Shown piece after piece: positions 1 through 64,000 of a stretch of 64,000 nt of DNA. The notes under the pieces were generated by a model. The model did no database searches. It was not told the DNA's origin and saw only the letters and a program-made list of their open reading frames with translations. Location of the stretch: assembly GCA_024123915.1 (NCBI GenBank), contig CP099650.1, forward strand, positions 1,302,001 to 1,366,000, read 5' to 3'. This DNA is from Oxalobacteraceae bacterium OTU3CAMAD1. Lineage in GTDB: Bacteria > Pseudomonadota > Gammaproteobacteria > Burkholderiales > Burkholderiaceae_D. Each line of letters starts with the position of its first letter. The stretch's first letter is position 1. Position numbers and translations under genes: made by a program.

Positions 1-259
1 TGACGTACTGCAGGGTGCAAAAGGACTTTCCGACACTGCAGTAATCGACCTCCGGGTATCCACTCTGGACAAGCAAGCGATCAAGTCCCATGTATTCGCC
101 AGAGGAAGCATGGGAACCCGGATCTGCCCTCCAACCGTCCGCGTGGAGCCGTGTCTGTGCCTCGACGAATTTCTCGCCAACCTGTGGCATAGCCGAATCA
201 GCATGCGCGAGCGAAGCGCAGCCTATAAGGACCGTAAGTGTGATTGCGATCTTAATCAC
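1..259 (-). CDS. Exported protein, putative muramidase immunity protein (3' part cut off)
   Basis: The frame opens with GTG at 259 behind a good AGGAGG ribosome site and runs off the left edge, giving 86 codons. The first 20 residues form a signal peptide: either signal peptidase I cleavage after AHA (residues 18-20), or a lipobox LIGC with Cys14. The mature part carries Cys residues in a DYCSVG...FC pattern that could form a disulfide. The GTG overlaps the stop of the upstream muramidase gene by four bases (GTGA), so translation is coupled. An exported protein directly after a T6SS-type muramidase is the usual place for a periplasmic immunity protein; that role is inferred from position, not from a recognised family. 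Confidence 0.6.
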   Translation of the reverse strand, partial: MIKIAITLTVLIGCASLAHADSAMPQVGEKFVEAQTRLHADGWRADPGSHASSGEYMGLDRLLVQSGYPEVDYCSVGKSFCTLQYV

Positions 260-858
260 TTGGTCGTTCCTCCTGCAGCTTTATATGCCGCCTCGAAGCG
301 ATCGAATTCGACATATGGTTGGTTGTAGCGGCCCGGTTTTCCTCTTCCCTCTGGCAGCGCAGCCCATTGTTTCGATGCTTGAGAGAGGCCAGCCTCGATG
401 TCTCCGTCTTTAATTTTATCAATGACGCTACGCGCTTGAAGCATTGATACTGCGATGAGGTCTTGCGTCTCCGGCGTAAAGTCCGTCAGCCCCATGCGAC
501 GTTCACCGTGATCTTGCCACGTGACTTTGTTGATTTGATACATGCCTGAGGCCGTGGTCACGCCACCGCTCCCAGGACCTGGGTGCGTCGAGTAGTCGGT
601 AAAGCGCCAAGGGTCTTTTTTCTTTCCTTTCACCGCACCGTATTTGAAGTCATACCCGCCGCCTTCGGCATCGGCTACCGCCTTGAGAAACGCTTTGATG
701 TTGGGATTCTTCAGGTGTTCCCTCATCTCGGCCAATCGCTGTTCCTTGTTTCGCTTGATACGCACCAACTTTGCTTCGGCATCTTCGCGTGGAGTCGTGT
801 TTCTGGTCGCACGATGATGAAGGGGGCGGCCGGAAGGAGAGGTGATTGTTGTCGTCAT
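256..858 (-). CDS. Lambda R-type muramidase (GH104-like), probable T6SS effector
   Basis: A 200-residue protein whose residues 55-195 follow the phage lambda endolysin (lytic transglycosylase) pattern: AEGG with putative catalytic Glu65, then TDYSTHPG, SGMYQIN, LTDFTPETQD and WAALP, ending in an AAGGT tail as in lambda R. It should cleave the glycan strands of peptidoglycan. The first 50 residues are a basic, charged extension with no signal peptide or membrane segment, so it needs a delivery route. No holin or spanin is nearby. It lies 7 bases after a PAAR gene and overlaps an exported protein gene, which fits an antibacterial type VI effector rather than a prophage lysis gene. Confidence 0.8.
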   Translation of the reverse strand: MTTTITSPSGRPLHHRATRNTTPREDAEAKLVRIKRNKEQRLAEMREHLKNPNIKAFLKAVADAEGGGYDFKYGAVKGKKKDPWRFTDYSTHPGPGSGGVTTASGMYQINKVTWQDHGERRMGLTDFTPETQDLIAVSMLQARSVIDKIKDGDIEAGLSQASKQWAALPEGRGKPGRYNQPYVEFDRFEAAYKAAGGTTK

Positions 859-865
859 TTAGCCC

Positions 866-1396
866 TCACGAATAGATGTCAACGGTTTCTGCTTCCATCG
901 TGGTCGTAAGCAGATGAGTCCTTCCTTCCGCGTCCGTAACGCCGAACTCCAACTGGCCGTTTGCCCGCCGTATCGCATACTCGGTGTTCGGCATGGGCCT
1001 ATCGGTATCCTCATCAAATAGGACAAATCTGTCGTCGAAAAATTTGTCATCATTCTTCCGTGTCACGGGATCCTGTTGGGAAGATGTCGACGTGTCCCCC
1101 TTGCCGGGAGCACTGAGCTGTTGACATCGGAGAGACTGATTCGGCACCAGGCGAGGTAGAGCGGGGCATCCGCAGAGGCAAAGGTCATCTTCCAATGCCA
1201 CTTTTTTGCCGTTCCAAAGCTCGGGAATACGTGGTTCCATGCAACGTATCTTCCCTTGGGATTTGCAGACAGGGCAGAAAACCAAATCGTTTTCGAGAGC
1301 AATCGGGGAACCGTTGATGCTGCCATTACTAGACGCCGAAATGACCTTGCCGCCCGCCGTGGTGGTTGCCCCTAGCGTAATTGTGTAGCGCTTCAT
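866..1396 (-). CDS. PAAR-domain T6SS spike protein
   Basis: A 176-residue protein beginning MKRYTITLGATT behind GGGGAGA; an in-frame ATG five codons earlier has no ribosome site. Residues about 10-90 have the PAAR-repeat character (short Gly-rich strands, IALENDLVFC, KKVALEDDLCLCG) with five cysteines in FCPVC and CLCGC that may hold the tip metal. Residues about 115-176 form a second domain (RFVLFDEDT...GVTDAEGRTH) resembling the transthyretin-like extensions found on VgrG and PAAR proteins that attach effectors. It should cap the VgrG spike and carry the muramidase encoded next. No tss core genes are visible in the window, so this is an orphan cassette. Confidence 0.8.
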   Translation of the reverse strand: MKRYTITLGATTTAGGKVISASSNGSINGSPIALENDLVFCPVCKSQGKIRCMEPRIPELWNGKKVALEDDLCLCGCPALPRLVPNQSLRCQQLSAPGKGDTSTSSQQDPVTRKNDDKFFDDRFVLFDEDTDRPMPNTEYAIRRANGQLEFGVTDAEGRTHLLTTTMEAETVDIYS

Positions 1397-1710
1397 ACTT
1401 TCTCCCCGCATGCACAGTGCATGGCCAATAGGAAATTATTTGGCTGACCGTAAGAACGTGGTTTGCGCAATCGCAGAAAACATGCGGTTGGCAGTCCTGT
1501 TTGCAGTTTACGGCTGCGCGATTTGACGTGGCCGAAGCGGCACTCGACCAGGCTGTAGAAGGCCAGCAGATGTAGATGTTTAGCGCTAGACGCGTCACGC
1601 CTACGTGCCGGGACCTGCTGGTCAGCTTGCGCGGCGATGTTCCAGAAAGTGCTGTTAGAATTTGCAATCGTCTTCCGCCCCCCCCCCCCCCAATTTGCAG
1701 GAGTATACAA
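1397..1710. other. Intergenic stretch without a convincing gene
   Basis: About 310 bases of lower GC than the rest of the window. It holds the leader of the minus-strand PAAR gene, a possible extended -10 (TGTTAGAAT, 1653-1661, plus strand), the C14 run and a GCAGGAG ribosome site at 1698-1703. Open frames on both strands exist, but none has a start with a ribosome site or a composition like neighbouring genes. The minus frame around 1450-1640 might be a decayed fragment, but I could not identify it. Confidence 0.5.
1678..1691 (+). repeat. C14 homopolymer tract
   Basis: Fourteen consecutive C residues lie between a possible promoter and the ribosome site of the membrane-protein gene. Tracts of this length slip during replication and can change promoter or leader spacing. 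They are also prone to sequencing error. Confidence 0.9.
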
Positions 1711-2196
1711 ATCCTACCCTTTTTAGTCAGAACGGCGATTCGCCTGCCCAAGCTAACGGCCACGGTTGCATTGGTCGTGCTGTTTGCATTGGCCGGGACG
1801 ATGGCCTATACCGGTTTCCTGGTCGTCGGCGTATTTGCCGATCAACTTGGCACGGGCCGGTTTGTCGCGGGCCTGCTGCTTGGCGCTCTTTTTGCGAGAT
1901 TTCCCTGGATAAGCAACGGTAAGCCGCGCATTGTCGGCCTGTTACCGAAACCGGTCCGTCGCCCGCTCATCGTGAGCATCCTGGCACTGTGCTTGTTGCA
2001 CTTTGTCTGGCAAGGCGACTACGTGCCCGCACTGTTCATCGGGGTCACGACGGCGTTTCTTCTGTCCTTCCCGTGGTTGCGGCGCGCTATATTCGATCGC
2101 CTGCTGGGCTCCGTCTTCAAATTCACTGGCCGCAACTCTGTCAAGCCCACCGACGACACGGTGATCGATGGCGAATTCAGGGAAAAGAAAGAATAA
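1711..2196 (+). CDS. Small multi-pass membrane protein, unknown function
   Basis: The frame encodes about 160 residues with hydrophobic segments around residues 18-38, 42-58, 85-100 and 105-125, a basic stretch and an acidic tail ending in TVIDGEFREKKE. I do not recognise the family. The start is uncertain. The ribosome site GCAGGAG (1698-1703) is followed by no ATG, GTG or TTG at a normal distance; in frame the suitably placed codon is ATC at 1711. Upstream the frame stays open through the C14 tract to an ATG at 1576, which would add a Pro-rich, unlikely N-terminus. Either a rare ATC start is used or the homopolymer hides a frame change. Confidence 0.5.
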   Translation: MLPFLVRTAIRLPKLTATVALVVLFALAGTMAYTGFLVVGVFADQLGTGRFVAGLLLGALFARFPWISNGKPRIVGLLPKPVRRPLIVSILALCLLHFVWQGDYVPALFIGVTTAFLLSFPWLRRAIFDRLLGSVFKFTGRNSVKPTDDTVIDGEFREKKE

Positions 2197-2206
2197 GGGG
2201 GGGGGG
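2197..2206 (+). repeat. G10 homopolymer tract
   Basis: Ten G residues start immediately after the TAA stop of the membrane-protein gene. Together with the C14 tract in front of the gene they form an inverted pair of homopolymers around one coding region. Confidence 0.9.
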
Positions 2207-2212
2207 AGAAAC

Positions 2213-2239
2213 AAAAAAGCCACCCGAAGGTGGCTTTTT
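2213..2239. terminator. Bidirectional intrinsic terminator
   Basis: The stem GCCACC/GGTGGC with a CGAA loop is preceded by A6 and followed by T5, so it can end transcription of the membrane-protein gene (plus) and of tRNA-Phe (minus). Confidence 0.85.
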
Positions 2240-2247
2240 AATATTCT

Positions 2248-2323
2248 TGGTGGCCCGGGGCGGAATCGAACCACCGACACAAGGATTTTCAATCCTCTGC
2301 TCTACCAACTGAGCTACCAGGCC
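2248..2323 (-). tRNA. tRNA-Phe (GAA)
   Basis: A 76-base cloverleaf with acceptor GGCCTGG paired to CCGGGCC, encoded CCA, a D-arm of the TAGCTCAGTTGGTAGAGC type, anticodon GAA in a TTGAAAA loop, and GGTTCGATTCC in the T-arm. It is a single-gene unit ending at the terminator 2213-2239. The foreign-looking sequence to its left makes the 3' end of this gene a candidate integration point, but no integrase or repeated att core is visible. Confidence 0.95.
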
Positions 2324-2333
2324 AAGGAGCAGA

Positions 2334-2361
2334 ATTATAGCAGGCCGGAGCGAAATTGCAA
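2334..2361 (-). promoter_or_regulatory. Promoter of tRNA-Phe
   Basis: TTGCAA (2361-2356) and a perfect TATAAT (2339-2334) are separated by 16 bases and lie 10 bases before the mature 5' end. The promoter is back to back with the signals of the oxidase gene on the plus strand. Confidence 0.7.
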
Positions 2362-2388
2362 GGAACAATTTCTCGCGCACACAAACGC

Positions 2389-2394
2389 TATAAT
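2389..2394 (+). promoter_or_regulatory. -10 element of the UbiH-like gene
   Basis: A perfect TATAAT ends six bases before the ATG at 2401, so the expected transcript start falls at or next to the start codon, suggesting a leaderless or nearly leaderless mRNA. No good -35 was found. Confidence 0.5.
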
Positions 2395-2400
2395 GGGTGG

Positions 2401-3630
2401 ATGAATAATCCATCGTCCCCGCCGCGCGTTATCGAGAGTGACATTTGCATTGTTGGCAATGGCGCGATTGCAAAGACCACCGCGCTCGGCCTGGCCCAGT
2501 CCGGCCTGAGCGTCGCCTTGCTCTGTCCTCCGCCATCGCCGCCGTCCGCGCCGGCCGGCGCCTCCACCGCCGCCGATCCAGGCTGGGACGCCCGGGTCTA
2601 CGCCCTGAACCACACCGCCCGCGATTTGCTGTCGTCGCTGAAGGTCTGGGACGCGCTCGACGCCGCCCGCGTGGCGCCGGTCGACGCGATGATCATCCAG
2701 GGCGACGGCGCCCGCGCCGGCGACCTGGCGTTCGACGCCTACGGCGCCCACACCGGCACCCTGGCCTGGATACTGGAAGACCGCAACCTCGGGCAGGCGC
2801 TCGACGCCGCCCTCAAATTCGCCCGCAACGTGACCCTGGTCCATGGCCGGGCGGCGGAGCTGGTGCGCGGCGACGACCACGCCACCGTGCGGCTGGACGA
2901 CGGCGCCAGCGTCAGGGCGCAGCTGGTGGTGGGCGCCGACGGCGCCGATTCCTGGGTGCGCGGCCAGTGCGACATCGGCCTCGATTACCGCAGCTACGCC
3001 CAGCGCGCCGTGGTGACCAACTTCGATTGCGAAAAACCCCACCATGGCGCCGCCTTCCAGTGGTTCACCGGCGCCGAGGGCATCGTGGCGCTGCTGCCGC
3101 TGCCCGGCAACCGGGTGTCGCTGGTGTGGTCGGCGCCGGACCTGCTGGCCGACCGGCTGCGCGAGGAATCGGCCGCGCAGATCGCCGAGCGCCTGGCCGT
3201 CTACGCCGCCGAAAAACTGGGCGCCCTGACGCCGCTGCAGCCGGAGCTGGTGCGCGATTTCCCACTGCGCCTGCTACGCCCGCACACGATGACGTCGCCG
3301 CGCGTGGCGCTGGTCGGCGACGCCGCCCATGTGGTCCATCCGTTGGCCGGCCATGGCATGAACCTGGGCTTCGCCGACGTGGCGCAGCTGATGAAGACCC
3401 TGGCCGAGCGCGAACCGCAGCGCGGCGTCGGCGACGACCGCGTGCTGGCCCGCTACGAACGCGCCCGCAAGGAAGACGTGCTGCTGATGCAGCTGACCAC
3501 CGATGGCCTGGCGCGCCTGTTCGGCGCCGACATAGAACCCTTGCGCGTGGTCCGCAATTTGGGATTAAACTTGTTGGATAAATTACCTGTGCTGAAGCGC
3601 CGCTTGATCTCTCACGCCATGGGCAAGTGA
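2401..3630 (+). CDS. UbiH/UbiF-family FAD-dependent hydroxylase
   Basis: A 409-residue flavoprotein monooxygenase. Residues 14-25 hold the dinucleotide-binding GNGAIAK loop, and residues 305-327 hold the family signature GDAAHVVHPLAGHGMNLG that contacts FAD and the substrate ring. The family hydroxylates the benzoquinol ring during ubiquinone synthesis using O2 and NAD(P)H; which ring position is served here cannot be told from sequence. A frame extension to 2356 exists, but the ATG at 2401 best fits the N-terminal beta strand and follows the -10 directly. The next gene, a DsbC-like isomerase, starts 48 bases downstream. Confidence 0.85.
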   Translation: MNNPSSPPRVIESDICIVGNGAIAKTTALGLAQSGLSVALLCPPPSPPSAPAGASTAADPGWDARVYALNHTARDLLSSLKVWDALDAARVAPVDAMIIQGDGARAGDLAFDAYGAHTGTLAWILEDRNLGQALDAALKFARNVTLVHGRAAELVRGDDHATVRLDDGASVRAQLVVGADGADSWVRGQCDIGLDYRSYAQRAVVTNFDCEKPHHGAAFQWFTGAEGIVALLPLPGNRVSLVWSAPDLLADRLREESAAQIAERLAVYAAEKLGALTPLQPELVRDFPLRLLRPHTMTSPRVALVGDAAHVVHPLAGHGMNLGFADVAQLMKTLAEREPQRGVGDDRVLARYERARKEDVLLMQLTTDGLARLFGADIEPLRVVRNLGLNLLDKLPVLKRRLISHAMGK

Positions 3631-3678
3631 GTGGAAAAAAGGCGGCGGCATGGACTGTCAGTAGTCACCGGAGATGTC

Positions 3679-4407
3679 ATGAAAAAAAGTAAGTTCGTTT
3701 TGCTGTTGTTGTCTGTGATGATGGCGTCTTGCGGCCAGGCTCAAACCTCGCCGACCGAGGAAGAGATCAAGAAGCTGGTCGAGCCGCGCCTGGGCGAGGG
3801 CGTGAAGGTCGATTCGGTCAAGGCCACGCCTTACGCCGGCCTGTACGAAATCCGCATGGGTAACGAGATCCTCTACACCGATAAAACCGGCACCTATGTG
3901 TTCAACGGTCATATCTTCAACCTGACCACCGGCACCGATCTGACGCGCGAGCGCATCGACGATATCAACAAGATCAAGTTCTCCGATCTGCCGCTGGACA
4001 AGGCCCTCAAGACCGTTAAGGGCGACGGCTCGCGCGTGATCGCCGTGTTCGAGGATCCGAACTGCGGCTACTGCAAGCAGTTCCGCAAGACCACGCTCAA
4101 GGACATCGACAACGTCACCGTCTACACCTTCATGTACAACATCCTGCGCGAGGACTCGTTCACCAAGTCGGCAGGCGTGTGGTGCGCGACGGACCGCAAC
4201 AAGGCCTGGGACGACTGGATGTTGAACGGTAAGGCGCCGGCGACCGCCGCCGAATCCTGCAAAACCCCGAACCAGGACGTGCTGGCGCTGGGCCGCAAAC
4301 TGGGCGTGTCCGGCACCCCGTCGATCTTCTTCGCCGACGGCTCGCGCATTCCCGGCGCGGTCGACACCAAGGCGCTGGAGGCGAAGTTCGCCAAGCTTAA
4401 ACAGTAA
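3679..4407 (+). CDS. dsbC: DsbC-family periplasmic disulfide isomerase
   Basis: A 242-residue exported thioredoxin-fold protein. MKKSKFV and a hydrophobic run make a signal sequence; MASC near residue 19 is a poor lipobox. Residues about 25-95 match the DsbC dimerisation domain, and the catalytic CGYC is at 129-132 inside VFEDPNCGYCKQF, with the cis-proline loop as SGTPSIFF. The family reshuffles wrong disulfides in the periplasm and is kept reduced by DsbD. ATG at 3679 has CCGGAGA upstream; an in-frame GTG at 3631 would put a charged stretch in front of the signal peptide. Confidence 0.88.
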   Translation: MKKSKFVLLLLSVMMASCGQAQTSPTEEEIKKLVEPRLGEGVKVDSVKATPYAGLYEIRMGNEILYTDKTGTYVFNGHIFNLTTGTDLTRERIDDINKIKFSDLPLDKALKTVKGDGSRVIAVFEDPNCGYCKQFRKTTLKDIDNVTVYTFMYNILREDSFTKSAGVWCATDRNKAWDDWMLNGKAPATAAESCKTPNQDVLALGRKLGVSGTPSIFFADGSRIPGAVDTKALEAKFAKLKQ

Positions 4408-4424
4408 GCTTCAGCCGATTTGCC

Positions 4425-4445
4425 AGGGGACCCAAGCGGTCCCCT
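4425..4445. other. GC-rich hairpin after dsbC
   Basis: AGGGGACC/GGTCCCCT form a perfect 8-base-pair stem with a CAAGC loop. No T-run follows on the plus strand, so it is either a weak terminator or a 3'-end stabilising hairpin rather than a classical intrinsic terminator. Confidence 0.5.
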
Positions 4446-4486
4446 AAAAATATATCTATAAGCGGTTTCCCTCCAGGAGAATTGAA

Positions 4487-4945
4487 ATGATCACCTTGAA
4501 TATCAACGGCAAGGACGTGCAGGTCGACGCCGATCCATCGACGCCGATTTTATGGACGCTGCGCGATAACCTGAACATGACTGGCACCAAGTTCGGTTGC
4601 GGCGCGGCGCTGTGCGGCGCCTGCACCGTGCACCTGGCCGGTGAACCGATCCGCTCGTGCGTGACGCCGATTTCGGCCGCTGTCGGCCAGAAGATCACCA
4701 CCATCGAGGCCATGGAGAACGACAAGATCGGCAAGGCCGTGCAGGACGCCTGGGTCAAGCTCGACGTGCCGCAATGCGGCTACTGTCAGAGCGGCCAGAT
4801 CATGAGCGCGACCGCGCTGCTGCGCACGAACAAAAAGCCGTCGGACGCCGACATCGACAACGCCATGAGCGGCAATATCTGCCGGTGTGGCACCTATCAA
4901 CGCATACGCGCCGCCATTAAAGACGCCGCCAGTACCATCGCTTAA
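4487..4945 (+). CDS. iorA: 2Fe-2S subunit of an isoquinoline 1-oxidoreductase-type molybdoenzyme
   Basis: A 152-residue two-cluster iron-sulfur subunit of the xanthine-oxidase family. The plant-type ferredoxin cluster cysteines are C38, C43, C46 and C58; the second cluster uses C97, C100, C132 and C134 (QCGYCQSGQ and ICRCGTY). It passes electrons from the molybdenum site of the large subunit to an external acceptor. There is no FAD subunit in the cluster, which is typical of the IorAB type that donates to cytochromes or quinones. The ribosome site is CAGGAGA. The large-subunit gene follows after 11 bases. Confidence 0.85.
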
Positions 4946-4956
4946 AGGAGCACCGT

Positions 4957-7215
4957 ATGCGTATCGAATGGATTAATCAGGAAAACATGGCTTCGTTGGC
5001 CTCGTTGGCTTCGGGCTCCGCGCCGGTGGCCGCGGATGCCGCCGGCCTTTCGCGCCGCAGTTTCATGAAAGCCGGCGCCGTCGCCGGCGGTGGACTGGTG
5101 CTGGGCTTTTTCCTGCCCGGCGCGGGCCGCCTCGCCAACGCGCAGCAGCCGGCCAAGGTCTATGAGCCGAACGCCTTCCTGCGCATCGCGCCGGATAACA
5201 CGGTGACGGTGCAGGTCAACCGCATCGAAATCGGGCAGGGCGTGCAAACCTCGCTGCCGATGCTGATCGCCGAGGAGCTGGACGCCGACTGGTCGAACAT
5301 GGTCGGCGCGCTGGCGCCGGCCGGTGAACAATACAAGGACCCGATCTTCGGCATCCAGATCACCGGCGGCTCGGGCAGCATTGCCCACTCGTATATCCAG
5401 TACCGCGAAATCGGCGCCAAGGCGCGCGCGATGCTGATCGCGGCGGCGGCCGAGCAGTGGAAGGTGCCACCGGAGCAGGTCAAGACGGCCAAGGGCATCT
5501 TGACCGGCCCGGCAGGCCAGACGGCCACCTATGGCGCGATAGCCGATGCGGCCATGAAGCAGCCGGTGCCCGCCAGCGTCAAGCTGAAGGACCCGAAGGA
5601 CTTCACGATCATCGGCACGCCCGTCAAGCGCCTGGACGCGACGGCGAAATCGAACGGCAAGCAGCAGTTCGGCATCGACTTCAAGGCGCCGAACAGCAAG
5701 GTCGCCGTGGTGGCGCGGCCGCCGGTGTTCGGCGCCAAGGTCGCCAAGTTCGACGCCAGCAAGGCCAAGGCCATCAAGGGCGTGATCGAAGTGCTGCAGG
5801 TATCGACCGATCGCGGCGGCAGCGGCGTGGTGGTGGTGGCCGACGGCTACTGGCCGGCCAAGATGGGCCGCGAGGCGCTGGTCATCGACTGGGACACCAG
5901 CGGCGTCGAAAAAGTCAGCAGCGACAAGCAGTTGGCCGAGTTCAAGACCTTGGCGCGCAAACCCGGTACCCCCGTGCGCAAGGCCGACACCTCCAAGCTG
6001 GCCGGCGCGGCGAAGAAGATCTCCGCCGTCTACGAGTTCCCGTATCTGGCGCACGCGCCGATGGAGCCGCTCAATTGCGTGGTCGACCTGCGCGCAGACG
6101 GCTGCACCGTGTGGGCCGGCACCCAGTTCCAAACCTTCGACCATGGCGCCATCGCCGCCACCGCCGGCCTGAAGCCGGAGCAGGTGGTGCTGAACACGAT
6201 GACTGCCGGCGGCGGCTTTGGCCGCCGCGCGGTGCCGAGTTCCGACTATCTGGTCGAAGCGGTCAATATCGCGAAGGCCTGGAAGGCCGCCGGCAAGACC
6301 GAACCGGTCAAGGTGGTGTGGAGCCGCGAGGACGACATCAAGGGCGGTTACTATCGGCCGTCGCACGTGCACCGCGCCGACATCGGCATGGATGCCAAGG
6401 GCGGCATCGTCGCCTGGGACCACGTCATCGTCGGCCAGTCGATCATCACCGGCACGCCGTTCGAGCATGTGATGATCAAGGACGGCGTCGATTCGACCAT
6501 GGTCGAGGGCATGGGCGAGCCGTACGAGGTGCCGCTGAACCTGAGCGCGCACGCGGTCAAGGCCAATGTCCCGGTGCTGTGGTGGCGCTCCGTCGGCGCA
6601 ACCCACACCGCCTACGTGATGGAGACGCTGATCGACGAAGCCGCGCACGCGGCCAAGATGGATCCTGTCGCCTACCGCAAAAAGCTGATGGGCGAGAAGG
6701 GCAAGCGCCACGTTGCGGCGCTGGAGCTGGCGGTCGCCAAATCCGGCTATGGCAAGAAGGCTTTGCCCAAAGGCCAGGCGTGGGGCGTGGCGGTGCACGA
6801 AGCCTTCGGCACCGTGGTGGCTTATGTCGTGGTGGCGTCGGTGAACAAGGACGGCACGCCCAAGCTGAACAAGGTCACTGCCGGCGTCCACTGCAACACG
6901 GCCGTCAATCCGCTGACGATCGAAGCGCAGATCCAGGGCGCGGCGTTGATGGGGCTCGGCATGACCTTGCCCGGCGCCGCGATCACGATCAAGGACGGCG
7001 TGGTGGACCAGCAGAACTTCAGCGACTACACGGTGGCGCGCATGACCGACATGCCGGTCATCGACGTGCATATCGTGCCGTCCAACGATCCGCCGACCGG
7101 TATCGGCGAACCTGGCTTGCCGCCGCTTGCGCCGGCCTTCGCCAACGCTTTGTTCAAGTTGACCGGCAAGCGCCTGCGCAAGCTGCCGTTCGATTTGAGC
7201 ACGGCCAAGGCGTAA
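4957..7215 (+). CDS. iorB: Molybdopterin-binding large subunit, isoquinoline 1-oxidoreductase type
   Basis: A 752-residue protein with a twin-arginine signal (SRRSFMKAG, arginines 33-34), so the folded enzyme is exported. The body shows aldehyde/xanthine dehydrogenase features: IEIGQGVQT, GGGFGRR, the GIGEPGLPPLAPAFANA segment near the end that supplies the conserved catalytic Glu region, and the Gly-rich cofactor loops. Such enzymes hydroxylate N-heterocycles or oxidise aldehydes with water as oxygen source; the substrate here is not predictable. Start at 4957 follows GGAG; an ATG at 4987 is also possible and would keep the Tat signal. Confidence 0.85.
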   Translation: MRIEWINQENMASLASLASGSAPVAADAAGLSRRSFMKAGAVAGGGLVLGFFLPGAGRLANAQQPAKVYEPNAFLRIAPDNTVTVQVNRIEIGQGVQTSLPMLIAEELDADWSNMVGALAPAGEQYKDPIFGIQITGGSGSIAHSYIQYREIGAKARAMLIAAAAEQWKVPPEQVKTAKGILTGPAGQTATYGAIADAAMKQPVPASVKLKDPKDFTIIGTPVKRLDATAKSNGKQQFGIDFKAPNSKVAVVARPPVFGAKVAKFDASKAKAIKGVIEVLQVSTDRGGSGVVVVADGYWPAKMGREALVIDWDTSGVEKVSSDKQLAEFKTLARKPGTPVRKADTSKLAGAAKKISAVYEFPYLAHAPMEPLNCVVDLRADGCTVWAGTQFQTFDHGAIAATAGLKPEQVVLNTMTAGGGFGRRAVPSSDYLVEAVNIAKAWKAAGKTEPVKVVWSREDDIKGGYYRPSHVHRADIGMDAKGGIVAWDHVIVGQSIITGTPFEHVMIKDGVDSTMVEGMGEPYEVPLNLSAHAVKANVPVLWWRSVGATHTAYVMETLIDEAAHAAKMDPVAYRKKLMGEKGKRHVAALELAVAKSGYGKKALPKGQAWGVAVHEAFGTVVAYVVVASVNKDGTPKLNKVTAGVHCNTAVNPLTIEAQIQGAALMGLGMTLPGAAITIKDGVVDQQNFSDYTVARMTDMPVIDVHIVPSNDPPTGIGEPGLPPLAPAFANALFKLTGKRLRKLPFDLSTAKA

Positions 7216-7220
7216 GGCGC

Positions 7221-7805
7221 ATGGCGCTGACGGGTATTTTGCTGGCGGCCGGACGGGGAAAGCGTTTCGATCCGTCCGGCGTTCAAAACAAGCTGCTGCA
7301 AACCGTGGACGGCGCCACTGGCGACCTGGTGGTCGCGGCCAGCGCGAAGAACATGCTGGCCGCGCTGCCGCGCGTGCTGGCTGTGGTGCGGCCCGGTGAC
7401 GACAAGGTGGCGGCGCTGCTGGGCGCCCTCGGATGCGAGGTGCGCGTATGCGCCGACGCCGATCTGGGTATGGGCGAGTCGCTGACGACGGCGATCGAAC
7501 ACACGAAGGGCGCAGAAGGCTGGGTGATCGCGTTGGGCGACATGCCCTACGTGCAGCCGGAAACCATCCGCGCGCTGTCCGCCACGGTGGAGCGGGGCGC
7601 GCGCATCGCGGCGCCCGTGCATGAACGGCGGCGCGGCAACCCGGTCGCCTTCAGCAGCTTTCATTTGCCGCTGCTGCTGGCGCTATCCGGCGACCAGGGC
7701 GCGCGCGCGATCCTGAAAAGCCATGCCGTGAGCGAGGTGGTGGTCGACGACGCCGGCGTGGTGCGCGATATCGATACGCCAGGCGATTTGCGCGGCGCTG
7801 CATAA
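7221..7805 (+). CDS. MobA/MocA-like molybdopterin nucleotidyltransferase
   Basis: A 194-residue NTP-transferase with the N-terminal signature LLAAGRGKRFDPSG...NKLL and the metal-binding region ALGDMPYV. Proteins of this type transfer CMP (MocA) or GMP (MobA) to molybdopterin; enzymes of the xanthine-oxidase family normally use the cytosine dinucleotide form, so MocA activity is more likely. It starts 5 bases after the iorB stop and is almost certainly cotranscribed, making the cluster an enzyme plus its dedicated cofactor-loading factor. Confidence 0.8.
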   Translation: MALTGILLAAGRGKRFDPSGVQNKLLQTVDGATGDLVVAASAKNMLAALPRVLAVVRPGDDKVAALLGALGCEVRVCADADLGMGESLTTAIEHTKGAEGWVIALGDMPYVQPETIRALSATVERGARIAAPVHERRRGNPVAFSSFHLPLLLALSGDQGARAILKSHAVSEVVVDDAGVVRDIDTPGDLRGAA

Positions 7806-7832
7806 ACATAGGACCTCAACACAAGGACCGAC

Positions 7833-9662
7833 ATGAAAAAACCGAACAAGAACCCCGCCATCGCCTACAGCATCGTCGGTCACGATCTGGCGGCGCACCT
7901 GTTCCACGTCACGCTGACGGTGGACGCGCCGGCGCCGGACGGCCAGATATTCGCGCTGCCGGCCTGGATACCGGGCAGTTACATGATCCGTGAGTTTTCA
8001 CGCAATATTGTGCGCATCCGCGCCGAGTCGAACGGCGAACCGGTCGCGCTGACCAAGCTCGATAAACACTCCTGGCAGGCGGCGCCTCAAACGGACCCGC
8101 TGAAAACCGGCCCGTCGCCGCTCACGCTGCACTACGAAGTCTACGCCTGGGATTTGTCGGTGCGGGCCGCGCATCTGGACCAGAACCACGCTTTCTTCAA
8201 CGGCACCAGCGTGTTCCTGCGCGTGCTGGGGCAGGAAGACCAACCCCACGTGGTTGACATCCAGCGTCCCGCCGACGAGGCGGCGCAGACGTGGCGCGTG
8301 GCGACGTCGCTGCCGGAGCTGAAGGCCAAGCGTTATGGTTTTGGCACGTACATCGCCGCCGACTACGATGAATTGATCGACCATCCGGTGGAGCAGGGCG
8401 ATTTCGCGCTGGCCACCTTCAAGGCCCACGGCATCCCGCACGACATCGTCATCAGCGGCCGGGTGCCGAACCTGGACCTGGCGCGCCTGAGCGCCGACCT
8501 GAAAAAGATCTGCGAGACCCAGATCGCCTTCTTCGAGCCGAAATCGAAGCAGGCGCCGATGAACCGTTACGTCTTCATGACCCTGGCGGTCGGCGACGGC
8601 TACGGCGGCCTGGAGCACCGTGCCTCGACCGCGCTGATCTGCGCCCGCGCCGATTTGCCGAGCACCACCGCCACCAGCAAGGACATCAGTGACGGCTACC
8701 TGCAATACCTGGGCTTGTGCAGCCATGAGTATTTCCATACCTGGAACGTAAAGCGCATCAAGCCGGCGGCCTTCGCGCCTTACAATTTACAAGTCGAAAA
8801 CTACTCACCGCTACTGTGGCTGTTCGAAGGCTTCACCAGCTATTACGACGACCTGATGCTGGTGCGCGCCGGCGTGATCGCCGAGCCGGCCTATTTCAAG
8901 TTACTGGGAAAAACCATAGCCAGCGTGCTGCGCGGTAGCGGCCGCACCAAACAAAGCGTCGCCGAGTCCAGCTTTGATGCATGGGGTAAATATTATCGCC
9001 AGGATGAAAATGCGCCCAATGCAATCATTAGTTATTACACGAAAGGTTCGCTGATCGGCCTAGCCCTGGATTTGAGTATCCGTGCTAAAACCGGCGGCAA
9101 GAAATCGTTGGACGATGTGATGCGCGCATTATGGCAGCGTTACGGCCGCGACTTTTATAACGGCGGCGGACGCGGTGTAACCCCGGCCGAGGTGGAAGCG
9201 CTGTTCGATGAAATCAGCGGTGGGCGTTTCAAACCATTCTTCGATAAATATATACGCGGTACCGAGGATGTGCCGCTGGCTAAAATGCTGGCGCCGTTCG
9301 GCGTTAAATATAGCGACGAGCGTAAAACTTCAAAACCGAGCCTGGATGCGAATATCGGCCGCGACGGTAATGATTGCAAATTATCGAGTGTCCATGAAAA
9401 TGGCGCGGCGCATTTGGCGGGTTTGTCGGCGGGTGATTTATTGGTCGCCATTGATGGTTTGCGCGTGAATGCGACCAATCTGGAAACGCTGCTCTCGCGC
9501 TACGGCGTCGGCTCGAACGTGGAGGTGCATGCCTTCCGTCGGGACGAGCTAATGACTTTCAGTATGACGCTGCAGGGTGAACGGGTACCCGGCATCACCT
9601 TGGGGTTGGACCCGGTCGCCAAAAAATCGACGGGTCCGCTGCGCCCCAGCGCCGTCCGCTAG
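7833..9662 (+). CDS. M61-family peptidase with PDZ domain
   Basis: A 609-residue metallopeptidase of the M61 (glycyl aminopeptidase) family. An N-terminal beta domain (residues about 8-180, with LPAWIPGSYMIREFSRNI) precedes the gluzincin core with zinc motif HEYFH (298-302) and WLFEGFTSYYDD supplying the third ligand Glu about 25 residues later. A PDZ domain (about 500-585, LAGLSAGDLLVAIDG) ends the protein. No signal peptide is seen, so it is probably cytoplasmic. It begins 27 bases after the mocA-like gene, so read-through is possible although the functions look unrelated. Codon use becomes AT-richer toward the 3' end. Confidence 0.85.
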   Translation: MKKPNKNPAIAYSIVGHDLAAHLFHVTLTVDAPAPDGQIFALPAWIPGSYMIREFSRNIVRIRAESNGEPVALTKLDKHSWQAAPQTDPLKTGPSPLTLHYEVYAWDLSVRAAHLDQNHAFFNGTSVFLRVLGQEDQPHVVDIQRPADEAAQTWRVATSLPELKAKRYGFGTYIAADYDELIDHPVEQGDFALATFKAHGIPHDIVISGRVPNLDLARLSADLKKICETQIAFFEPKSKQAPMNRYVFMTLAVGDGYGGLEHRASTALICARADLPSTTATSKDISDGYLQYLGLCSHEYFHTWNVKRIKPAAFAPYNLQVENYSPLLWLFEGFTSYYDDLMLVRAGVIAEPAYFKLLGKTIASVLRGSGRTKQSVAESSFDAWGKYYRQDENAPNAIISYYTKGSLIGLALDLSIRAKTGGKKSLDDVMRALWQRYGRDFYNGGGRGVTPAEVEALFDEISGGRFKPFFDKYIRGTEDVPLAKMLAPFGVKYSDERKTSKPSLDANIGRDGNDCKLSSVHENGAAHLAGLSAGDLLVAIDGLRVNATNLETLLSRYGVGSNVEVHAFRRDELMTFSMTLQGERVPGITLGLDPVAKKSTGPLRPSAVR

Positions 9663-9673
9663 GCCCTCAATCG

Positions 9674-9724
9674 CCGCCACCGCCGCAACGGTTCACCGTT
9701 TTGCTGGCGCTGGCGGTTTCTTTT
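9674..9724 (+). terminator. Probable terminator after the M61 gene
   Basis: Outer stem CCGCCA/TGGCGG encloses an inner AACGG/CCGTT hairpin and is followed by TTTCTTTT. Pairing in the middle of the stem is imperfect. Confidence 0.5.
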
Positions 9725-9901
9725 CGCCAATTTCATGCCAAATATTGGCACGTAATAACCAAAATCCGGCATGCGCTGACGCGTCGGTGTCATATTCTTG
9801 TGCAATGCAGCGTTTTTGAGGGGCTTAATTTTCCGGCAAGTGTCGAAGTGGTTTAGAATTTAACCATAACTCTCTATTGGTCAGCTACCGATTCGCAAGT
9901 T

Positions 9902-11110
9902 ATGCCACTCGATCCCGCCACTATTGTTTTGATGTCGACCGTAATGGCCGTTGCGATGAGTGTCGTCCTCTATTCCGCCCATTCAAGTTTTCCCAGAGAA
10001 ATCAAAGGCCTGAAGCAATGGGCGATCAGCCTGGTGTTGCTGGCGTTCGGCTCGGGAATTTACGCATCGACCAGCGGACTGCTCGGCAATATATTGTCGC
10101 CTCTGTGCGCCAATGCCGTTATTCTGTGGGGGCTTGGTTTCGGGCTGATCGGCACGCAGATGTTTTACAGCCGCGAATGCTCGTGGTGGTTATTCCATTT
10201 CGTGTGGGCTTTGGGAATGGTCGCCAGCGGGTATTACGTGATTGTTAATCCTGATTATTCAGGGCGCCTCGCCATCTTTTCCATTCTGGCGTTTGTTTTT
10301 TATTCCTATCAGGTCGTGCTGATATGGGGATATGGCGAACGCCATTTCTCGACCGTGTTTTTCGGCTTGCTGATGTTATTCCAGTCGGTGGTGGTGCTGA
10401 TACGGGGCGTTCTGGCGATGACCCATAGCAGCGACGATATGAATTTATTCGTCAGCGGCCCGAATCAAAACCTGTATCTGCTCACCAGTCATTTCATGAC
10501 GTTGTTATTAACGGTAGGATTCATGACGGTCGCCACCCGCCGTTTGCAGACGATACTGGAGCGCCGCTCGACCCTGGACCCGCTCACGCAGGTGCTCAAT
10601 CGGCGTGGTTTTAACGAGGTCTATGCCAAGGAACACGCGCTGATGCGCCGGGAACAGACGGTCATGACGATGCTTAGCATCGATCTGGATTACTTCAAGG
10701 CGATCAATGATTGCTATGGACATTCAACGGGTGATCGGGTTTTAACCGACGTGGCGTCGGTGATCGCGAAGGCGCTGCGGGCCTCCGATCATGTCGCCAG
10801 GTTCGGTGGCGAGGAGTTCGTCGTGCTGTTGCCGGCCACCGGCCTGGAGCGCGCGCACCATGTCGCCGAGCGTATACAAACAGTGTTGAGGGCGCCGCGT
10901 TCCGAAACGGAGAGCGAACAGAGCGCGGCGGCGGCCGCCTTGCCGCCCTATACGGTCAGCATCGGCATCGCCTGCCAGGTCAGTCCGGATGAGGATTTAG
11001 ACAACATTTTACTGCGTGCCGACCGGGCGCTGTACTGCGCCAAGGAGCGCGGCCGCGACCGCATAGAGATCGCCGCCGAGGCGGTTTTACCGCTGCACGC
11101 GTCCGCGTAG
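9902..11110 (+). CDS. Membrane-bound diguanylate cyclase
   Basis: A 402-residue protein with six or so membrane helices in residues 5-205 and a C-terminal GGDEF domain. The active site reads GGEEF (302-306), which keeps activity in the family, and an RxxD inhibitory site (RASD) lies five residues before it, so product inhibition by c-di-GMP is expected. After the active site there is an Ala/Ser/Glu-rich insertion (ETESEQSAAAAA, about residues 338-350) not usual in the fold. The N-terminal membrane part has no named sensor domain that I recognise. It converges with trpC (8 bases between stops). Confidence 0.9.
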   Translation: MPLDPATIVLMSTVMAVAMSVVLYSAHSSFPREIKGLKQWAISLVLLAFGSGIYASTSGLLGNILSPLCANAVILWGLGFGLIGTQMFYSRECSWWLFHFVWALGMVASGYYVIVNPDYSGRLAIFSILAFVFYSYQVVLIWGYGERHFSTVFFGLLMLFQSVVVLIRGVLAMTHSSDDMNLFVSGPNQNLYLLTSHFMTLLLTVGFMTVATRRLQTILERRSTLDPLTQVLNRRGFNEVYAKEHALMRREQTVMTMLSIDLDYFKAINDCYGHSTGDRVLTDVASVIAKALRASDHVARFGGEEFVVLLPATGLERAHHVAERIQTVLRAPRSETESEQSAAAAALPPYTVSIGIACQVSPDEDLDNILLRADRALYCAKERGRDRIEIAAEAVLPLHASA

Positions 11111-11117
11111 CTTCCGC

Positions 11118-11918
11118 TTAGCTGAACAGGCGGCTCAGCTCGGCGCCCGGATCGGGCGCGCGCATGAAGGCTTCGCCCACCAGGAAGGCGTGGACATTGG
11201 CGTCGCGCATCAGCTTGACGTCTTCCGGCACCATGATGCCGGACTCGGTGATTACCAGTTTTTCCGGCGGAATGCGGTCCAGCAGGCCGATGGTGGTCGA
11301 CAGCGACGTTTCGAAGGTGCGCAGGTTGCGGTTGTTGATGCCCACCATGGCGGTGTTCAGGCGCAGGGCGGCGGTCAGTTCGTCGCCGTCGTGGGTTTCG
11401 ACCAGCACGCCCATGCCCAATTCGTGGGCGCAGGCTTCCATTTCCGCCATCAGGCCGTGGTCCAGGGCGGAGACGATCAGCAGGATCGCGTCCGCGCCCA
11501 TCGCGCGCGCTTCGTAGATTTGGTAAACGTCGATCATGAAGTCCTTGCGCAGCACCGGAATCGCGCAGGCGGCGCGCGCCTCCCGCAGATAGGCCTCGGA
11601 GCCCTGGAAGAATTGTTCGTCCGTCAGCACCGACAGGCACGCGGCGCCATTGGCCGCGTAGCTGACGGCGATGTCGGCGGGGCGGAAGTCGGCGCGGATC
11701 ACGCCTTTCGACGGCGAGGCTTTTTTCACTTCGCTGATGATGCCGGCCGAACCGGCGGCGATCTTCTGGCGCAGGCTGGCCTCGAAGCCGCGCAGGTCGG
11801 CGCGCAGTTCGGCGTTGCCTTCGACGTCGGCGCGCAGGCTGGCGAAGCCGCGGTGTTTTTTGGCGGCGGCGACTTCGTCGGCTTTGACTGCGAGGATTTT
11901 ATTCAGAATGTCGGACAT
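11118..11918 (-). CDS. trpC: Indole-3-glycerol phosphate synthase
   Basis: A 266-residue TIM-barrel enzyme converting CdRP to indole-3-glycerol phosphate in tryptophan synthesis. [11 protein letters not shown] (62-72) contains the expected catalytic Glu63 and Lys65; VLRKDFMID and [11 protein letters not shown] are further family motifs, and TESGI with VGEAFM bind the substrate phosphate. It is a monofunctional TrpC, not fused to TrpF. The start at MSDIL is chosen because an upstream 16-codon extension is non-homologous and runs into the lysE stop. Last gene of the rpe-gph-trpEGD-lysE-trpC operon. Confidence 0.95.
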
Positions 11919-11925
11919 GATGGAC

Positions 11926-12591
11926 CTAGGATGATTGTTGTTCCGCCAGCGCCAGGCGCAGGCCAAGTGCGACGAAAAGGCCGCCGGTGACGCGGTTGAG
12001 CCAAAGGGCGACCAGCGGCTTGACCTTGAGCCGCGCGCTGGCGAAGGCCGTGAAGACGGCCAGACCGTGACAGCATAGCATGCCGTTGAAATTGAAGATG
12101 CAGCCCAGGATGATGAACGCCAGCGGTTTGCTGGCCGAATCGGCCGAGATAAACTGCGGCACGAACGCCAGGAAGAACAAGGCGACCTTGGGGTTCAGCA
12201 CATTGGTCAGAAAACCCTGGAAGAAGATCTTACGGTACGGCAGACGCGTGGCGGCCGCAGCCGCCGCCCCTGCGTCATCGGTCTGCGCTTCGGCCTCGCC
12301 GCGCAGTTTGGCGCGCAGCATGCCGATGCCGACGTAGATGATGTAGGCCGCGCCCACCCACTTGACCACCGTGAAGGCGGCGGCGGACGTCGACAGCAGC
12401 GCCGATAAACCCAGCGCGGCGGCGAAAATATGGATCATCGTGCCGGCGCCGATGCCCAGCGCGGCGGCCGAACCGGCGCGCCAGCCCTGGGTCGCGCTGC
12501 GCGTCATGATCAGCAGCGAATCGGGGCCGGGCATGATGTTGAGCAGCAGGCCGGAGATGATAAACAGCGTCAGGTCGTGGATGCCGTACAT
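11926..12591 (-). CDS. LysE/RhtB-family amino acid exporter
   Basis: A 221-residue inner-membrane protein with about six hydrophobic helices and the LysE signature near the N-terminus ([21 protein letters not shown]). The family exports lysine, homoserine/threonine and related amino acids. It sits inside the trp operon, 12 bases after trpD and 7 before trpC, so it must be transcribed with them. This suggests, without proving, export of tryptophan, anthranilate or a related metabolite to relieve accumulation. Confidence 0.85.
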
Positions 12592-12603
12592 GATCGCCGC
12601 CCC

Positions 12604-13641
12604 TTAGTTGGTGGAGGCGAGGCTTTGCGTGACCTGCACGAACTGCTCGATCTTCTTCAGCGCGTCGCCGGAGTTGATCGCCACGCGCGCGCGCGCCAGG
12701 CCGTCCTCGATCGAGCTGGCCACGCCGGCCGCGTACAGCGCGGTGCCGGCGTTGAGCGAGACGATGTCGAACGCCGCGCCAGGTTCGCCGCGCAGCGCTT
12801 CCATCATCTTCGCCTTCGATTCGGTGGCGTTGGCCACTTTCAGATTGCGGCTGGCGATCATCGGCAGGCCGAAGTCCTCGGGATGGATTTCGTACTCGCG
12901 GATTTCGCCGTCGATCAGTTCACCGACCAGGGTGCCGGCGCCCAGCGACACTTCATCCATGTTATCGCGGCCGTAGACGACGATGGCGTGCTGCGCACCG
13001 AGGCGCTGCAACACGCGCACCTGGATGCCCACCAAATCGGCGTGGAAAACGCCCATCAGGATGTTCGGCGCGCCGGCCGGATTGGTCAGCGGTCCCAGGA
13101 TGTTGAAGATGGTGCGCACGCCCAGTTCCCTGCGCACCGGCGCGGCGTGCTTCATCGCCGCATGGTGGTTGGGCGCGAACATGAAGCCGATGCCGGTCTG
13201 CGCGATCGATTGCGCGATCTGCTCGGGCTTCAGGTTGATGTTGGCGCCCAGCGATTCGATCACGTCGGCGCTGCCGGACGACGACGACACGCTGCGCCCG
13301 CCGTGCTTGGCCACGCGGGCGCCGGCCGCCGCCGCCACGAACATCGAGGCGGTGGAGATGTTGAAGGTGTGCGCGCCGTCGCCGCCGGTGCCGACGATGT
13401 CGAGCAGGCCGGTGGTGTCGGCCATCGGCACCTTGGTGGAGAATTCGCGCATCACTTGCGCGGCGGCGGCGATTTCGCCGATGGTTTCTTTTTTCACGCG
13501 CAGGCCCATGGTCAGGGCCGCGATCATCGACGGCGACATTTCGCCGGACATGATCTGGCGGAACAGGTGCAGCATCTCGTCGTGGAAAATCTCGCGGTGT
13601 TCGATGCAGCGCAGCAGTGCTTCTTGATGGGTGATAGCCAT
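12604..13641 (-). CDS. trpD: Anthranilate phosphoribosyltransferase
   Basis: A 345-residue enzyme joining anthranilate to PRPP. GTGGDG (84-89) followed by HTFNIST binds the PRPP pyrophosphate; [15 protein letters not shown] and the downstream [14 protein letters not shown] segment are also typical. AAGGA lies ahead of the ATG. It is separate from trpG, unlike the fused form of enteric bacteria. The 120-base gap to trpG contains a double palindrome (13715-13742). Confidence 0.95.
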
Positions 13642-13714
13642 GGCAATTCCTTCTTTAATTTGTAGAGCGCGAAACCCGCAGCCCGCTTTGGGCGATACGC
13701 ATGCCGTTCAGTTA

Positions 13715-13742
13715 GGGGTCTGACCCCAAGGGGTCAGACCCC
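13715..13742. repeat. Tandem 13-base palindromes in the trpG-trpD gap
   Basis: GGGGTCTGACCCC, then AA, then GGGGTCAGACCCC. Each unit is an odd palindrome and the two are reverse complements of each other, so several alternative hairpins can form. It resembles short palindromic elements scattered between genes in this family, an impression from general knowledge. No T-run follows, so it is not a clear terminator. Confidence 0.8.
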
Positions 13743-13761
13743 GCATGGCGGTGCGGGTTTG

Positions 13762-14325
13762 CTAGCGAACCAGGAAGTTCTTCAGCAGTGCGTGACCGTG
13801 TTCCGACAGGATGGACTCGGGATGGAATTGCACCCCCTCGATGTCGTAGTCCTTGTGGCGCACGCCCATGATTTCACCGTCATCGGTCCATGCCGTCACT
13901 TCGAGGCAGGACGGCAGCGAGCTGCGTTCGATTGCCAGCGAGTGATAGCGGATCACCGTGAACGGGGAGGGCAGGTCCTTGAAGACGCCCACGCCCGTAT
14001 GCGCGATTAAAGAAGTTTTGCCATGCATGACCTGCTTGGCGCGTATGACCTTGCCGCCGAACGCTTCGCCGATGGCCTGGTGGCCGAGGCACACGCCCAG
14101 GATCGGCTTTTTGCCGGCGAAGTGCTTGAGCACTTCGATCGAGATGCCGGCCTGCGACGGGTCTTTCGGACCCGGCGAAATACAAATATGGTCCGGGTTC
14201 AGGGCCTCGATTTCCGCGATCGTGATTTCATCGTTGCGGTACACGCGCACATCCTCACCCAGCTCGCCGAAGTACTGCACGATGTTGTAGGTGAAGGAGT
14301 CGTAGTTGTCGATCATTAGCAGCAT
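13762..14325 (-). CDS. trpG: Anthranilate synthase glutaminase subunit
   Basis: A 187-residue class I glutamine amidotransferase that supplies ammonia to TrpE. The catalytic triad is Cys79 ([11 protein letters not shown]), His167 and Glu169 (FHPES); the oxyanion loop is SPGPKDP. The start at 14325 has GGAG at the right distance and begins one base after the trpE stop; ATG at 14316 is an alternative three codons later. In some proteobacteria this subunit also serves 4-amino-4-deoxychorismate synthase, but its place directly after trpE points to tryptophan. Confidence 0.95.
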
Positions 14326-14326
14326 C

Positions 14327-15823
14327 TCAGAACTCCCCATCCAGGCCATCTTGCACTTGTTCGGCGGCGCGCAGCACGGCGCGCGCCTTGTTTTCGGTTT
14401 CCTGCCATTCCATCTCGGCGATCGAATCGGCGACGATGCCGGCGGCGGCCTGCACATACAGCATGCCGTCCTTGATCACGCCGGTGCGAATCGCGATGGC
14501 GACATCCATCTCGCCGCCGAACGACAGGTAGCCGCAGGCGCCGCCGTAGATGCCGCGCTTGGAGATTTCCAGTTCGTCGATCACTTCCATCGCGCGCACT
14601 TTCGGCGCGCCGGTCAGGGTGCCGGCCGGGAAAGTGGCGCGCAGCACGTCCAAGTTGGACAGCCCGTCTTTCAGCTTGCCCTCGACGTTGGAGACGATGT
14701 GCTGCACATGCGAGTATTTTTCGATGACCAGGCGGTCGGTGACCTTGACGCTGCCGATCTCGGAGATGCGGCCCAAGTCATTGCGCGCCAGGTCGATCAG
14801 CATCACGTGTTCGGCGATCTCTTTCGGATCGGCCAGCAGTTCCTTGGCCAGTTCGGCGTCGCGTTCCGGCGTCGAACCGCGCGGACGGGTGCCGGCGATC
14901 GGGCGCAAGGTGACTTTTTTCTCACCGTCCGGCAGCGTCTCGTTGCGGACCAAAATCTCCGGCGAGGCGCCGACGATCTGCATGTCGCCGAAATTGTAGA
15001 AGTACATATACGGCGACGGATTCAGCGAGCGCAGCGCGCGGTACAGCGTCAGCGGCGAATCGACGTAGGGCTTGCGGATGCGCTGGCCGATCTGCACCTG
15101 CATCAAGTCGCCGGCCATCACGTATTCGTGGGCCTTGGCGACCGCCTTCAGGTACTCCTCTTTCGGGAAGTCGCGGATGGTTTCGGTGCGCACCGAAGCG
15201 CTGGTCACCGGCGCGTCGACGCCACGGCGCAGCATCATGCGCAGGTCCTTCAGGCGCTGGCGCGCCTTGCTGAAGGACTCGGGCTGGGTGGTGTCGGCAT
15301 AGACGATCAAATACAGCTTGCCGGACAGGTTGTCGATGACGGCCAGTTCCTCGGTCACCATCAGCTGGATGTCGGGCAGGCCCAGATCGTCCTTCGGCTG
15401 CGTGTTGGCCAGGGTTTTTTCGATGTGGCGCACGGTGTCGTAGCCGAAGTAGCCGGCCAGGCCGCCGCAGAAGCGCGGCATGCCCGGACGCAGCGCCACT
15501 TTAAAGCGCTTCTGGTAGGCCTCGACGAATTCGAGCGGATTGCCTTCGTGGGTCTCGATCACGGCGCCGTTCTTGACGATTTCGGTGCGGGTGCCGAAGG
15601 TGCGCAGCACGGTGGTCGCCGGCAGGCCGATGAACGAGAAGCGGCCGAAGCGCTCGCCGCCGACGACCGATTCGAGCAGGAAGGTGTTCTTACCGGCGTT
15701 CTGGGTCTGGGCCAGTTTCAGGTACAGCGTAAGCGGGGTTTCGAGGTCGGCGAAGGCTTCGGCGATCAGTGGGACGCGGTTGTAGCCTTCGTTGGCCAAC
15801 GATTTGAATTCGAGTTCGGTCAT
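14327..15823 (-). CDS. trpE: Anthranilate synthase component I
   Basis: A 498-residue chorismate-using enzyme making anthranilate with TrpG. The N-terminal [16 protein letters not shown] segment is the tryptophan feedback-binding motif; the catalytic half has [49 protein letters not shown] and YGGACGY. The ATG at 15823 follows GGAGAGAAG; a 7-codon upstream extension is discarded. It is preceded by a leader peptide and attenuator (15875-16009), so expression should respond both to feedback inhibition and to transcription attenuation. Confidence 0.95.
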
Positions 15824-15874
15824 GTCTTCTCTCCATGCCGCCAAAAGATGGGTGTGGGTTGGCGGTGGTTTGTC

Positions 15875-15909
15875 AAAAAACCTGTCGGGTGCGCGTGCAC
15901 GTGCGACAG
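15875..15909 (-). terminator. trp attenuator (intrinsic terminator before trpE)
   Basis: On the minus strand CTGTCG pairs with CGACAG around an inner GTGC/GCAC helix and is followed by G and T6. It begins 13 bases after the stop codon of the Trp-rich leader peptide and ends about 50 bases before trpE, the arrangement of a classical tryptophan attenuator. The part CTGTCGC can also pair with GCGAC inside the leader codons. Confidence 0.85.
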
Positions 15910-15922
15910 CAATCAGTTCGGC

Positions 15923-16009
15923 TTAGTTTTGCCAGGATTGCCAGCGTCGCCAAAGCCAGGCCTCAATCGAGCCGGTTTGGTTGACATTGTGTTTTTTGAT
16001 GGAAGACAT
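15923..16009 (-). CDS. trpL: trp operon leader peptide
   Basis: A 28-codon frame (ATG 16009, TAA 15923) encodes a peptide starting MSSIKKHN and ending EAWLWRRWQSWQN. Four Trp codons fall within nine codons, far above chance, close to the stop and immediately before a terminator hairpin. Starved ribosomes would stall there and let the leader fold into an antiterminator. The ribosome site is weak (no clear GGAG). It lies 26 bases after the gph stop, so it can act on read-through from rpe-gph as well as on any promoter inside gph. Confidence 0.85.
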   Translation of the reverse strand: MSSIKKHNVNQTGSIEAWLWRRWQSWQN

Positions 16010-16035
16010 TCGGTCAGGTTTGGTTCAGCTAAAGG

Positions 16036-16719
16036 TTAATTTTGCGAACTTATACGGCTTGCCGCGTCGAGCAGCGTGTCTACTATACCATCGGAATCGA
16101 TCCCGTGTATAGACTGTCCGTGATTGTAACCGTAAGGCACCGTCAACACCGGACAACCCGCAGCCCGGGCCGCTTGCGCGTCGTTCGAGGAGTCGCCGAT
16201 GGCCACCACCTGGGCCGGCGGCAGGTCGAAATCGGCGCACACGGTTTGCAGCGGCAGCGGATCGGGCTTCTTGCGCGGCAGCGAATCGCCGCCGTAGACT
16301 ACGTCGAAAAAGCCGTCCAGACCCTTGAGCTTGAGCAGCGGCGTGGTGAAGGCGATCGGCTTGTTGGTCACGCAGGCCAGGCGCAGGCCGCTGGCTTTCA
16401 TCGCCGTCAGGCCTTCGATCACGTCCGGGTACAAGGTGCTGTGGTTGCCGTTGATGCCCAGGTAGTGCCGCTGATAGGCGTCCATCGCCGCGTCGAAGCG
16501 TTGCTCGACGCCGGCCGCGTCCGCCTGCAAGGCCAGCACGGAGCGGATCAGGTTTTCCGAACCCTTGCCGACCATCAGCGCGATTTGCTCTTGCTCGATG
16601 GAATCGAGGCCCAGTTCTTGAAGCATGCCGTTGATCGCCACGTGAAAGTCGGGAATCGTGTCCAGCATGGTGCCGTCGAGGTCGATGATTGCGGCGCGCA
16701 CGCCTATCAGCACGCTCAT
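16036..16719 (-). CDS. gph: Phosphoglycolate phosphatase
   Basis: A 227-residue HAD-superfamily hydrolase. Nucleophile motif DLDGT (Asp13, Asp15), motif II VTNKP, Lys in RKKPDPLPL and motif IV GDSSNDAQAA are all present, with a helical cap between motifs I and II. It removes phosphate from 2-phosphoglycolate. It starts one base after the rpe stop, and trpE follows; the rpe-gph-trpE order recurs in proteobacteria. Confidence 0.88.
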   Translation of the reverse strand: MSVLIGVRAAIIDLDGTMLDTIPDFHVAINGMLQELGLDSIEQEQIALMVGKGSENLIRSVLALQADAAGVEQRFDAAMDAYQRHYLGINGNHSTLYPDVIEGLTAMKASGLRLACVTNKPIAFTTPLLKLKGLDGFFDVVYGGDSLPRKKPDPLPLQTVCADFDLPPAQVVAIGDSSNDAQAARAAGCPVLTVPYGYNHGQSIHGIDSDGIVDTLLDAASRISSQN

Positions 16720-16720
16720 C

Positions 16721-17386
16721 TTAAATCGCCGCGAGGTTGGCGCGCATGGCGTCGATCACCGCCTTGTAGTCCGGCTGGCCGAAGATGGCCGAGCCTGCCA
16801 CGAAGGTGTCGGCGCCGGCAGCCGCCGCCGCCGCGATGTTGTCGATCTTGATGCCGCCATCGACTTCCAGCATGATGTCGCGGCCCGAATCGTCGATCAG
16901 GCGGCGCGCTTCGGCGATCTTCTTGAGCGCCTGCGGAATGAAGGACTGGCCGCCGAAGCCGGGGTTGACCGACATGATGAGGATCATGTCGATCTTGTCC
17001 ATGACGTGTTCCAGATAGCTCAGCGGGGTGGCGGGGTTGAACACCAGGCCGGCCTTGCAGCCGTGGTCGCGGATCAGTTGCAGCGAGCGGTCGATGTGAT
17101 CGGACGCTTCCGGGTGGAAGGTGATGATGTTGGCGCCGGCCTTTGCGAAGTCGGGAATGATGCGGTCGACCGGTTTGACCATCAGGTGCACGTCGATCGG
17201 CACGTCCACGTGCGGGCGGATCGCCTGGCACACCAGCGGGCCGATGGTCAGGTTCGGAACATAATGGTTGTCCATCACGTCAAAGTGGATGATGTCGGCG
17301 CCGGCGGCGACAACGTTGCGTACCTCTTCACCCAGACGGGCGAAGTCGGCGGACAAGATGCTGGGAGCGATACGGAAATTGGGCAT
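16721..17386 (-). CDS. rpe: Ribulose-phosphate 3-epimerase
   Basis: A 221-residue TIM-barrel metal enzyme interconverting ribulose 5-phosphate and xylulose 5-phosphate. [16 protein letters not shown] at the start, [16 protein letters not shown] with a metal-ligand His and catalytic Asp, [13 protein letters not shown] and EVDGGI with the second catalytic Asp are all intact. First gene of the minus-strand rpe-gph-trp operon; about 175 bases separate it from the divergent apaG. Confidence 0.95.
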
Positions 17387-17560
17387 GACGTGAGGCCTGC
17401 AATAAAAAGATGCGCTATTTTACGCTGCCCGGCCCGGCCGCGCCCGTTTTCAGCCTCGCTCTGCTTGCATGCAGTGCCGATTTGCGGTGCAATGGGGGCC
17501 TGACGATATACAATCGCAGTGATCTTTTACGACCCCACGCCTCAGCCTTAAGGAATTTCG

Positions 17561-17935
17561 ATGGCAACTTATGAATTTACTGTGTCGGTCAGAACCCAGT
17601 ACCTGCCGGATCAATCCGATCCGGAACGCACCAACTTCGTGTTCACCTATTCGATCACGATCAAGAACACCGGCACCGTGGCCGCGCAACTGATTTCGCG
17701 CCACTGGGTCATCACCGACGCCAACAACCACATCGAAGAGGTGCGCGGACTGGGCGTGGTCGGCCATCAGCCGTTGCTGCAGCCGGGCGAGCATTTCGAG
17801 TACACGAGCGGCACCGCGCTGCAAACCCAGCAGGGTTCGATGGTCGGCGAATATTTCTGCGTGGCCGAGGACGGCCATCAATTCGAGGCCAAGATCCCCG
17901 AGTTCGTGCTGTCGCTGCCGCGCACGCTCCACTGA
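17561..17935 (+). CDS. apaG: ApaG protein
   Basis: A 124-residue single-domain beta-sandwich protein of full family length, with the usual YSITIKNTG, RHWVITDA, GVVGHQP and GSMVGEY segments. ApaG is linked to Co2+/Mg2+ tolerance and is related to the ApaG domain of F-box proteins; its biochemical role is unsettled. AAGGAATT precedes the ATG. The region 17387-17560 between rpe and apaG holds both leaders; a TATACAAT sequence near 17508 may be part of its promoter. Confidence 0.92.
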   Translation: MATYEFTVSVRTQYLPDQSDPERTNFVFTYSITIKNTGTVAAQLISRHWVITDANNHIEEVRGLGVVGHQPLLQPGEHFEYTSGTALQTQQGSMVGEYFCVAEDGHQFEAKIPEFVLSLPRTLH

Positions 17936-17968
17936 GCCGCCGGGTTTTCGGCCGCGCCGCATCTTTCC

Positions 17969-18100
17969 CTACTTTGGATCGCCATCCTGTTCAGGCGGGG
18001 GCAACTTCTTGGTTTTGCCTTTGCCCTGGTACATCGTCCACCAGACGATGAATACCAGCAGGAAAAACGCCACGCATGCTTCCAATATCACTACCCACAT
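17969..18100 (-). CDS. 43-residue single-pass membrane protein
   Basis: ATG at 18100 has AAGGA six bases upstream, and the frame gives MWVVILEACVAFF...FIVWWTMY followed by a basic-proline tail (GKGKTKKLPPPEQ). One transmembrane helix at residues about 3-23 with a cytoplasmic positive tail is predicted. I do not recognise a family; the look is similar to small PP0621- or DUF-type membrane peptides. Its start codon is only 10 bases from the start of the divergent mltA, and its ribosome site fills that gap, so the two leaders overlap. Confidence 0.55.
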   Translation of the reverse strand: MWVVILEACVAFFLLVFIVWWTMYQGKGKTKKLPPPEQDGDPK

Positions 18101-18110
18101 AGCTATCCTT

Positions 18111-19334
18111 ATGTCATTTACACGTCGTAGTCTACTCGTTCCGCTGTCCGTCGTCGCGCTTTCGCTGGCCGCCTGCACCACCACGCCGATCCCGCCGGAA
18201 AAACCGGCCGGACAGCCGACGCCGCCCGCCGTGCCCGCCGTTCCTCCGGCGCCGGCCACACCTCCGGCTCCCGCCACGCCGCCCGCCCCGGCGGCGCTGC
18301 GGATGGTGCCGACCACTTTCGCGGCGCTGCCCGGCTGGGACCGCGACGACGTGCGCGCCGCCTGGCCGGCCTTCATGTCCTCGTGCACGGTGCTGATCAA
18401 GCAGCCGCAGTGGAAGGAATCGTGCTCGATCGCGCGCAGTGTCAACGCCGCCGACGACAAGGCCATCCGCACCTTCTTCGAGGCCTTCATGGTGCCGAAC
18501 CAGGTGATCGCGCCGGACGGCGCCACCGACGGGCTGGTCACCGGCTATTACGAGCCGCTGCTGCGCGGCGCCCGCAAAAAGGGTGGGCCGTATCAAACCC
18601 CGCTGTTCAAGGTGCCGGACGACATGGTCACCGTCGATTTGGCCGGCGTCTATCCGGAGCTCAAGGGCATGCGCCTGCGCGGCAAGCTGGTCGGCAAGAA
18701 GGTGGTGCCGTACGCGACCCGCGCCGACATCGAGAAGGCCGACTTCACCGGCAAGGAGTTGATGTGGGTCGACGATCCGGTGGAATCGTTCTTCCTGCAG
18801 GTGCAGGGTTCGGGCCGCGTCCAGCTGACCGACACGCAGGAAACCGTGCGCGTGGCGTACGCCGATCAGAACGGTCATCCGTACAAATCGATCGGCAAGT
18901 ATCTGGTGGAGAAGGGCGAGTTGACGTTGGAACAGGCGTCGGCGCAGGGCATCAAGGCCTGGATCGCCGGCCATCCGACCCGCATGCAGGAACTATTCAA
19001 TGTGAACCCGAGCTATGTGTTCTTCAAAGAAGAGAAGTTGCCGGACCCGAAAGTCGGTCCGAAAGGCGCGCAGGGCGTGCCGCTGACGCCGCAGCGTTCG
19101 GTGGCGATCGATGCGTCGCAGCTGCCGCTGGGCGCGCCGATGTTCCTGGCCACCACGATGCCGAACAGCGATATTCCGCTTCAACGCCTGGTGATGGCGC
19201 AGGACACTGGCGGCGCGATCCGTGGCGCGATCCGGGTCGATTACTTCTTTGGCTTCGGCACCGAGGCGGCGGAGAACGCCGGCCGCATGAAGCAGCGCGG
19301 CAACGTCTGGGTGTTGTTGCCCAAGCAGCCGTGA
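18111..19334 (+). CDS. mltA: Membrane-bound lytic murein transglycosylase A
   Basis: A 407-residue lipoprotein: basic N-terminus, hydrophobic stretch and lipobox LAAC with Cys22, then a Pro/Ala-rich linker (about 27-65) to reach across from the outer membrane. The MltA core includes GLVTGYYEPLL, FFLQVQGSG and the 3D domain MAQDTGGAIRGAIRVDYFFG, whose Asp is the expected catalytic residue. It cleaves peptidoglycan to 1,6-anhydro products. No Shine-Dalgarno is visible before ATG 18111; an upstream ATG (18048) would spoil the lipoprotein signal. Confidence 0.92.
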   Translation: MSFTRRSLLVPLSVVALSLAACTTTPIPPEKPAGQPTPPAVPAVPPAPATPPAPATPPAPAALRMVPTTFAALPGWDRDDVRAAWPAFMSSCTVLIKQPQWKESCSIARSVNAADDKAIRTFFEAFMVPNQVIAPDGATDGLVTGYYEPLLRGARKKGGPYQTPLFKVPDDMVTVDLAGVYPELKGMRLRGKLVGKKVVPYATRADIEKADFTGKELMWVDDPVESFFLQVQGSGRVQLTDTQETVRVAYADQNGHPYKSIGKYLVEKGELTLEQASAQGIKAWIAGHPTRMQELFNVNPSYVFFKEEKLPDPKVGPKGAQGVPLTPQRSVAIDASQLPLGAPMFLATTMPNSDIPLQRLVMAQDTGGAIRGAIRVDYFFGFGTEAAENAGRMKQRGNVWVLLPKQP

Positions 19335-19343
19335 GACCTTAGC

Positions 19344-19781
19344 TTACCTTAACACCAACACCGGCAAGGTCGTGTGCGCCAGCACCTTGTCGGTCTGGCT
19401 GCCCAGCAGCAGCTTGTTGATGCCCTTGTGCCCGTGCGACGCCATCATGATGAGGTCGCAGTCGAATTTTTTCGCCGCCTCGACGATCTCCTCGTACGGG
19501 GTGTGCGACACCGAAATCACCCCTTCGAACGGAATATCGGCCGCGCGCGCGGCAGCCGCCACCTTGTCGATGTAGCTGCGCGCCGCTTCCTGCATCTTGA
19601 CGGCGAACTGGCCCGAGTCGATCACGGCGCCGCCGTCGCCCATCGACGACAGGGGCAAAGGCTGGATCACGGTGATGCTGACGATCTTGGCGCGATTCAG
19701 TTTGGCGAACTCGACCGCAGTCGCGGTCGCCTTGTCCGACAGGTCCGAGCCGTCGGTCGGTAGCAGTATGGTTTTGAACAT
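19344..19781 (-). CDS. Universal stress protein
   Basis: A 145-residue UspA-fold protein starting MFKTILLPTDGSDLS and ending with the nucleotide-binding pattern MMASHGHKGINKLLLGSQTDKVLAHTTLPVLV, i.e. the G-2x-G-9x-G-(S/T) ATP-binding signature, so it is probably an ATP-binding Usp. It faces mltA tail to tail with 9 bases between the stops and is a single-gene unit. Confidence 0.9.
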   Translation of the reverse strand: MFKTILLPTDGSDLSDKATATAVEFAKLNRAKIVSITVIQPLPLSSMGDGGAVIDSGQFAVKMQEAARSYIDKVAAAARAADIPFEGVISVSHTPYEEIVEAAKKFDCDLIMMASHGHKGINKLLLGSQTDKVLAHTTLPVLVLR

Positions 19782-19873
19782 GGCGCACTCCCTATCAGGA
19801 TCGGTTGATACTGGAGTCAGCCTAATAGCTTGGCCGGATTTCCGGCGCACGGTAGGGCGCTTGGCAGGGCCGA

Positions 19874-21190
19874 TTACGAGGCGGCCACCGCCGGCTGTTC
19901 GGTCTCGCGCAGCGACGAGGAAACGGCCATGCAGGCGGTCAGCACGATAGCGCCCACCGCCACGCAGGCCAGGCCGGTGCGCACGCTGAAATGCTCGCCG
20001 ATATAGCCGGCCGTCAGCGCACCCAGCGGCGCCACCGCGATGGTCAGGAAGCGCATCGTCGACACCATGCGGCCGAGGTAGGCATCCGGCGTGACCTTCT
20101 GCCGGATGGCCATGTACGGCATGACAAACAGCATCACGCCGCAGTCGAGGAAGAACGACAAGGCCGCGCACGCCGCCGCGCTGGCGGCCGGATAGCCGAA
20201 CAGATTGGCCGGTATCATCGGCGTCATCGTAAAGGCGAACGCGGTCAGGCCGATGCCGATCAAAATGGTGCCGCTGGCGCCGTAGCGCTGGGTTAGCGGC
20301 TTGAGCAGCATCGAGCTGGCCAGCACCCCGAGGCCGCCGACCATCTGCGCCGCGCCCAGCATGCCGGCGCTCATGCCCAGGTCGCGCGTGGCGAACAGCA
20401 CGGCCAGCGCCGCGTAACCGTAAAACAGCATGTGCCAGGCGCCCACGCTCCAGGCCAGGGTGCGCAGCAGCGGCTGCTTCCAGATGAATTGCAGGCCGTC
20501 GCGGATGTCGCGCAGCGGGTGCTTGTCGGACGGCGCCGGTTTGGGATCGTTGGCTTTCAGGTTGCGCAGCAGCAGGATCGACATCACGAAACCCAGGGCG
20601 TTGAGCAGCACCGCATAGGGCGCGGTAAGCCATTGGATCAGCACCCCGGCCAGGCCCGGCGCCAGCAGGCGCGACGCGGAGTCGGTGGCGGCGAATTTCG
20701 ATTGCGCGTCCATCAGGCGCTCGCGGCCGATCAGGTTGGTCAGGAAAACCTGCTCGGCGCCGCCGCCGACGACGTTGCAGGCGCCGGTGGTGAAGGCGAC
20801 CGCGTACATCCATTCGACCGACAGCACGCCCATCCAGTAAGCGGCGGGGATGCTGAACAGGGCGATGGCCTGGATGGCTTTGCTGGCCAGCAGGATGGGC
20901 AGCTTGCGGTTGCGGTCCAGCACCACGCCGGCCGGCAGCGCGAACAGCGCGAACGGCATCGCCGCCGCCGCGCCCAGCATGCCCATTTGCGCCGGCGTGG
21001 CCTTGAGCAGCAACACCGCGCACAGGGGCACGGCCAGCGCGCCGATATAGCTGCCGAAGCCGTTGAGGATGGCGCTGAACCAGTAACGCAGAAAATCGCT
21101 GTTGCCCAGCAGAGGATCAGCGGCCAGCTTGTCGCGCAGCGGGCGGCGGAGTGAGGTAAAAATGGGAGGCTCGCCGAAGTAAGTTGCCAA
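19874..21190 (-). CDS. MFS transporter
   Basis: A 438-residue inner-membrane protein with about twelve hydrophobic helices, starting with a cytoplasmic stretch (RRPLRDKLAADPLLGNSDFLRYW). The loop LDRNRKLPILLASK between helices 2 and 3 and ATRDLGMSAGMLGAAQM fit the DHA3-like exporter group (enterobactin/multidrug exporters such as EntS). The substrate is unknown. The gene is divergent from the crotonase gene with about 70 bases between starts. Confidence 0.8.
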   Translation of the reverse strand: MATYFGEPPIFTSLRRPLRDKLAADPLLGNSDFLRYWFSAILNGFGSYIGALAVPLCAVLLLKATPAQMGMLGAAAAMPFALFALPAGVVLDRNRKLPILLASKAIQAIALFSIPAAYWMGVLSVEWMYAVAFTTGACNVVGGGAEQVFLTNLIGRERLMDAQSKFAATDSASRLLAPGLAGVLIQWLTAPYAVLLNALGFVMSILLLRNLKANDPKPAPSDKHPLRDIRDGLQFIWKQPLLRTLAWSVGAWHMLFYGYAALAVLFATRDLGMSAGMLGAAQMVGGLGVLASSMLLKPLTQRYGASGTILIGIGLTAFAFTMTPMIPANLFGYPAASAAACAALSFFLDCGVMLFVMPYMAIRQKVTPDAYLGRMVSTMRFLTIAVAPLGALTAGYIGEHFSVRTGLACVAVGAIVLTACMAVSSSLRETEQPAVAAS

Positions 21191-21262
21191 GCTTCAATAA
21201 TACCAGCGGCGGTGATAGGCGCTACAATCGACCCATAAAATTCCACCATGGAGGCAACAACC

Positions 21263-22039
21263 ATGCAATATGAAGACCTGATCGTTGAAGTACACGGCAA
21301 AGTCGCGCTGATCCGTCTGAACCGTCCGAAAGCGCTGAACGCGCTCAATGACCGCATGATGAACGAACTTGGCGAGGCCTTGTTCAAGTTTGACGCCGAT
21401 CCGGCGATCGGCTGCATCGTCCTGACGGGCAGCGAGAAAGCCTTCGCGGCAGGCGCCGACATCGCCGCCATGGTCGACTACACGTATGTGGATACGTATC
21501 GAGACAACTACATCGGCCGCAACTGGGAGCACATCCTGCGCGTGCGCAAACCGGTGGTGGGCGCCGTGGCCGGCTATGCGCTGGGCGGCGGCTGCGAGCT
21601 GGCGATGATGTGCGACTTCGTGATCGCCGCCGACACCGCCAAATTCGGCCAGCCGGAGATCAAGATCGGCGTCACCCCGGGCGCCGGCGCGTCGCAGCGC
21701 CTGCCGCGCGCGATCGGCAAAGCCAAGGCGATGGACATGCTGCTGACCGCCCGCACCATCGATGCGGTCGAGGCCGAGCGTATGGGCCTGGTGTCGCGCA
21801 TCGTCCCGGCAGACAAGCTGATCGAGGAAGTATTGGCTGCCGCGACCGTGATCGCCGCCATGCCGACCTCGGTGGCGATGATGGTCAAGGATGCCGTCAA
21901 CCGCGCCTATGAAGTTCCGCTGACCGAGGGCGTGGGCTACGAGCGGCGCCTGTTCCATGCCGCGTTCGGTACGCCTGCTCAAAAAGAAGGCATGAAGGCT
22001 TTCCTGGAAAAGCGGCCGCCCAACTTTGACGGCCTGTAA
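21263..22039 (+). CDS. Enoyl-CoA hydratase (crotonase family)
   Basis: A 258-residue crotonase: [11 protein letters not shown] forms the oxyanion loop, [15 protein letters not shown] has the first catalytic Glu and [15 protein letters not shown] the second. It hydrates 2-enoyl-CoA in fatty-acid or phenylacetate-type degradation. ATG at 21263 is chosen because GGAGG stands eight bases before it; an ATG five codons earlier overlaps that site. The response-regulator gene starts 20 bases after the stop, so the two may share transcripts despite unrelated roles. Confidence 0.9.
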
Positions 22040-22059
22040 GGCGGACTCGCTCGATTCCC

Positions 22060-22749
22060 ATGCGTATCCTGATTATTGAAGACAATCCCGACATCCTGGC
22101 CAATCTGTATGCGTTCCTGGAGGCGAAAGGGCATGTGCTCGATTCGGCGGCGAACGGCTACGCCGGGCTGGCACTGGCGGCGCAGCATGAGTACGACGTC
22201 ATCGTGCTGGACGTCATGCTGCCCGGCATGACGGGATTGGAACTGTGCCAGAAGCTGCGCAGCGAACTGCGCGACGCCACCCCGGTGCTGATGCTGACGG
22301 CGCGCGATACGCTGGAGGACAAGGTCGCCGGCTTCGACAGCGGCGCCGACGATTACCTGGTCAAGCCGTTTTCGCTGGTCGAGCTGGAGGTGCGCCTGAA
22401 CGCCCTGCTGCGGCGCGCCCGCGGCCAGACCACTGGCGCCGCCGTGCTCAGCGTTGGCGACTTGCGCTTCGATACCGAGAATTTCGAGGTCAAGCGCGCC
22501 GGCACCCCGCTGGCGCTGACCAGGACCGGCTACACCATTCTGAAATGCCTGATGACGCAAGCGCCCAGGCTGGTGCCGCGCGAGTTGCTGGAGCAGGAAG
22601 TGTGGGGCGAGGACCGTCCGGACAGCGACGCGTTGCGCACCCACATACATGCGCTGCGCCAAGCGCTCGACAAACCTTTTGAATTCGCCATGCTGCGCAC
22701 CGTCCCGGGCATCGGCTATAAACTGCTAGCCTCCGATGCCACCGTTTAA
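22060..22749 (+). CDS. OmpR-family response regulator, PmrA-like
   Basis: A 229-residue two-domain regulator. The receiver has the acidic pair at residues 8-9 (EDNP), phospho-acceptor Asp51 (IVLDVMLPGM) and the LVKPF lysine; residues about 135-225 are a winged helix (DLRFDTENFEV, LRTHIHALRQAL, GIGYKLL). Position before a histidine kinase and eptA, together with a PmrA-type direct repeat at the eptA promoter, suggests control of lipid A modification. The kinase gene begins inside the last 14 bases. Confidence 0.85.
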   Translation: MRILIIEDNPDILANLYAFLEAKGHVLDSAANGYAGLALAAQHEYDVIVLDVMLPGMTGLELCQKLRSELRDATPVLMLTARDTLEDKVAGFDSGADDYLVKPFSLVELEVRLNALLRRARGQTTGAAVLSVGDLRFDTENFEVKRAGTPLALTRTGYTILKCLMTQAPRLVPRELLEQEVWGEDRPDSDALRTHIHALRQALDKPFEFAMLRTVPGIGYKLLASDATV

Positions 22750-23962
22750 ATCCTTGCGCCGGCGTATCGTCGTCGCCTATCTGACCTTCGCCGCCGCCGG
22801 CATCCTGTTTTTCGCCGTCATCGCCGCCGTCGCCATCGAAGGCATCGAGGTCAAACTGGTGGACGAGCGGCTGCAGGAAGTGGCCGCTTGGGCGTCGCCG
22901 CGCCATGCCGGTGGCCTGCCGGTGGAAATGCCCGCCGGCCTGAGCTTCCATCACGACGCTGAAATCCCGCTCTCTTTGCGGGACTTGCCCGAAGGTGCGA
23001 CCGAGATCACGGTCGATGGCGTCGATTTGCATGTCTGGTCCGGTCGGGACGAGAACGGACGGTACGCGGTGGTCGATCACGCCAGCGCGTATGAAAAAAT
23101 CGAAGTGGTGGTGTACGGCATGTTCGCCATCGGCTTCATCGGCTTTTTGATTTGTTCGATGATGTTCGGCGCGTATATCGGCAACAGCATGGTCGCGCCG
23201 ATCATGGGCCTGGCGTCGGCGGTGCAGGCGCGCCGTCCGGACTTGCCGTTGCAGGACAGTCCCGACGAACTGGGCATCCTGGCGCGGGCTTTTTCGGCCC
23301 GTACCAAGGAGTTGACCGAAGTTCTGGACCGCGAACGCTTCTTCACGGGCGACGTCAGCCATGAATTGCGCACCCCGCTGACCGTCATCACCGGCGCGGC
23401 GGAAATCCTGATGACGCAGGCGCACGCCAGCCCTGCCATCCACGCCGCTTCCGAGCGCATCTACCGCGCCGCGCGCGATGCCTCCGACTCGGTCACAGTG
23501 CTGCTGCGGCTGGCCCGTTCGCCGGACATGCTGGAGATGACGTCGGTATCAGCTGCCGGACTGGCCAGCGAGGAGGCGTCGCGTTGCCAGACCTTGACGG
23601 CCGCTAAACCGTTGGAGGTGAAGTATGCCGGCGGTGAGGATTTCATGATCTACGCGCCGCGCGAACTGTTGATCGCCGCCATCGGCAACCTGGTGCGGAA
23701 TGCTTGTCTTTATACCATGCAAGGCGAGGTGGTCGTGCGCCTGGCCGGCCGTTCGCTGATCGTCGAGGATACCGGCCCCGGCTTGCCGGCGGCTGCCCGC
23801 GCGCGTCTGCTGAACGAGGCCATTCCGGCTGGCGCCAGCGGATCGTCGGGCACCGGCCTGGGTTTGGGACTGGTGCAGCGCATCTGCACATATCTTGGCG
23901 CCGATCTGGCCTACAGCGAGCGCCTCGGCGGTGGCAGCATGTTCGAAGTTCGATTTCCTTGA
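22736..23962 (+). CDS. Sensor histidine kinase, PmrB-like
   Basis: A 408-residue kinase with membrane helices at about 12-34 and 125-148 bounding a periplasmic domain of about 90 residues. The H-box is DVSHELRTPL with His209; the N-box reads GNLVRNACLY, and G-boxes are EDTGPGLP and GTGLGLGL. The periplasmic part is not acidic enough to call the ExxE iron motif of enteric PmrB, so the stimulus is open. Start overlaps the regulator gene by 14 bases, the usual sign of a coupled pair. Confidence 0.85.
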   Translation: MPPFKSLRRRIVVAYLTFAAAGILFFAVIAAVAIEGIEVKLVDERLQEVAAWASPRHAGGLPVEMPAGLSFHHDAEIPLSLRDLPEGATEITVDGVDLHVWSGRDENGRYAVVDHASAYEKIEVVVYGMFAIGFIGFLICSMMFGAYIGNSMVAPIMGLASAVQARRPDLPLQDSPDELGILARAFSARTKELTEVLDRERFFTGDVSHELRTPLTVITGAAEILMTQAHASPAIHAASERIYRAARDASDSVTVLLRLARSPDMLEMTSVSAAGLASEEASRCQTLTAAKPLEVKYAGGEDFMIYAPRELLIAAIGNLVRNACLYTMQGEVVVRLAGRSLIVEDTGPGLPAAARARLLNEAIPAGASGSSGTGLGLGLVQRICTYLGADLAYSERLGGGSMFEVRFP

Positions 23963-23966
23963 GGAA

Positions 23967-24017
23967 TTTAACGTAAACTTAACGCATCTTTGACGCGGAG
24001 TTGACCGACAGTTTAAT
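23967..24017 (+). promoter_or_regulatory. PmrA-like box and promoter of eptA
   Basis: Direct half-sites TTTAAC (23967-23972) and CTTAAC (23978-23983) are separated by five bases, matching the known PmrA layout CTTAAT-N5-CTTAAG. Six bases later comes TTGACG (23990-23995), 16 bases, then TTTAAT (24012-24017). An activator site just upstream of -35 is what a PmrA-type regulator needs. Confidence 0.65.
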
Positions 24018-24047
24018 AAGGTAGAGGCTAGAATTCAGGAGCCTCTG

Positions 24048-25760
24048 TTGAACGTACATCCGAACTTAACTCTTAGTCATCATCGCGCGCGCTTGCTGCC
24101 GCTCTTGCGCGTTAAGCCGTTCTGGCGGGCGCAGCACGTCCATGTCCAGCACCTGACGCTGGCGGCTGCTGCTTTCTTTGTACTTGTGTACAACTTTAGC
24201 TTTTGGCAAACGTTCTTTGTCGCCACTGGCGGGTTCCAGTTGGGCAATGTGCCGCTCTATCTCGCGTCGTTCACGCTGCTGGCGCTGGCGTTCAATGCCT
24301 TCCTGACCTTTTTCAGCTTTCGCTATGTGATCAAGCCGGTGTTGATCCTGCTGTTTTTCGTCACGGCCTTCAGCAGCTATTTCATGAATCGCTACGGCAT
24401 CGCCATCGACGCTTCGATGCTGCAGAACGTGATGGAAACAGATGTGCACGAAGCAACCGAATTGTTCAGCTGGAGCCTGGTGCTGACGATTTCGCTGCTC
24501 GGCGTATTGCCCTCGGTGCTGGTGTACCGCCTCAAACTGGCGTTTCCGCCGCTGCGCCGCGCGCTGTGGATCAATCCTGCCGTGATCGCCGTGTCCTTGC
24601 TGGTCGCCGGCATCCTGATGATGGGGTTCTTCAAGACCCTGGCGCCGGCCGTGCGCGAATATCGCCAGATGCGCTTCCTGCTGACGCCGACCAATGTGAT
24701 CCAGGCCGGCAACTCGTTCTTCAAGCATAAAATGGCGCGCGCGACGGTGATCGCGCCCCTGGGCAGCGACGCCATGAAGGGTACCCTTTGGGCGCAGCAA
24801 AAGCGCCGCACGGTGACCATCATGGTGGTTGGCGAAACCGCGCGCGCGATGAATTTCTCGCTCAATGGTTACAAGCGCGACACCAATCCGCTGCTGTCGC
24901 ATCAGGCCGGACTGCTCAACTTCAGCAATGTGCAATCGTGCGGCACGGCCACGGCGATTTCCGTCCCCTGCCTGTTTTCCGGCTTCGCCCGCGTCGATTA
25001 TTCGGAGGACAAGGCGAAGGCGCAGGAGGGCTTGCTTGACGTCCTCAGTCACGCGGGCTTGCAGGTGCTGTGGCGCGACAATAATTCGGGTTGCAAAGGC
25101 GTGTGCGACCGCGTGGCGTATGAGGACATGTCGAAGCCGAAGGACGGAGCTCCGTTCTGCAACAACGAGGAGTGCTTCGACGAGCGCATGTTGCAGGGTC
25201 TGCCGGAAATCATCCGCAACGCCAAGCAGGATCTGGTCATCGTGCTGCACCAGAAGGGCAGCCACGGGCCGGCGTACTGGAAGCGCTACCCGCCCGCGTT
25301 CCAGCGTTTCGGCCCGGTGTGCACCAGCAACGAGCTGGAGAAGTGCTCGCGCGAATCCATCGTGGCCGCCTACGACAACAGCATCGCTTATACCGACTAT
25401 TTCCTGAGCAAGACCATCGACCTGCTGCGCGCGGCCGGCGCCGCCGACAACGTCGATACCGCCTTCATGTACTTCTCCGACCACGGCGAATCGCTGGGCG
25501 AGAAGAATATGTATCTGCACGGCGCGCCGTATTTCATCTCGCCCAACGAGCAGCGCCATGTTCCCTTGATGGTGTGGCTGGACCAAGGCTACCGTGACCG
25601 TTTCAGCCTGGACCAGCGCTGCCTGGAGGCGCGGCGTGGCCAGGAGTTCTCCCACGATAACGTGTTCCATTCCTTCCTCGGCATGCTAAATATCAGCACG
25701 GCCGTCTACAACCCTCGACTTGATATTTTCCATGCTTGCACGCTCGCTAACCAGTCTTAA
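24048..25760 (+). CDS. eptA: Lipid A phosphoethanolamine transferase
   Basis: A 570-residue EptA/MCR-type enzyme. Five N-terminal membrane helices (within residues about 38-200) anchor a periplasmic alkaline-phosphatase-fold domain. VGETARAMNFSLNGY supplies a metal-binding Glu, Thr300 in SCGTATAISVPCLFS is the expected phosphoenzyme nucleophile, and YFSDHGESLGE with HVPLMVW gives further metal ligands. Periplasmic cysteines are numerous, as in the family. It adds phosphoethanolamine to lipid A, lowering negative charge and polymyxin binding. Start is TTG at 24048 behind AGGAG. This is the chromosomal type, not evidence of a mobile mcr gene. Confidence 0.9.
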   Translation: MNVHPNLTLSHHRARLLPLLRVKPFWRAQHVHVQHLTLAAAAFFVLVYNFSFWQTFFVATGGFQLGNVPLYLASFTLLALAFNAFLTFFSFRYVIKPVLILLFFVTAFSSYFMNRYGIAIDASMLQNVMETDVHEATELFSWSLVLTISLLGVLPSVLVYRLKLAFPPLRRALWINPAVIAVSLLVAGILMMGFFKTLAPAVREYRQMRFLLTPTNVIQAGNSFFKHKMARATVIAPLGSDAMKGTLWAQQKRRTVTIMVVGETARAMNFSLNGYKRDTNPLLSHQAGLLNFSNVQSCGTATAISVPCLFSGFARVDYSEDKAKAQEGLLDVLSHAGLQVLWRDNNSGCKGVCDRVAYEDMSKPKDGAPFCNNEECFDERMLQGLPEIIRNAKQDLVIVLHQKGSHGPAYWKRYPPAFQRFGPVCTSNELEKCSRESIVAAYDNSIAYTDYFLSKTIDLLRAAGAADNVDTAFMYFSDHGESLGEKNMYLHGAPYFISPNEQRHVPLMVWLDQGYRDRFSLDQRCLEARRGQEFSHDNVFHSFLGMLNISTAVYNPRLDIFHACTLANQS

Positions 25761-26460
25761 GCAAGGAGGCGTACTGCGCACCTTCGATGCAGCCTTGATA
25801 CTGTCGGGCCTCCTGATCCTCTGGATCGGTAACTACACCAATATCGATCTGACGCTGGCCGACGCCATGTTCGACCGCGCCAGCGGGACGTTCCCCTGGC
25901 GCCATGCATGGCTGGCCGAACGGTTCAATCACGACATATTGAAGACCATCTTGCAGGTGTTGGGCGTCATGGTCGTCGCGCTGGCCGCGTGGGATTGGGC
26001 GCGGCCGCAGCCGTACTGGGACGCGCCGCGCCGGACCGGCCTGCGCGTGCTGGCGCTGTCGGCCATCCTGGTGCCGACCTGTATTAGCGTGCTGAAGCAT
26101 TTCAGCGATTCGCATTGCCCTTGGGATTTGCAGCGCTACGGCGGCCGCGAACCGTATGTGCGGATATTGGAGATGTTGCCGGCCGGCGTCTCGCCGGGGC
26201 AGTGCATGCCGGGCGGTCATGCGTCGAGCGCGCTGTGGCTGGTGGCGTTGGCCGTGTTCTGGTTACCGCATCGTCCCCGGATGGCGGCCGGGGTGGGTGG
26301 CCTGATGCTGGCCTTGGGCATGGCCGTCGGCTGGATGCAGCAGTTGCGCGGCGCACATTTCCTGACGCATACGCTTTGGTCGATGTGGATCGCCGTATTC
26401 ATCGTAGACGTTCTCTACCGCACGCTCAAACCGGCCCGGCGCCATGCGGAATTGGCCTGA
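25732..26460 (+). CDS. PAP2-family membrane phosphatase
   Basis: A protein of about 242 residues with six membrane helices. The PAP2 motifs appear as KHFSDSHCPWDL, PGGHASSALW (motif 2 with catalytic His) and RGAHFLTHTLWS (motif 3), so it should hydrolyse or transfer phosphate on a lipid-linked substrate at the periplasmic face, in the manner of LpxT/LpxE or undecaprenyl-PP phosphatases. It overlaps the end of eptA by 29 bases. The ATG at 25732 is preferred over an in-frame TTG four codons earlier; neither has a strong ribosome site. Its place in the pmr-eptA unit argues for a lipid A role. Confidence 0.8.
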   Translation: MLARSLTSLKQGGVLRTFDAALILSGLLILWIGNYTNIDLTLADAMFDRASGTFPWRHAWLAERFNHDILKTILQVLGVMVVALAAWDWARPQPYWDAPRRTGLRVLALSAILVPTCISVLKHFSDSHCPWDLQRYGGREPYVRILEMLPAGVSPGQCMPGGHASSALWLVALAVFWLPHRPRMAAGVGGLMLALGMAVGWMQQLRGAHFLTHTLWSMWIAVFIVDVLYRTLKPARRHAELA

Positions 26461-26518
26461 TTCGGTAAATTGGGTCACAATCCTGTGAGTTGTCGCTTTG
26501 ACCAAACACAGGAGCAGT

Positions 26519-27991
26519 ATGAACGAGCAGATTGCCAGGGACGTCGTCCTGGTGCGAGCCATCGAATTGGCCGACCAGAAGAAGGAAGTGCTGAGCGAAG
26601 ATGATCGCATGTACGCCAGCCGAAGCGCGCGTGAACTGGCGCAATGGCAGGCGTCGGACAAACATGCGGACGTCACGCCCGACGATTTCCTGCAGCAGCG
26701 CTCTGAACAAATACTGAAACGCCTCGCCGAGCGCACGCCGGCGTTTGCCGGCTTTGCCAAGCGTTCGACCGGGTTGCGGGCGCTGGCCTGGCTGTTGCCG
26801 GTGCTGGCCCTGGCGCTGGGCGCCGCGCTGGACCGCATTACCGATCCGCATCGCGTCGATTTGCTGTCGGCGCCGCTGCTGCTGATCATCGCCTGGAACC
26901 TGCTGGTCTATCTGGGCTTGTTCATCGGCCTCTTCATTCCTGCGCGCGCCACCGGCGGGCCGAAGTCGGGCTTGATCCGCCGCCTGAGCGTCGGCAAGCT
27001 GGCAGTGCCGCGCAAGGTGCCGCCGGTGCTGGCCACCGGATTGCTGGGCTTTATGGGCGAGTGGTCGCAATTGAGCGCCAAGCTGACGACTGCCCGGCTC
27101 AGCCGCACCATCCACCTGAGCGCTGCCATGTTTGCGCTCGGCGCGGTGCTCTCTTTATATGGCCGTGGCCTGCTGTCCCAGTACGCGGCCGGCTGGGAGA
27201 GCACCTTCCTCGACGCCACCCAGGTGCACAGCCTGCTGTCCGTGTTGTTTGCACCGGCCATCGCCGTGTTCCAGCTGCAGGGATTCACCTTGGCCGAGAT
27301 CGAGGCGCTGCGATTCCCGCAGACCACGGCGCCCGAGGGGGGCGCCCGCTGGGTCCACCTGTACGCGGCGACGATCTTCCTGCTGGTCGTGCTGCCGCGC
27401 CTGGTGCTGGCGCTGGTGGCCAACTGGCGCGCGGCGCGGCTGGGCCGGCGTTTCCCGCTCGACCTCGATCAGCCATATTTCCGCAAACTCAACGAGACCA
27501 TCGGCGCCGGGACCGGCGGCATGCTGCGCGTGTTGCCGTTCAGCTTTACCGTCGACGAAGCCCGGCATCGCGGCCTGGGGCAGATCGCCATCATGCTGTT
27601 CGGCGAGCAGGGCCGCATGATGCTGCGGCCCTCGACCTCGTACGGGGAGGAGCCCCGAGAGGTGCTGCGCGACGTCGACCTCAACGATCCAAACGTGACC
27701 ATGACGGCGGTGCTGTTCAACTTGACGGCGACGCCTGAAAAAGAAAACCATGGAGCCTTCCTCGATTATTTGGTGAAAGCGTCGCCGCGAGGCATCGCCG
27801 TGCTGCTCGATGAGTCTTCCTATGTGGAGCGCATGGGCCAGGCCGACCAGCGCGGCCTTGGCGAGAGAACCGCGCTATGGCAGGAGTTCTGCCACTTCCA
27901 CCAGACCACGGCGACGGTCGTGAACCTGCTTGATCCTTCCATCCACCCGCTCGACGCCGGCGTCGGGCTGAAAATGTCGGCTGCCGCATGA
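26519..27991 (+). CDS. DUF2868 membrane protein
   Basis: A 490-residue protein with an alpha-helical N-terminus (ARDVVLVRAIELADQKKEVLSE), then four or so membrane segments between residues about 80 and 320 and a soluble C-terminal domain rich in conserved acidic residues. I recognise it as the DUF2868 type that is paired with a DUF3482 GTPase. AGGAGCAGT precedes the ATG. The stop overlaps the next start (ATGA, 27988-27991), so the two proteins are made together and probably interact. Function is not established. Confidence 0.75.
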   Translation: MNEQIARDVVLVRAIELADQKKEVLSEDDRMYASRSARELAQWQASDKHADVTPDDFLQQRSEQILKRLAERTPAFAGFAKRSTGLRALAWLLPVLALALGAALDRITDPHRVDLLSAPLLLIIAWNLLVYLGLFIGLFIPARATGGPKSGLIRRLSVGKLAVPRKVPPVLATGLLGFMGEWSQLSAKLTTARLSRTIHLSAAMFALGAVLSLYGRGLLSQYAAGWESTFLDATQVHSLLSVLFAPAIAVFQLQGFTLAEIEALRFPQTTAPEGGARWVHLYAATIFLLVVLPRLVLALVANWRAARLGRRFPLDLDQPYFRKLNETIGAGTGGMLRVLPFSFTVDEARHRGLGQIAIMLFGEQGRMMLRPSTSYGEEPREVLRDVDLNDPNVTMTAVLFNLTATPEKENHGAFLDYLVKASPRGIAVLLDESSYVERMGQADQRGLGERTALWQEFCHFHQTTATVVNLLDPSIHPLDAGVGLKMSAAA

Positions 27992-29466
27992 GTGTTTCGA
28001 TTGAAAAAGCCGCCGCGGACGCGGTGCAAATCCAGTTCGCCCTGATTTCGCATACCAATAACGGCAAGACCACCTTGGCGCGCACGCTGGTCGGCATGGA
28101 TATCGGCGAGGTGCGCGACGCCGCCCACGTCACCATCTTCGCCGAGTCGCATACCTTGCTGACGACGCCGCAAGGCGACAGCCTGCAATTGTGGGATACG
28201 CCGGGCTTCGGCGACTCTGTGCGCCTGCTCAAGCGGTTGGGGCAGTCGGGCAACCCGATCGGCTGGTTCCTGCGGGAAGTGCTGGACCGCTACCGCGACC
28301 GGCCGTTCTGGCTCAGCCAGAACGCCTTGCGCACCGCAAAGGAATCTGCGGACGTCGTTCTTTATCTGGTCAACTCCTCGGAAAATCCGAAGGATGCCGG
28401 CTATGTGCCGTCGGAAATGAAGATACTGGAGTGGATCGGCAAGCCGGTGGTGGTGTTGCTGAACCAGACCGGACGGCCACGGCCCGCTGCGGAAGAGCAG
28501 GCCGAGCAGGGCCGTTGGCGCGAGCATCTGGCGCAATATCCGGCGGTGCGCGAGGTGCTGGCGCTGGATGCCTTCGCCCGTTGCTGGGTGCATGAGCGCT
28601 TCTTCTATGAAGTGGTCGGCAAATTGCTCGATCCCGTTCAGCAGGCCGGTTATGCCCGTTTGTTCGCGACGTGGGAAGCGGCTAACGTGCGCCGCTACGA
28701 CCACGCGATACGATTGCTGGCCAAACAACTGGCGGCCGCCGCGCGCGATAGCGAGGCGGTCGACGCCGTGCCTTCGAGCATGCTCAAGTCGGCGCTGAAG
28801 GTGGTGGGCATCGGCAAGAACGAGGAGCAGCAGCGCCAGGACCGCGCCATGGGTAATCTGATCGCACGGTTAAACCAGGCGACGGTCGAATCGACCCGCG
28901 AATTGTTGATCCTGCACCAGCTCGATCCGACCGACGCCGGCAAGATCAACGAGCGGGTGCGCGAGAACTTCGCCGTGCGCGCGCCTATAGATAAGGCGCA
29001 GGCGGGATTGCTGGGCGCGGTGATCTCCGGCGCCGCGACTGGATTGTCCGCCGATGTGATGGCGGGCGGGCTGACCTTGGGCGGCGGCGCCTTGCTGGGC
29101 GGCGTGGTCGGTGCCCTGACGTTCGCCGGCGCAGCCTGGGGTTTCAATTCCAGTACCGACCGCAATCAGGCTGCCGTGCAATTTACCGACGCCTTTATGC
29201 GCAATTTGGTGGTGGTCGGCATTCTGCGCTATCTGGCGGTGGCGCACTTCGGGCGCGGACGCGGCAACTTCGTCGAGAACGAGGCGCCCGCGTTCTGGCA
29301 GGAGGAGGTCGAGCAGGCGGTAGCGCAGCATGACGTTGACCTGGTGACTTTATGGGGCAACCTGCGTCGCGACAAGGCAGACAACGAGGCTGCGACCGTG
29401 CTTATCAAGCAAATAGCCACCGCTACTCTGGTACGACTCTATCCAGATGTTGCAAATAGGCTTTAA
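27988..29466 (+). CDS. DUF3482-type GTPase
   Basis: A 492-residue protein with a TrmE/Era-like G domain in the first 200 residues: P-loop SHTNNGKTTLA (first Gly/Ala of the usual motif replaced by Ser), switch region DTPGFGDS, and VVLLNQTG where canonical GTPases have NKxD. A middle region is helical; residues about 325-390 are Gly/Ala-rich and hydrophobic (VISGAATGLSADVMAGGLTLGG...), which may insert in or lie on the membrane. The coupled DUF2868 gene suggests a membrane-associated GTPase system. The end lies 7 bases before the first rRNA promoter, so rRNA transcription begins almost at this stop codon. Confidence 0.78.
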   Translation: MSVSIEKAAADAVQIQFALISHTNNGKTTLARTLVGMDIGEVRDAAHVTIFAESHTLLTTPQGDSLQLWDTPGFGDSVRLLKRLGQSGNPIGWFLREVLDRYRDRPFWLSQNALRTAKESADVVLYLVNSSENPKDAGYVPSEMKILEWIGKPVVVLLNQTGRPRPAAEEQAEQGRWREHLAQYPAVREVLALDAFARCWVHERFFYEVVGKLLDPVQQAGYARLFATWEAANVRRYDHAIRLLAKQLAAAARDSEAVDAVPSSMLKSALKVVGIGKNEEQQRQDRAMGNLIARLNQATVESTRELLILHQLDPTDAGKINERVRENFAVRAPIDKAQAGLLGAVISGAATGLSADVMAGGLTLGGGALLGGVVGALTFAGAAWGFNSSTDRNQAAVQFTDAFMRNLVVVGILRYLAVAHFGRGRGNFVENEAPAFWQEEVEQAVAQHDVDLVTLWGNLRRDKADNEAATVLIKQIATATLVRLYPDVANRL

Positions 29467-29472
29467 AAGTCC

Positions 29473-29501
29473 TTGCGGTAACTGTTGCTCCTTGCTATAG
29501 T
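29473..29501 (+). promoter_or_regulatory. rRNA operon 1 upstream promoter P1
   Basis: TTGCGG and TATAGT are spaced by 17 bases. TATAGTTCGCCCCCTCGC after the -10 gives a GC-rich discriminator as expected of stringently controlled rRNA promoters. The same -10 block occurs in operon 2, with a different -35. Confidence 0.65.
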
Positions 29502-29568
29502 TCGCCCCCTCGCAGAACGGCGCATACAAATGCGGCGTGAAGCGAAGAAGAGAAAGAAAAAGAAGTGC

Positions 29569-29597
29569 TTGACGAAATATTCGAAACGCCTCATAAT
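29569..29597 (+). promoter_or_regulatory. rRNA operon 1 promoter P2
   Basis: TTGACG, 17 bases, CATAAT. The sequence is shared with operon 2 (56645-56673). Confidence 0.75.
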
Positions 29598-29601
29598 CTT
29601 G

Positions 29602-29869
29602 CCTCTTCGCTGATGAACACAACGCTTCTTCAGCAAGCAGTATCAAGCAGTACCGAATAAGTTCTTTAAAAATTAACAGTCGATAAGTGTGGACGTTTGA
29701 TGAAAGTGCACGCTGAACAAGGGCAACCGAGTTTCGCGATACTTAAAATATCAAATGTTCACAAGAAGTAATGAAATAGGCGCTACGAAAGTAGTGGCCT
29801 GTCAGTATTTTGAGTGAGCGACCTCTTAGCAATAAGAGAGCCGGTAAAACGGCAAAAGTAACAGAGATT
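29602..29869 (+). promoter_or_regulatory. rRNA operon 1 leader
   Basis: Non-coding leader between P2 and 16S. It holds a boxA-like GTTCTTTAAAAATT at 29661, a hairpin region at 29711-29738 that differs from operon 2, and a long stretch shared with operon 2 that should pair with the 16S 3' flank for RNase III processing. Compared with operon 2 it has a 10-base insertion that repeats CAAGCAG near 29640. Confidence 0.6.
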
Positions 29870-31403
<1,534 letters not shown>

Positions 31404-31480
31404 GAGTGGCACGAACCCGTTAAACGGTTCACTCATCAAGCGTTCACACTTATCGACTGTCAATATAAAGAACAGCATTT

Positions 31481-31557
31481 GGGGCTGTAGCTCAGCTGGT
31501 TAGAGCACCGTGTTGATAACGCGGGGGTCGTTGGTTCGAGTCCAACCAGCCCTACCA
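31481..31557 (+). tRNA. tRNA-Ile (GAT), spacer of rRNA operon 1
   Basis: A 77-base cloverleaf with acceptor GGGGCTG opposite CAGCCCT (a G-U at the end), anticodon GAT in TTGATAA, TTGGTTCGAGTCC in the T-arm and encoded CCA. Confidence 0.95.
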
Positions 31558-31581
31558 GTTTTACCCTAGTAGTAAATCTCA

Positions 31582-31657
31582 GGGGGATTAGCTCAGCTGG
31601 GAGAGCACCTGCTTTGCAAGCAGGGGGTCGTCGGTTCGATCCCGTCATCCTCCACCA
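31582..31657 (+). tRNA. tRNA-Ala (TGC), spacer of rRNA operon 1
   Basis: A 76-base cloverleaf with acceptor GGGGGAT opposite ATCCTCC, anticodon TGC in TTTGCAA, and encoded CCA; 24 bases after tRNA-Ile. Confidence 0.95.
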
Positions 31658-31727
31658 AAAGTTCAAACGTAAGTCAGCCAGTTTGGTTGCGATTTAGGTT
31701 TGATCTTTTAGAGATCAAGTGCTGTAC

Positions 31728-31740
31728 GTTCTTTAACAAT
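31728..31740 (+). promoter_or_regulatory. boxA-type antitermination site before 23S, operon 1
   Basis: GTTCTTTAACAAT in the tRNA-Ala to 23S spacer matches the boxA element bound by the NusB-NusE antitermination complex. Confidence 0.6.
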
Positions 31741-31879
31741 CTGGAAGAAGTAAGTAAATTTTTATTGATCGCATCACCGACAGGTGGCGCGATGGGTAAT
31801 GATTGTATGTATCAACAAACGCAACAACGTAGTACTTCTTATTCCTATAAACGCTCCTTGTTTAGTCGCAGGGGCTAAC

Positions 31880-34766
<2,887 letters not shown>

Positions 34767-34890
34767 TAGCAGGTTATGGTTGAATAAGAAGTGCGTTGAA
34801 ACGTTCGTTGATACACAACTTCATTACCCCATTTACTTACTTCTCCAGATTCTGAGCAACGTTCACAAGAACGCGGCTCGTACAAGTCAA

Positions 34891-35005
34891 TGCCTGATGA
34901 CCATAGCAAGTTGGTCCCACCCCTTCCCATCCCGAACAGGACCGTGAAACAACTCTGCGCCGATGATAGTGCTGCAACCAGTGTGAAAGTAGGTTATCGT
35001 CAGGC
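34891..35005 (+). rRNA. rrf: 5S ribosomal RNA, copy 1
   Basis: TGCCTGATGACCATAGC at the start pairs with the GTTATCGTCAGGC end; TTGGTCCCACCCCTTCCC and CCGAACAGGA are the usual loop sequences. The end is approximate. Confidence 0.93.
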
Positions 35006-35015
35006 TAGTTATATT

Positions 35016-35053
35016 AAAAAGCCCCTTCCAGTGATCTGGTCGGGGCTTTTTTT
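35016..35053 (+). terminator. Terminator of rRNA operon 1
   Basis: Stem GCCCC..CCAG-TGAT-CTGG..GGGGC flanked by A5 and T7. The CCAG/CTGG pair is CCAA/TTGG in operon 2, so the stem is conserved by paired changes. Confidence 0.9.
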
Positions 35054-35129
35054 CGTCCATATCTTTCGTCACACCCACGTCATATCCCCTCGCTAGACTT
35101 GCCTCTTTTTCAATTTGAGGCCCGCTAGC

Positions 35130-37154
35130 ATGAAAACTCTTTCCTTATTGTCGCTCGCTGTCTTCTCCGTCCTGGCCGGCTGCGGTGGCAGCGACAACGA
35201 GGCGCCCGCGCGCCCCTCGATGACCGGTGTGTTCCTCGATGGCGCGGTGGAAAATCTGGACTATGTCGCCGGCACCTCCGCCAAAGCCAGCACGACTTCC
35301 AAAGGCGAGTTCACGTGTTACGCTGGCGATACCGTCAGCTTCAATATCGGCGGTATTGCCCTGGGCAGCGCACCGTGCGCGGCCACCATCACGCCGCTGC
35401 AACTGGCTGGCGTTACCGACATCAAGGACGTCAAAGTGATCAACCGCTTGCTGGCCCTGCAGCTGCTGGATGAAGACAGCGATCCGTCGAACGGCATCAA
35501 ACTCGCCGCCGACGTGAAAACCGCGCTCGCCTCCAAAAGCGCGGACTTCGGCGCGTCCGCCACCACTTTTAATACCGCCATGACCGAAAACCTGAAAGCC
35601 GCCGGCGCCAAGTACGCCGCCCGCACCGTCGATGACAACCGTCGCGGCCTCGTACGTGAACACTTTGAAGACACGCTGGCCTCCAAGGTCGGCTCACCGG
35701 TCACTGAGTCCCTCACGCAGAAGACCCAACTCGGCGATGTGGCCGTCAGCGTGACCCGCTATCAAATTCAGGCGGCCAACAATTTCTATATCCCTTACGA
35801 AGGTAGCAACGCCAAGGTCAAGGAAGATTTCCCGCTCGGCTTCCTGCCGTCCTATGGTTCGTCGATCGCGTTCAAAGGCATCGCCGCCAATGGCGACCTG
35901 GAGTTCTACGGCCTGACCGATCGCGGCCCCAACGGCGACGGTCCGAACCTGCCGTCGCTGAGCGGCACCGGCGTCACCGGCGCCAAGATCTTCCCGTCGC
36001 CTAGCTTTACGCCCGCGTTTGGCCTGATCACCGTCGGAAAGTCAGGCGCCGTGCTGACCTCGTCGACGCCGATCAAGGTCTCGGCCAGCGTCAATGCTTC
36101 CGGGCTTCCGGTCGCGCCCGGTTCGGTCGGCAATTCGGCCGAGCTGCCGGTGATGGACGTGATGAAGTACGACCCCGCCAGCAAGGCCACCTTCAACGCG
36201 GGCGGCCTGGATTCGGAAGCGATCGTGGTCGACAAGAAGCGCAATGTCTTGTGGGTGTCGGACGAATACGGTCCGTTCATCGTCAAGATCGATCCGGCCA
36301 CCGGCATCATCCAGAACAAATATGGCCCCGGCAACGGCTTGCCGGAAATCTTCCTCAAGCGCCGCGCCAATCGCGGCATGGAAGGCATGGCGCTGGACAC
36401 GACCACCGACAAGTTGCACGCCTTCCTGCAAAGTCCGCTCACCGACGGCAACGCGCCTTACTCGGTTACCGGCAAGAACGAGGCGGTCGAACGCTATGCG
36501 CGCTTCACCCGTTGGGTCGAGTTCGATCCGACCACCGGCAAGTCCGGCAAGATGTACGCCTATCCGCTCGACGCCGCCGATTACCAGGATGGCCGCACCG
36601 GTAACGCCAAGCTGGGCGATGTGGTCGCGCTGGGCAACGGCAAGTTCATCGTGATCGAGCAGGGCGCCGCGCCGGGCGGCAAGGTATTCAACAAGCTGAT
36701 GCTGGTGGAGATCGGGGCGGCGACCGACATCGCGGCGGCCGCCTTCAACGTGACGACGTCGGACCTGGAGAAGAGCAGCATGAGTGGCGCGGCCGTCAAC
36801 GGCGCCGACTGGAAATCGGTGGTCGCGCTGAAGAAAACCCAGTTGCTCGACCTGAACGCGATCGGCTGGCTGGCGGAGAAGGCCGAAGGCTTGACCATCG
36901 TCGACGGCAACACGCTTGCGCTGGTCAATGACAATGACTTCGGCCTCAAGACCAAGGTCTACGACGCGGCCGGCGTGGCGGTGGACGATGCCGATGTCAC
37001 TAAGTGCAATGTCGATGCGAACGGCGTCATCATCACCAGCAGCGCCGCTGGATGTAACGCGGCCAACACGATTCGCGTTGCACGGGGCGACGACCGAGAG
37101 CGTCCAAGCCGGCTGTGGCTGATCAAGTTCACCAAGGCGTTGACGGCGTTCTAA
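35130..37154 (+). CDS. Lipoprotein with phytase-like esterase domain
   Basis: A 674-residue protein with lipobox LAGC and Cys18, so it is lipid-anchored. Residues about 30-190 form an N-terminal region unlike the rest. From about 210 onward the pattern LEFYGLTDRGPNGDG, VLWVSDEYGPFIVKIDP, RRANRGMEGMAL, KNEAVERYARFTRWVEFDP and TIVDGNTLALVNDNDFGL matches the esterase-like beta-propeller of phytase type (PF13449-like). Enzymes of this group hydrolyse phosphate or other esters outside the cell; the substrate is not predictable. GAGG precedes the ATG; in-frame ATG at 35115 would give a longer, less likely signal. Confidence 0.78.
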   Translation: MKTLSLLSLAVFSVLAGCGGSDNEAPARPSMTGVFLDGAVENLDYVAGTSAKASTTSKGEFTCYAGDTVSFNIGGIALGSAPCAATITPLQLAGVTDIKDVKVINRLLALQLLDEDSDPSNGIKLAADVKTALASKSADFGASATTFNTAMTENLKAAGAKYAARTVDDNRRGLVREHFEDTLASKVGSPVTESLTQKTQLGDVAVSVTRYQIQAANNFYIPYEGSNAKVKEDFPLGFLPSYGSSIAFKGIAANGDLEFYGLTDRGPNGDGPNLPSLSGTGVTGAKIFPSPSFTPAFGLITVGKSGAVLTSSTPIKVSASVNASGLPVAPGSVGNSAELPVMDVMKYDPASKATFNAGGLDSEAIVVDKKRNVLWVSDEYGPFIVKIDPATGIIQNKYGPGNGLPEIFLKRRANRGMEGMALDTTTDKLHAFLQSPLTDGNAPYSVTGKNEAVERYARFTRWVEFDPTTGKSGKMYAYPLDAADYQDGRTGNAKLGDVVALGNGKFIVIEQGAAPGGKVFNKLMLVEIGAATDIAAAAFNVTTSDLEKSSMSGAAVNGADWKSVVALKKTQLLDLNAIGWLAEKAEGLTIVDGNTLALVNDNDFGLKTKVYDAAGVAVDDADVTKCNVDANGVIITSSAAGCNAANTIRVARGDDRERPSRLWLIKFTKALTAF

Positions 37155-37241
37155 CGCGAGGATGGGGCGGGCCAGCGTCACGATCTTGTCATAATTTTAT
37201 GGGATATTGAAAGTTTGCTCACTACAATATTCCGGGACACC

Positions 37242-39260
37242 ATGCAGATCACCTTGCCGAAAGCTTCCTCCGCCATCCAGGCTTTGCTGGTCGCGGCGAC
37301 CTTGCCGCTGACCATGCAATCGGCCTTCGCCGCCGATTTCACCATCACCGGCGCCAACAGCACGGTCCGTACCCTCGGCAAGGACGACACCGGCACCGTG
37401 ACGGCCAGCGGCTCGCTGACGGTCGGCGGCGGCGCGGTGGCGGTGACCATCACCGGTAACAACGCGACCCTCAACAATCAGGGCGGCATCCGCCAGACCG
37501 GCAGCGGCCGCGCGATCCGCGACAACACCAGCGCCACCGGCCTGCTCATCATCAACGGCAGCGCCGCCAACGGTGCAGCTTTGATGCAGACAGCCGACGC
37601 CGACGTGATCCAGATGAACAAGGCCAACGCCAGCGTCACCCTGAACAACTACGGCTCGATGATCTCGCTCAACGCCAGCGCCGGTGGCGCCCAGGCGGTC
37701 GACTTCAGCTCCATCACCAACGGCGCCAACGTCGTCAACAACTTCAGCGGCGGCCTGCTGCAAGCGACCGAGGCCGACGCGGTGCGCGCCGGCGTCAACG
37801 GCGTGGTCAACAACAACGGCACCATCCGGTCCACCACCACCACCGGCGCCAGCAGCGACGGCGTCGACGCCCAGGGCAATACCGGCATCAAGATTTTCAA
37901 CGGCACTACCGGCCTGATCGAGGGTGGACGCCACGGTATCACCGGCGGACAGGACAAGGCCGGCGACAGCTTTGTCATCGACCTGACCAATCTTGCCGGC
38001 GGCGTGGTTCGCGGTAGCAACGGCTCGGGCATCAATCTGGACGGTTTCAACAAGAACCAGACCGCCAACATCATCAATCACGGCAGCATCATCGGCCATG
38101 GCATCAGCGGCGATGGCGATGGCCTGGACGTGGACGGCCTGGCCACCATCACCAACACCGGCATCATCCGCTCGGTCAACGCCTTCAGCGCGCCGGCCGA
38201 TGGCTTGGCTTACAGCGAAGGCATCAGCTTCGGCGGCGGCGCCGTCACCAACAGCGGCACGATCGAAGGACTGGTCTCGACGGGCAACACCAACGCGGTC
38301 GGTCGCGGCATCACCCTCGCCGGTAACGATCTGAGCAATGGCACCCGCGAAGGCATTTATGGCAACGCGACGATCACCAATCAATCCGGCGGCCTGATAC
38401 GCGGGCAGAGCGATTCGGCCATCGTCGCCGTCGGCGCCGCCAGCGGATATACCGTCACCATCCTCAACCAGGCCGGCGCCACGATCCAGGGCGGCGGCGC
38501 GGCCAACGCCGCGATCAAGACCGGCGCCGACAATACCGTCATCGTCAGCGGCGGCAACATCAATGGCGCCAGCAGTGGCAAGGCCATCGAAATGGGCAGC
38601 GGCAATAATAGCCTGACCATCACCGGCGGCAGTATCAGCGGCGGCATCAATGGCGGTGTCGGCGGCACCAACACGATGGTGGTCCAGGCCGGCGGCAGCT
38701 TCGCCTACGCAGGATCGATTTCGAACTTCAACCGGGTCGAATTCAAAAGCGGCGACGTGGTTCTGTCGGGTGTAAGCACCTACTCCGGCGACACGGTGCT
38801 GAGTGGCGGCACCTTGACCCTGGACGGCGCCAACCGCATCGCCGCCGGCAGCCAGCTGGTCCTGAATGGCGGCGCACTGCGCCTGACCAACGCCGGCGCG
38901 GACGGCCAAACCTTCGCCAGCCTGTCCCTGCTCGACAACGCCTCCGTGCAGCTCGGCTCCTCCTCGCTGACCTTCAACGGCTTGGGCGCCGTGGTCAGCG
39001 GCAAGACGCTGTCCTTTACCGAAGCCGCGACGGGCGGTTACGCCTTCCGCCTGCTGGGCGACTACTCGGCCGACGCCAGCTTCCAGGCGTTGATCGGCAT
39101 GACCAGTATCAACGGCCAGCGGGCGATGTTCAACTTCAACGGCGCCTACACCGACGTGACCGCCGCCGCCGCCGTGCCGGAACCGGCCACTTACGCCATG
39201 CTGCTGGGCGGGCTGGGCCTAATCGGCGCCATGGTTCGCCGTCGCAAGCAAGGGGTTTAG
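37242..39260 (+). CDS. PEP-CTERM beta-helix surface protein
   Basis: A 672-residue secreted protein: signal peptide ending AFA, then Asn/Gly/Thr-rich repeats with recurring ITNTG, NSGTIEG and NNQGG units that build a right-handed beta-helix, an autotransporter-type strand repeat near residue 508 (TYSGDTVLSGGTLTL) and, at the C-terminus, VPEPATYAMLLGG + hydrophobic helix + RRRK. This is the PEP-CTERM sorting signal, processed by an exosortase, which must be encoded elsewhere. No autotransporter barrel is present. Likely a biofilm or extracellular matrix protein. Start at ATG 37242 rather than TTG 37215 because it directly begins the signal peptide. Confidence 0.85.
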   Translation: MQITLPKASSAIQALLVAATLPLTMQSAFAADFTITGANSTVRTLGKDDTGTVTASGSLTVGGGAVAVTITGNNATLNNQGGIRQTGSGRAIRDNTSATGLLIINGSAANGAALMQTADADVIQMNKANASVTLNNYGSMISLNASAGGAQAVDFSSITNGANVVNNFSGGLLQATEADAVRAGVNGVVNNNGTIRSTTTTGASSDGVDAQGNTGIKIFNGTTGLIEGGRHGITGGQDKAGDSFVIDLTNLAGGVVRGSNGSGINLDGFNKNQTANIINHGSIIGHGISGDGDGLDVDGLATITNTGIIRSVNAFSAPADGLAYSEGISFGGGAVTNSGTIEGLVSTGNTNAVGRGITLAGNDLSNGTREGIYGNATITNQSGGLIRGQSDSAIVAVGAASGYTVTILNQAGATIQGGGAANAAIKTGADNTVIVSGGNINGASSGKAIEMGSGNNSLTITGGSISGGINGGVGGTNTMVVQAGGSFAYAGSISNFNRVEFKSGDVVLSGVSTYSGDTVLSGGTLTLDGANRIAAGSQLVLNGGALRLTNAGADGQTFASLSLLDNASVQLGSSSLTFNGLGAVVSGKTLSFTEAATGGYAFRLLGDYSADASFQALIGMTSINGQRAMFNFNGAYTDVTAAAAVPEPATYAMLLGGLGLIGAMVRRRKQGV

Positions 39261-39328
39261 CCGATATCAAAGCGTCCGGGGCGGCGGGTTGTTACCTTCT
39301 TAGGGATGAACCTGGAAGGAATTTCCCA

Positions 39329-40240
39329 ATGGAATATGCGCAGCTGACCCCCGGCCGCCGTTTCGCCCCTCTCCACAGCCTGTTGTATTACAGCCAACGC
39401 ATCGTCACGCGGCCCGCCTTGCGCCGCATGGTGGTGCGCGCGCTGAGCGGCGCCTTGCGCGTGCGAGAGGGATCGGGAAAAGAGTTGTACGGGAATAGCC
39501 CGCAGGAGGAAGCCGCGCTCGCAGACCTGAGCGACAGCGGCTACGCGCCGCTGGGAAACTTGCTCGACAACGCGCAATGCGACGAGATCAAGGATTATCT
39601 AAAAAACAAACTCCTGTTCGACCGCGATCGTGACCGCGAGACATTCACCTTGATGCAGGCGCCCACCGGCGTGCGCGTGGCCGACTATCATTTGCGCGAC
39701 GTCATCGCCTGCCCGCACATCCTGGCATTGGCCAACAGCCCGCCGCTGCTGGGCCTGGCCGCCCGCTACATGGACTGCAAGCCGACGATTTCCGCGCTCG
39801 GGCTGCGCTGGTCGTTTCCGGTGGAAGGGGATTGCAGCGCGCTGCAGGCCTTCCACCGCGACTCGGAAGACTGGCGTTATCTGAAGGTGCTGGTCTACCT
39901 GACCGACGTCGATCTCGACGCCGGACCGCATGTGTATTTGCATGGGAGCCATCTGACCCAGGCGCCGATGCGCCTGCGCTTTTATACCGACACCGAGATC
40001 TCCAGCGCCTATGGCGCCGACATGTTGTTAACGGCCGTCGGCTCGCGGGGATTCTGTTTCGCCGTCGATACCGCCGGCATCCATAAAGGCACGGCGCCGG
40101 CACGGCAACCGCGCCTGATGCTGCAGATCCAGTACTCGCTGTTGCCCAGCTACGCCTACCAGTACTCGCCCGAGGTTTATCAGGGCCCGCTGGTCCTCGA
40201 TCCTTATGTGAACCGCCTGATCGTCAAGCCGCGCGGCTAG
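39329..40240 (+). CDS. PhyH-like Fe(II)/2-oxoglutarate dioxygenase
   Basis: A 303-residue protein whose middle (about 75-250) resembles phytanoyl-CoA dioxygenase: DSGYAPLGNLLD, then the metal motif HRDSED (HxD) at about 173-178 and a distal His in GIHKGTAPARQPRLMLQIQYS with the 2-oxoglutarate Arg following. The substrate is unknown. The last 17 bases overlap the end of the convergent MFS gene. GGAAGGAATTTCCC precedes the ATG. Confidence 0.7.
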   Translation: MEYAQLTPGRRFAPLHSLLYYSQRIVTRPALRRMVVRALSGALRVREGSGKELYGNSPQEEAALADLSDSGYAPLGNLLDNAQCDEIKDYLKNKLLFDRDRDRETFTLMQAPTGVRVADYHLRDVIACPHILALANSPPLLGLAARYMDCKPTISALGLRWSFPVEGDCSALQAFHRDSEDWRYLKVLVYLTDVDLDAGPHVYLHGSHLTQAPMRLRFYTDTEISSAYGADMLLTAVGSRGFCFAVDTAGIHKGTAPARQPRLMLQIQYSLLPSYAYQYSPEVYQGPLVLDPYVNRLIVKPRG

Positions 40241-41636
40241 CCGTGCCCTTGCTGAGGCTTTCGCCATCCTCCTTGCGCAGCGACCGGAAGGTCAGCGATG
40301 ACAGCATCGTCAGCACCGCCAGCGTGATGAAGGCGTAATGCAGCGCGGACGTCAGCGCCAGGCGGTTCGACTGCGGCAGGTCGCCGAGGAACCAGCCGGT
40401 GATCAGCGAGCCCGCGGCCAAGCCGAAACTCATCGACAGCTGCTGCATCGAACTGGCGATGGTGCTGGCCATGCTCGAATCGGCGTTGTCGACATCGGCG
40501 TAGGCGATGCTGTTCATGCTGGAGAACTGCAGCGAATTGAAAAAGCCCAGGCAAAGACTGATCATCACGATCACATACAGCGGTGTGCCCTGATGGACCA
40601 GGGCGTACATGGCGATGGTCACGCCGATCAGCAGTGTGTTCACGGTGAGCACCTGGCGGTAGCCGAACCTGGCCAGCACGCGCGCCGAAATGAACTTCAT
40701 GCCCATCGCGGCGGCGGCGGACGGCATCATCAGCAGGCCCGATTGCCATGCCGGCAGGCCGAGGCCCAGCTGGTACAACAGCGGCAGCAGGAACGGCAGT
40801 CCGCCCACGCCGATGCGCGTGACGAAGCCGCCGGCCACCGATACGCGGAAGGTGCGGATCTTGAACAGCGCCAGCCGCAGCAGCGGGAACTTGGCGTCCC
40901 GCGCATGCCACACATAGGCGGCCAGCAGGCTGCAGGCGATCAGCAGCAGCACCGTCGCCGACGTCGCATCGAGTTTGTGCTCACCGAAGACCTCCAGCAG
41001 CCATGACAGCAGGGCCACCCCGGTGCCAAAGAGGACAAGGCCGATCAGGTCCAGCGGCCGGGCGCCGTCGCCGCGATAGTCCGGCATGTAGCGGTGGGCG
41101 AGGAAGATGGCCGCCAGGCCGACCGGCACGTTGACGAAGAAGATGTCGCGCCAGGTCAGCCAGTGCACGATCAAGCCGCCGACGGTGGGGCCGAGCAGGG
41201 GGCCGATCAGCGCCGGGATGATCACGAAATTCATCGCCGCCAGCAGTTCGGCCTTGGGGAAGGTGCGGATGATGGCCAGCCGTCCGACCGGCATCATCAT
41301 CGCCGCGCCCAGGCCTTGCAGCAGCCGCGCCGCCACCAGCATCGGCGAATTGACGGACAGCCCGCACAGTATCGACGCCACCGTGAAAATCGCCACCGCC
41401 GACATGAAGACGCGGCGCGTGCCGAAGCGGTCGGCCATCCAGCCGCTGATCGGGATCGCCACCGCCAGACTGAGAATGTAGCTCGTGACGACCGCTTTTA
41501 AGCTCAGCGGCGTGACCTGCAGGCTCACCGCCATGCTGGGAATCGCCGTGTTGACGATGGTCGAGTCCAACTGCTCCATGAAGAGCGCGGTGGCGACGAC
41601 CCAAGGCAGATAGCGTTTGGCGGCGGAAGTATCCAT
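40224..41636 (-). CDS. DHA2-family (EmrB/QacA-type) MFS exporter
   Basis: A 470-residue inner-membrane protein with about 14 hydrophobic helices. LDSTIVNTAIPSM in helix 1 is the DHA2 signature, followed by GWMADRFGTRRVF between helices 2 and 3 and LLGPTVGGLIVHWLTWRDIFFVNVPVG of motif C. The family exports drugs, dyes or toxic metabolites by proton antiport. ATG at 41636 has GAAGG upstream. It lies 36 bases beyond the bluB stop, so read-through from the cobalamin operon is possible. Confidence 0.88.
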   Translation of the reverse strand: MDTSAAKRYLPWVVATALFMEQLDSTIVNTAIPSMAVSLQVTPLSLKAVVTSYILSLAVAIPISGWMADRFGTRRVFMSAVAIFTVASILCGLSVNSPMLVAARLLQGLGAAMMMPVGRLAIIRTFPKAELLAAMNFVIIPALIGPLLGPTVGGLIVHWLTWRDIFFVNVPVGLAAIFLAHRYMPDYRGDGARPLDLIGLVLFGTGVALLSWLLEVFGEHKLDATSATVLLLIACSLLAAYVWHARDAKFPLLRLALFKIRTFRVSVAGGFVTRIGVGGLPFLLPLLYQLGLGLPAWQSGLLMMPSAAAAMGMKFISARVLARFGYRQVLTVNTLLIGVTIAMYALVHQGTPLYVIVMISLCLGFFNSLQFSSMNSIAYADVDNADSSMASTIASSMQQLSMSFGLAAGSLITGWFLGDLPQSNRLALTSALHYAFITLAVLTMLSSLTFRSLRKEDGESLSKGTASRAA

Positions 41637-41672
41637 GCCTTCAATTGTCACATAAAAGGCAAGGTCGGGTCA

Positions 41673-42356
41673 TTAGGCCGGATTGTATGGGGCGCCGGGT
41701 TTTTCTTCGACAACCGCTCCCCAGTGGTCCTCGAACATGATCTCGCTCAGCGGGCGTCGCTGGTCCCAGCGTTCCAGCTCCAGCATCGGCGCGGTGTAGA
41801 ACTCCTCCACCTGGCCCACGCACAGCACCGCGATCGGCTGGCTGCCATCCGGCATGCCGCAAATCTCGCGCAACCTTTGCGGATCGAACATCGACACCCA
41901 ACCCGCGCCGATCCCCTCGGCGCGCGCCGCCAGCCAGAAGTTCTGCAGCGCGCACGACGCCGACGCCAGGTCCATCTCTGGCATGGTCCGGCGGCCGAAC
42001 ACATAGTTGTCACGCTTGTCGACCAAGCCGACCACCAGCACCTCGGCGCAGGCCAGTATGCCTTCCACTTTCAGCTGCATGAACTCCTCCGCGCGCTTGC
42101 CCAGCGCCTCCGCAGTCTTGATGCGCTCCTCGTTCACGTGCTGGTGGATGCTGGCGCGCAACTCGGCGCTGGCGATGCGGATGAAGCGCCACGGCTGCAT
42201 CAAGCCGACGCTAGGCCCGTTATGCGCGGCGGCGATGAAGCGCAGCAGTTGCCCGTCCTCCAACGGCCCGGGCTTGAAGTGGCGCACATCGCGCCGCTCG
42301 CGTATCGCGCGGTAGACGCCCTCGATTTCGGCGGCGGAAAAAGCGTGTCGATTCAT
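41673..42356 (-). CDS. bluB: 5,6-dimethylbenzimidazole synthase
   Basis: A 227-residue flavin-destructase of the nitroreductase fold that turns FMNH2 and O2 into DMB, the lower ligand of cobalamin. [32 protein letters not shown] and [12 protein letters not shown] are characteristic of BluB rather than of ordinary nitroreductases. The start overlaps the cobQ stop (ATGA, 42353-42356). Its presence means the organism can make its own lower ligand aerobically. Last gene of the riboswitch-controlled operon. Confidence 0.92.
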
Positions 42357-43810
42357 GGCGCCTTCTTCAGCGCGACCAGCGCATCCAGCAAAGGCTGCGT
42401 GGCGTCGGCGATGCGTTCCAGGCTGGCCTCGCGCAGCGCCGAGGTATCGACCGTGCGGTCCGAATGCAGACCGGCCCAGCGCAGCAGCGCGCCGCTGGCT
42501 TCGCGCGTATCGAACAGGCCATGCAGATAGGTGCCTAGTATCTGGTCGTCGGCCGAGCGCGCGCCCTCCGGGCGGCCGTCGATCAGGAAGGCGGGAGATT
42601 CCAGCGCGCCGCCGGTCGAGGTGCCCATGTGGATTTCATAGCCTGCCACCGTCGCGCCATCGGTGTCGAAGGCGCACGTGCCACGGACTTGCTCCAGCCG
42701 TTTGTCGGCTGTCATTTCGGTGACCATGTCGAGCAGGCCGAGCGCCTCCGAGTCGCCGGCCTTGCCCTCGATGCCGAGGGGATCTGTGACGCTGCGTCCC
42801 AACATCTGGAAGCCGCCGCACACGCCGATGACTTTACCGCCGTAGCGCAGGTGGCGGGCGATCTCCTTCGGCCAGCCTTGCGCGCGCAGCCATTCCAGAT
42901 CGCCGCGCGTGTTCTTGCTGCCGGGGAGGATGATCAGGTCCGCCTTGGGTATCGGCTCGCCCTGGCGAACGAAATGCAGATCGACGTCGGGATGCGCGCG
43001 CAGCGCATCGAAGTCGGTGTGGTTGCTCATGCGCGGAAGGCTGGGCACCACCACGCGGAAAGCGCCCTTGGACGCCTGCACCGGCTGCACAGCGTCCTCG
43101 GCGTCGAGGAACAGGCCGTGAAGATACGGCAGCACGGCGAGCACCGGCTTGCCGGTCTGCTGTTCCAGCCATTCCAGGCCGGGTTCCAGCAGCTTGATAT
43201 CGCCCCGGAAGCGGTTGATGACGAAGCCGATGGTGCGTGCGCGCTCGCTCTCCGACAGGCAGGACAAGGTGCCGACGATGTGCGCGAACACGCCGCCGCG
43301 ATCGATGTCCGCCACCAGCACCACCGGGCAGTCGACTTTTTCGGCGAAGCCCATGTTGGCGATGTCGCGGTCGCGCAGATTGATCTCCGCCGGGCTGCCG
43401 GCGCCTTCGACGATCACGCTGTCGTACTGCGTGAGCAGGCGGTCGTGCGATTCCAGCACCGCCTGCATGGCCACGGTTTTGTATTGGTGGTAGTCGCGCG
43501 CGTTCATCTCGGCGCGGACCTTGCCATGGATGACGACCTGCGCGCCGATGTCGCTCGATGGTTTTAGCAGGACCGGGTTCATGTCCGTGTGCGGCGCCAG
43601 GCCGGCGGCGATCGCTTGTAGCGCCTGCGCGCGGCCGATCTCGCCGCCGTCGGCGGTGACCGCGCTGTTGAGCGCCATGTTCTGCGGCTTGAACGGCACC
43701 ACCCGCACGCCCTGGCGCTTGAGCAGCCGGCACAGGGCGGCGACCACGGTGCTTTTGCCGGCGTCGGAGGTGGTGCCCTGTACCATCAGGGTCGAATAGG
43801 GAAAACTCAC
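42353..43810 (-). CDS. cobQ: Cobyric acid synthase
   Basis: A 485-residue amidotransferase that amidates four side chains of adenosylcobyrinate a,c-diamide. The synthetase half opens with [12 protein letters not shown] (P-loop-like, residues 10-21) and the glutaminase half has nucleophile Cys in VCGGFQMLG and the HGLFD histidine. It begins one base after the btuF stop and overlaps bluB. Confidence 0.95.
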
Positions 43811-43811
43811 T

Positions 43812-44717
43812 TTAATTCTTCCTGTGCTGGCGCGCCAGTTCGAGTTTTTCGCACATGACGGTGGTGCCGGCGACCATGCGCGGGCCGGCGCGGTTCAGCA
43901 GCTCGCCGTCCAGGGTGAAGAGGTTGTCGTTGCGAACCGCCTTCATCGTGGTATACGGCTTCCAGAGTGTGACGCCGCCGTAGTCCTTTTCTGCCGTGCC
44001 GAAGACCGCCTCCGGGTCCGCCTGCAGCACCGCTTCCACGCTGACCACGGGCGCCGTGGTTTTGAGGTCGGCGAAGATATTGACGCCACCGCACAGGCGC
44101 ATGGCGTCGCTGACGATGGACACGCCGTTGAGCGTGTAGAGCGGCTTGTCCCATACCTGGTAGAACATGCGCACCGGCGGACGGTTGGAGTACTGTTTGG
44201 CCAGTGCCGCGAACTGCTTGCGGATGTCGGCGGCGGCGGGCTGCGCGACGCTTTCGGTACCCATCAACTGGCCGAGGCGCAGCAGGTTGTCGGGGATGCC
44301 GTCCAGCTTCAAAGGCTCGCTATGGAAAATCGGAATGCCCAATTGGCGCAGCGTTTCGATCTGACGCTCGGAGCTGCCGTGCATCCAGGCGACGATCAGG
44401 TCCGGCTTCATGGCGATCACACGTTCCATGTCGATCTGGCGGTTGGTGCCGATGCGCGGAATCTTCTTTGCCGCTTCCGGGAAATCGCTGTAGGTGACTG
44501 CGCCGACGATCCTGTCTCCGCCGCCGGCCGCATACAGCAGCTCCGTCACATGCGGCGCCATGGCGATGATGCGCTGGGCCGGTTTTTGCAGCGTGATCAC
44601 GTTGCCGTCGTCGTCGCGCACGCTGATGGCGGCGGCACTGGCGTCAGTGGTGTAGACAGCGGCGGTGATGGCGGCCGTGCACATGCAGAGTGTCGCGGCG
44701 AGTTGGTTCTTCTTCAT
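43812..44717 (-). CDS. btuF: Periplasmic cobalamin-binding ABC component
   Basis: A 301-residue helical-backbone solute-binding protein with signal peptide (cleavage near ASAAA). [25 protein letters not shown] and MKPDLIVAW are typical of the BtuF/FepB group. Together with the permease and ATPase genes of this operon it imports cobalamin or cobinamide. The ATG overlaps the stop of the upstream aminotransferase gene (ATGA, 44714-44717), which decides this start. Confidence 0.85.
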
Positions 44718-45694
44718 TGGTTGGTCCATTCGTTCAATGCTTTTTGTAGGCGATTCCATCCCGCTTCGTCGGGCGGCAGGCCAAGGCGGATGCCGCGCGC
44801 GGCGTGCTTGAACAACCGCACCCAGATGCCGCGTTCCGCCATGTGTTGCCAGAACGCCTCCGGCCGCGCCTCGCTCCACCACTGGAACAACGGTGTGCCG
44901 TTCGATGCGATGCCGTGCGCGGCCAGCAGCTGGCGCAAACGTTCGCCGCTGGCGTCCAGTTGTTCGCGCGTGCCGGCCTGCCATTGTTTGTCGCGCAGCG
45001 CGGCGATGGCGATGTGCTGGGCCGGACCGCTGACGGTCCACGGGCCGAGCAAGTCCGCCAGGCCGCGCAACAGGTCCGGGTGGGCGGCGACGAAGCCCAG
45101 GCGTATGCCGGCCAGCCCGAAGAATTTCCCGACCGAGCGCAGTACGATCAACCCCGTTCTGCCGCTGTGGGCGGCGACGCTATTTTGCTCAGACGTGTCG
45201 CCGAAGGCTTCATCGACGACCAGCCAGCCGCCGCGCGCCGCCAGTTGGCCCGCCCAGTCCAGCAGCCGCGTGGCCGGCACCGTGGCGCCTGTGGGATTGT
45301 TGGGATTGACGATGACCACGACGTCGCTGACAGCGACGGCCGCATCCAGTTCGGCGTAAGACGTTTGGGTCAGCGTGTGACCGTGATCGCTCCAGTGATG
45401 CGCGTGCTCCGCGTACGACGGCGCGGTGACGGTTACGCGCGACGGTTTGCGCAACCGGGGAAGCGCTTGTATCGCCGCCTGCGTGCCCGCCACCGGCAGC
45501 ATCAATGGCGCGCGATAGTAGGTCTCCGCCGCGCGCGCCAGTTCAGGATCGGCTTCGGGCAGGCGGTGCCACGCATTGTCCGGTAGCTGCGGCGCCGGGT
45601 ACCAGCGCGGATTGATGCCGGTCGACAGATCGAGCCAGTCGTCGCGGCCGAAGCGCAGCGCGGCGTCGCGCAGGTTGCCGCCGTGTTCAAGCAT
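44714..45694 (-). CDS. cobC: L-threonine-O-3-phosphate decarboxylase-type aminotransferase
   Basis: A 326-residue fold-type I PLP enzyme, the cobC (Pseudomonas naming) or cobD (Salmonella naming) step that provides aminopropanol phosphate for the nucleotide loop. GGNLRDAALRFGRDDWLDLSTGINP is the family N-terminus, NPNNPTG and VVDEAFGD bind the cofactor ring, and SVGKFFGLAGIRLGF holds the PLP lysine. Start ATG 45694 overlaps the end of cbiB by 8 bases; longer frames upstream lie inside cbiB. Confidence 0.9.
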   Translation of the reverse strand: MLEHGGNLRDAALRFGRDDWLDLSTGINPRWYPAPQLPDNAWHRLPEADPELARAAETYYRAPLMLPVAGTQAAIQALPRLRKPSRVTVTAPSYAEHAHHWSDHGHTLTQTSYAELDAAVAVSDVVVIVNPNNPTGATVPATRLLDWAGQLAARGGWLVVDEAFGDTSEQNSVAAHSGRTGLIVLRSVGKFFGLAGIRLGFVAAHPDLLRGLADLLGPWTVSGPAQHIAIAALRDKQWQAGTREQLDASGERLRQLLAAHGIASNGTPLFQWWSEARPEAFWQHMAERGIWVRLFKHAARGIRLGLPPDEAGWNRLQKALNEWTNQ

Positions 45695-46652
45695 GTACGT
45701 ACTCCAGGATAAAAGCCGCGACCAGCGCGCAGGATAGCCACAGCCCCGTGGTGCGGACCACGAGATGCCATGCGCGGGCGATATCGGCGCCGGTGGCCGG
45801 TGCTCCCTGGCCCAGCGGCGGACGTTCTTCAACCTCGCCGTCGTAGATGGCCGCGCCACCCAGTTGCACGCCAAGCGCGCCGGCGCCGCTGGCCATGACC
45901 GGACCGGCGTTCGGACTGCTCCACGCCGGCGCTTGTGCGCGCCAGCATGCCCAGGCGCGCCGTTTTCCATGCAGTCCCGGCGCCAGTAGCACGTAGGACA
46001 GCGCGGTCAGGCGCGCGGGCAGGTAATTGAGCGCGTCGTCGAGACGCGCGGCGGCGCAGCCGAATTGCAAAAGGCGGGGAGTGCGGTAGCCCCACATCGC
46101 GTCGAGCGTGTTCGCCATGCGGAACATGACCGCGCCCGGGCCGCCGGCGACGATGAACCAGAACAGCGTGCCGAAGACGGCGTCGTTGCCGTTTTCAAGC
46201 AGGGATTCGGCGCTGGCCTTGGTCAATTCGATCTCGCTAGCGCTGGTGGTGTCGCGGCTGACGATGCGGGCCGTCAGCAAGCGGGCGTTGGGCAAATCCT
46301 TCCGCGCCAGTGCCTCGGCGATCGGCAGGTTGTGGTCGCGCAGGCTGCGCAGGCCAAGCGCGAAGTAGAGCATGATGACGTGCAGCGCATACACCAACCA
46401 CGCGCTCAGTGGAGCGGCCATCCAAACCAACAGGCTGGCGACGGCGGTCAGCGGCAGCACCGCCAGCATCCAGGCCAGCACACCGCGCCAGAAGCGCAAG
46501 CCGCCGCGATTGAGGCGGCGTTCCAGCGCCATCGCCAGATTGCCGAATCCGACCAGCGGATGCCAGCGGCGCGCCTCGCCGAGTAAAAAGTCCAGCAGTA
46601 CGCCGGCCACCATCAACAACGCAACGGCGTAAAAGCTCAACCCTGACAGCAC
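45687..46652 (-). CDS. cbiB: Adenosylcobinamide-phosphate synthase
   Basis: A 321-residue membrane protein that attaches aminopropanol (or its phosphate) to adenosylcobyric acid. LLDFLLGEARRWHPLVGFGNL, SRDTTSASEIELTKASAESLLENGNDAVFGTLFW and NTLDAMWGYRT are strongly conserved family stretches; several hydrophobic helices. GTG at 46652 is the start: it has AAAGGA upstream and lies 2 bases after the cobU stop. Confidence 0.92.
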   Translation of the reverse strand: MLSGLSFYAVALLMVAGVLLDFLLGEARRWHPLVGFGNLAMALERRLNRGGLRFWRGVLAWMLAVLPLTAVASLLVWMAAPLSAWLVYALHVIMLYFALGLRSLRDHNLPIAEALARKDLPNARLLTARIVSRDTTSASEIELTKASAESLLENGNDAVFGTLFWFIVAGGPGAVMFRMANTLDAMWGYRTPRLLQFGCAAARLDDALNYLPARLTALSYVLLAPGLHGKRRAWACWRAQAPAWSSPNAGPVMASGAGALGVQLGGAAIYDGEVEERPPLGQGAPATGADIARAWHLVVRTTGLWLSCALVAAFILEYVHA

Positions 46653-46654
46653 GG

Positions 46655-47203
46655 CTATCCTTTTAATACCAGCGGCAGGCCGGCGGCGACGAACACCGCG
46701 CGGTCGCAGATCGCCGCCACCGATTGATTCAGACGCCCCTGCTCGTCGAGGAAGCAGCGCGAAATGGCGCCGGATGGCATGATGCCCAATCCCACCTCGT
46801 TCGATACCAGCACCACGTCGCTGGTGCATTTGATCAGCGCACTGGCCAACATGTCCTGCTGCTCGTGGAACAGCGCCGGTAGCGTGATCTCGCCAACTTC
46901 CGGATACTCTTCGCCGCTGCTGAATAGCAGGTTGCTGAGCCAAAGCGTCAGGCAATCGACCATGATCAGGCGGTCCGGGGACGACCAGCGCAGCAACTGG
47001 TTACCGAGTGCCAGCGGCTCCTCGACGGTGGTCCATTCGCCTGGGCGGGTGGCGCGGTGGTGTGCGATGCGGGCCGCCATTTCGGCGTCGCCGGCGGTGG
47101 CGGTGGCGATGTAGACGACTTCCTTGCCTGATTCTACGGCCAGGCGCTCGGCGTAGGCGCTTTTACCGGAGCGTGCGCCGCCCAGAACGAGTGTACGTGT
47201 CAT
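46655..47203 (-). CDS. cobU: Adenosylcobinamide kinase / guanylyltransferase
   Basis: A 182-residue bifunctional enzyme that phosphorylates adenosylcobinamide and adds GMP. P-loop GGARSGKSAYAE at residues 8-19, the HHRATRP segment that contains the guanylylated His, VDCLTLWLSNLL and SNEVGLGIMP are all present. It overlaps cobB by 4 bases (ATGA). Confidence 0.93.
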   Translation of the reverse strand: MTRTLVLGGARSGKSAYAERLAVESGKEVVYIATATAGDAEMAARIAHHRATRPGEWTTVEEPLALGNQLLRWSSPDRLIMVDCLTLWLSNLLFSSGEEYPEVGEITLPALFHEQQDMLASALIKCTSDVVLVSNEVGLGIMPSGAISRCFLDEQGRLNQSVAAICDRAVFVAAGLPLVLKG

Positions 47204-48498
47204 ACCGGACTCCTTGAAAACAGGGCGGCGACTGCCGCCGGGTTGGATGGGAAGTAAGCGTGAAAATACGAAGCGGTGAGCGATCCTGCGCGATACCAGG
47301 CTTCGCCTTGTATTGCGGAGGGATGTTTAATAGTATGCGCCGCCGGCTGCACAGTTGTCGCCAATTTGGAGTAATGGAACGTGTGACCGCGCAGGATTCC
47401 GTGCTCCGTGGGGAGAGCCTGCGGCCCGAGACCGGCCAGGCGTGGCTGCATTGCCACACTGCCGGTCAGTAAGCCGGCCATCGGCCAAATCGTGCCGGAT
47501 TGGTCGGCCAGCGTATCGGCCAGCGCCATCATGCCGCCGCATTCGGCGACAATGGGGATGCCCGCCGCGTGGATGGCGCGTATCGACGATTTCCACGCGT
47601 CCGCGCCCGACAACGCCTCGGCGTGCAGTTCAGGGTAGCCGCCGGGAAGATAGACCGCGTCGGCGCCGTCGGGCACCGGTTCGTCGGCCAGCGGCGAGAA
47701 GAATGTCAGTGTCGCGCCAAGGGCTTTCAGGGTGTCCAGGTTGGCGGGGTAGAGGAACATGAAGGCCGGATCGCGCGCGATGGCGATGGTTTTCCCCGCC
47801 AGTGCGGGCACGGGCTCCGGATCTATCGCCACGGGAGTCGTTATGTCGATGTTGCGCAACTGGTCCCACGCCGCCTCGTCGAACACCAGCTGGTCGGCCA
47901 ACGTGTCGAGCAATCCGTCGATGTCGCTCACTTCACCGGGCAGCACGAGGCCCAGATGGCGTTCCGGCAGCGATCTTGTCTGGCGCGGCATGGTGCCGAA
48001 CAGCGGAATATCGCGCAGCGACGCCGCCACCATTTTGGCGTGGTTTTCGCTGGCGACGCGGTTCGCGATCACGCCCGCCATGTCGACCGGGCCGTAGTCC
48101 CGCAGGCCATGCACCAGGGCGCCGGCGGTTTGCGCCATCGAGGAGGCGTCGATCACCGCCATCACCGGCACGCCGAATTCGCGCGCCAGGTCGGCGGACG
48201 ACGGCGTGCCGTCGTACAGGCCCATGACGCCTTCGATCAAGATCACATCCGCGTCGGCGGCCGCCTGCGCCAACTGGGCGCGGCACTGCTCCGGGCCGAC
48301 CATCCACAGATCCAGCGTGCGCACCGGCGCGCCGCTGGCGCGCTCCAGCAGCATCGGGTCGATGAAATCGGGACCGCATTTGAACACGCGCACGCGTTTG
48401 CCCAGCCGCGCCAGCTTGCGCGCCAGCGCCGCCGTCACGGTGGTTTTGCCCTGGCCGGAGGCCACGGCGGCGATCAATAGCGCCTTGACCGTTGCCAT
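47200..48498 (-). CDS. cobB: Cobyrinic acid a,c-diamide synthase
   Basis: A 432-residue amidotransferase (CobB/CbiA). The N-terminus ALLIAAVASGQGKTTVT is the ATP loop, LPGGYPELHAE and the nucleophile in AECGGMMALAD belong to the glutaminase half. The start is set by TAATG overlap with the cobO stop at 48498-48500. This step acts on the finished corrin ring; no ring-building genes are in the window, which makes its presence in a salvage-type operon worth noting. Confidence 0.92.
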   Translation of the reverse strand: MATVKALLIAAVASGQGKTTVTAALARKLARLGKRVRVFKCGPDFIDPMLLERASGAPVRTLDLWMVGPEQCRAQLAQAAADADVILIEGVMGLYDGTPSSADLAREFGVPVMAVIDASSMAQTAGALVHGLRDYGPVDMAGVIANRVASENHAKMVAASLRDIPLFGTMPRQTRSLPERHLGLVLPGEVSDIDGLLDTLADQLVFDEAAWDQLRNIDITTPVAIDPEPVPALAGKTIAIARDPAFMFLYPANLDTLKALGATLTFFSPLADEPVPDGADAVYLPGGYPELHAEALSGADAWKSSIRAIHAAGIPIVAECGGMMALADTLADQSGTIWPMAGLLTGSVAMQPRLAGLGPQALPTEHGILRGHTFHYSKLATTVQPAAHTIKHPSAIQGEAWYRAGSLTASYFHAYFPSNPAAVAALFSRSPV

Positions 48499-49145
48499 TA
48501 CCACTCGGTCCCGAGTTGCGCGCCGATGCCGGCCTTGAAGGCGTGTTTGACGACCTCCATTTCGGTGACGGTATCGGCGATGGCGATCAGCTCCGGCGGC
48601 GCGCCACGGCCGGTGATGACGACGTGCTGCATCGGCGGACGCGCCAGCAGATCGTTGATCACCATTTCAACGTCCAGGTAGCGGTACTTCAGCGCGATAT
48701 TGAGTTCGTCGAACACCACCAGGCCAATGGCCGGATCGGCCAGGAATTTCTTCGCCTGCTCCCACGCGAGCAGCGCTTTTTCGGTGTCGCGTTCGCGGTT
48801 TTGCGTCTCCCAGGTATAGCCTTCCCCCATCGTGTGGAAGCTCACCTCATCGGGGAAGCGGCGCAGGAAGGCTTCCTCGCCTGTCTGCATCGCGCCTTTG
48901 ATGAACTGCACCACGCCGACCTTCATGCCGTGGCCCAGCGCGCGGATCACCATGCCGAAGCCGCTCGAGCTCTTGCCCTTGCCATTGCCGGTGTTGACGA
49001 TGATGATGCCGATCTGCTTGTCGGCGGCGGCGATCTGCGCGTCGATGATCGCCTTCTTGCGCTCCATGCGTACGCGATGGCGCTCGTTGAGCGCCGCTGT
49101 TTCGGCGCTGATGGCTGCGCTGTTGTCTTTATTCTGGTCGGTCAT
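48498..49145 (-). CDS. cobO: Cob(I)alamin adenosyltransferase, CobO/BtuR type
   Basis: A 215-residue P-loop enzyme transferring adenosyl from ATP to the cobalt. NTGNGKGKSSSGFG is the distinctive inverted P-loop; FIKGAMQTGEE, VVFDELNIALKY and VITGRGAPPELI are further CobO motifs. The N-terminal 45 residues are a helical, charged extension as in BtuR. ATG overlaps the ATPase stop (49142-49145). Confidence 0.95.
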   Translation of the reverse strand: MTDQNKDNSAAISAETAALNERHRVRMERKKAIIDAQIAAADKQIGIIIVNTGNGKGKSSSGFGMVIRALGHGMKVGVVQFIKGAMQTGEEAFLRRFPDEVSFHTMGEGYTWETQNRERDTEKALLAWEQAKKFLADPAIGLVVFDELNIALKYRYLDVEMVINDLLARPPMQHVVITGRGAPPELIAIADTVTEMEVVKHAFKAGIGAQLGTEW

Positions 49146-49915
49146 TCTTGGTCCTCGGTGGGAATGAAGATGCTGCGTGTTCCGTGCTGGATGATGTCGA
49201 TCGGGTGGCCCAGGTAGTCGCTCAGGAGATCGGCCCGCATCACGTCGGCGGTGGTGCCGGCCAGCCAGCGGCCGTCGCCCATCAGCAGCAGAGCGTGGGT
49301 TGAGACGCTGTGCGCCAGGGTCAGGTCGTGGCCAATCATGACAGCGGTTTTTCCTTGTTCGCGGCAAAGCTGCGATAGCAGCTTCATGACGCTGACCTGG
49401 TGCGCGAGATCGAGCGCGTTGGCCGGTTCGTCCAGCAGCAGCAGCGGCGTGTCCTGCGCCAGCATGGCGGCGATGGCCACGCGCTGGCGTTCGCCGCCGG
49501 ACAAGGTGCGCACGTCGCGCGCGGCCAGTTCGGCCACCTCCATCGCTTCCAGCGATTTCATGGCGATGGCCTGGTCCTCGCCGCCTTCCCAATAGCGGTT
49601 GTCGTGGTACGGATGGCGCGCCGACAGCACCGTTTCGATCACGGTGTAGGCGAAGGCGTCGCTGCGGCTCTGCGCCAGGAAGGCGCGCTGGCGCGCCAGT
49701 TCGGCCAATGGCCAGTCCTTCAGCGCGCGGCCGCCGATGACCACGTGGCCGCCATCCGGCGGGCGCAGGCCGGCAAGGGTACGCAGCAGGGTGCTTTTGC
49801 CGGCGCCGTTGCGGCCGATAACGCTCCAGCATTCGCCGTCCTGGACGAGCCAGTTCAAGTCCGCGATCAGCTGGCGCTGACCGATTTTCAGGGAGAGGTT
49901 GTGGGTGCTGATCAT
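49142..49915 (-). CDS. btuD: Cobalamin ABC transporter ATPase
   Basis: A 257-residue ABC ATPase of the iron-siderophore/B12 class: Walker A GRNGAGKST, Q-loop AFLAQ, signature LSGGERQRVAIAAML, Walker B LLLLDEPANALD and switch His in GHD. It lies one base after the permease stop and before cobO, so it is the motor of the BtuCDF-type importer encoded in this operon. BtuD is assigned from context. Confidence 0.85.
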   Translation of the reverse strand: MISTHNLSLKIGQRQLIADLNWLVQDGECWSVIGRNGAGKSTLLRTLAGLRPPDGGHVVIGGRALKDWPLAELARQRAFLAQSRSDAFAYTVIETVLSARHPYHDNRYWEGGEDQAIAMKSLEAMEVAELAARDVRTLSGGERQRVAIAAMLAQDTPLLLLDEPANALDLAHQVSVMKLLSQLCREQGKTAVMIGHDLTLAHSVSTHALLLMGDGRWLAGTTADVMRADLLSDYLGHPIDIIQHGTRSIFIPTEDQE

Positions 49916-49916
49916 A

Positions 49917-50939
49917 TTATTTACGCAGCCGGTGCAGCTGGTACAGGAACACCGGCGCGCCGATCAAGGCCGTGACCACGCCCACCGGCAGCTGCTGCGG
50001 CGCGATGATGGTGCGGGCCAGCGTGTCTGCCAGCAGCAGGTAGCTGCCGCCGGCCAGCGCCGCCGCAGGTATCAGCAGGCGGTGGTCGGGACCGACGGCG
50101 AAGCGGCAGGCGTGCGGCACGATCAGGCCGACGAAGCCGATGCTGCCGGCGCTGGTCACGGCGCTGGCCGTCAGCAGGCCGGAGGTGAAAAAAAGGCCCT
50201 TGCGCAAGGCGCCGACGCGGATGCCCAGGGTGGCTGCGGCTTCCGCGTGCAGCGCCATCACGTTCATGGCGCGTGCGTTGCGCAGCGCGAAGATCAGCGC
50301 CCCGGCCAGCACCACCCACGGCATCCAGCGCAGCGGGGCGCCGGACAGGTCGCCGATCATCCAGAACACCATCGTGCGCAGGCGGCTCTCCGGTGCGATC
50401 GACAGCATCAGCGTGACCAGCGCCATGCAGGCGGACGACAGAATCACGCCGGTCAGCAGCAGCAGGGCGGTGCCGCCTTCGGCCGCCGCACCGCCGCGCA
50501 TGTCGCGCCGCGCCAGCGTATAGAGCATCATCGACACGACAACCGCGCCGGCGAAGGCCGCCGCGTCGACCATCCACGCGGCGCACATGAACATCAGCGC
50601 GGCCAGCGCGCCGACCGAGGCGCCGGAGGAGATGCCCAGGACATAAGGGTCGGCCAGCGGGTTGCGCAACAGCGCCTGCATCATGACGCCGGCCAGCGAC
50701 AGCGCGGCGCCGGTGACGAAGGCGGTGATGGCGCGGCTCAGGCGCAGGTCGAGCAGGGTGGCGGACAAAGAGGTGGTCTGGCCGTGCAGCAGATCGTTGA
50801 CGGCTGCGGGAATATCGGAAAGGGGAATCGCGACCGAGCCGGTCATGCCCGAGAAAACCAGGCTGGCAAACGCGAACAGGGCCAGGCCGGTCAGGGTGAC
50901 GGCGGCGCGCTGCTGCAGATTGCGTGAGAAAGAATGCAT
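49917..50939 (-). CDS. btuC: Cobalamin ABC transporter permease
   Basis: A 340-residue FecCD/BtuC-type permease with about ten helices. RLSRAITAFVTGAALSLAGVMMQALLRNPLADPYVLGISSGA is the family hallmark near the first third, and GSIGFVGLIVPHACRF is the ATPase-contact segment. About 100 bases separate it from btuB. Assignment to cobalamin rests on the operon and riboswitch. Confidence 0.85.
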   Translation of the reverse strand: MHSFSRNLQQRAAVTLTGLALFAFASLVFSGMTGSVAIPLSDIPAAVNDLLHGQTTSLSATLLDLRLSRAITAFVTGAALSLAGVMMQALLRNPLADPYVLGISSGASVGALAALMFMCAAWMVDAAAFAGAVVVSMMLYTLARRDMRGGAAAEGGTALLLLTGVILSSACMALVTLMLSIAPESRLRTMVFWMIGDLSGAPLRWMPWVVLAGALIFALRNARAMNVMALHAEAAATLGIRVGALRKGLFFTSGLLTASAVTSAGSIGFVGLIVPHACRFAVGPDHRLLIPAAALAGGSYLLLADTLARTIIAPQQLPVGVVTALIGAPVFLYQLHRLRK

Positions 50940-51040
50940 GCACTACTTTCAGAGAGTGGGAAGCACTGGCAGATTACAGTATTACAAGCTTAAGCAAGAC
51001 TTAGCGATAACCCCGTAATCCGCCCCACGTGTTCTCGTGT

Positions 51041-52924
51041 CTATTTATAACCGTATCGGATGCCCGCGAACACATTGGACCCTGGGGTGGTGTAATTGCG
51101 CGCCAGATCGTACTGCTTGTCGCCGATGTTATTCCAGCGGACCAGCGCCGACCAGTCGCGCGAGAAGGCGTAGGTCACGTACAGGTTCACCAGTCCGTAA
51201 CCGCCCAGGCGATTGCGATTGGCCGCGTCGTCATAGCGGTCGCCGGACACTTCCAGTTCCACGCCGGCCTTTAACGCGCCGATGCCATAGTCGGCGGTCA
51301 CGTTGCCGTGCTTCTTGGCGCGGCGCAGCAGGCGTTTGCCGGTTGTTTCATCCTTCGGGTCCTGCAGATCGATGTTGGCGGCGAGGTTGATGCCGGCCAG
51401 CCTGGTGGCGGCCGACAGCGTGATCCCCTCCAGCATCGCGCGATTGACGTTGTAGGCGCAGCCGCTCGGATAACCGGTGCGGCCGAACGGGCACGGATTG
51501 ATGTTGACCAGCATGTCCGTCAGGCGGTTGCGGTAATAGCCGGCGCTCAGCGCGTTGACACCGTCGTCGTAACGCAAGCCCACTTCGGCGTTGCGGCCTT
51601 CCTCCGGCTTGTTGGCCGGATTGCCGTAGCCTGGGAAGTACAACTCGTTGTAGGTCGGCGCGCGGAAGCTGGTGCCGTAACTGGCGGTGGCGCGCAACGC
51701 CTGCGTGATGTTGTAGCCATAGCCCAGCGAGCCGGTATTCTGTGAGCCGTAGATCGTGTTGTCGCGGCGGACGCTCGCGCTGAGAAGATTGGCGCCGCGA
51801 CGGGCGTTGTACGAGGCGGCGAACGAGTTGGTGGTGCGCTCGGGGTTGCGCAGATCGAAGCCGTTGGTCTGGACTTCCTCCTTGCGGTGCTCGTACAGCA
51901 GTTGCAGCACGTCGGCGCCGATCCGCAGATCGTTCTGCCAGGTGATGAAGCTTTGCTTGGTGGTGATGCGCGCGTAACCGCCGGCGGTGGCGTTGGTGTA
52001 GTTTTCGCCCTTGTCCTTGGTCTCCGAGTACTGCAGCAGACTGTCCCAGATCGGCAGCAGCCTCCCCTTGGCGTACACGCTGGCGGTGTCGATCACGTTT
52101 TTGCTGCGCACGTCGTAGGCCGACAGGCCGCTGTCGTACTGCGAATCGAGTTTGCTATGCAGGAAAAGCGCCCCAGCCTCGTACCCCTTGGCCAGTTGCA
52201 GGCTGAATTGACCGGAGACGTTTTCCTTGTCGTAGCCGTCGTCGTCCGGATTGTACGAGGACAGGCCTGGACGGGCGGTCGAAAAGCCGTCCGACTTTTC
52301 CTTGCCGGCGCTGACCGCGTAGCCGAAGCTGTGCTCACCGCCGGTGGCGCCCGAAACCGTCACATCGGCTTCGCGCGTCTTGTCGCTGCCATAGCCGGCG
52401 AAGGCCGTCACCGCCGGGGCGCCCTGGCCTTTTTTGGTGAAGATCTGGATCACGCCGCCGATGGCGTCGGCGCCGTACAGGGAGCTCAGTGAACCGTAGA
52501 CGATCTCGATACGGTCGATCGCGGTCAGCGGAATGGCGCTCCAGTTGGCGGCGCCGGTGGTGGACGAGCCGATACGCACGCCGTCGACCAGTACGATGCT
52601 CTGGTTGCTGTTGGCGCCACGGATGTAGACGTTGGACGAGCTGCCCGCGCCGCCGTTGCGCGTCACCTCGATGCCGCGCTGGCGCTTGAGCAGGTCGACC
52701 ACGGAGCCGGCGCCGGCTTCGGCGATTTGTTCGGCCTTGATGGTGACGGTGTCGCTGATGATGTCGGCCAGCGGTTGCGGCGTGCGGGTGGCGGTCACCA
52801 CGACGGTATCGGCCGGCGCCTCGTCGGCGTAGGCGCCGGGGTGCGAGAAAGCGGCGGCCATCGCCAGTGCCAGCGAGGTCAGTGCCACCGGGCGGCGTGC
52901 CAGGCGGGAGATCGGAAAGGACAT
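51041..52924 (-). CDS. btuB: TonB-dependent cobalamin receptor
   Basis: A 627-residue outer-membrane receptor. The signal peptide ends near AYA, the TonB box is DTVVVTATRT, and the plug domain carries VDLLKRQRGIEV, SNVYIRGANSNQSIVLVDGVRIGSST and IEIVYGSLSSLYGADAIGGVIQIFTKKG, all close to BtuB. The barrel has the usual alternating strands. The final residue is Lys after RYGYK rather than the common terminal Phe of barrel proteins. It directly follows the cobalamin riboswitch and is the first gene of the operon. Confidence 0.92.
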   Translation of the reverse strand: MSFPISRLARRPVALTSLALAMAAAFSHPGAYADEAPADTVVVTATRTPQPLADIISDTVTIKAEQIAEAGAGSVVDLLKRQRGIEVTRNGGAGSSSNVYIRGANSNQSIVLVDGVRIGSSTTGAANWSAIPLTAIDRIEIVYGSLSSLYGADAIGGVIQIFTKKGQGAPAVTAFAGYGSDKTREADVTVSGATGGEHSFGYAVSAGKEKSDGFSTARPGLSSYNPDDDGYDKENVSGQFSLQLAKGYEAGALFLHSKLDSQYDSGLSAYDVRSKNVIDTASVYAKGRLLPIWDSLLQYSETKDKGENYTNATAGGYARITTKQSFITWQNDLRIGADVLQLLYEHRKEEVQTNGFDLRNPERTTNSFAASYNARRGANLLSASVRRDNTIYGSQNTGSLGYGYNITQALRATASYGTSFRAPTYNELYFPGYGNPANKPEEGRNAEVGLRYDDGVNALSAGYYRNRLTDMLVNINPCPFGRTGYPSGCAYNVNRAMLEGITLSAATRLAGINLAANIDLQDPKDETTGKRLLRRAKKHGNVTADYGIGALKAGVELEVSGDRYDDAANRNRLGGYGLVNLYVTYAFSRDWSALVRWNNIGDKQYDLARNYTTPGSNVFAGIRYGYK

Positions 52925-53035
52925 GATTTATTTTTCTGTTAGAAGCAACCGGCCTACTTCCCCGTGGGCCAGATTGAACAGAAGCGGATAACCGAGAGAT
53001 GCGCGCGCATAGTCGGTTCGCCCACTTCCACCTGC

Positions 53036-53228
53036 TTTGGCCGGTATCCGGGCTGGCAAGTTAGACCATCTCACCTTCCCATGCGAAGCACAGTGGTTGT
53101 CAGAGCTGGTTTGTCGCGCGCCGCGCGACACTTGCTTACCGTTGCGGGGGCAGCACACGTGGGCCGCTGGGCGGCTTCGTGTTTCCCGTTTAACTGCGCA
53201 TCCGGACGGACGCGCGGGCACCAAAGCC
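53036..53228 (-). ncRNA. Cobalamin riboswitch
   Basis: On the minus strand the leader contains, in order, GGTGCCC, AAACGGGAAACACG, GCTGCCCCCGCAACGGTAAGC, CCACTGTG, CATGGGAAGGTGAGA and the B12-box-like GCCCGGATACCGGCC. This is the canonical AdoCbl riboswitch order. It begins within a few bases of the predicted transcript start and ends about 110 bases before btuB, leaving room for an expression platform acting on the btuB ribosome site or on a terminator. Confidence 0.93.
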
Positions 53229-53232
53229 GGTC

Positions 53233-53262
53233 ATTATACGGCTTTGATGTGTGACTTGATAA
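53233..53262 (-). promoter_or_regulatory. Promoter of the cobalamin operon
   Basis: A perfect TATAAT (53238-53233) is preceded at 18 bases by TTATCA (53262-53257). The start of transcription would fall just ahead of the riboswitch. Confidence 0.65.
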
Positions 53263-53355
53263 CTAGTGAAAAATAATTGAGCGAATGGCGGCCGGTCCTT
53301 GTTATCATTTGCGCTATCTTGCCAGGTAATTCACTTGCTGTCGTTGGAGCACCCC

Positions 53356-54114
53356 ATGTTCGACCTCCGTCCTGTCCCGTCATCCGCCCCTCCGGCTTTG
53401 CGTCCCATGGTCAATCCGCGTCCGGTCGTGAGTGTGGTTCCGCTGTTCGACGGCCATCAGTGCGTCATCGTCGATAACTTCCTGGCCGAGCCGGAGACGA
53501 TGGTGGAATATGCGGCGCTCCAGCGCGGAGAATTCCTCGACTCGGTCGGCAATTACTATCCGGGACCGGAACTGCCGTTGACGGGACGCTTCGTCTCCAG
53601 CGTCCAGGAGGCGTTTCTACTGCATGCGCGCGCACCGCTGAAGGCGCGCCGGGTGCTCGGTACCGTCTGCCGACTCTCGTTGGCGACGAAGCTCCCGGAG
53701 CAGCTGTTGCCGGGCCAGCGCATGCCGCACCGCGATTCCTACGATCTGGATCCGATGGAGGGTGTCGGAGCGATGGTGCTGTATCTGTTCGAGGATCAGC
53801 GGCTCGGCGGCACCAATTTTTTCAAGCCCAAGGTGCCTCCGGCGGAAATCATGGCGCTGCTGCGCGATTTTAAGCGCATGGAGCAGGCGGGGGAATCACC
53901 CCTGCCGACAAAGCCGCCGACATTCGCCATCGCGTCGGATGACCATTTCGAAAAGGTGCTCACCGTTGAGCCCAAGTTCAACCGCGCGATTTTTTATAAC
54001 GGCCAATTGTTCCACTCCGGGCATCTCGCGGCACCCGAGCTGTTGGTCGAAGATCCGGCTGTCGGCAGGCTGACGGTCAATGCCTTTTTCAAGCTGCGCA
54101 TGGCCGCGACCTGA
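53356..54114 (+). CDS. DUF6445-type protein (2OG-Fe(II)-oxygenase-like)
   Basis: A 252-residue protein that I place with the DUF6445 group. HRDSYDLDP (His-x-Asp, about residue 120), a FYNGQLFHSGH segment about 100 residues later and a following RLTVNAFFKLR arginine imitate the metal and co-substrate sites of 2-oxoglutarate dioxygenases and prolyl hydroxylases. Substrate unknown. Such genes are often found near TonB receptors or halogenases; here it lies between btuB and cobC on the opposite strand. The ATG at 53356 has GGAG upstream; the longer frame from 53299 lacks a site. Confidence 0.65.
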   Translation: MFDLRPVPSSAPPALRPMVNPRPVVSVVPLFDGHQCVIVDNFLAEPETMVEYAALQRGEFLDSVGNYYPGPELPLTGRFVSSVQEAFLLHARAPLKARRVLGTVCRLSLATKLPEQLLPGQRMPHRDSYDLDPMEGVGAMVLYLFEDQRLGGTNFFKPKVPPAEIMALLRDFKRMEQAGESPLPTKPPTFAIASDDHFEKVLTVEPKFNRAIFYNGQLFHSGHLAAPELLVEDPAVGRLTVNAFFKLRMAAT

Positions 54115-54127
54115 GTCGGGCCTGGAT

Positions 54128-54670
54128 TCATTCTAAAACCAATGTGGCGCCGTAGGCGATATGGTGGGGAGCGCGGGCGGCTTGCAGGGCCATCTCCTGT
54201 GGGGGAAGGCCGGCGTGGCAGGCTGACAGCAAACGCATGGCGCCCGCGTGGCAGATGACGATCGCCTCGCCGTCGTCGCCCAGCTGGCGCTGGAGGTCGG
54301 CGTGGAAGGCCGCGATGCGCATGGCCATTCGCAGCACGCTCTCGCCGCCGCCGGGTTGGTAGTTGGCCAGATCGGCGGCCCAGGCGTCGACGTCTGCGCG
54401 TGCAATGTCGTCCCAGGCTCGCATCTCCCAACCGCCGAAATGCATTTCGACCAGACGGGCATCGAAAATCGGCGTCGCCGACAGGCTGGCGGCGAGTCCT
54501 GCGCAGCGGCGCAATGGACTGGAATATACGGGCAAACCCGCCGGCAGTCGCGGCGCCAGCGCGGCGAGCGTGCGCGCCAGCTCCCCGGGCGCGACTTCCA
54601 GATCGGTGCTGCCATAGCAGACGCCCGCCGCGACCACCGGTTGGGGATGACGGACCAATATCAGTCGCAT
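54128..54670 (-). CDS. Alpha-ribazole phosphatase (histidine phosphatase family)
   Basis: A 180-residue phosphoglycerate-mutase-fold protein. The catalytic His8 sits in LVRHPQP (the usual RHG is RHP here), Arg in SSPLRRCAG, the acid Glu in EMHFGGWE and the second His in VICHAGAMR. Coming right after cobT and cobS (3 bases from the cobS stop) it should be the CobC/CobZ-type phosphatase acting on alpha-ribazole phosphate or adenosylcobalamin phosphate. I leave the symbol empty because cobC is used above for the aminotransferase. Confidence 0.85.
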   Translation of the reverse strand: MRLILVRHPQPVVAAGVCYGSTDLEVAPGELARTLAALAPRLPAGLPVYSSPLRRCAGLAASLSATPIFDARLVEMHFGGWEMRAWDDIARADVDAWAADLANYQPGGGESVLRMAMRIAAFHADLQRQLGDDGEAIVICHAGAMRLLSACHAGLPPQEMALQAARAPHHIAYGATLVLE

Positions 54671-54673
54671 GGC

Positions 54674-55462
54674 TTAGAAAAACTGAGACTGCGCGCTGGT
54701 GTGCAGCCCGGCGAGCATGCACAGGTAGAAGATCGCTTCGGTCACTTGCTGTACCGCGCCCAGGCAATCGCCGGTGTAGCCGCCGATGCGCCGCACGAAT
54801 TTTCGCGCCAGCCAAAAGGTCGCCACCAGCGCCAGGGCGAAGCCGCTGATCAGCATTGTCCACGACAGCCAGCCCAGATGGATAAGTATCAACGCCGGCA
54901 GCAAGGCGGTGACGGCGGCGATGGAAAATTCAATGGTGCGCATCTTCTGCGCCAGCGGCTTGGCCTTGCCTTCGGCGCGCGCGTAGTCCAGCCGCCAGAT
55001 CAGCGAAACCGCCATCAGCCGCGACATAGGATGCGCCACCAACAGGGCCGCCAGCACCCCGAAGGGCGGTATATGGGTCAAGATCGCGCACTTCAGCAAC
55101 AGCAGGCAGAAAATGCCGATCGCACCGTAGGCGCCGATGCGCGAATCCTTCATGATCTCCAGCACGCGCTCCTGCGTCATGCCGCCGCCGAAACCGTCGC
55201 ACATGTCGGCAAAGCCGTCTTCATGGAAGGCGCCGGTGACGTAGATGCCGGCGGCGACCGACAGGATGACGGCGATCACGGGAGGGACGAACTTGAAGGC
55301 GACAACGTAGACCGCGCCGGCGATCAGCGCGACGACCACACCGACCAGCGGAAAATAGCGTGACGCCTGGTTGAGCCAAGCGGGATCGAAGCCCACCCAG
55401 CGCGGGATCGGCAAGCGCGTGAAGAACTGCAGCGCGGTGAAGAACAGTCGGAGCTGGTGCAC
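54674..55462 (-). CDS. cobS: Adenosylcobinamide-GDP ribazoletransferase
   Basis: A 262-residue integral membrane enzyme joining alpha-ribazole (phosphate) to AdoCbi-GDP, the last condensation of the pathway. ALQFFTRLPIPRW at the start, GAFHEDGFADMCDGFGGG with the metal-binding acidic residues, MKDSRIGAYGAIG and TGDCLGAVQQVTE near the end are the conserved blocks. It follows cobT by 11 bases. Confidence 0.93.
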   Translation of the reverse strand: MHQLRLFFTALQFFTRLPIPRWVGFDPAWLNQASRYFPLVGVVVALIAGAVYVVAFKFVPPVIAVILSVAAGIYVTGAFHEDGFADMCDGFGGGMTQERVLEIMKDSRIGAYGAIGIFCLLLLKCAILTHIPPFGVLAALLVAHPMSRLMAVSLIWRLDYARAEGKAKPLAQKMRTIEFSIAAVTALLPALILIHLGWLSWTMLISGFALALVATFWLARKFVRRIGGYTGDCLGAVQQVTEAIFYLCMLAGLHTSAQSQFF

Positions 55463-55473
55463 TGAGCGTGTCC

Positions 55474-56511
55474 TTACTCGGACTTTTCGCTGACCTGGGC
55501 CGATTCAAACGTGGCCATCTGGTTCAGGAAATTGACCGCCGCGTGCAGCAGCGGCAGCGCCAGCGCGCAGCCGGTGCCTTCGCCCAGCCGCAAGCCGAGA
55601 TTGAGCAGGGGTTTGGCGTCCAGCGCGGCGAGCATTTGTTGATGGCCGTTTTCGTCGGAGCAGTGCGCGAAGACGCAGTAATCGAGAATGGCCGGCTGCA
55701 GGCGGGCGGCGACCAGCAGCGCGCTGGTGACGATGAAGCCGTCGATCAGCAGCACCTTGCGCAGTTCGGCCGCCTTCAGCATGGCGCCCGCCATCATGGC
55801 GATTTCCAATCCGCCGAAGGTGGCCAGCACGTCGAGCGGCTCGGTGACGGCTTCATGGCGGGCGATCGCCGCTTCGATGATGCGCTGCTTGTGCAGGATG
55901 CCGTCGGCGGAGAGGCCGGTACCGGCGCCCACGCAATTGGCGACCGGGATGTCCGTCAGCTTATGCATCAGCGCGGCGGCGGCGGTGGTGTTACCGATGC
56001 CCATTTCGCCGAAGCCGACGACATTGCCGTCCAACTCGGCGGCCAGCACCATGCCGGCGGCCAGCGCCGCCTCGCAGGTGGCGTGGGTCATCGCCGGTTC
56101 CTCCGCGAAGTTGTGGGTGCCGTGGGCCAGCTTGCGGTCGGTCAGGCCGTCGCGCGGGCCAAAGTCGTGATTGACGCCGGCGTCGATGACGCGCAATTCG
56201 CAGTTGTTTTGCGCCGCGAAGACGTTGATGGCCGCGCCGCGCGCCAGGAAGTTCTCCACCATTTGCCAGGTAACGTCCTGGGGATAGGCGGAGATGCCTT
56301 CGGCGACGACGCCGTGATCGGCCGCAAAGACCAGGATGGCCTGCTGCGTGAGCGCGACTTCGCGGCTGTTCTGTATCAGGCCAATTTGCCTTGCCAGCGA
56401 TTCCAGCACTCCCAGACTGCCAAGCGGTTTGGTCTTGTTGTTGATGGCCTTGTCGAGCAAGGCGCCTAGCGCATCGTTATGAGTAGGGGAGATAGTTGGA
56501 AGAATGAACAT
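55474..56511 (-). CDS. cobT: Nicotinate-nucleotide-dimethylbenzimidazole phosphoribosyltransferase
   Basis: A 345-residue enzyme activating DMB to alpha-ribazole phosphate. KTKPLGSLGVLESLA, VFAADHGVVAEGISAYPQ, GVNHDF, GEMGIGNTTAAAAL and the C-terminal LGEGTGCALALPLL with a catalytic Glu region match CobT. Longer frames upstream run into rRNA promoter sequence; ATG 56511 has AGGCAGGCC before it. First gene of cobT-cobS-phosphatase. No riboswitch is seen ahead of it: only about 40 bases separate its start from the -35 of the divergent rRNA operon 2. Confidence 0.93.
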   Translation of the reverse strand: MFILPTISPTHNDALGALLDKAINNKTKPLGSLGVLESLARQIGLIQNSREVALTQQAILVFAADHGVVAEGISAYPQDVTWQMVENFLARGAAINVFAAQNNCELRVIDAGVNHDFGPRDGLTDRKLAHGTHNFAEEPAMTHATCEAALAAGMVLAAELDGNVVGFGEMGIGNTTAAAALMHKLTDIPVANCVGAGTGLSADGILHKQRIIEAAIARHEAVTEPLDVLATFGGLEIAMMAGAMLKAAELRKVLLIDGFIVTSALLVAARLQPAILDYCVFAHCSDENGHQQMLAALDAKPLLNLGLRLGEGTGCALALPLLHAAVNFLNQMATFESAQVSEKSE

Positions 56512-56548
56512 GGCCTGCCTGGCAATCGATGAATTTGTTATTTTACCC

Positions 56549-56577
56549 TTGCCAGCGACTGCGGCCCTTGCTATAGT
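56549..56577 (+). promoter_or_regulatory. rRNA operon 2 upstream promoter P1
   Basis: TTGCCA and TATAGT spaced by 17 bases. The -10 block TATAGTTCGCCCCC is the same as in operon 1, while the -35 lies in unshared sequence next to cobT. Confidence 0.65.
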
Positions 56578-56644
56578 TCGCCCCCTCGCAGAACGGCGCA
56601 TACAAATGCGGCGTGAAGCGAAGAAGAGAAAGAAAAAGAAGTGC

Positions 56645-56673
56645 TTGACGAAATATTCGAAACGCCTCATAAT
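56645..56673 (+). promoter_or_regulatory. rRNA operon 2 promoter P2
   Basis: TTGACG, 17 bases, CATAAT, identical to operon 1 P2. Confidence 0.75.
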
Positions 56674-56677
56674 CTTG

Positions 56678-56936
56678 CCTCTTCGCTGATGAACACAACG
56701 CTTCTTCAGCAAGCAGTACCGAATAAAGTTCTTTAAAAATTAACAGTCGATAAGTGTGGACGTTTGATGAAAGTGCACGCGGAGCAGGGGTAACCCAGTT
56801 CCGCGATACTTAAAATATCAAATGTTCACAAGAAGTAATGAAATAGGCGCTACGAAAGTAGTGGCCTGTCAGTATTTTGAGTGAGCGACCTCTTAGCAAT
56901 AAGAGAGCCGGTAAAACGGCAAAAGTAACAGAGATT
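56678..56936 (+). promoter_or_regulatory. rRNA operon 2 leader
   Basis: Shares most sequence with the leader of operon 1, including the boxA-like GTTCTTTAAAAATT (near 56728). It lacks the 10-base CAAGCAG repeat of operon 1. At 56778-56805 CGCGGAGC pairs with GTTCCGCG around a GGGGTAACCC core, a stronger hairpin than the matching site of operon 1. Confidence 0.6.
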
Positions 56937-58470
<1,534 letters not shown>

Positions 58471-58547
58471 GAGTGGCACGAACCCGTTAAACGGTTCACT
58501 CATCAAGCGTTCACACTTATCGACTGTCAATATAAAGAACAGCATTT

Positions 58548-58624
58548 GGGGCTGTAGCTCAGCTGGTTAGAGCACCGTGTTGATAACGCGGGGGTCGTTG
58601 GTTCGAGTCCAACCAGCCCTACCA
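58548..58624 (+). tRNA. tRNA-Ile (GAT), spacer of rRNA operon 2
   Basis: Identical to the copy at 31481-31557. Confidence 0.95.
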
Positions 58625-58648
58625 GTTTTACCCTAGTAGTAAATCTCA

Positions 58649-58724
58649 GGGGGATTAGCTCAGCTGGGAGAGCACCTGCTTTGCAAGCAGGGGGTCGTCG
58701 GTTCGATCCCGTCATCCTCCACCA
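58649..58724 (+). tRNA. tRNA-Ala (TGC), spacer of rRNA operon 2
   Basis: Identical to the copy at 31582-31657. Confidence 0.95.
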
Positions 58725-58794
58725 AAAGTTCAAACGTAAGTCAGCCAGTTTGGTTGCGATTTAGGTTTGATCTTTTAGAGATCAAGTGCTGTAC

Positions 58795-58807
58795 GTTCTT
58801 TAACAAT
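58795..58807 (+). promoter_or_regulatory. boxA-type antitermination site before 23S, operon 2
   Basis: GTTCTTTAACAAT, same as in operon 1. Confidence 0.6.
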
Positions 58808-58946
58808 CTGGAAGAAGTAAGTAAATTTTTATTGATCGCATCACCGACAGGTGGCGCGATGGGTAATGATTGTATGTATCAACAAACGCAACAACGTAGT
58901 ACTTCTTATTCCTATAAACGCTCCTTGTTTAGTCGCAGGGGCTAAC

Positions 58947-61833
<2,887 letters not shown>

Positions 61834-61895
61834 TAGCAGGTTATGGTTGAATAAGAAGTACGTTGAGGCGTTCGTTGATACACAACTTCATTACC

Positions 61896-61911
61896 CAGTA
61901 TTGAGATACTG
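61896..61911 (+). other. Hairpin insertion in 23S-5S spacer of operon 2
   Basis: CAGTAT-TGAG-ATACTG, a perfect six-base-pair hairpin absent from operon 1. It accounts for the 13-base length difference between the two 23S-5S spacers. Confidence 0.8.
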
Positions 61912-61970
61912 ATTACTTACTTCTCCAGATTCTGAGCAACGTTCATATGAACGCGGCTCGTACAAGTCAA

Positions 61971-62085
61971 TGCCTGATGACCATAGCAAGTTGGTCCCAC
62001 CCCTTCCCATCCCGAACAGGACCGTGAAACAACTCTGCGCCGATGATAGTGCTGCAACCAGTGTGAAAGTAGGTTATCGTCAGGC
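61971..62085 (+). rRNA. rrf: 5S ribosomal RNA, copy 2
   Basis: Same sequence as the 5S at 34891-35005. Confidence 0.93.
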
Positions 62086-62095
62086 TAGTTATATT

Positions 62096-62134
62096 AAAAA
62101 AGCCCCTTCCAATGATTTGGTCGGGGCTTTTTTT
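62096..62134. terminator. Terminator of rRNA operon 2 (bidirectional)
   Basis: AGCCCC..CCAA-TGAT-TTGG..GGGGCT flanked by A-run and T7. It also faces the end of the convergent hydrolase gene, whose transcript would see the same stem followed by T6. Confidence 0.9.
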
Positions 62135-62150
62135 CGTCTGTATTTCCCAT

Positions 62151-63260
62151 TTACTTGCGTTTGGGCGGCGTCACGGCCAGCGGCCGCACCGTCTCGAGCA
62201 GGCTGACCAGTGTCTTGCCCGGCTCCTCCCACGGGATCATGTGGGCGGAGTGCTCGAACCACACGCCGCGTTTGTACGGCGCCTTGACGCGCTTGAGCCA
62301 CTCGTCGGTCGGGGCCGATGGCGTGGTGTAGTCGTGGCGGCCCATGAACATCACCACCGGGATCGGGAAGCTGCGCACGTTGCGATAGTCGACGCCGAGG
62401 AACTCCGGCAGCAAGCGGCCCAGCGAGAACATGTTGCCGGCGTCGATGGCGCGCACGTCGCAGTCGTTATACTCCGGCGAGAGCTTGCCCGCGTTATGGA
62501 AGTAGTCCGAACTGTCGCGATAGGCGCTCAGGCCGCCATAGTGCTGCGCCCAGGTACGTGCCGTGACGATGCGCTCGCGCGTGATCGGCTGGTCGCCCGG
62601 ATACGGCGCGATCGACGCCAGCTCCCTGATGGCCTTCTCGTTGTTGTGCGCCTTCGATTGCTCAACCGCGTAGTCATAGCTGATGCGTTCATTCTCGCGG
62701 GTGTCGATCACCTGGCCGATGCCGACGTAAGCGTGGAACAGGTCCGGCCGCTTCAGCGCCGCGCCCATGCCAACCACCGTGCCCCAGCTATGGCCCATCA
62801 GGATCACCTTGTCCTTGCGGTAGCGGGTCTTGATGTACTCGGCGACCTCGATCGCATCGTCGATGTAGCGCGGAATGTGGATGCTGTCGCTGATCGAATC
62901 CGGCGCGGTTTCATTGAATGTCTTCCCGGCGCCGCGCTGGTCGTAATTAACGATAGTGAAATACTCTTCCAGCGGGCGCTGGAACTGCCAGATAGTGGGG
63001 ATCAGCGGCGAGGCCGGACCGCCGTGCACGAACAGGATCACGGGATTGTTCTTGTCCTGGCCGCGCACGTTGATCCACTGGTCGATGCCGCCGATGTTGG
63101 TCTTGTAGGCTTCCTGCACGCCGGCCGGCGCGACGATGCGGCCCAAGTCCTTGATCACTTCCCGCGCCTTGGCATATTCCTGCAGGCTTTTGCACTCCTG
63201 CGCACCCGCGCCGGCACCCAGCGACGCCAACAGCACACACCCCGTCAGAATTTTTTTCAT
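62151..63260 (-). CDS. Exported alpha/beta hydrolase, prolyl-aminopeptidase-like
   Basis: A 369-residue protein with a signal peptide ending near AGAGAQ. The fold is shown by HGGPASP (79-85, oxyanion region), NYDQRGAGKT, nucleophile Ser158 in GHSWG, a helical cap in the middle, MGRHDYTTP with the acid Asp and FEHSAHMIPWEEP with the catalytic His. HGGP and DQRGAG are typical of the S33 proline iminopeptidase group; peptidase versus esterase activity cannot be decided. It is a single-gene unit convergent with rRNA operon 2. Confidence 0.8.
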   Translation of the reverse strand: MKKILTGCVLLASLGAGAGAQECKSLQEYAKAREVIKDLGRIVAPAGVQEAYKTNIGGIDQWINVRGQDKNNPVILFVHGGPASPLIPTIWQFQRPLEEYFTIVNYDQRGAGKTFNETAPDSISDSIHIPRYIDDAIEVAEYIKTRYRKDKVILMGHSWGTVVGMGAALKRPDLFHAYVGIGQVIDTRENERISYDYAVEQSKAHNNEKAIRELASIAPYPGDQPITRERIVTARTWAQHYGGLSAYRDSSDYFHNAGKLSPEYNDCDVRAIDAGNMFSLGRLLPEFLGVDYRNVRSFPIPVVMFMGRHDYTTPSAPTDEWLKRVKAPYKRGVWFEHSAHMIPWEEPGKTLVSLLETVRPLAVTPPKRK

Positions 63261-63415
63261 CGATTCAAACCCTGAATGAATAAAAATGTCATTCTAGCCG
63301 GATGTTTCGTCAGTGTGCCAAACCAGCGGTGTCGCTTTCCCAGCCGCCTCCGCCATCCCTTTTCGCCGCTGCGTATTTCTGCATTACAATATAGTTAATA
63401 TTGGAGTGCAACCTT

Positions 63416-64000
63416 ATGTCAGTTTTCGCCATGCGTACGGCGCGGTTTTGCGGCCTGCTTCTGCTGGCGTTCTGTTCGTTCGTCCACAGCGCCCCGCTCA
63501 GCCTGCGCTTCGAACACCTCGGCGTCGAGCAGGGCTTGACGCAGGAGTCCATCACGCGCGTGATCCAGGACCGCCAGGGCTTCATCTGGATCGGCACGCA
63601 GGCCGGCCTGAACCGCTTTGACGGCTACCGTGTCACCGTCTTCAAGAACGATCCCGGCAACCCGCACAGCCTGCTCGACAATTACGTGCAGGCGCTTTAC
63701 GAGGATGCCGGCGGCCGGCTGTGGGTCGGCAGTAAAGGCGGACTGGACCGTTACGACCCGTCCACCGGCGGCTTTGTCCACCAAGCCGTCAAGACCGGCA
63801 ATCTTGCCGTCACCAACATCATCGGCGACGGCAAGGACGGGCTGTGGTTGACCACCAGCGAGGGCTTGCAGCATCTCGACATCAAGAGCGGTAAGGTGCG
63901 CACCTTGCGGCATGCGCCGGCCGACCCGGACAGCATCTCCGACGACCGGGTCAACGCGGTGGCGCGCGACAAGTCCGGCAATCTGTGGATCGCCACCGCC
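63416..64000 (+). CDS. Two-component-type beta-propeller sensor protein (3' end cut off)
   Basis: 195 codons are visible up to the window edge. A signal peptide (MRTARFCGLLLLAFCSFVHSA) is followed by repeated Reg_prop blades: GFIWIGTQAGLNRFDGY, GRLWVGSKGGLDRYDP, GLWLTTSEGLQHLD, GNLWIATA. Proteins with this N-terminus continue with more blades, a Y_Y_Y domain, one membrane helix and a histidine kinase or GGDEF output; which one is not visible. ATG 63416 has TTGGAG upstream; an ATG six codons later is an alternative. Confidence 0.85.
   Translation, partial: MSVFAMRTARFCGLLLLAFCSFVHSAPLSLRFEHLGVEQGLTQESITRVIQDRQGFIWIGTQAGLNRFDGYRVTVFKNDPGNPHSLLDNYVQALYEDAGGRLWVGSKGGLDRYDPSTGGFVHQAVKTGNLAVTNIIGDGKDGLWLTTSEGLQHLDIKSGKVRTLRHAPADPDSISDDRVNAVARDKSGNLWIATA

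What the first reader, a model, noticed from the sequence alone, without database searches (positions are those of the whole stretch)
15875..16009. Complete trp attenuator: leader peptide with four Trp codons plus terminator
A 28-codon minus-strand frame ends in WLWRRWQSWQN and is followed 13 bases later by a strong hairpin with T6, then trpE. A segment inside the Trp codons (GCGAC) can pair with the terminator's first arm (GTCGC), offering the alternative fold. It is too short for routine gene calling and sits between gph and trpE, so it would uncouple trp genes from rpe-gph read-through.
Basis: partly seen in the sequence, partly recalled or inferred. Interest (0 to 1): 0.7.

Follow-up and report, generated by a model that had tools for sequence, protein, structure and literature searches.

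The report
Tryptophan-sensing attenuator before trpE
Just ahead of its tryptophan-making genes this bacterium carries a tiny gene rich in tryptophan codons and a transcription stop signal, which together probably switch the genes off when tryptophan is plentiful; it is a textbook type of switch, here in a form shared by many related bacteria and not found in the two family libraries searched.

Summary
All 110 trpE loci taken from the nearest relatives (104 distinct) carry a W-x-W-R-R/G core upstream, out to Cupriavidus, Pandoraea and Burkholderia; of 60 more distant loci 44 have clustered Trp codons there and 16 do not. An extended -10 promoter, TGGTATAGT or nearly so, lies in the end of gph in 101 of 110. 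I file it as a ribosome-mediated trp attenuator.

The main antiterminator is GGCAATC:GATTGCT, starting 16 nt past the first base of Trp codon 1; GCGAC:GTCGC lies at the edge of, or under, a ribosome waiting there. A co-transcriptional folding score that behaves correctly on E. coli trpL puts the switch between Trp codons 1 and 2, though single leaders seldom beat their own shuffles. Unlike E. coli, untranslated RNA is predicted to read through (39 of 40). The leader lacks a Shine-Dalgarno sequence, and its core is constrained at nucleotide level (rare CGA codon in 106 of 115). Rfam and NCBIfam gave no match. There are no expression data; the mechanism is inferred.

The parts
16082..16090 (-). 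extended -10 promoter element TGGTATAGT inside the 3' end of gph
   Evidence: TGnTATAnT 40-220 nt upstream of Trp codon 1 in 101 of 110 loci, 99 identical; 0 of 110 on the antisense strand. All 43 matches to a degenerate pattern for Asp-Gly-Ile-Val use GGT ATA, although ATA is 9 of 177 Ile codons in eight window genes. Start site itself not shown.
15923..16009 (-). leader peptide ORF, 28 codons, 4 Trp
15974..15985 (-). possible segment 1 (GTCAACCAAACC), predicted to pair with TGGCTTTGGCGAC in ribosome-free RNA
   Evidence: fold; CCAAA goes with Leu codon CTT in 24 of 38 leaders against 4 of the other 84, not corrected for relatedness
15956..15958 (-). Trp codon 1, predicted sensing codon
   Evidence: drop in pairing of the terminator's first arm between codon 1 and codon 2
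15950..15952 (-). Trp codon 2, at the margin of the switch
15946..15950 (-).
   Evidence: pairs with 15907-15903 when the ribosome is upstream of Trp codon 1
15936..15942 (-). GGCAATC, main antiterminator 5' arm (overlaps Trp codon 3 and the Gln-Ser codons)
   Evidence: CAA in 94 of 95 Gln codons and TCC in 73 of 79 Ser codons at these positions
15908..15914 (-). GATTGCT, main antiterminator 3' arm; its last two bases are the terminator's first two
   Evidence: GATTGC between stop codon and trpE in 53 of 122 leaders
15882..15909 (-). intrinsic terminator hairpin
   Evidence: -12.5 kcal/mol; fourth pair of the canonical stem is T-A in 22, C-G in 13, T-G in 5 of 40
15875..15880 (-). T6 tract
15838..15865 (-). 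second hairpin (CCGCCAA...TTGGCGG) just ahead of the trpE Shine-Dalgarno sequence; role unknown
   Evidence: perfect arms of 5 or more in 77 of 93 distinct tails; 30 on average and 39 at most in 50 shuffles of the same tails (first seen)
14327..15823 (-). trpE, first gene of trpEGDC
   Evidence: TIGR00564 over cut-off
16036..16719 (-). gph, upstream gene that holds the promoter element
   Evidence: NF009695 over cut-off

Best explanation
This is a ribosome-mediated transcription attenuator of trpEGDC. Transcription starts from a promoter inside gph (inferred). A ribosome translates the leader ORF closely behind RNA polymerase. If charged tRNA-Trp is scarce it waits at Trp codon 1; GGCAATC then pairs with GATTGCT (extended by GCGAC:GTCGC if the ribosome leaves it free), the terminator's first arm is occupied before its second arm is made, and transcription continues into trpE. 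If tryptophan is ample the ribosome moves past Trp codon 2 towards the stop, covers the antiterminator's first arm, the terminator forms, and a short RNA of roughly 200 nt ends at the T tract. Shown: anatomy, conservation, conservation of the promoter element. Predicted by folding: the two states. Inferred: start site, termination in the cell, tryptophan response.
For: Trp core upstream of trpE in 110 of 110 near loci, 0 of 110 antisense; Trp clusters in 44 of 60 wider loci against 6 and 3 in two controls. Before the terminator's 3' arm is made, mean pairing of its 5' arm with upstream RNA in 40 leaders is 0.80 (ribosome edge 8 nt past the first base of the A-site codon) or 0.63 (12 nt) at Trp 1, 0.39 or 0.18 at Trp 2, 0.05 at the stop codon (12 nt, 39 leaders). 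E. coli trpL, averaged over 8 arm positions instead of 6, gives 0.62 at both Trp codons and 0.01 at stop with 12 nt, 0.23 with 8 nt. Shuffled upstream RNA shows little contrast: 0.54/0.48 at Trp 1, 0.44/0.40 at Trp 2. An automatic version (at least 0.5 at Trp 1 with either edge, at most 0.25 at stop) passes 65 of 78 leaders with a terminator, 26 of 38 outside the canonical set. Compensatory T-A/C-G exchange in the terminator stem. No Trp repressor hit over cut-off in 59 of 60 family genomes; the one in G000 is a partial match in a 362-aa frame.
Against: No expression data. With a 12-nt footprint the helix available at Trp 1 shares only two bases of the terminator's first arm by sequence. Pairing is not monotonic: from CGA to Trp 3 it returns to 0.36-0.37 on average, and for the window's leader the later arm bases reach 0.5-0.66 at Trp 3 and Trp 4. 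Single leaders rarely beat their own shuffles: at Trp 1, 12 of 40 (8 nt) and 2 of 40 (12 nt) have at most 1 of 20 shuffles as high. Folding with the complete terminator at equilibrium fails on E. coli too. No terminator by script in 44 of 122 leaders. Seven of 20 divergent members of the same family lack a Trp cluster.
Confidence: 0.83

Rival explanations
1. A four-segment attenuator exactly like E. coli trpL, in which a protector hairpin (segments 1:2) lets the terminator form once no ribosome is present, and GCGAC:GTCGC is the antiterminator.
For: GTCAACCAAACC can pair with TGGCTTTGGCGAC in the window's RNA; CCAAA and CTT go together across leaders.
Against: With no ribosome the terminator's first arm stays paired to upstream RNA: mean 0.83, over 0.5 in 39 of 40 leaders from 60 nt before the ATG, 37 of 40 from the ATG; E. 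coli gives 0 to 0.2 per position. GCGAC starts 8 nt past the first base of Trp codon 1, at or under the stalled ribosome.
Confidence: 0.2
2. A fixed terminator that only insulates trp from rpe-gph; the Trp-rich ORF is incidental or no longer used.
For: The terminator follows the ORF closely; the leader has no Shine-Dalgarno sequence.
Against: The Trp core is kept in 110 of 110 near loci; GATTGC outside the ORF is kept in 53 of 122 leaders; the promoter element lies upstream of the terminator, so a fixed terminator would silence trp.
Confidence: 0.04
3. The conserved nucleotides are kept mainly because the terminated RNA or the leader peptide acts on other targets, as rnTrpL and peTrpL do in Sinorhizobium.
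For: Core codons are fixed at wobble positions, most tellingly CGA in 106 of 115 and GAG in 97 of 97; CGA is kept in 13 of 40 leaders whose terminator arm has C opposite its A.
Against: No target identified and no complementarity test run. In G000 trpF starts about 15 nt behind the preceding frame, leaving little room for a leader of its own. A/T-rich early codons look like an initiation signal rather than peptide selection.
Confidence: 0.1

Closest known systems
E. coli trp attenuator (trpL; Rfam RF00513 by recall)
   Same: Short Trp-codon ORF with an overlapping antiterminator and terminator ahead of trpE; same score pattern at Trp codons and stop.
   Different: 28 codons against 14; Trp codons W-x-W-R-R-W-Q-S-W rather than WW; antiterminator arm inside the ORF; no protector predicted; no Shine-Dalgarno sequence; Trp repressor not found over cut-off in 59 of 60 family genomes; no Rfam match even at E 5.
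Sinorhizobium meliloti trpL attenuator (rnTrpL and peTrpL; PMC7298713, passages seen)
   Same: Attenuator ahead of trpE(G) with a leader peptide and a released short RNA.
   Different: Trans functions are reported there; nothing of the kind is tested here. Peptide sequences were not aligned.
Actinobacterial trp attenuators (PMC1262725, passages seen)
   Same: Leader peptides with repeated UGG codons; complementary triples shared by antiterminator and terminator.
   Different: Different lineage; double or triple UGG repeats there, spaced Trp codons here.

Membership tests
Ribosome-mediated amino-acid attenuator (trp type) | Short ORF with regulatory codons for the amino acid made by the operon | tested here: met
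   4 Trp codons; core in 110 of 110 near loci
Ribosome-mediated amino-acid attenuator (trp type) | Intrinsic terminator between leader ORF and first structural gene | tested here: met
   Window hairpin plus T6; in relatives 78 of 122 leaders by script
Ribosome-mediated amino-acid attenuator (trp type) | Antiterminator exclusive with terminator and dependent on ribosome position | tested here: met
   By computation only: (65 of 78); the E. coli control behaves; single-leader support against shuffles is weak
Ribosome-mediated amino-acid attenuator (trp type) | Expression responds to charged tRNA-Trp | not testable with these tools
   needs an experiment
E. coli-type trp leader with protector hairpin | Terminator forms when the leader is not translated | tested here: not met
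   By computation only: first terminator arm stays paired upstream in 39 of 40 leaders without a ribosome
Any Rfam family, trp leader included | Covariance-model match | tested here: not met
   No match up to E 5 in 15700-16150
Trans-acting leader peptide or RNA (peTrpL/rnTrpL type) | Effect on separate target genes | not tested
   no target search run; only the spacing ahead of trpF in G000 was looked at

The most novel reading that the evidence does not exclude
The Burkholderiales trp leader is a distinct attenuator design. Read-through is the default RNA fold, and a translating ribosome that has passed Trp codon 1 must itself cover the antiterminator arm to permit termination. The leader starts without a Shine-Dalgarno sequence, from an A/U-rich initiation region, and carries a fixed rare CGA Arg codon that may hold the ribosome on that arm. 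Loss of leader translation would then induce the operon, the opposite of E. coli.
Probability: 0.35. Interest if true: 0.55.

Novelty: new member of a known kind. Interest (0 to 1): 0.4.

Why it matters
It supplies a concrete model for control of tryptophan synthesis in a family where no Trp repressor hit passed the cut-off in 59 of 60 sampled genomes. It defines an RNA element and small ORF, absent from Rfam and NCBIfam as searched, that recur across many genera; some relatives make tryptophan-derived pigments such as violacein (recalled). The predicted opposite response to loss of leader translation is a simple, sharp test.

Tried and rejected
Equilibrium base-pair probabilities over the complete terminator gave a switch, but the same calculation failed on E. 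coli trpL, so I replaced it with the score taken before the 3' arm is made. A degenerate 18-base pattern for the core over 300 order genomes was too noisy (124 of 300 matched, many with other codons; capped list). Peptide-level selection on the N-terminus was considered and set aside: the conserved residues use TTT (80 of 91 Phe) and AAA (82 of 86 and 98 of 99 Lys), although eight window genes use TTC in 89 of 99 and AAG in 66 of 121, so nucleotide-level selection is likelier. The fixed CGC (115 of 115) and GCC (103 of 111) say little, as both are the commonest codons in those genes. Literature: searches (several listings capped, for example 30 of 3,343 and 20 of 45) showed no report of a betaproteobacterial trp attenuator in the held open-access library. 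Passages of PMC4833913, PMC8632094 and PMC1173090 did not mention one. Subscription papers, notably Vitreschak et al. 2004 (seen only as a reference), could not be read, so absence is not claimed beyond that. NCBIfam's silence on a 28-aa peptide is weak evidence.

Rows dropped or never seen: one search kept 80 of 584 confirmed loci and one search gave loci for 30 of 133 genomes with TrpE, the nearest in both, so '110 of 110' speaks for near relatives; some genomes occur twice, named and unnamed (104 distinct upstream stretches). L002 (second, weaker TrpE-like hit) was left out. Six of 128 leader regions were exact duplicates (122 kept: 105 from the 110 loci, 17 from the 60); 7 of 122 lacked a recognised start or core and were left out of the codon counts, among them L039 with W-R-G. 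The regex that found leaders requires W-x-W-R (or GLWRRW), so conservation of those residues within the 115 is partly by selection; their wobble positions are not. Some of the 44 Trp clusters look accidental, as the controls (6 and 3) also suggest.

Full report
Where it is. The window lies in a 7.48-Mb, single-contig genome of the Duganella/Massilia group; the closest named TrpE is 99% identical, in Duganella sp. 1411. On the minus strand the order is rpe, gph, leader, trpE, trpG, trpD, trpC, all named by NCBIfam.

Observation. Of 975 stop-ended stretches that can code 12-60 aa in the window, two have four or more Trp in the last 11 residues, and none do in 20 dinucleotide shuffles.

Conservation. 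I took up to 420 nt upstream of trpE in the 110 loci that gave a strong TrpE match; these are the nearest relatives (80 of 584 and 30 of 133 on offer), 104 of them distinct. All 110 hold W-x-W-R-[RG] in a forward frame, against 0 antisense and 1 after shuffling. They run from Duganella, Massilia, Janthinobacterium, Collimonas, Herbaspirillum and Undibacterium to Cupriavidus, Pandoraea and Burkholderia. Of 60 further loci (20 from divergent members of the same family, 40 from 25 other families of the order), 44 have a small ORF with clustered Trp codons within 350 nt of trpE; the next 350 nt give 6 and the antisense strand 3. Sixteen of 60 have none by that test, 7 of them among the 20 of the same family.

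Nucleotide-level constraint. In 115 aligned leaders the Leu codon between Trp 1 and 2 varies freely at its third base, but Glu is GAG in 97 of 97, the first Arg is CGA in 106 of 115 (CGT in 9), Gln CAA in 94 of 95 and Ser TCC in 73 of 79. CGA is 1 of 147 Arg codons in eight window genes. Much of this stretch is the antiterminator's first arm. The fixed A of CGA is not fully explained: in 13 of 40 leaders the terminator arm has C opposite it and CGA is kept. A slow codon that holds the ribosome on the arm is a guess.

Mechanism. Equilibrium folding is not a fair test: it fails on E. coli trpL. The score used instead asks how far the terminator's first arm is paired upstream just before the second arm is made. 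On E. coli it is 0.62 at both Trp codons, 0.01 (12-nt edge) or 0.23 (8-nt edge) at the stop codon, and 0 to 0.2 per position without a ribosome. On the 40 leaders of 122 with the canonical terminator it is 0.80 (8 nt) to 0.63 (12 nt) at Trp 1, 0.39 to 0.18 at Trp 2 and 0.05 at the stop codon (12 nt; 39 leaders); in between, from CGA to Trp 3, it returns to 0.36-0.37. For the window at Trp 1 (12 nt) the first two arm positions are 1.0 and 0.97 and the third 0.42; at Trp 2 all are at or below 0.11; at Trp 3 and 4 the later arm positions reach 0.5-0.66. Single-leader significance against shuffles is weak (12 of 40 at 8 nt, 2 of 40 at 12 nt), so the case rests on the contrast between Trp 1 and Trp 2 across leaders, which shuffles do not show (0.54/0.48 against 0.44/0.40). 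An automatic version over all leaders finds a terminator in 78 of 122 and the expected switch in 65 of those 78, with 26 of 38 outside the canonical set. Four Burkholderia- and Pandoraea-type leaders examined with hand-picked terminators were mixed: two switch clearly after Trp 2 (L082, L164), two show no clean switch (L075, L080), although those two pass in the automatic version with a longer stem, where L164 was given another hairpin and L082 none.

Difference from E. coli. With no ribosome the window leader scores 0.95 and 39 of 40 leaders exceed 0.5 (37 of 40 if the RNA begins at the ATG), so no protector is predicted and untranslated leader RNA should read through. The leader ORF has a Shine-Dalgarno match of four or more bases in 2 of 103 distinct contexts; trpE itself has one in 99 of 110. 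Early codons are A/T-rich against codon preference.

Promoter and uncoupling. TGnTATAnT occurs 40-220 nt before Trp codon 1 in 101 of 110 loci, 99 of them TGGTATAGT, and in 0 of 110 on the antisense strand. Of the nine without, eight are Cupriavidus, Pandoraea and Burkholderia loci, in which the stretch I had cut out ended too near the leader or the core chosen lay elsewhere, so they are not a test; the ninth (L106) has a duplicated leader.

Known or new. Rfam and NCBIfam have no match to the leader. PMC5343134 (passages) states that TrpR is highly conserved in many groups of gammaproteobacteria but absent in other classes, and a Pfam search agrees for 59 of 60 family genomes. PMC1183508 (passages) treats ribosome release before the hairpin is complete as a source of basal read-through, which would matter more here. 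No paper on a betaproteobacterial trp attenuator turned up, within the limits given under Tried and rejected. The kind is known, so novelty is modest; the predicted inverted response to loss of translation is the most interesting open point.

Noticed in passing
window 15838-15865 (-): A second conserved hairpin sits between the terminator and the trpE Shine-Dalgarno sequence, with changing but complementary arms: 77 of 93 distinct tails have perfect arms of 5 or more, 30 on average in 50 shuffles. Possible translational or RNA-stability element.
   Followed up: partly
L106: Two leader-plus-terminator units in tandem before trpE, separated by a short trpE-start-like stretch.
   Followed up: no
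L013, L015, L016, L021, L041, L094, L097, L098, L101-L104: Janthinobacterium-type leaders have ACG where relatives have the ATG; a GTG two codons upstream may be the start.
   Followed up: no
L068, L069, L074, L077, L079, L081 and others: Leader ORF kept but no terminator found by script between it and trpE (44 of 122 leaders in all); another read-out may operate there, or the script missed it.
   Followed up: no
window 53022-53240 (-): Cobalamin riboswitch (RF00174, 81.2 bits).
   Followed up: no
window 29870-35005 and 56937-62085 (+): Two rRNA operons with tRNA-Ile and tRNA-Ala in direct orientation about 27 kb apart.
   Followed up: no
G000:C1:1713935-1714063: Partial Trp_repressor-family match (29.6 bits, positions 35-77) inside a 362-aa frame, perhaps a helix-turn-helix of another protein.
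   Followed up: no
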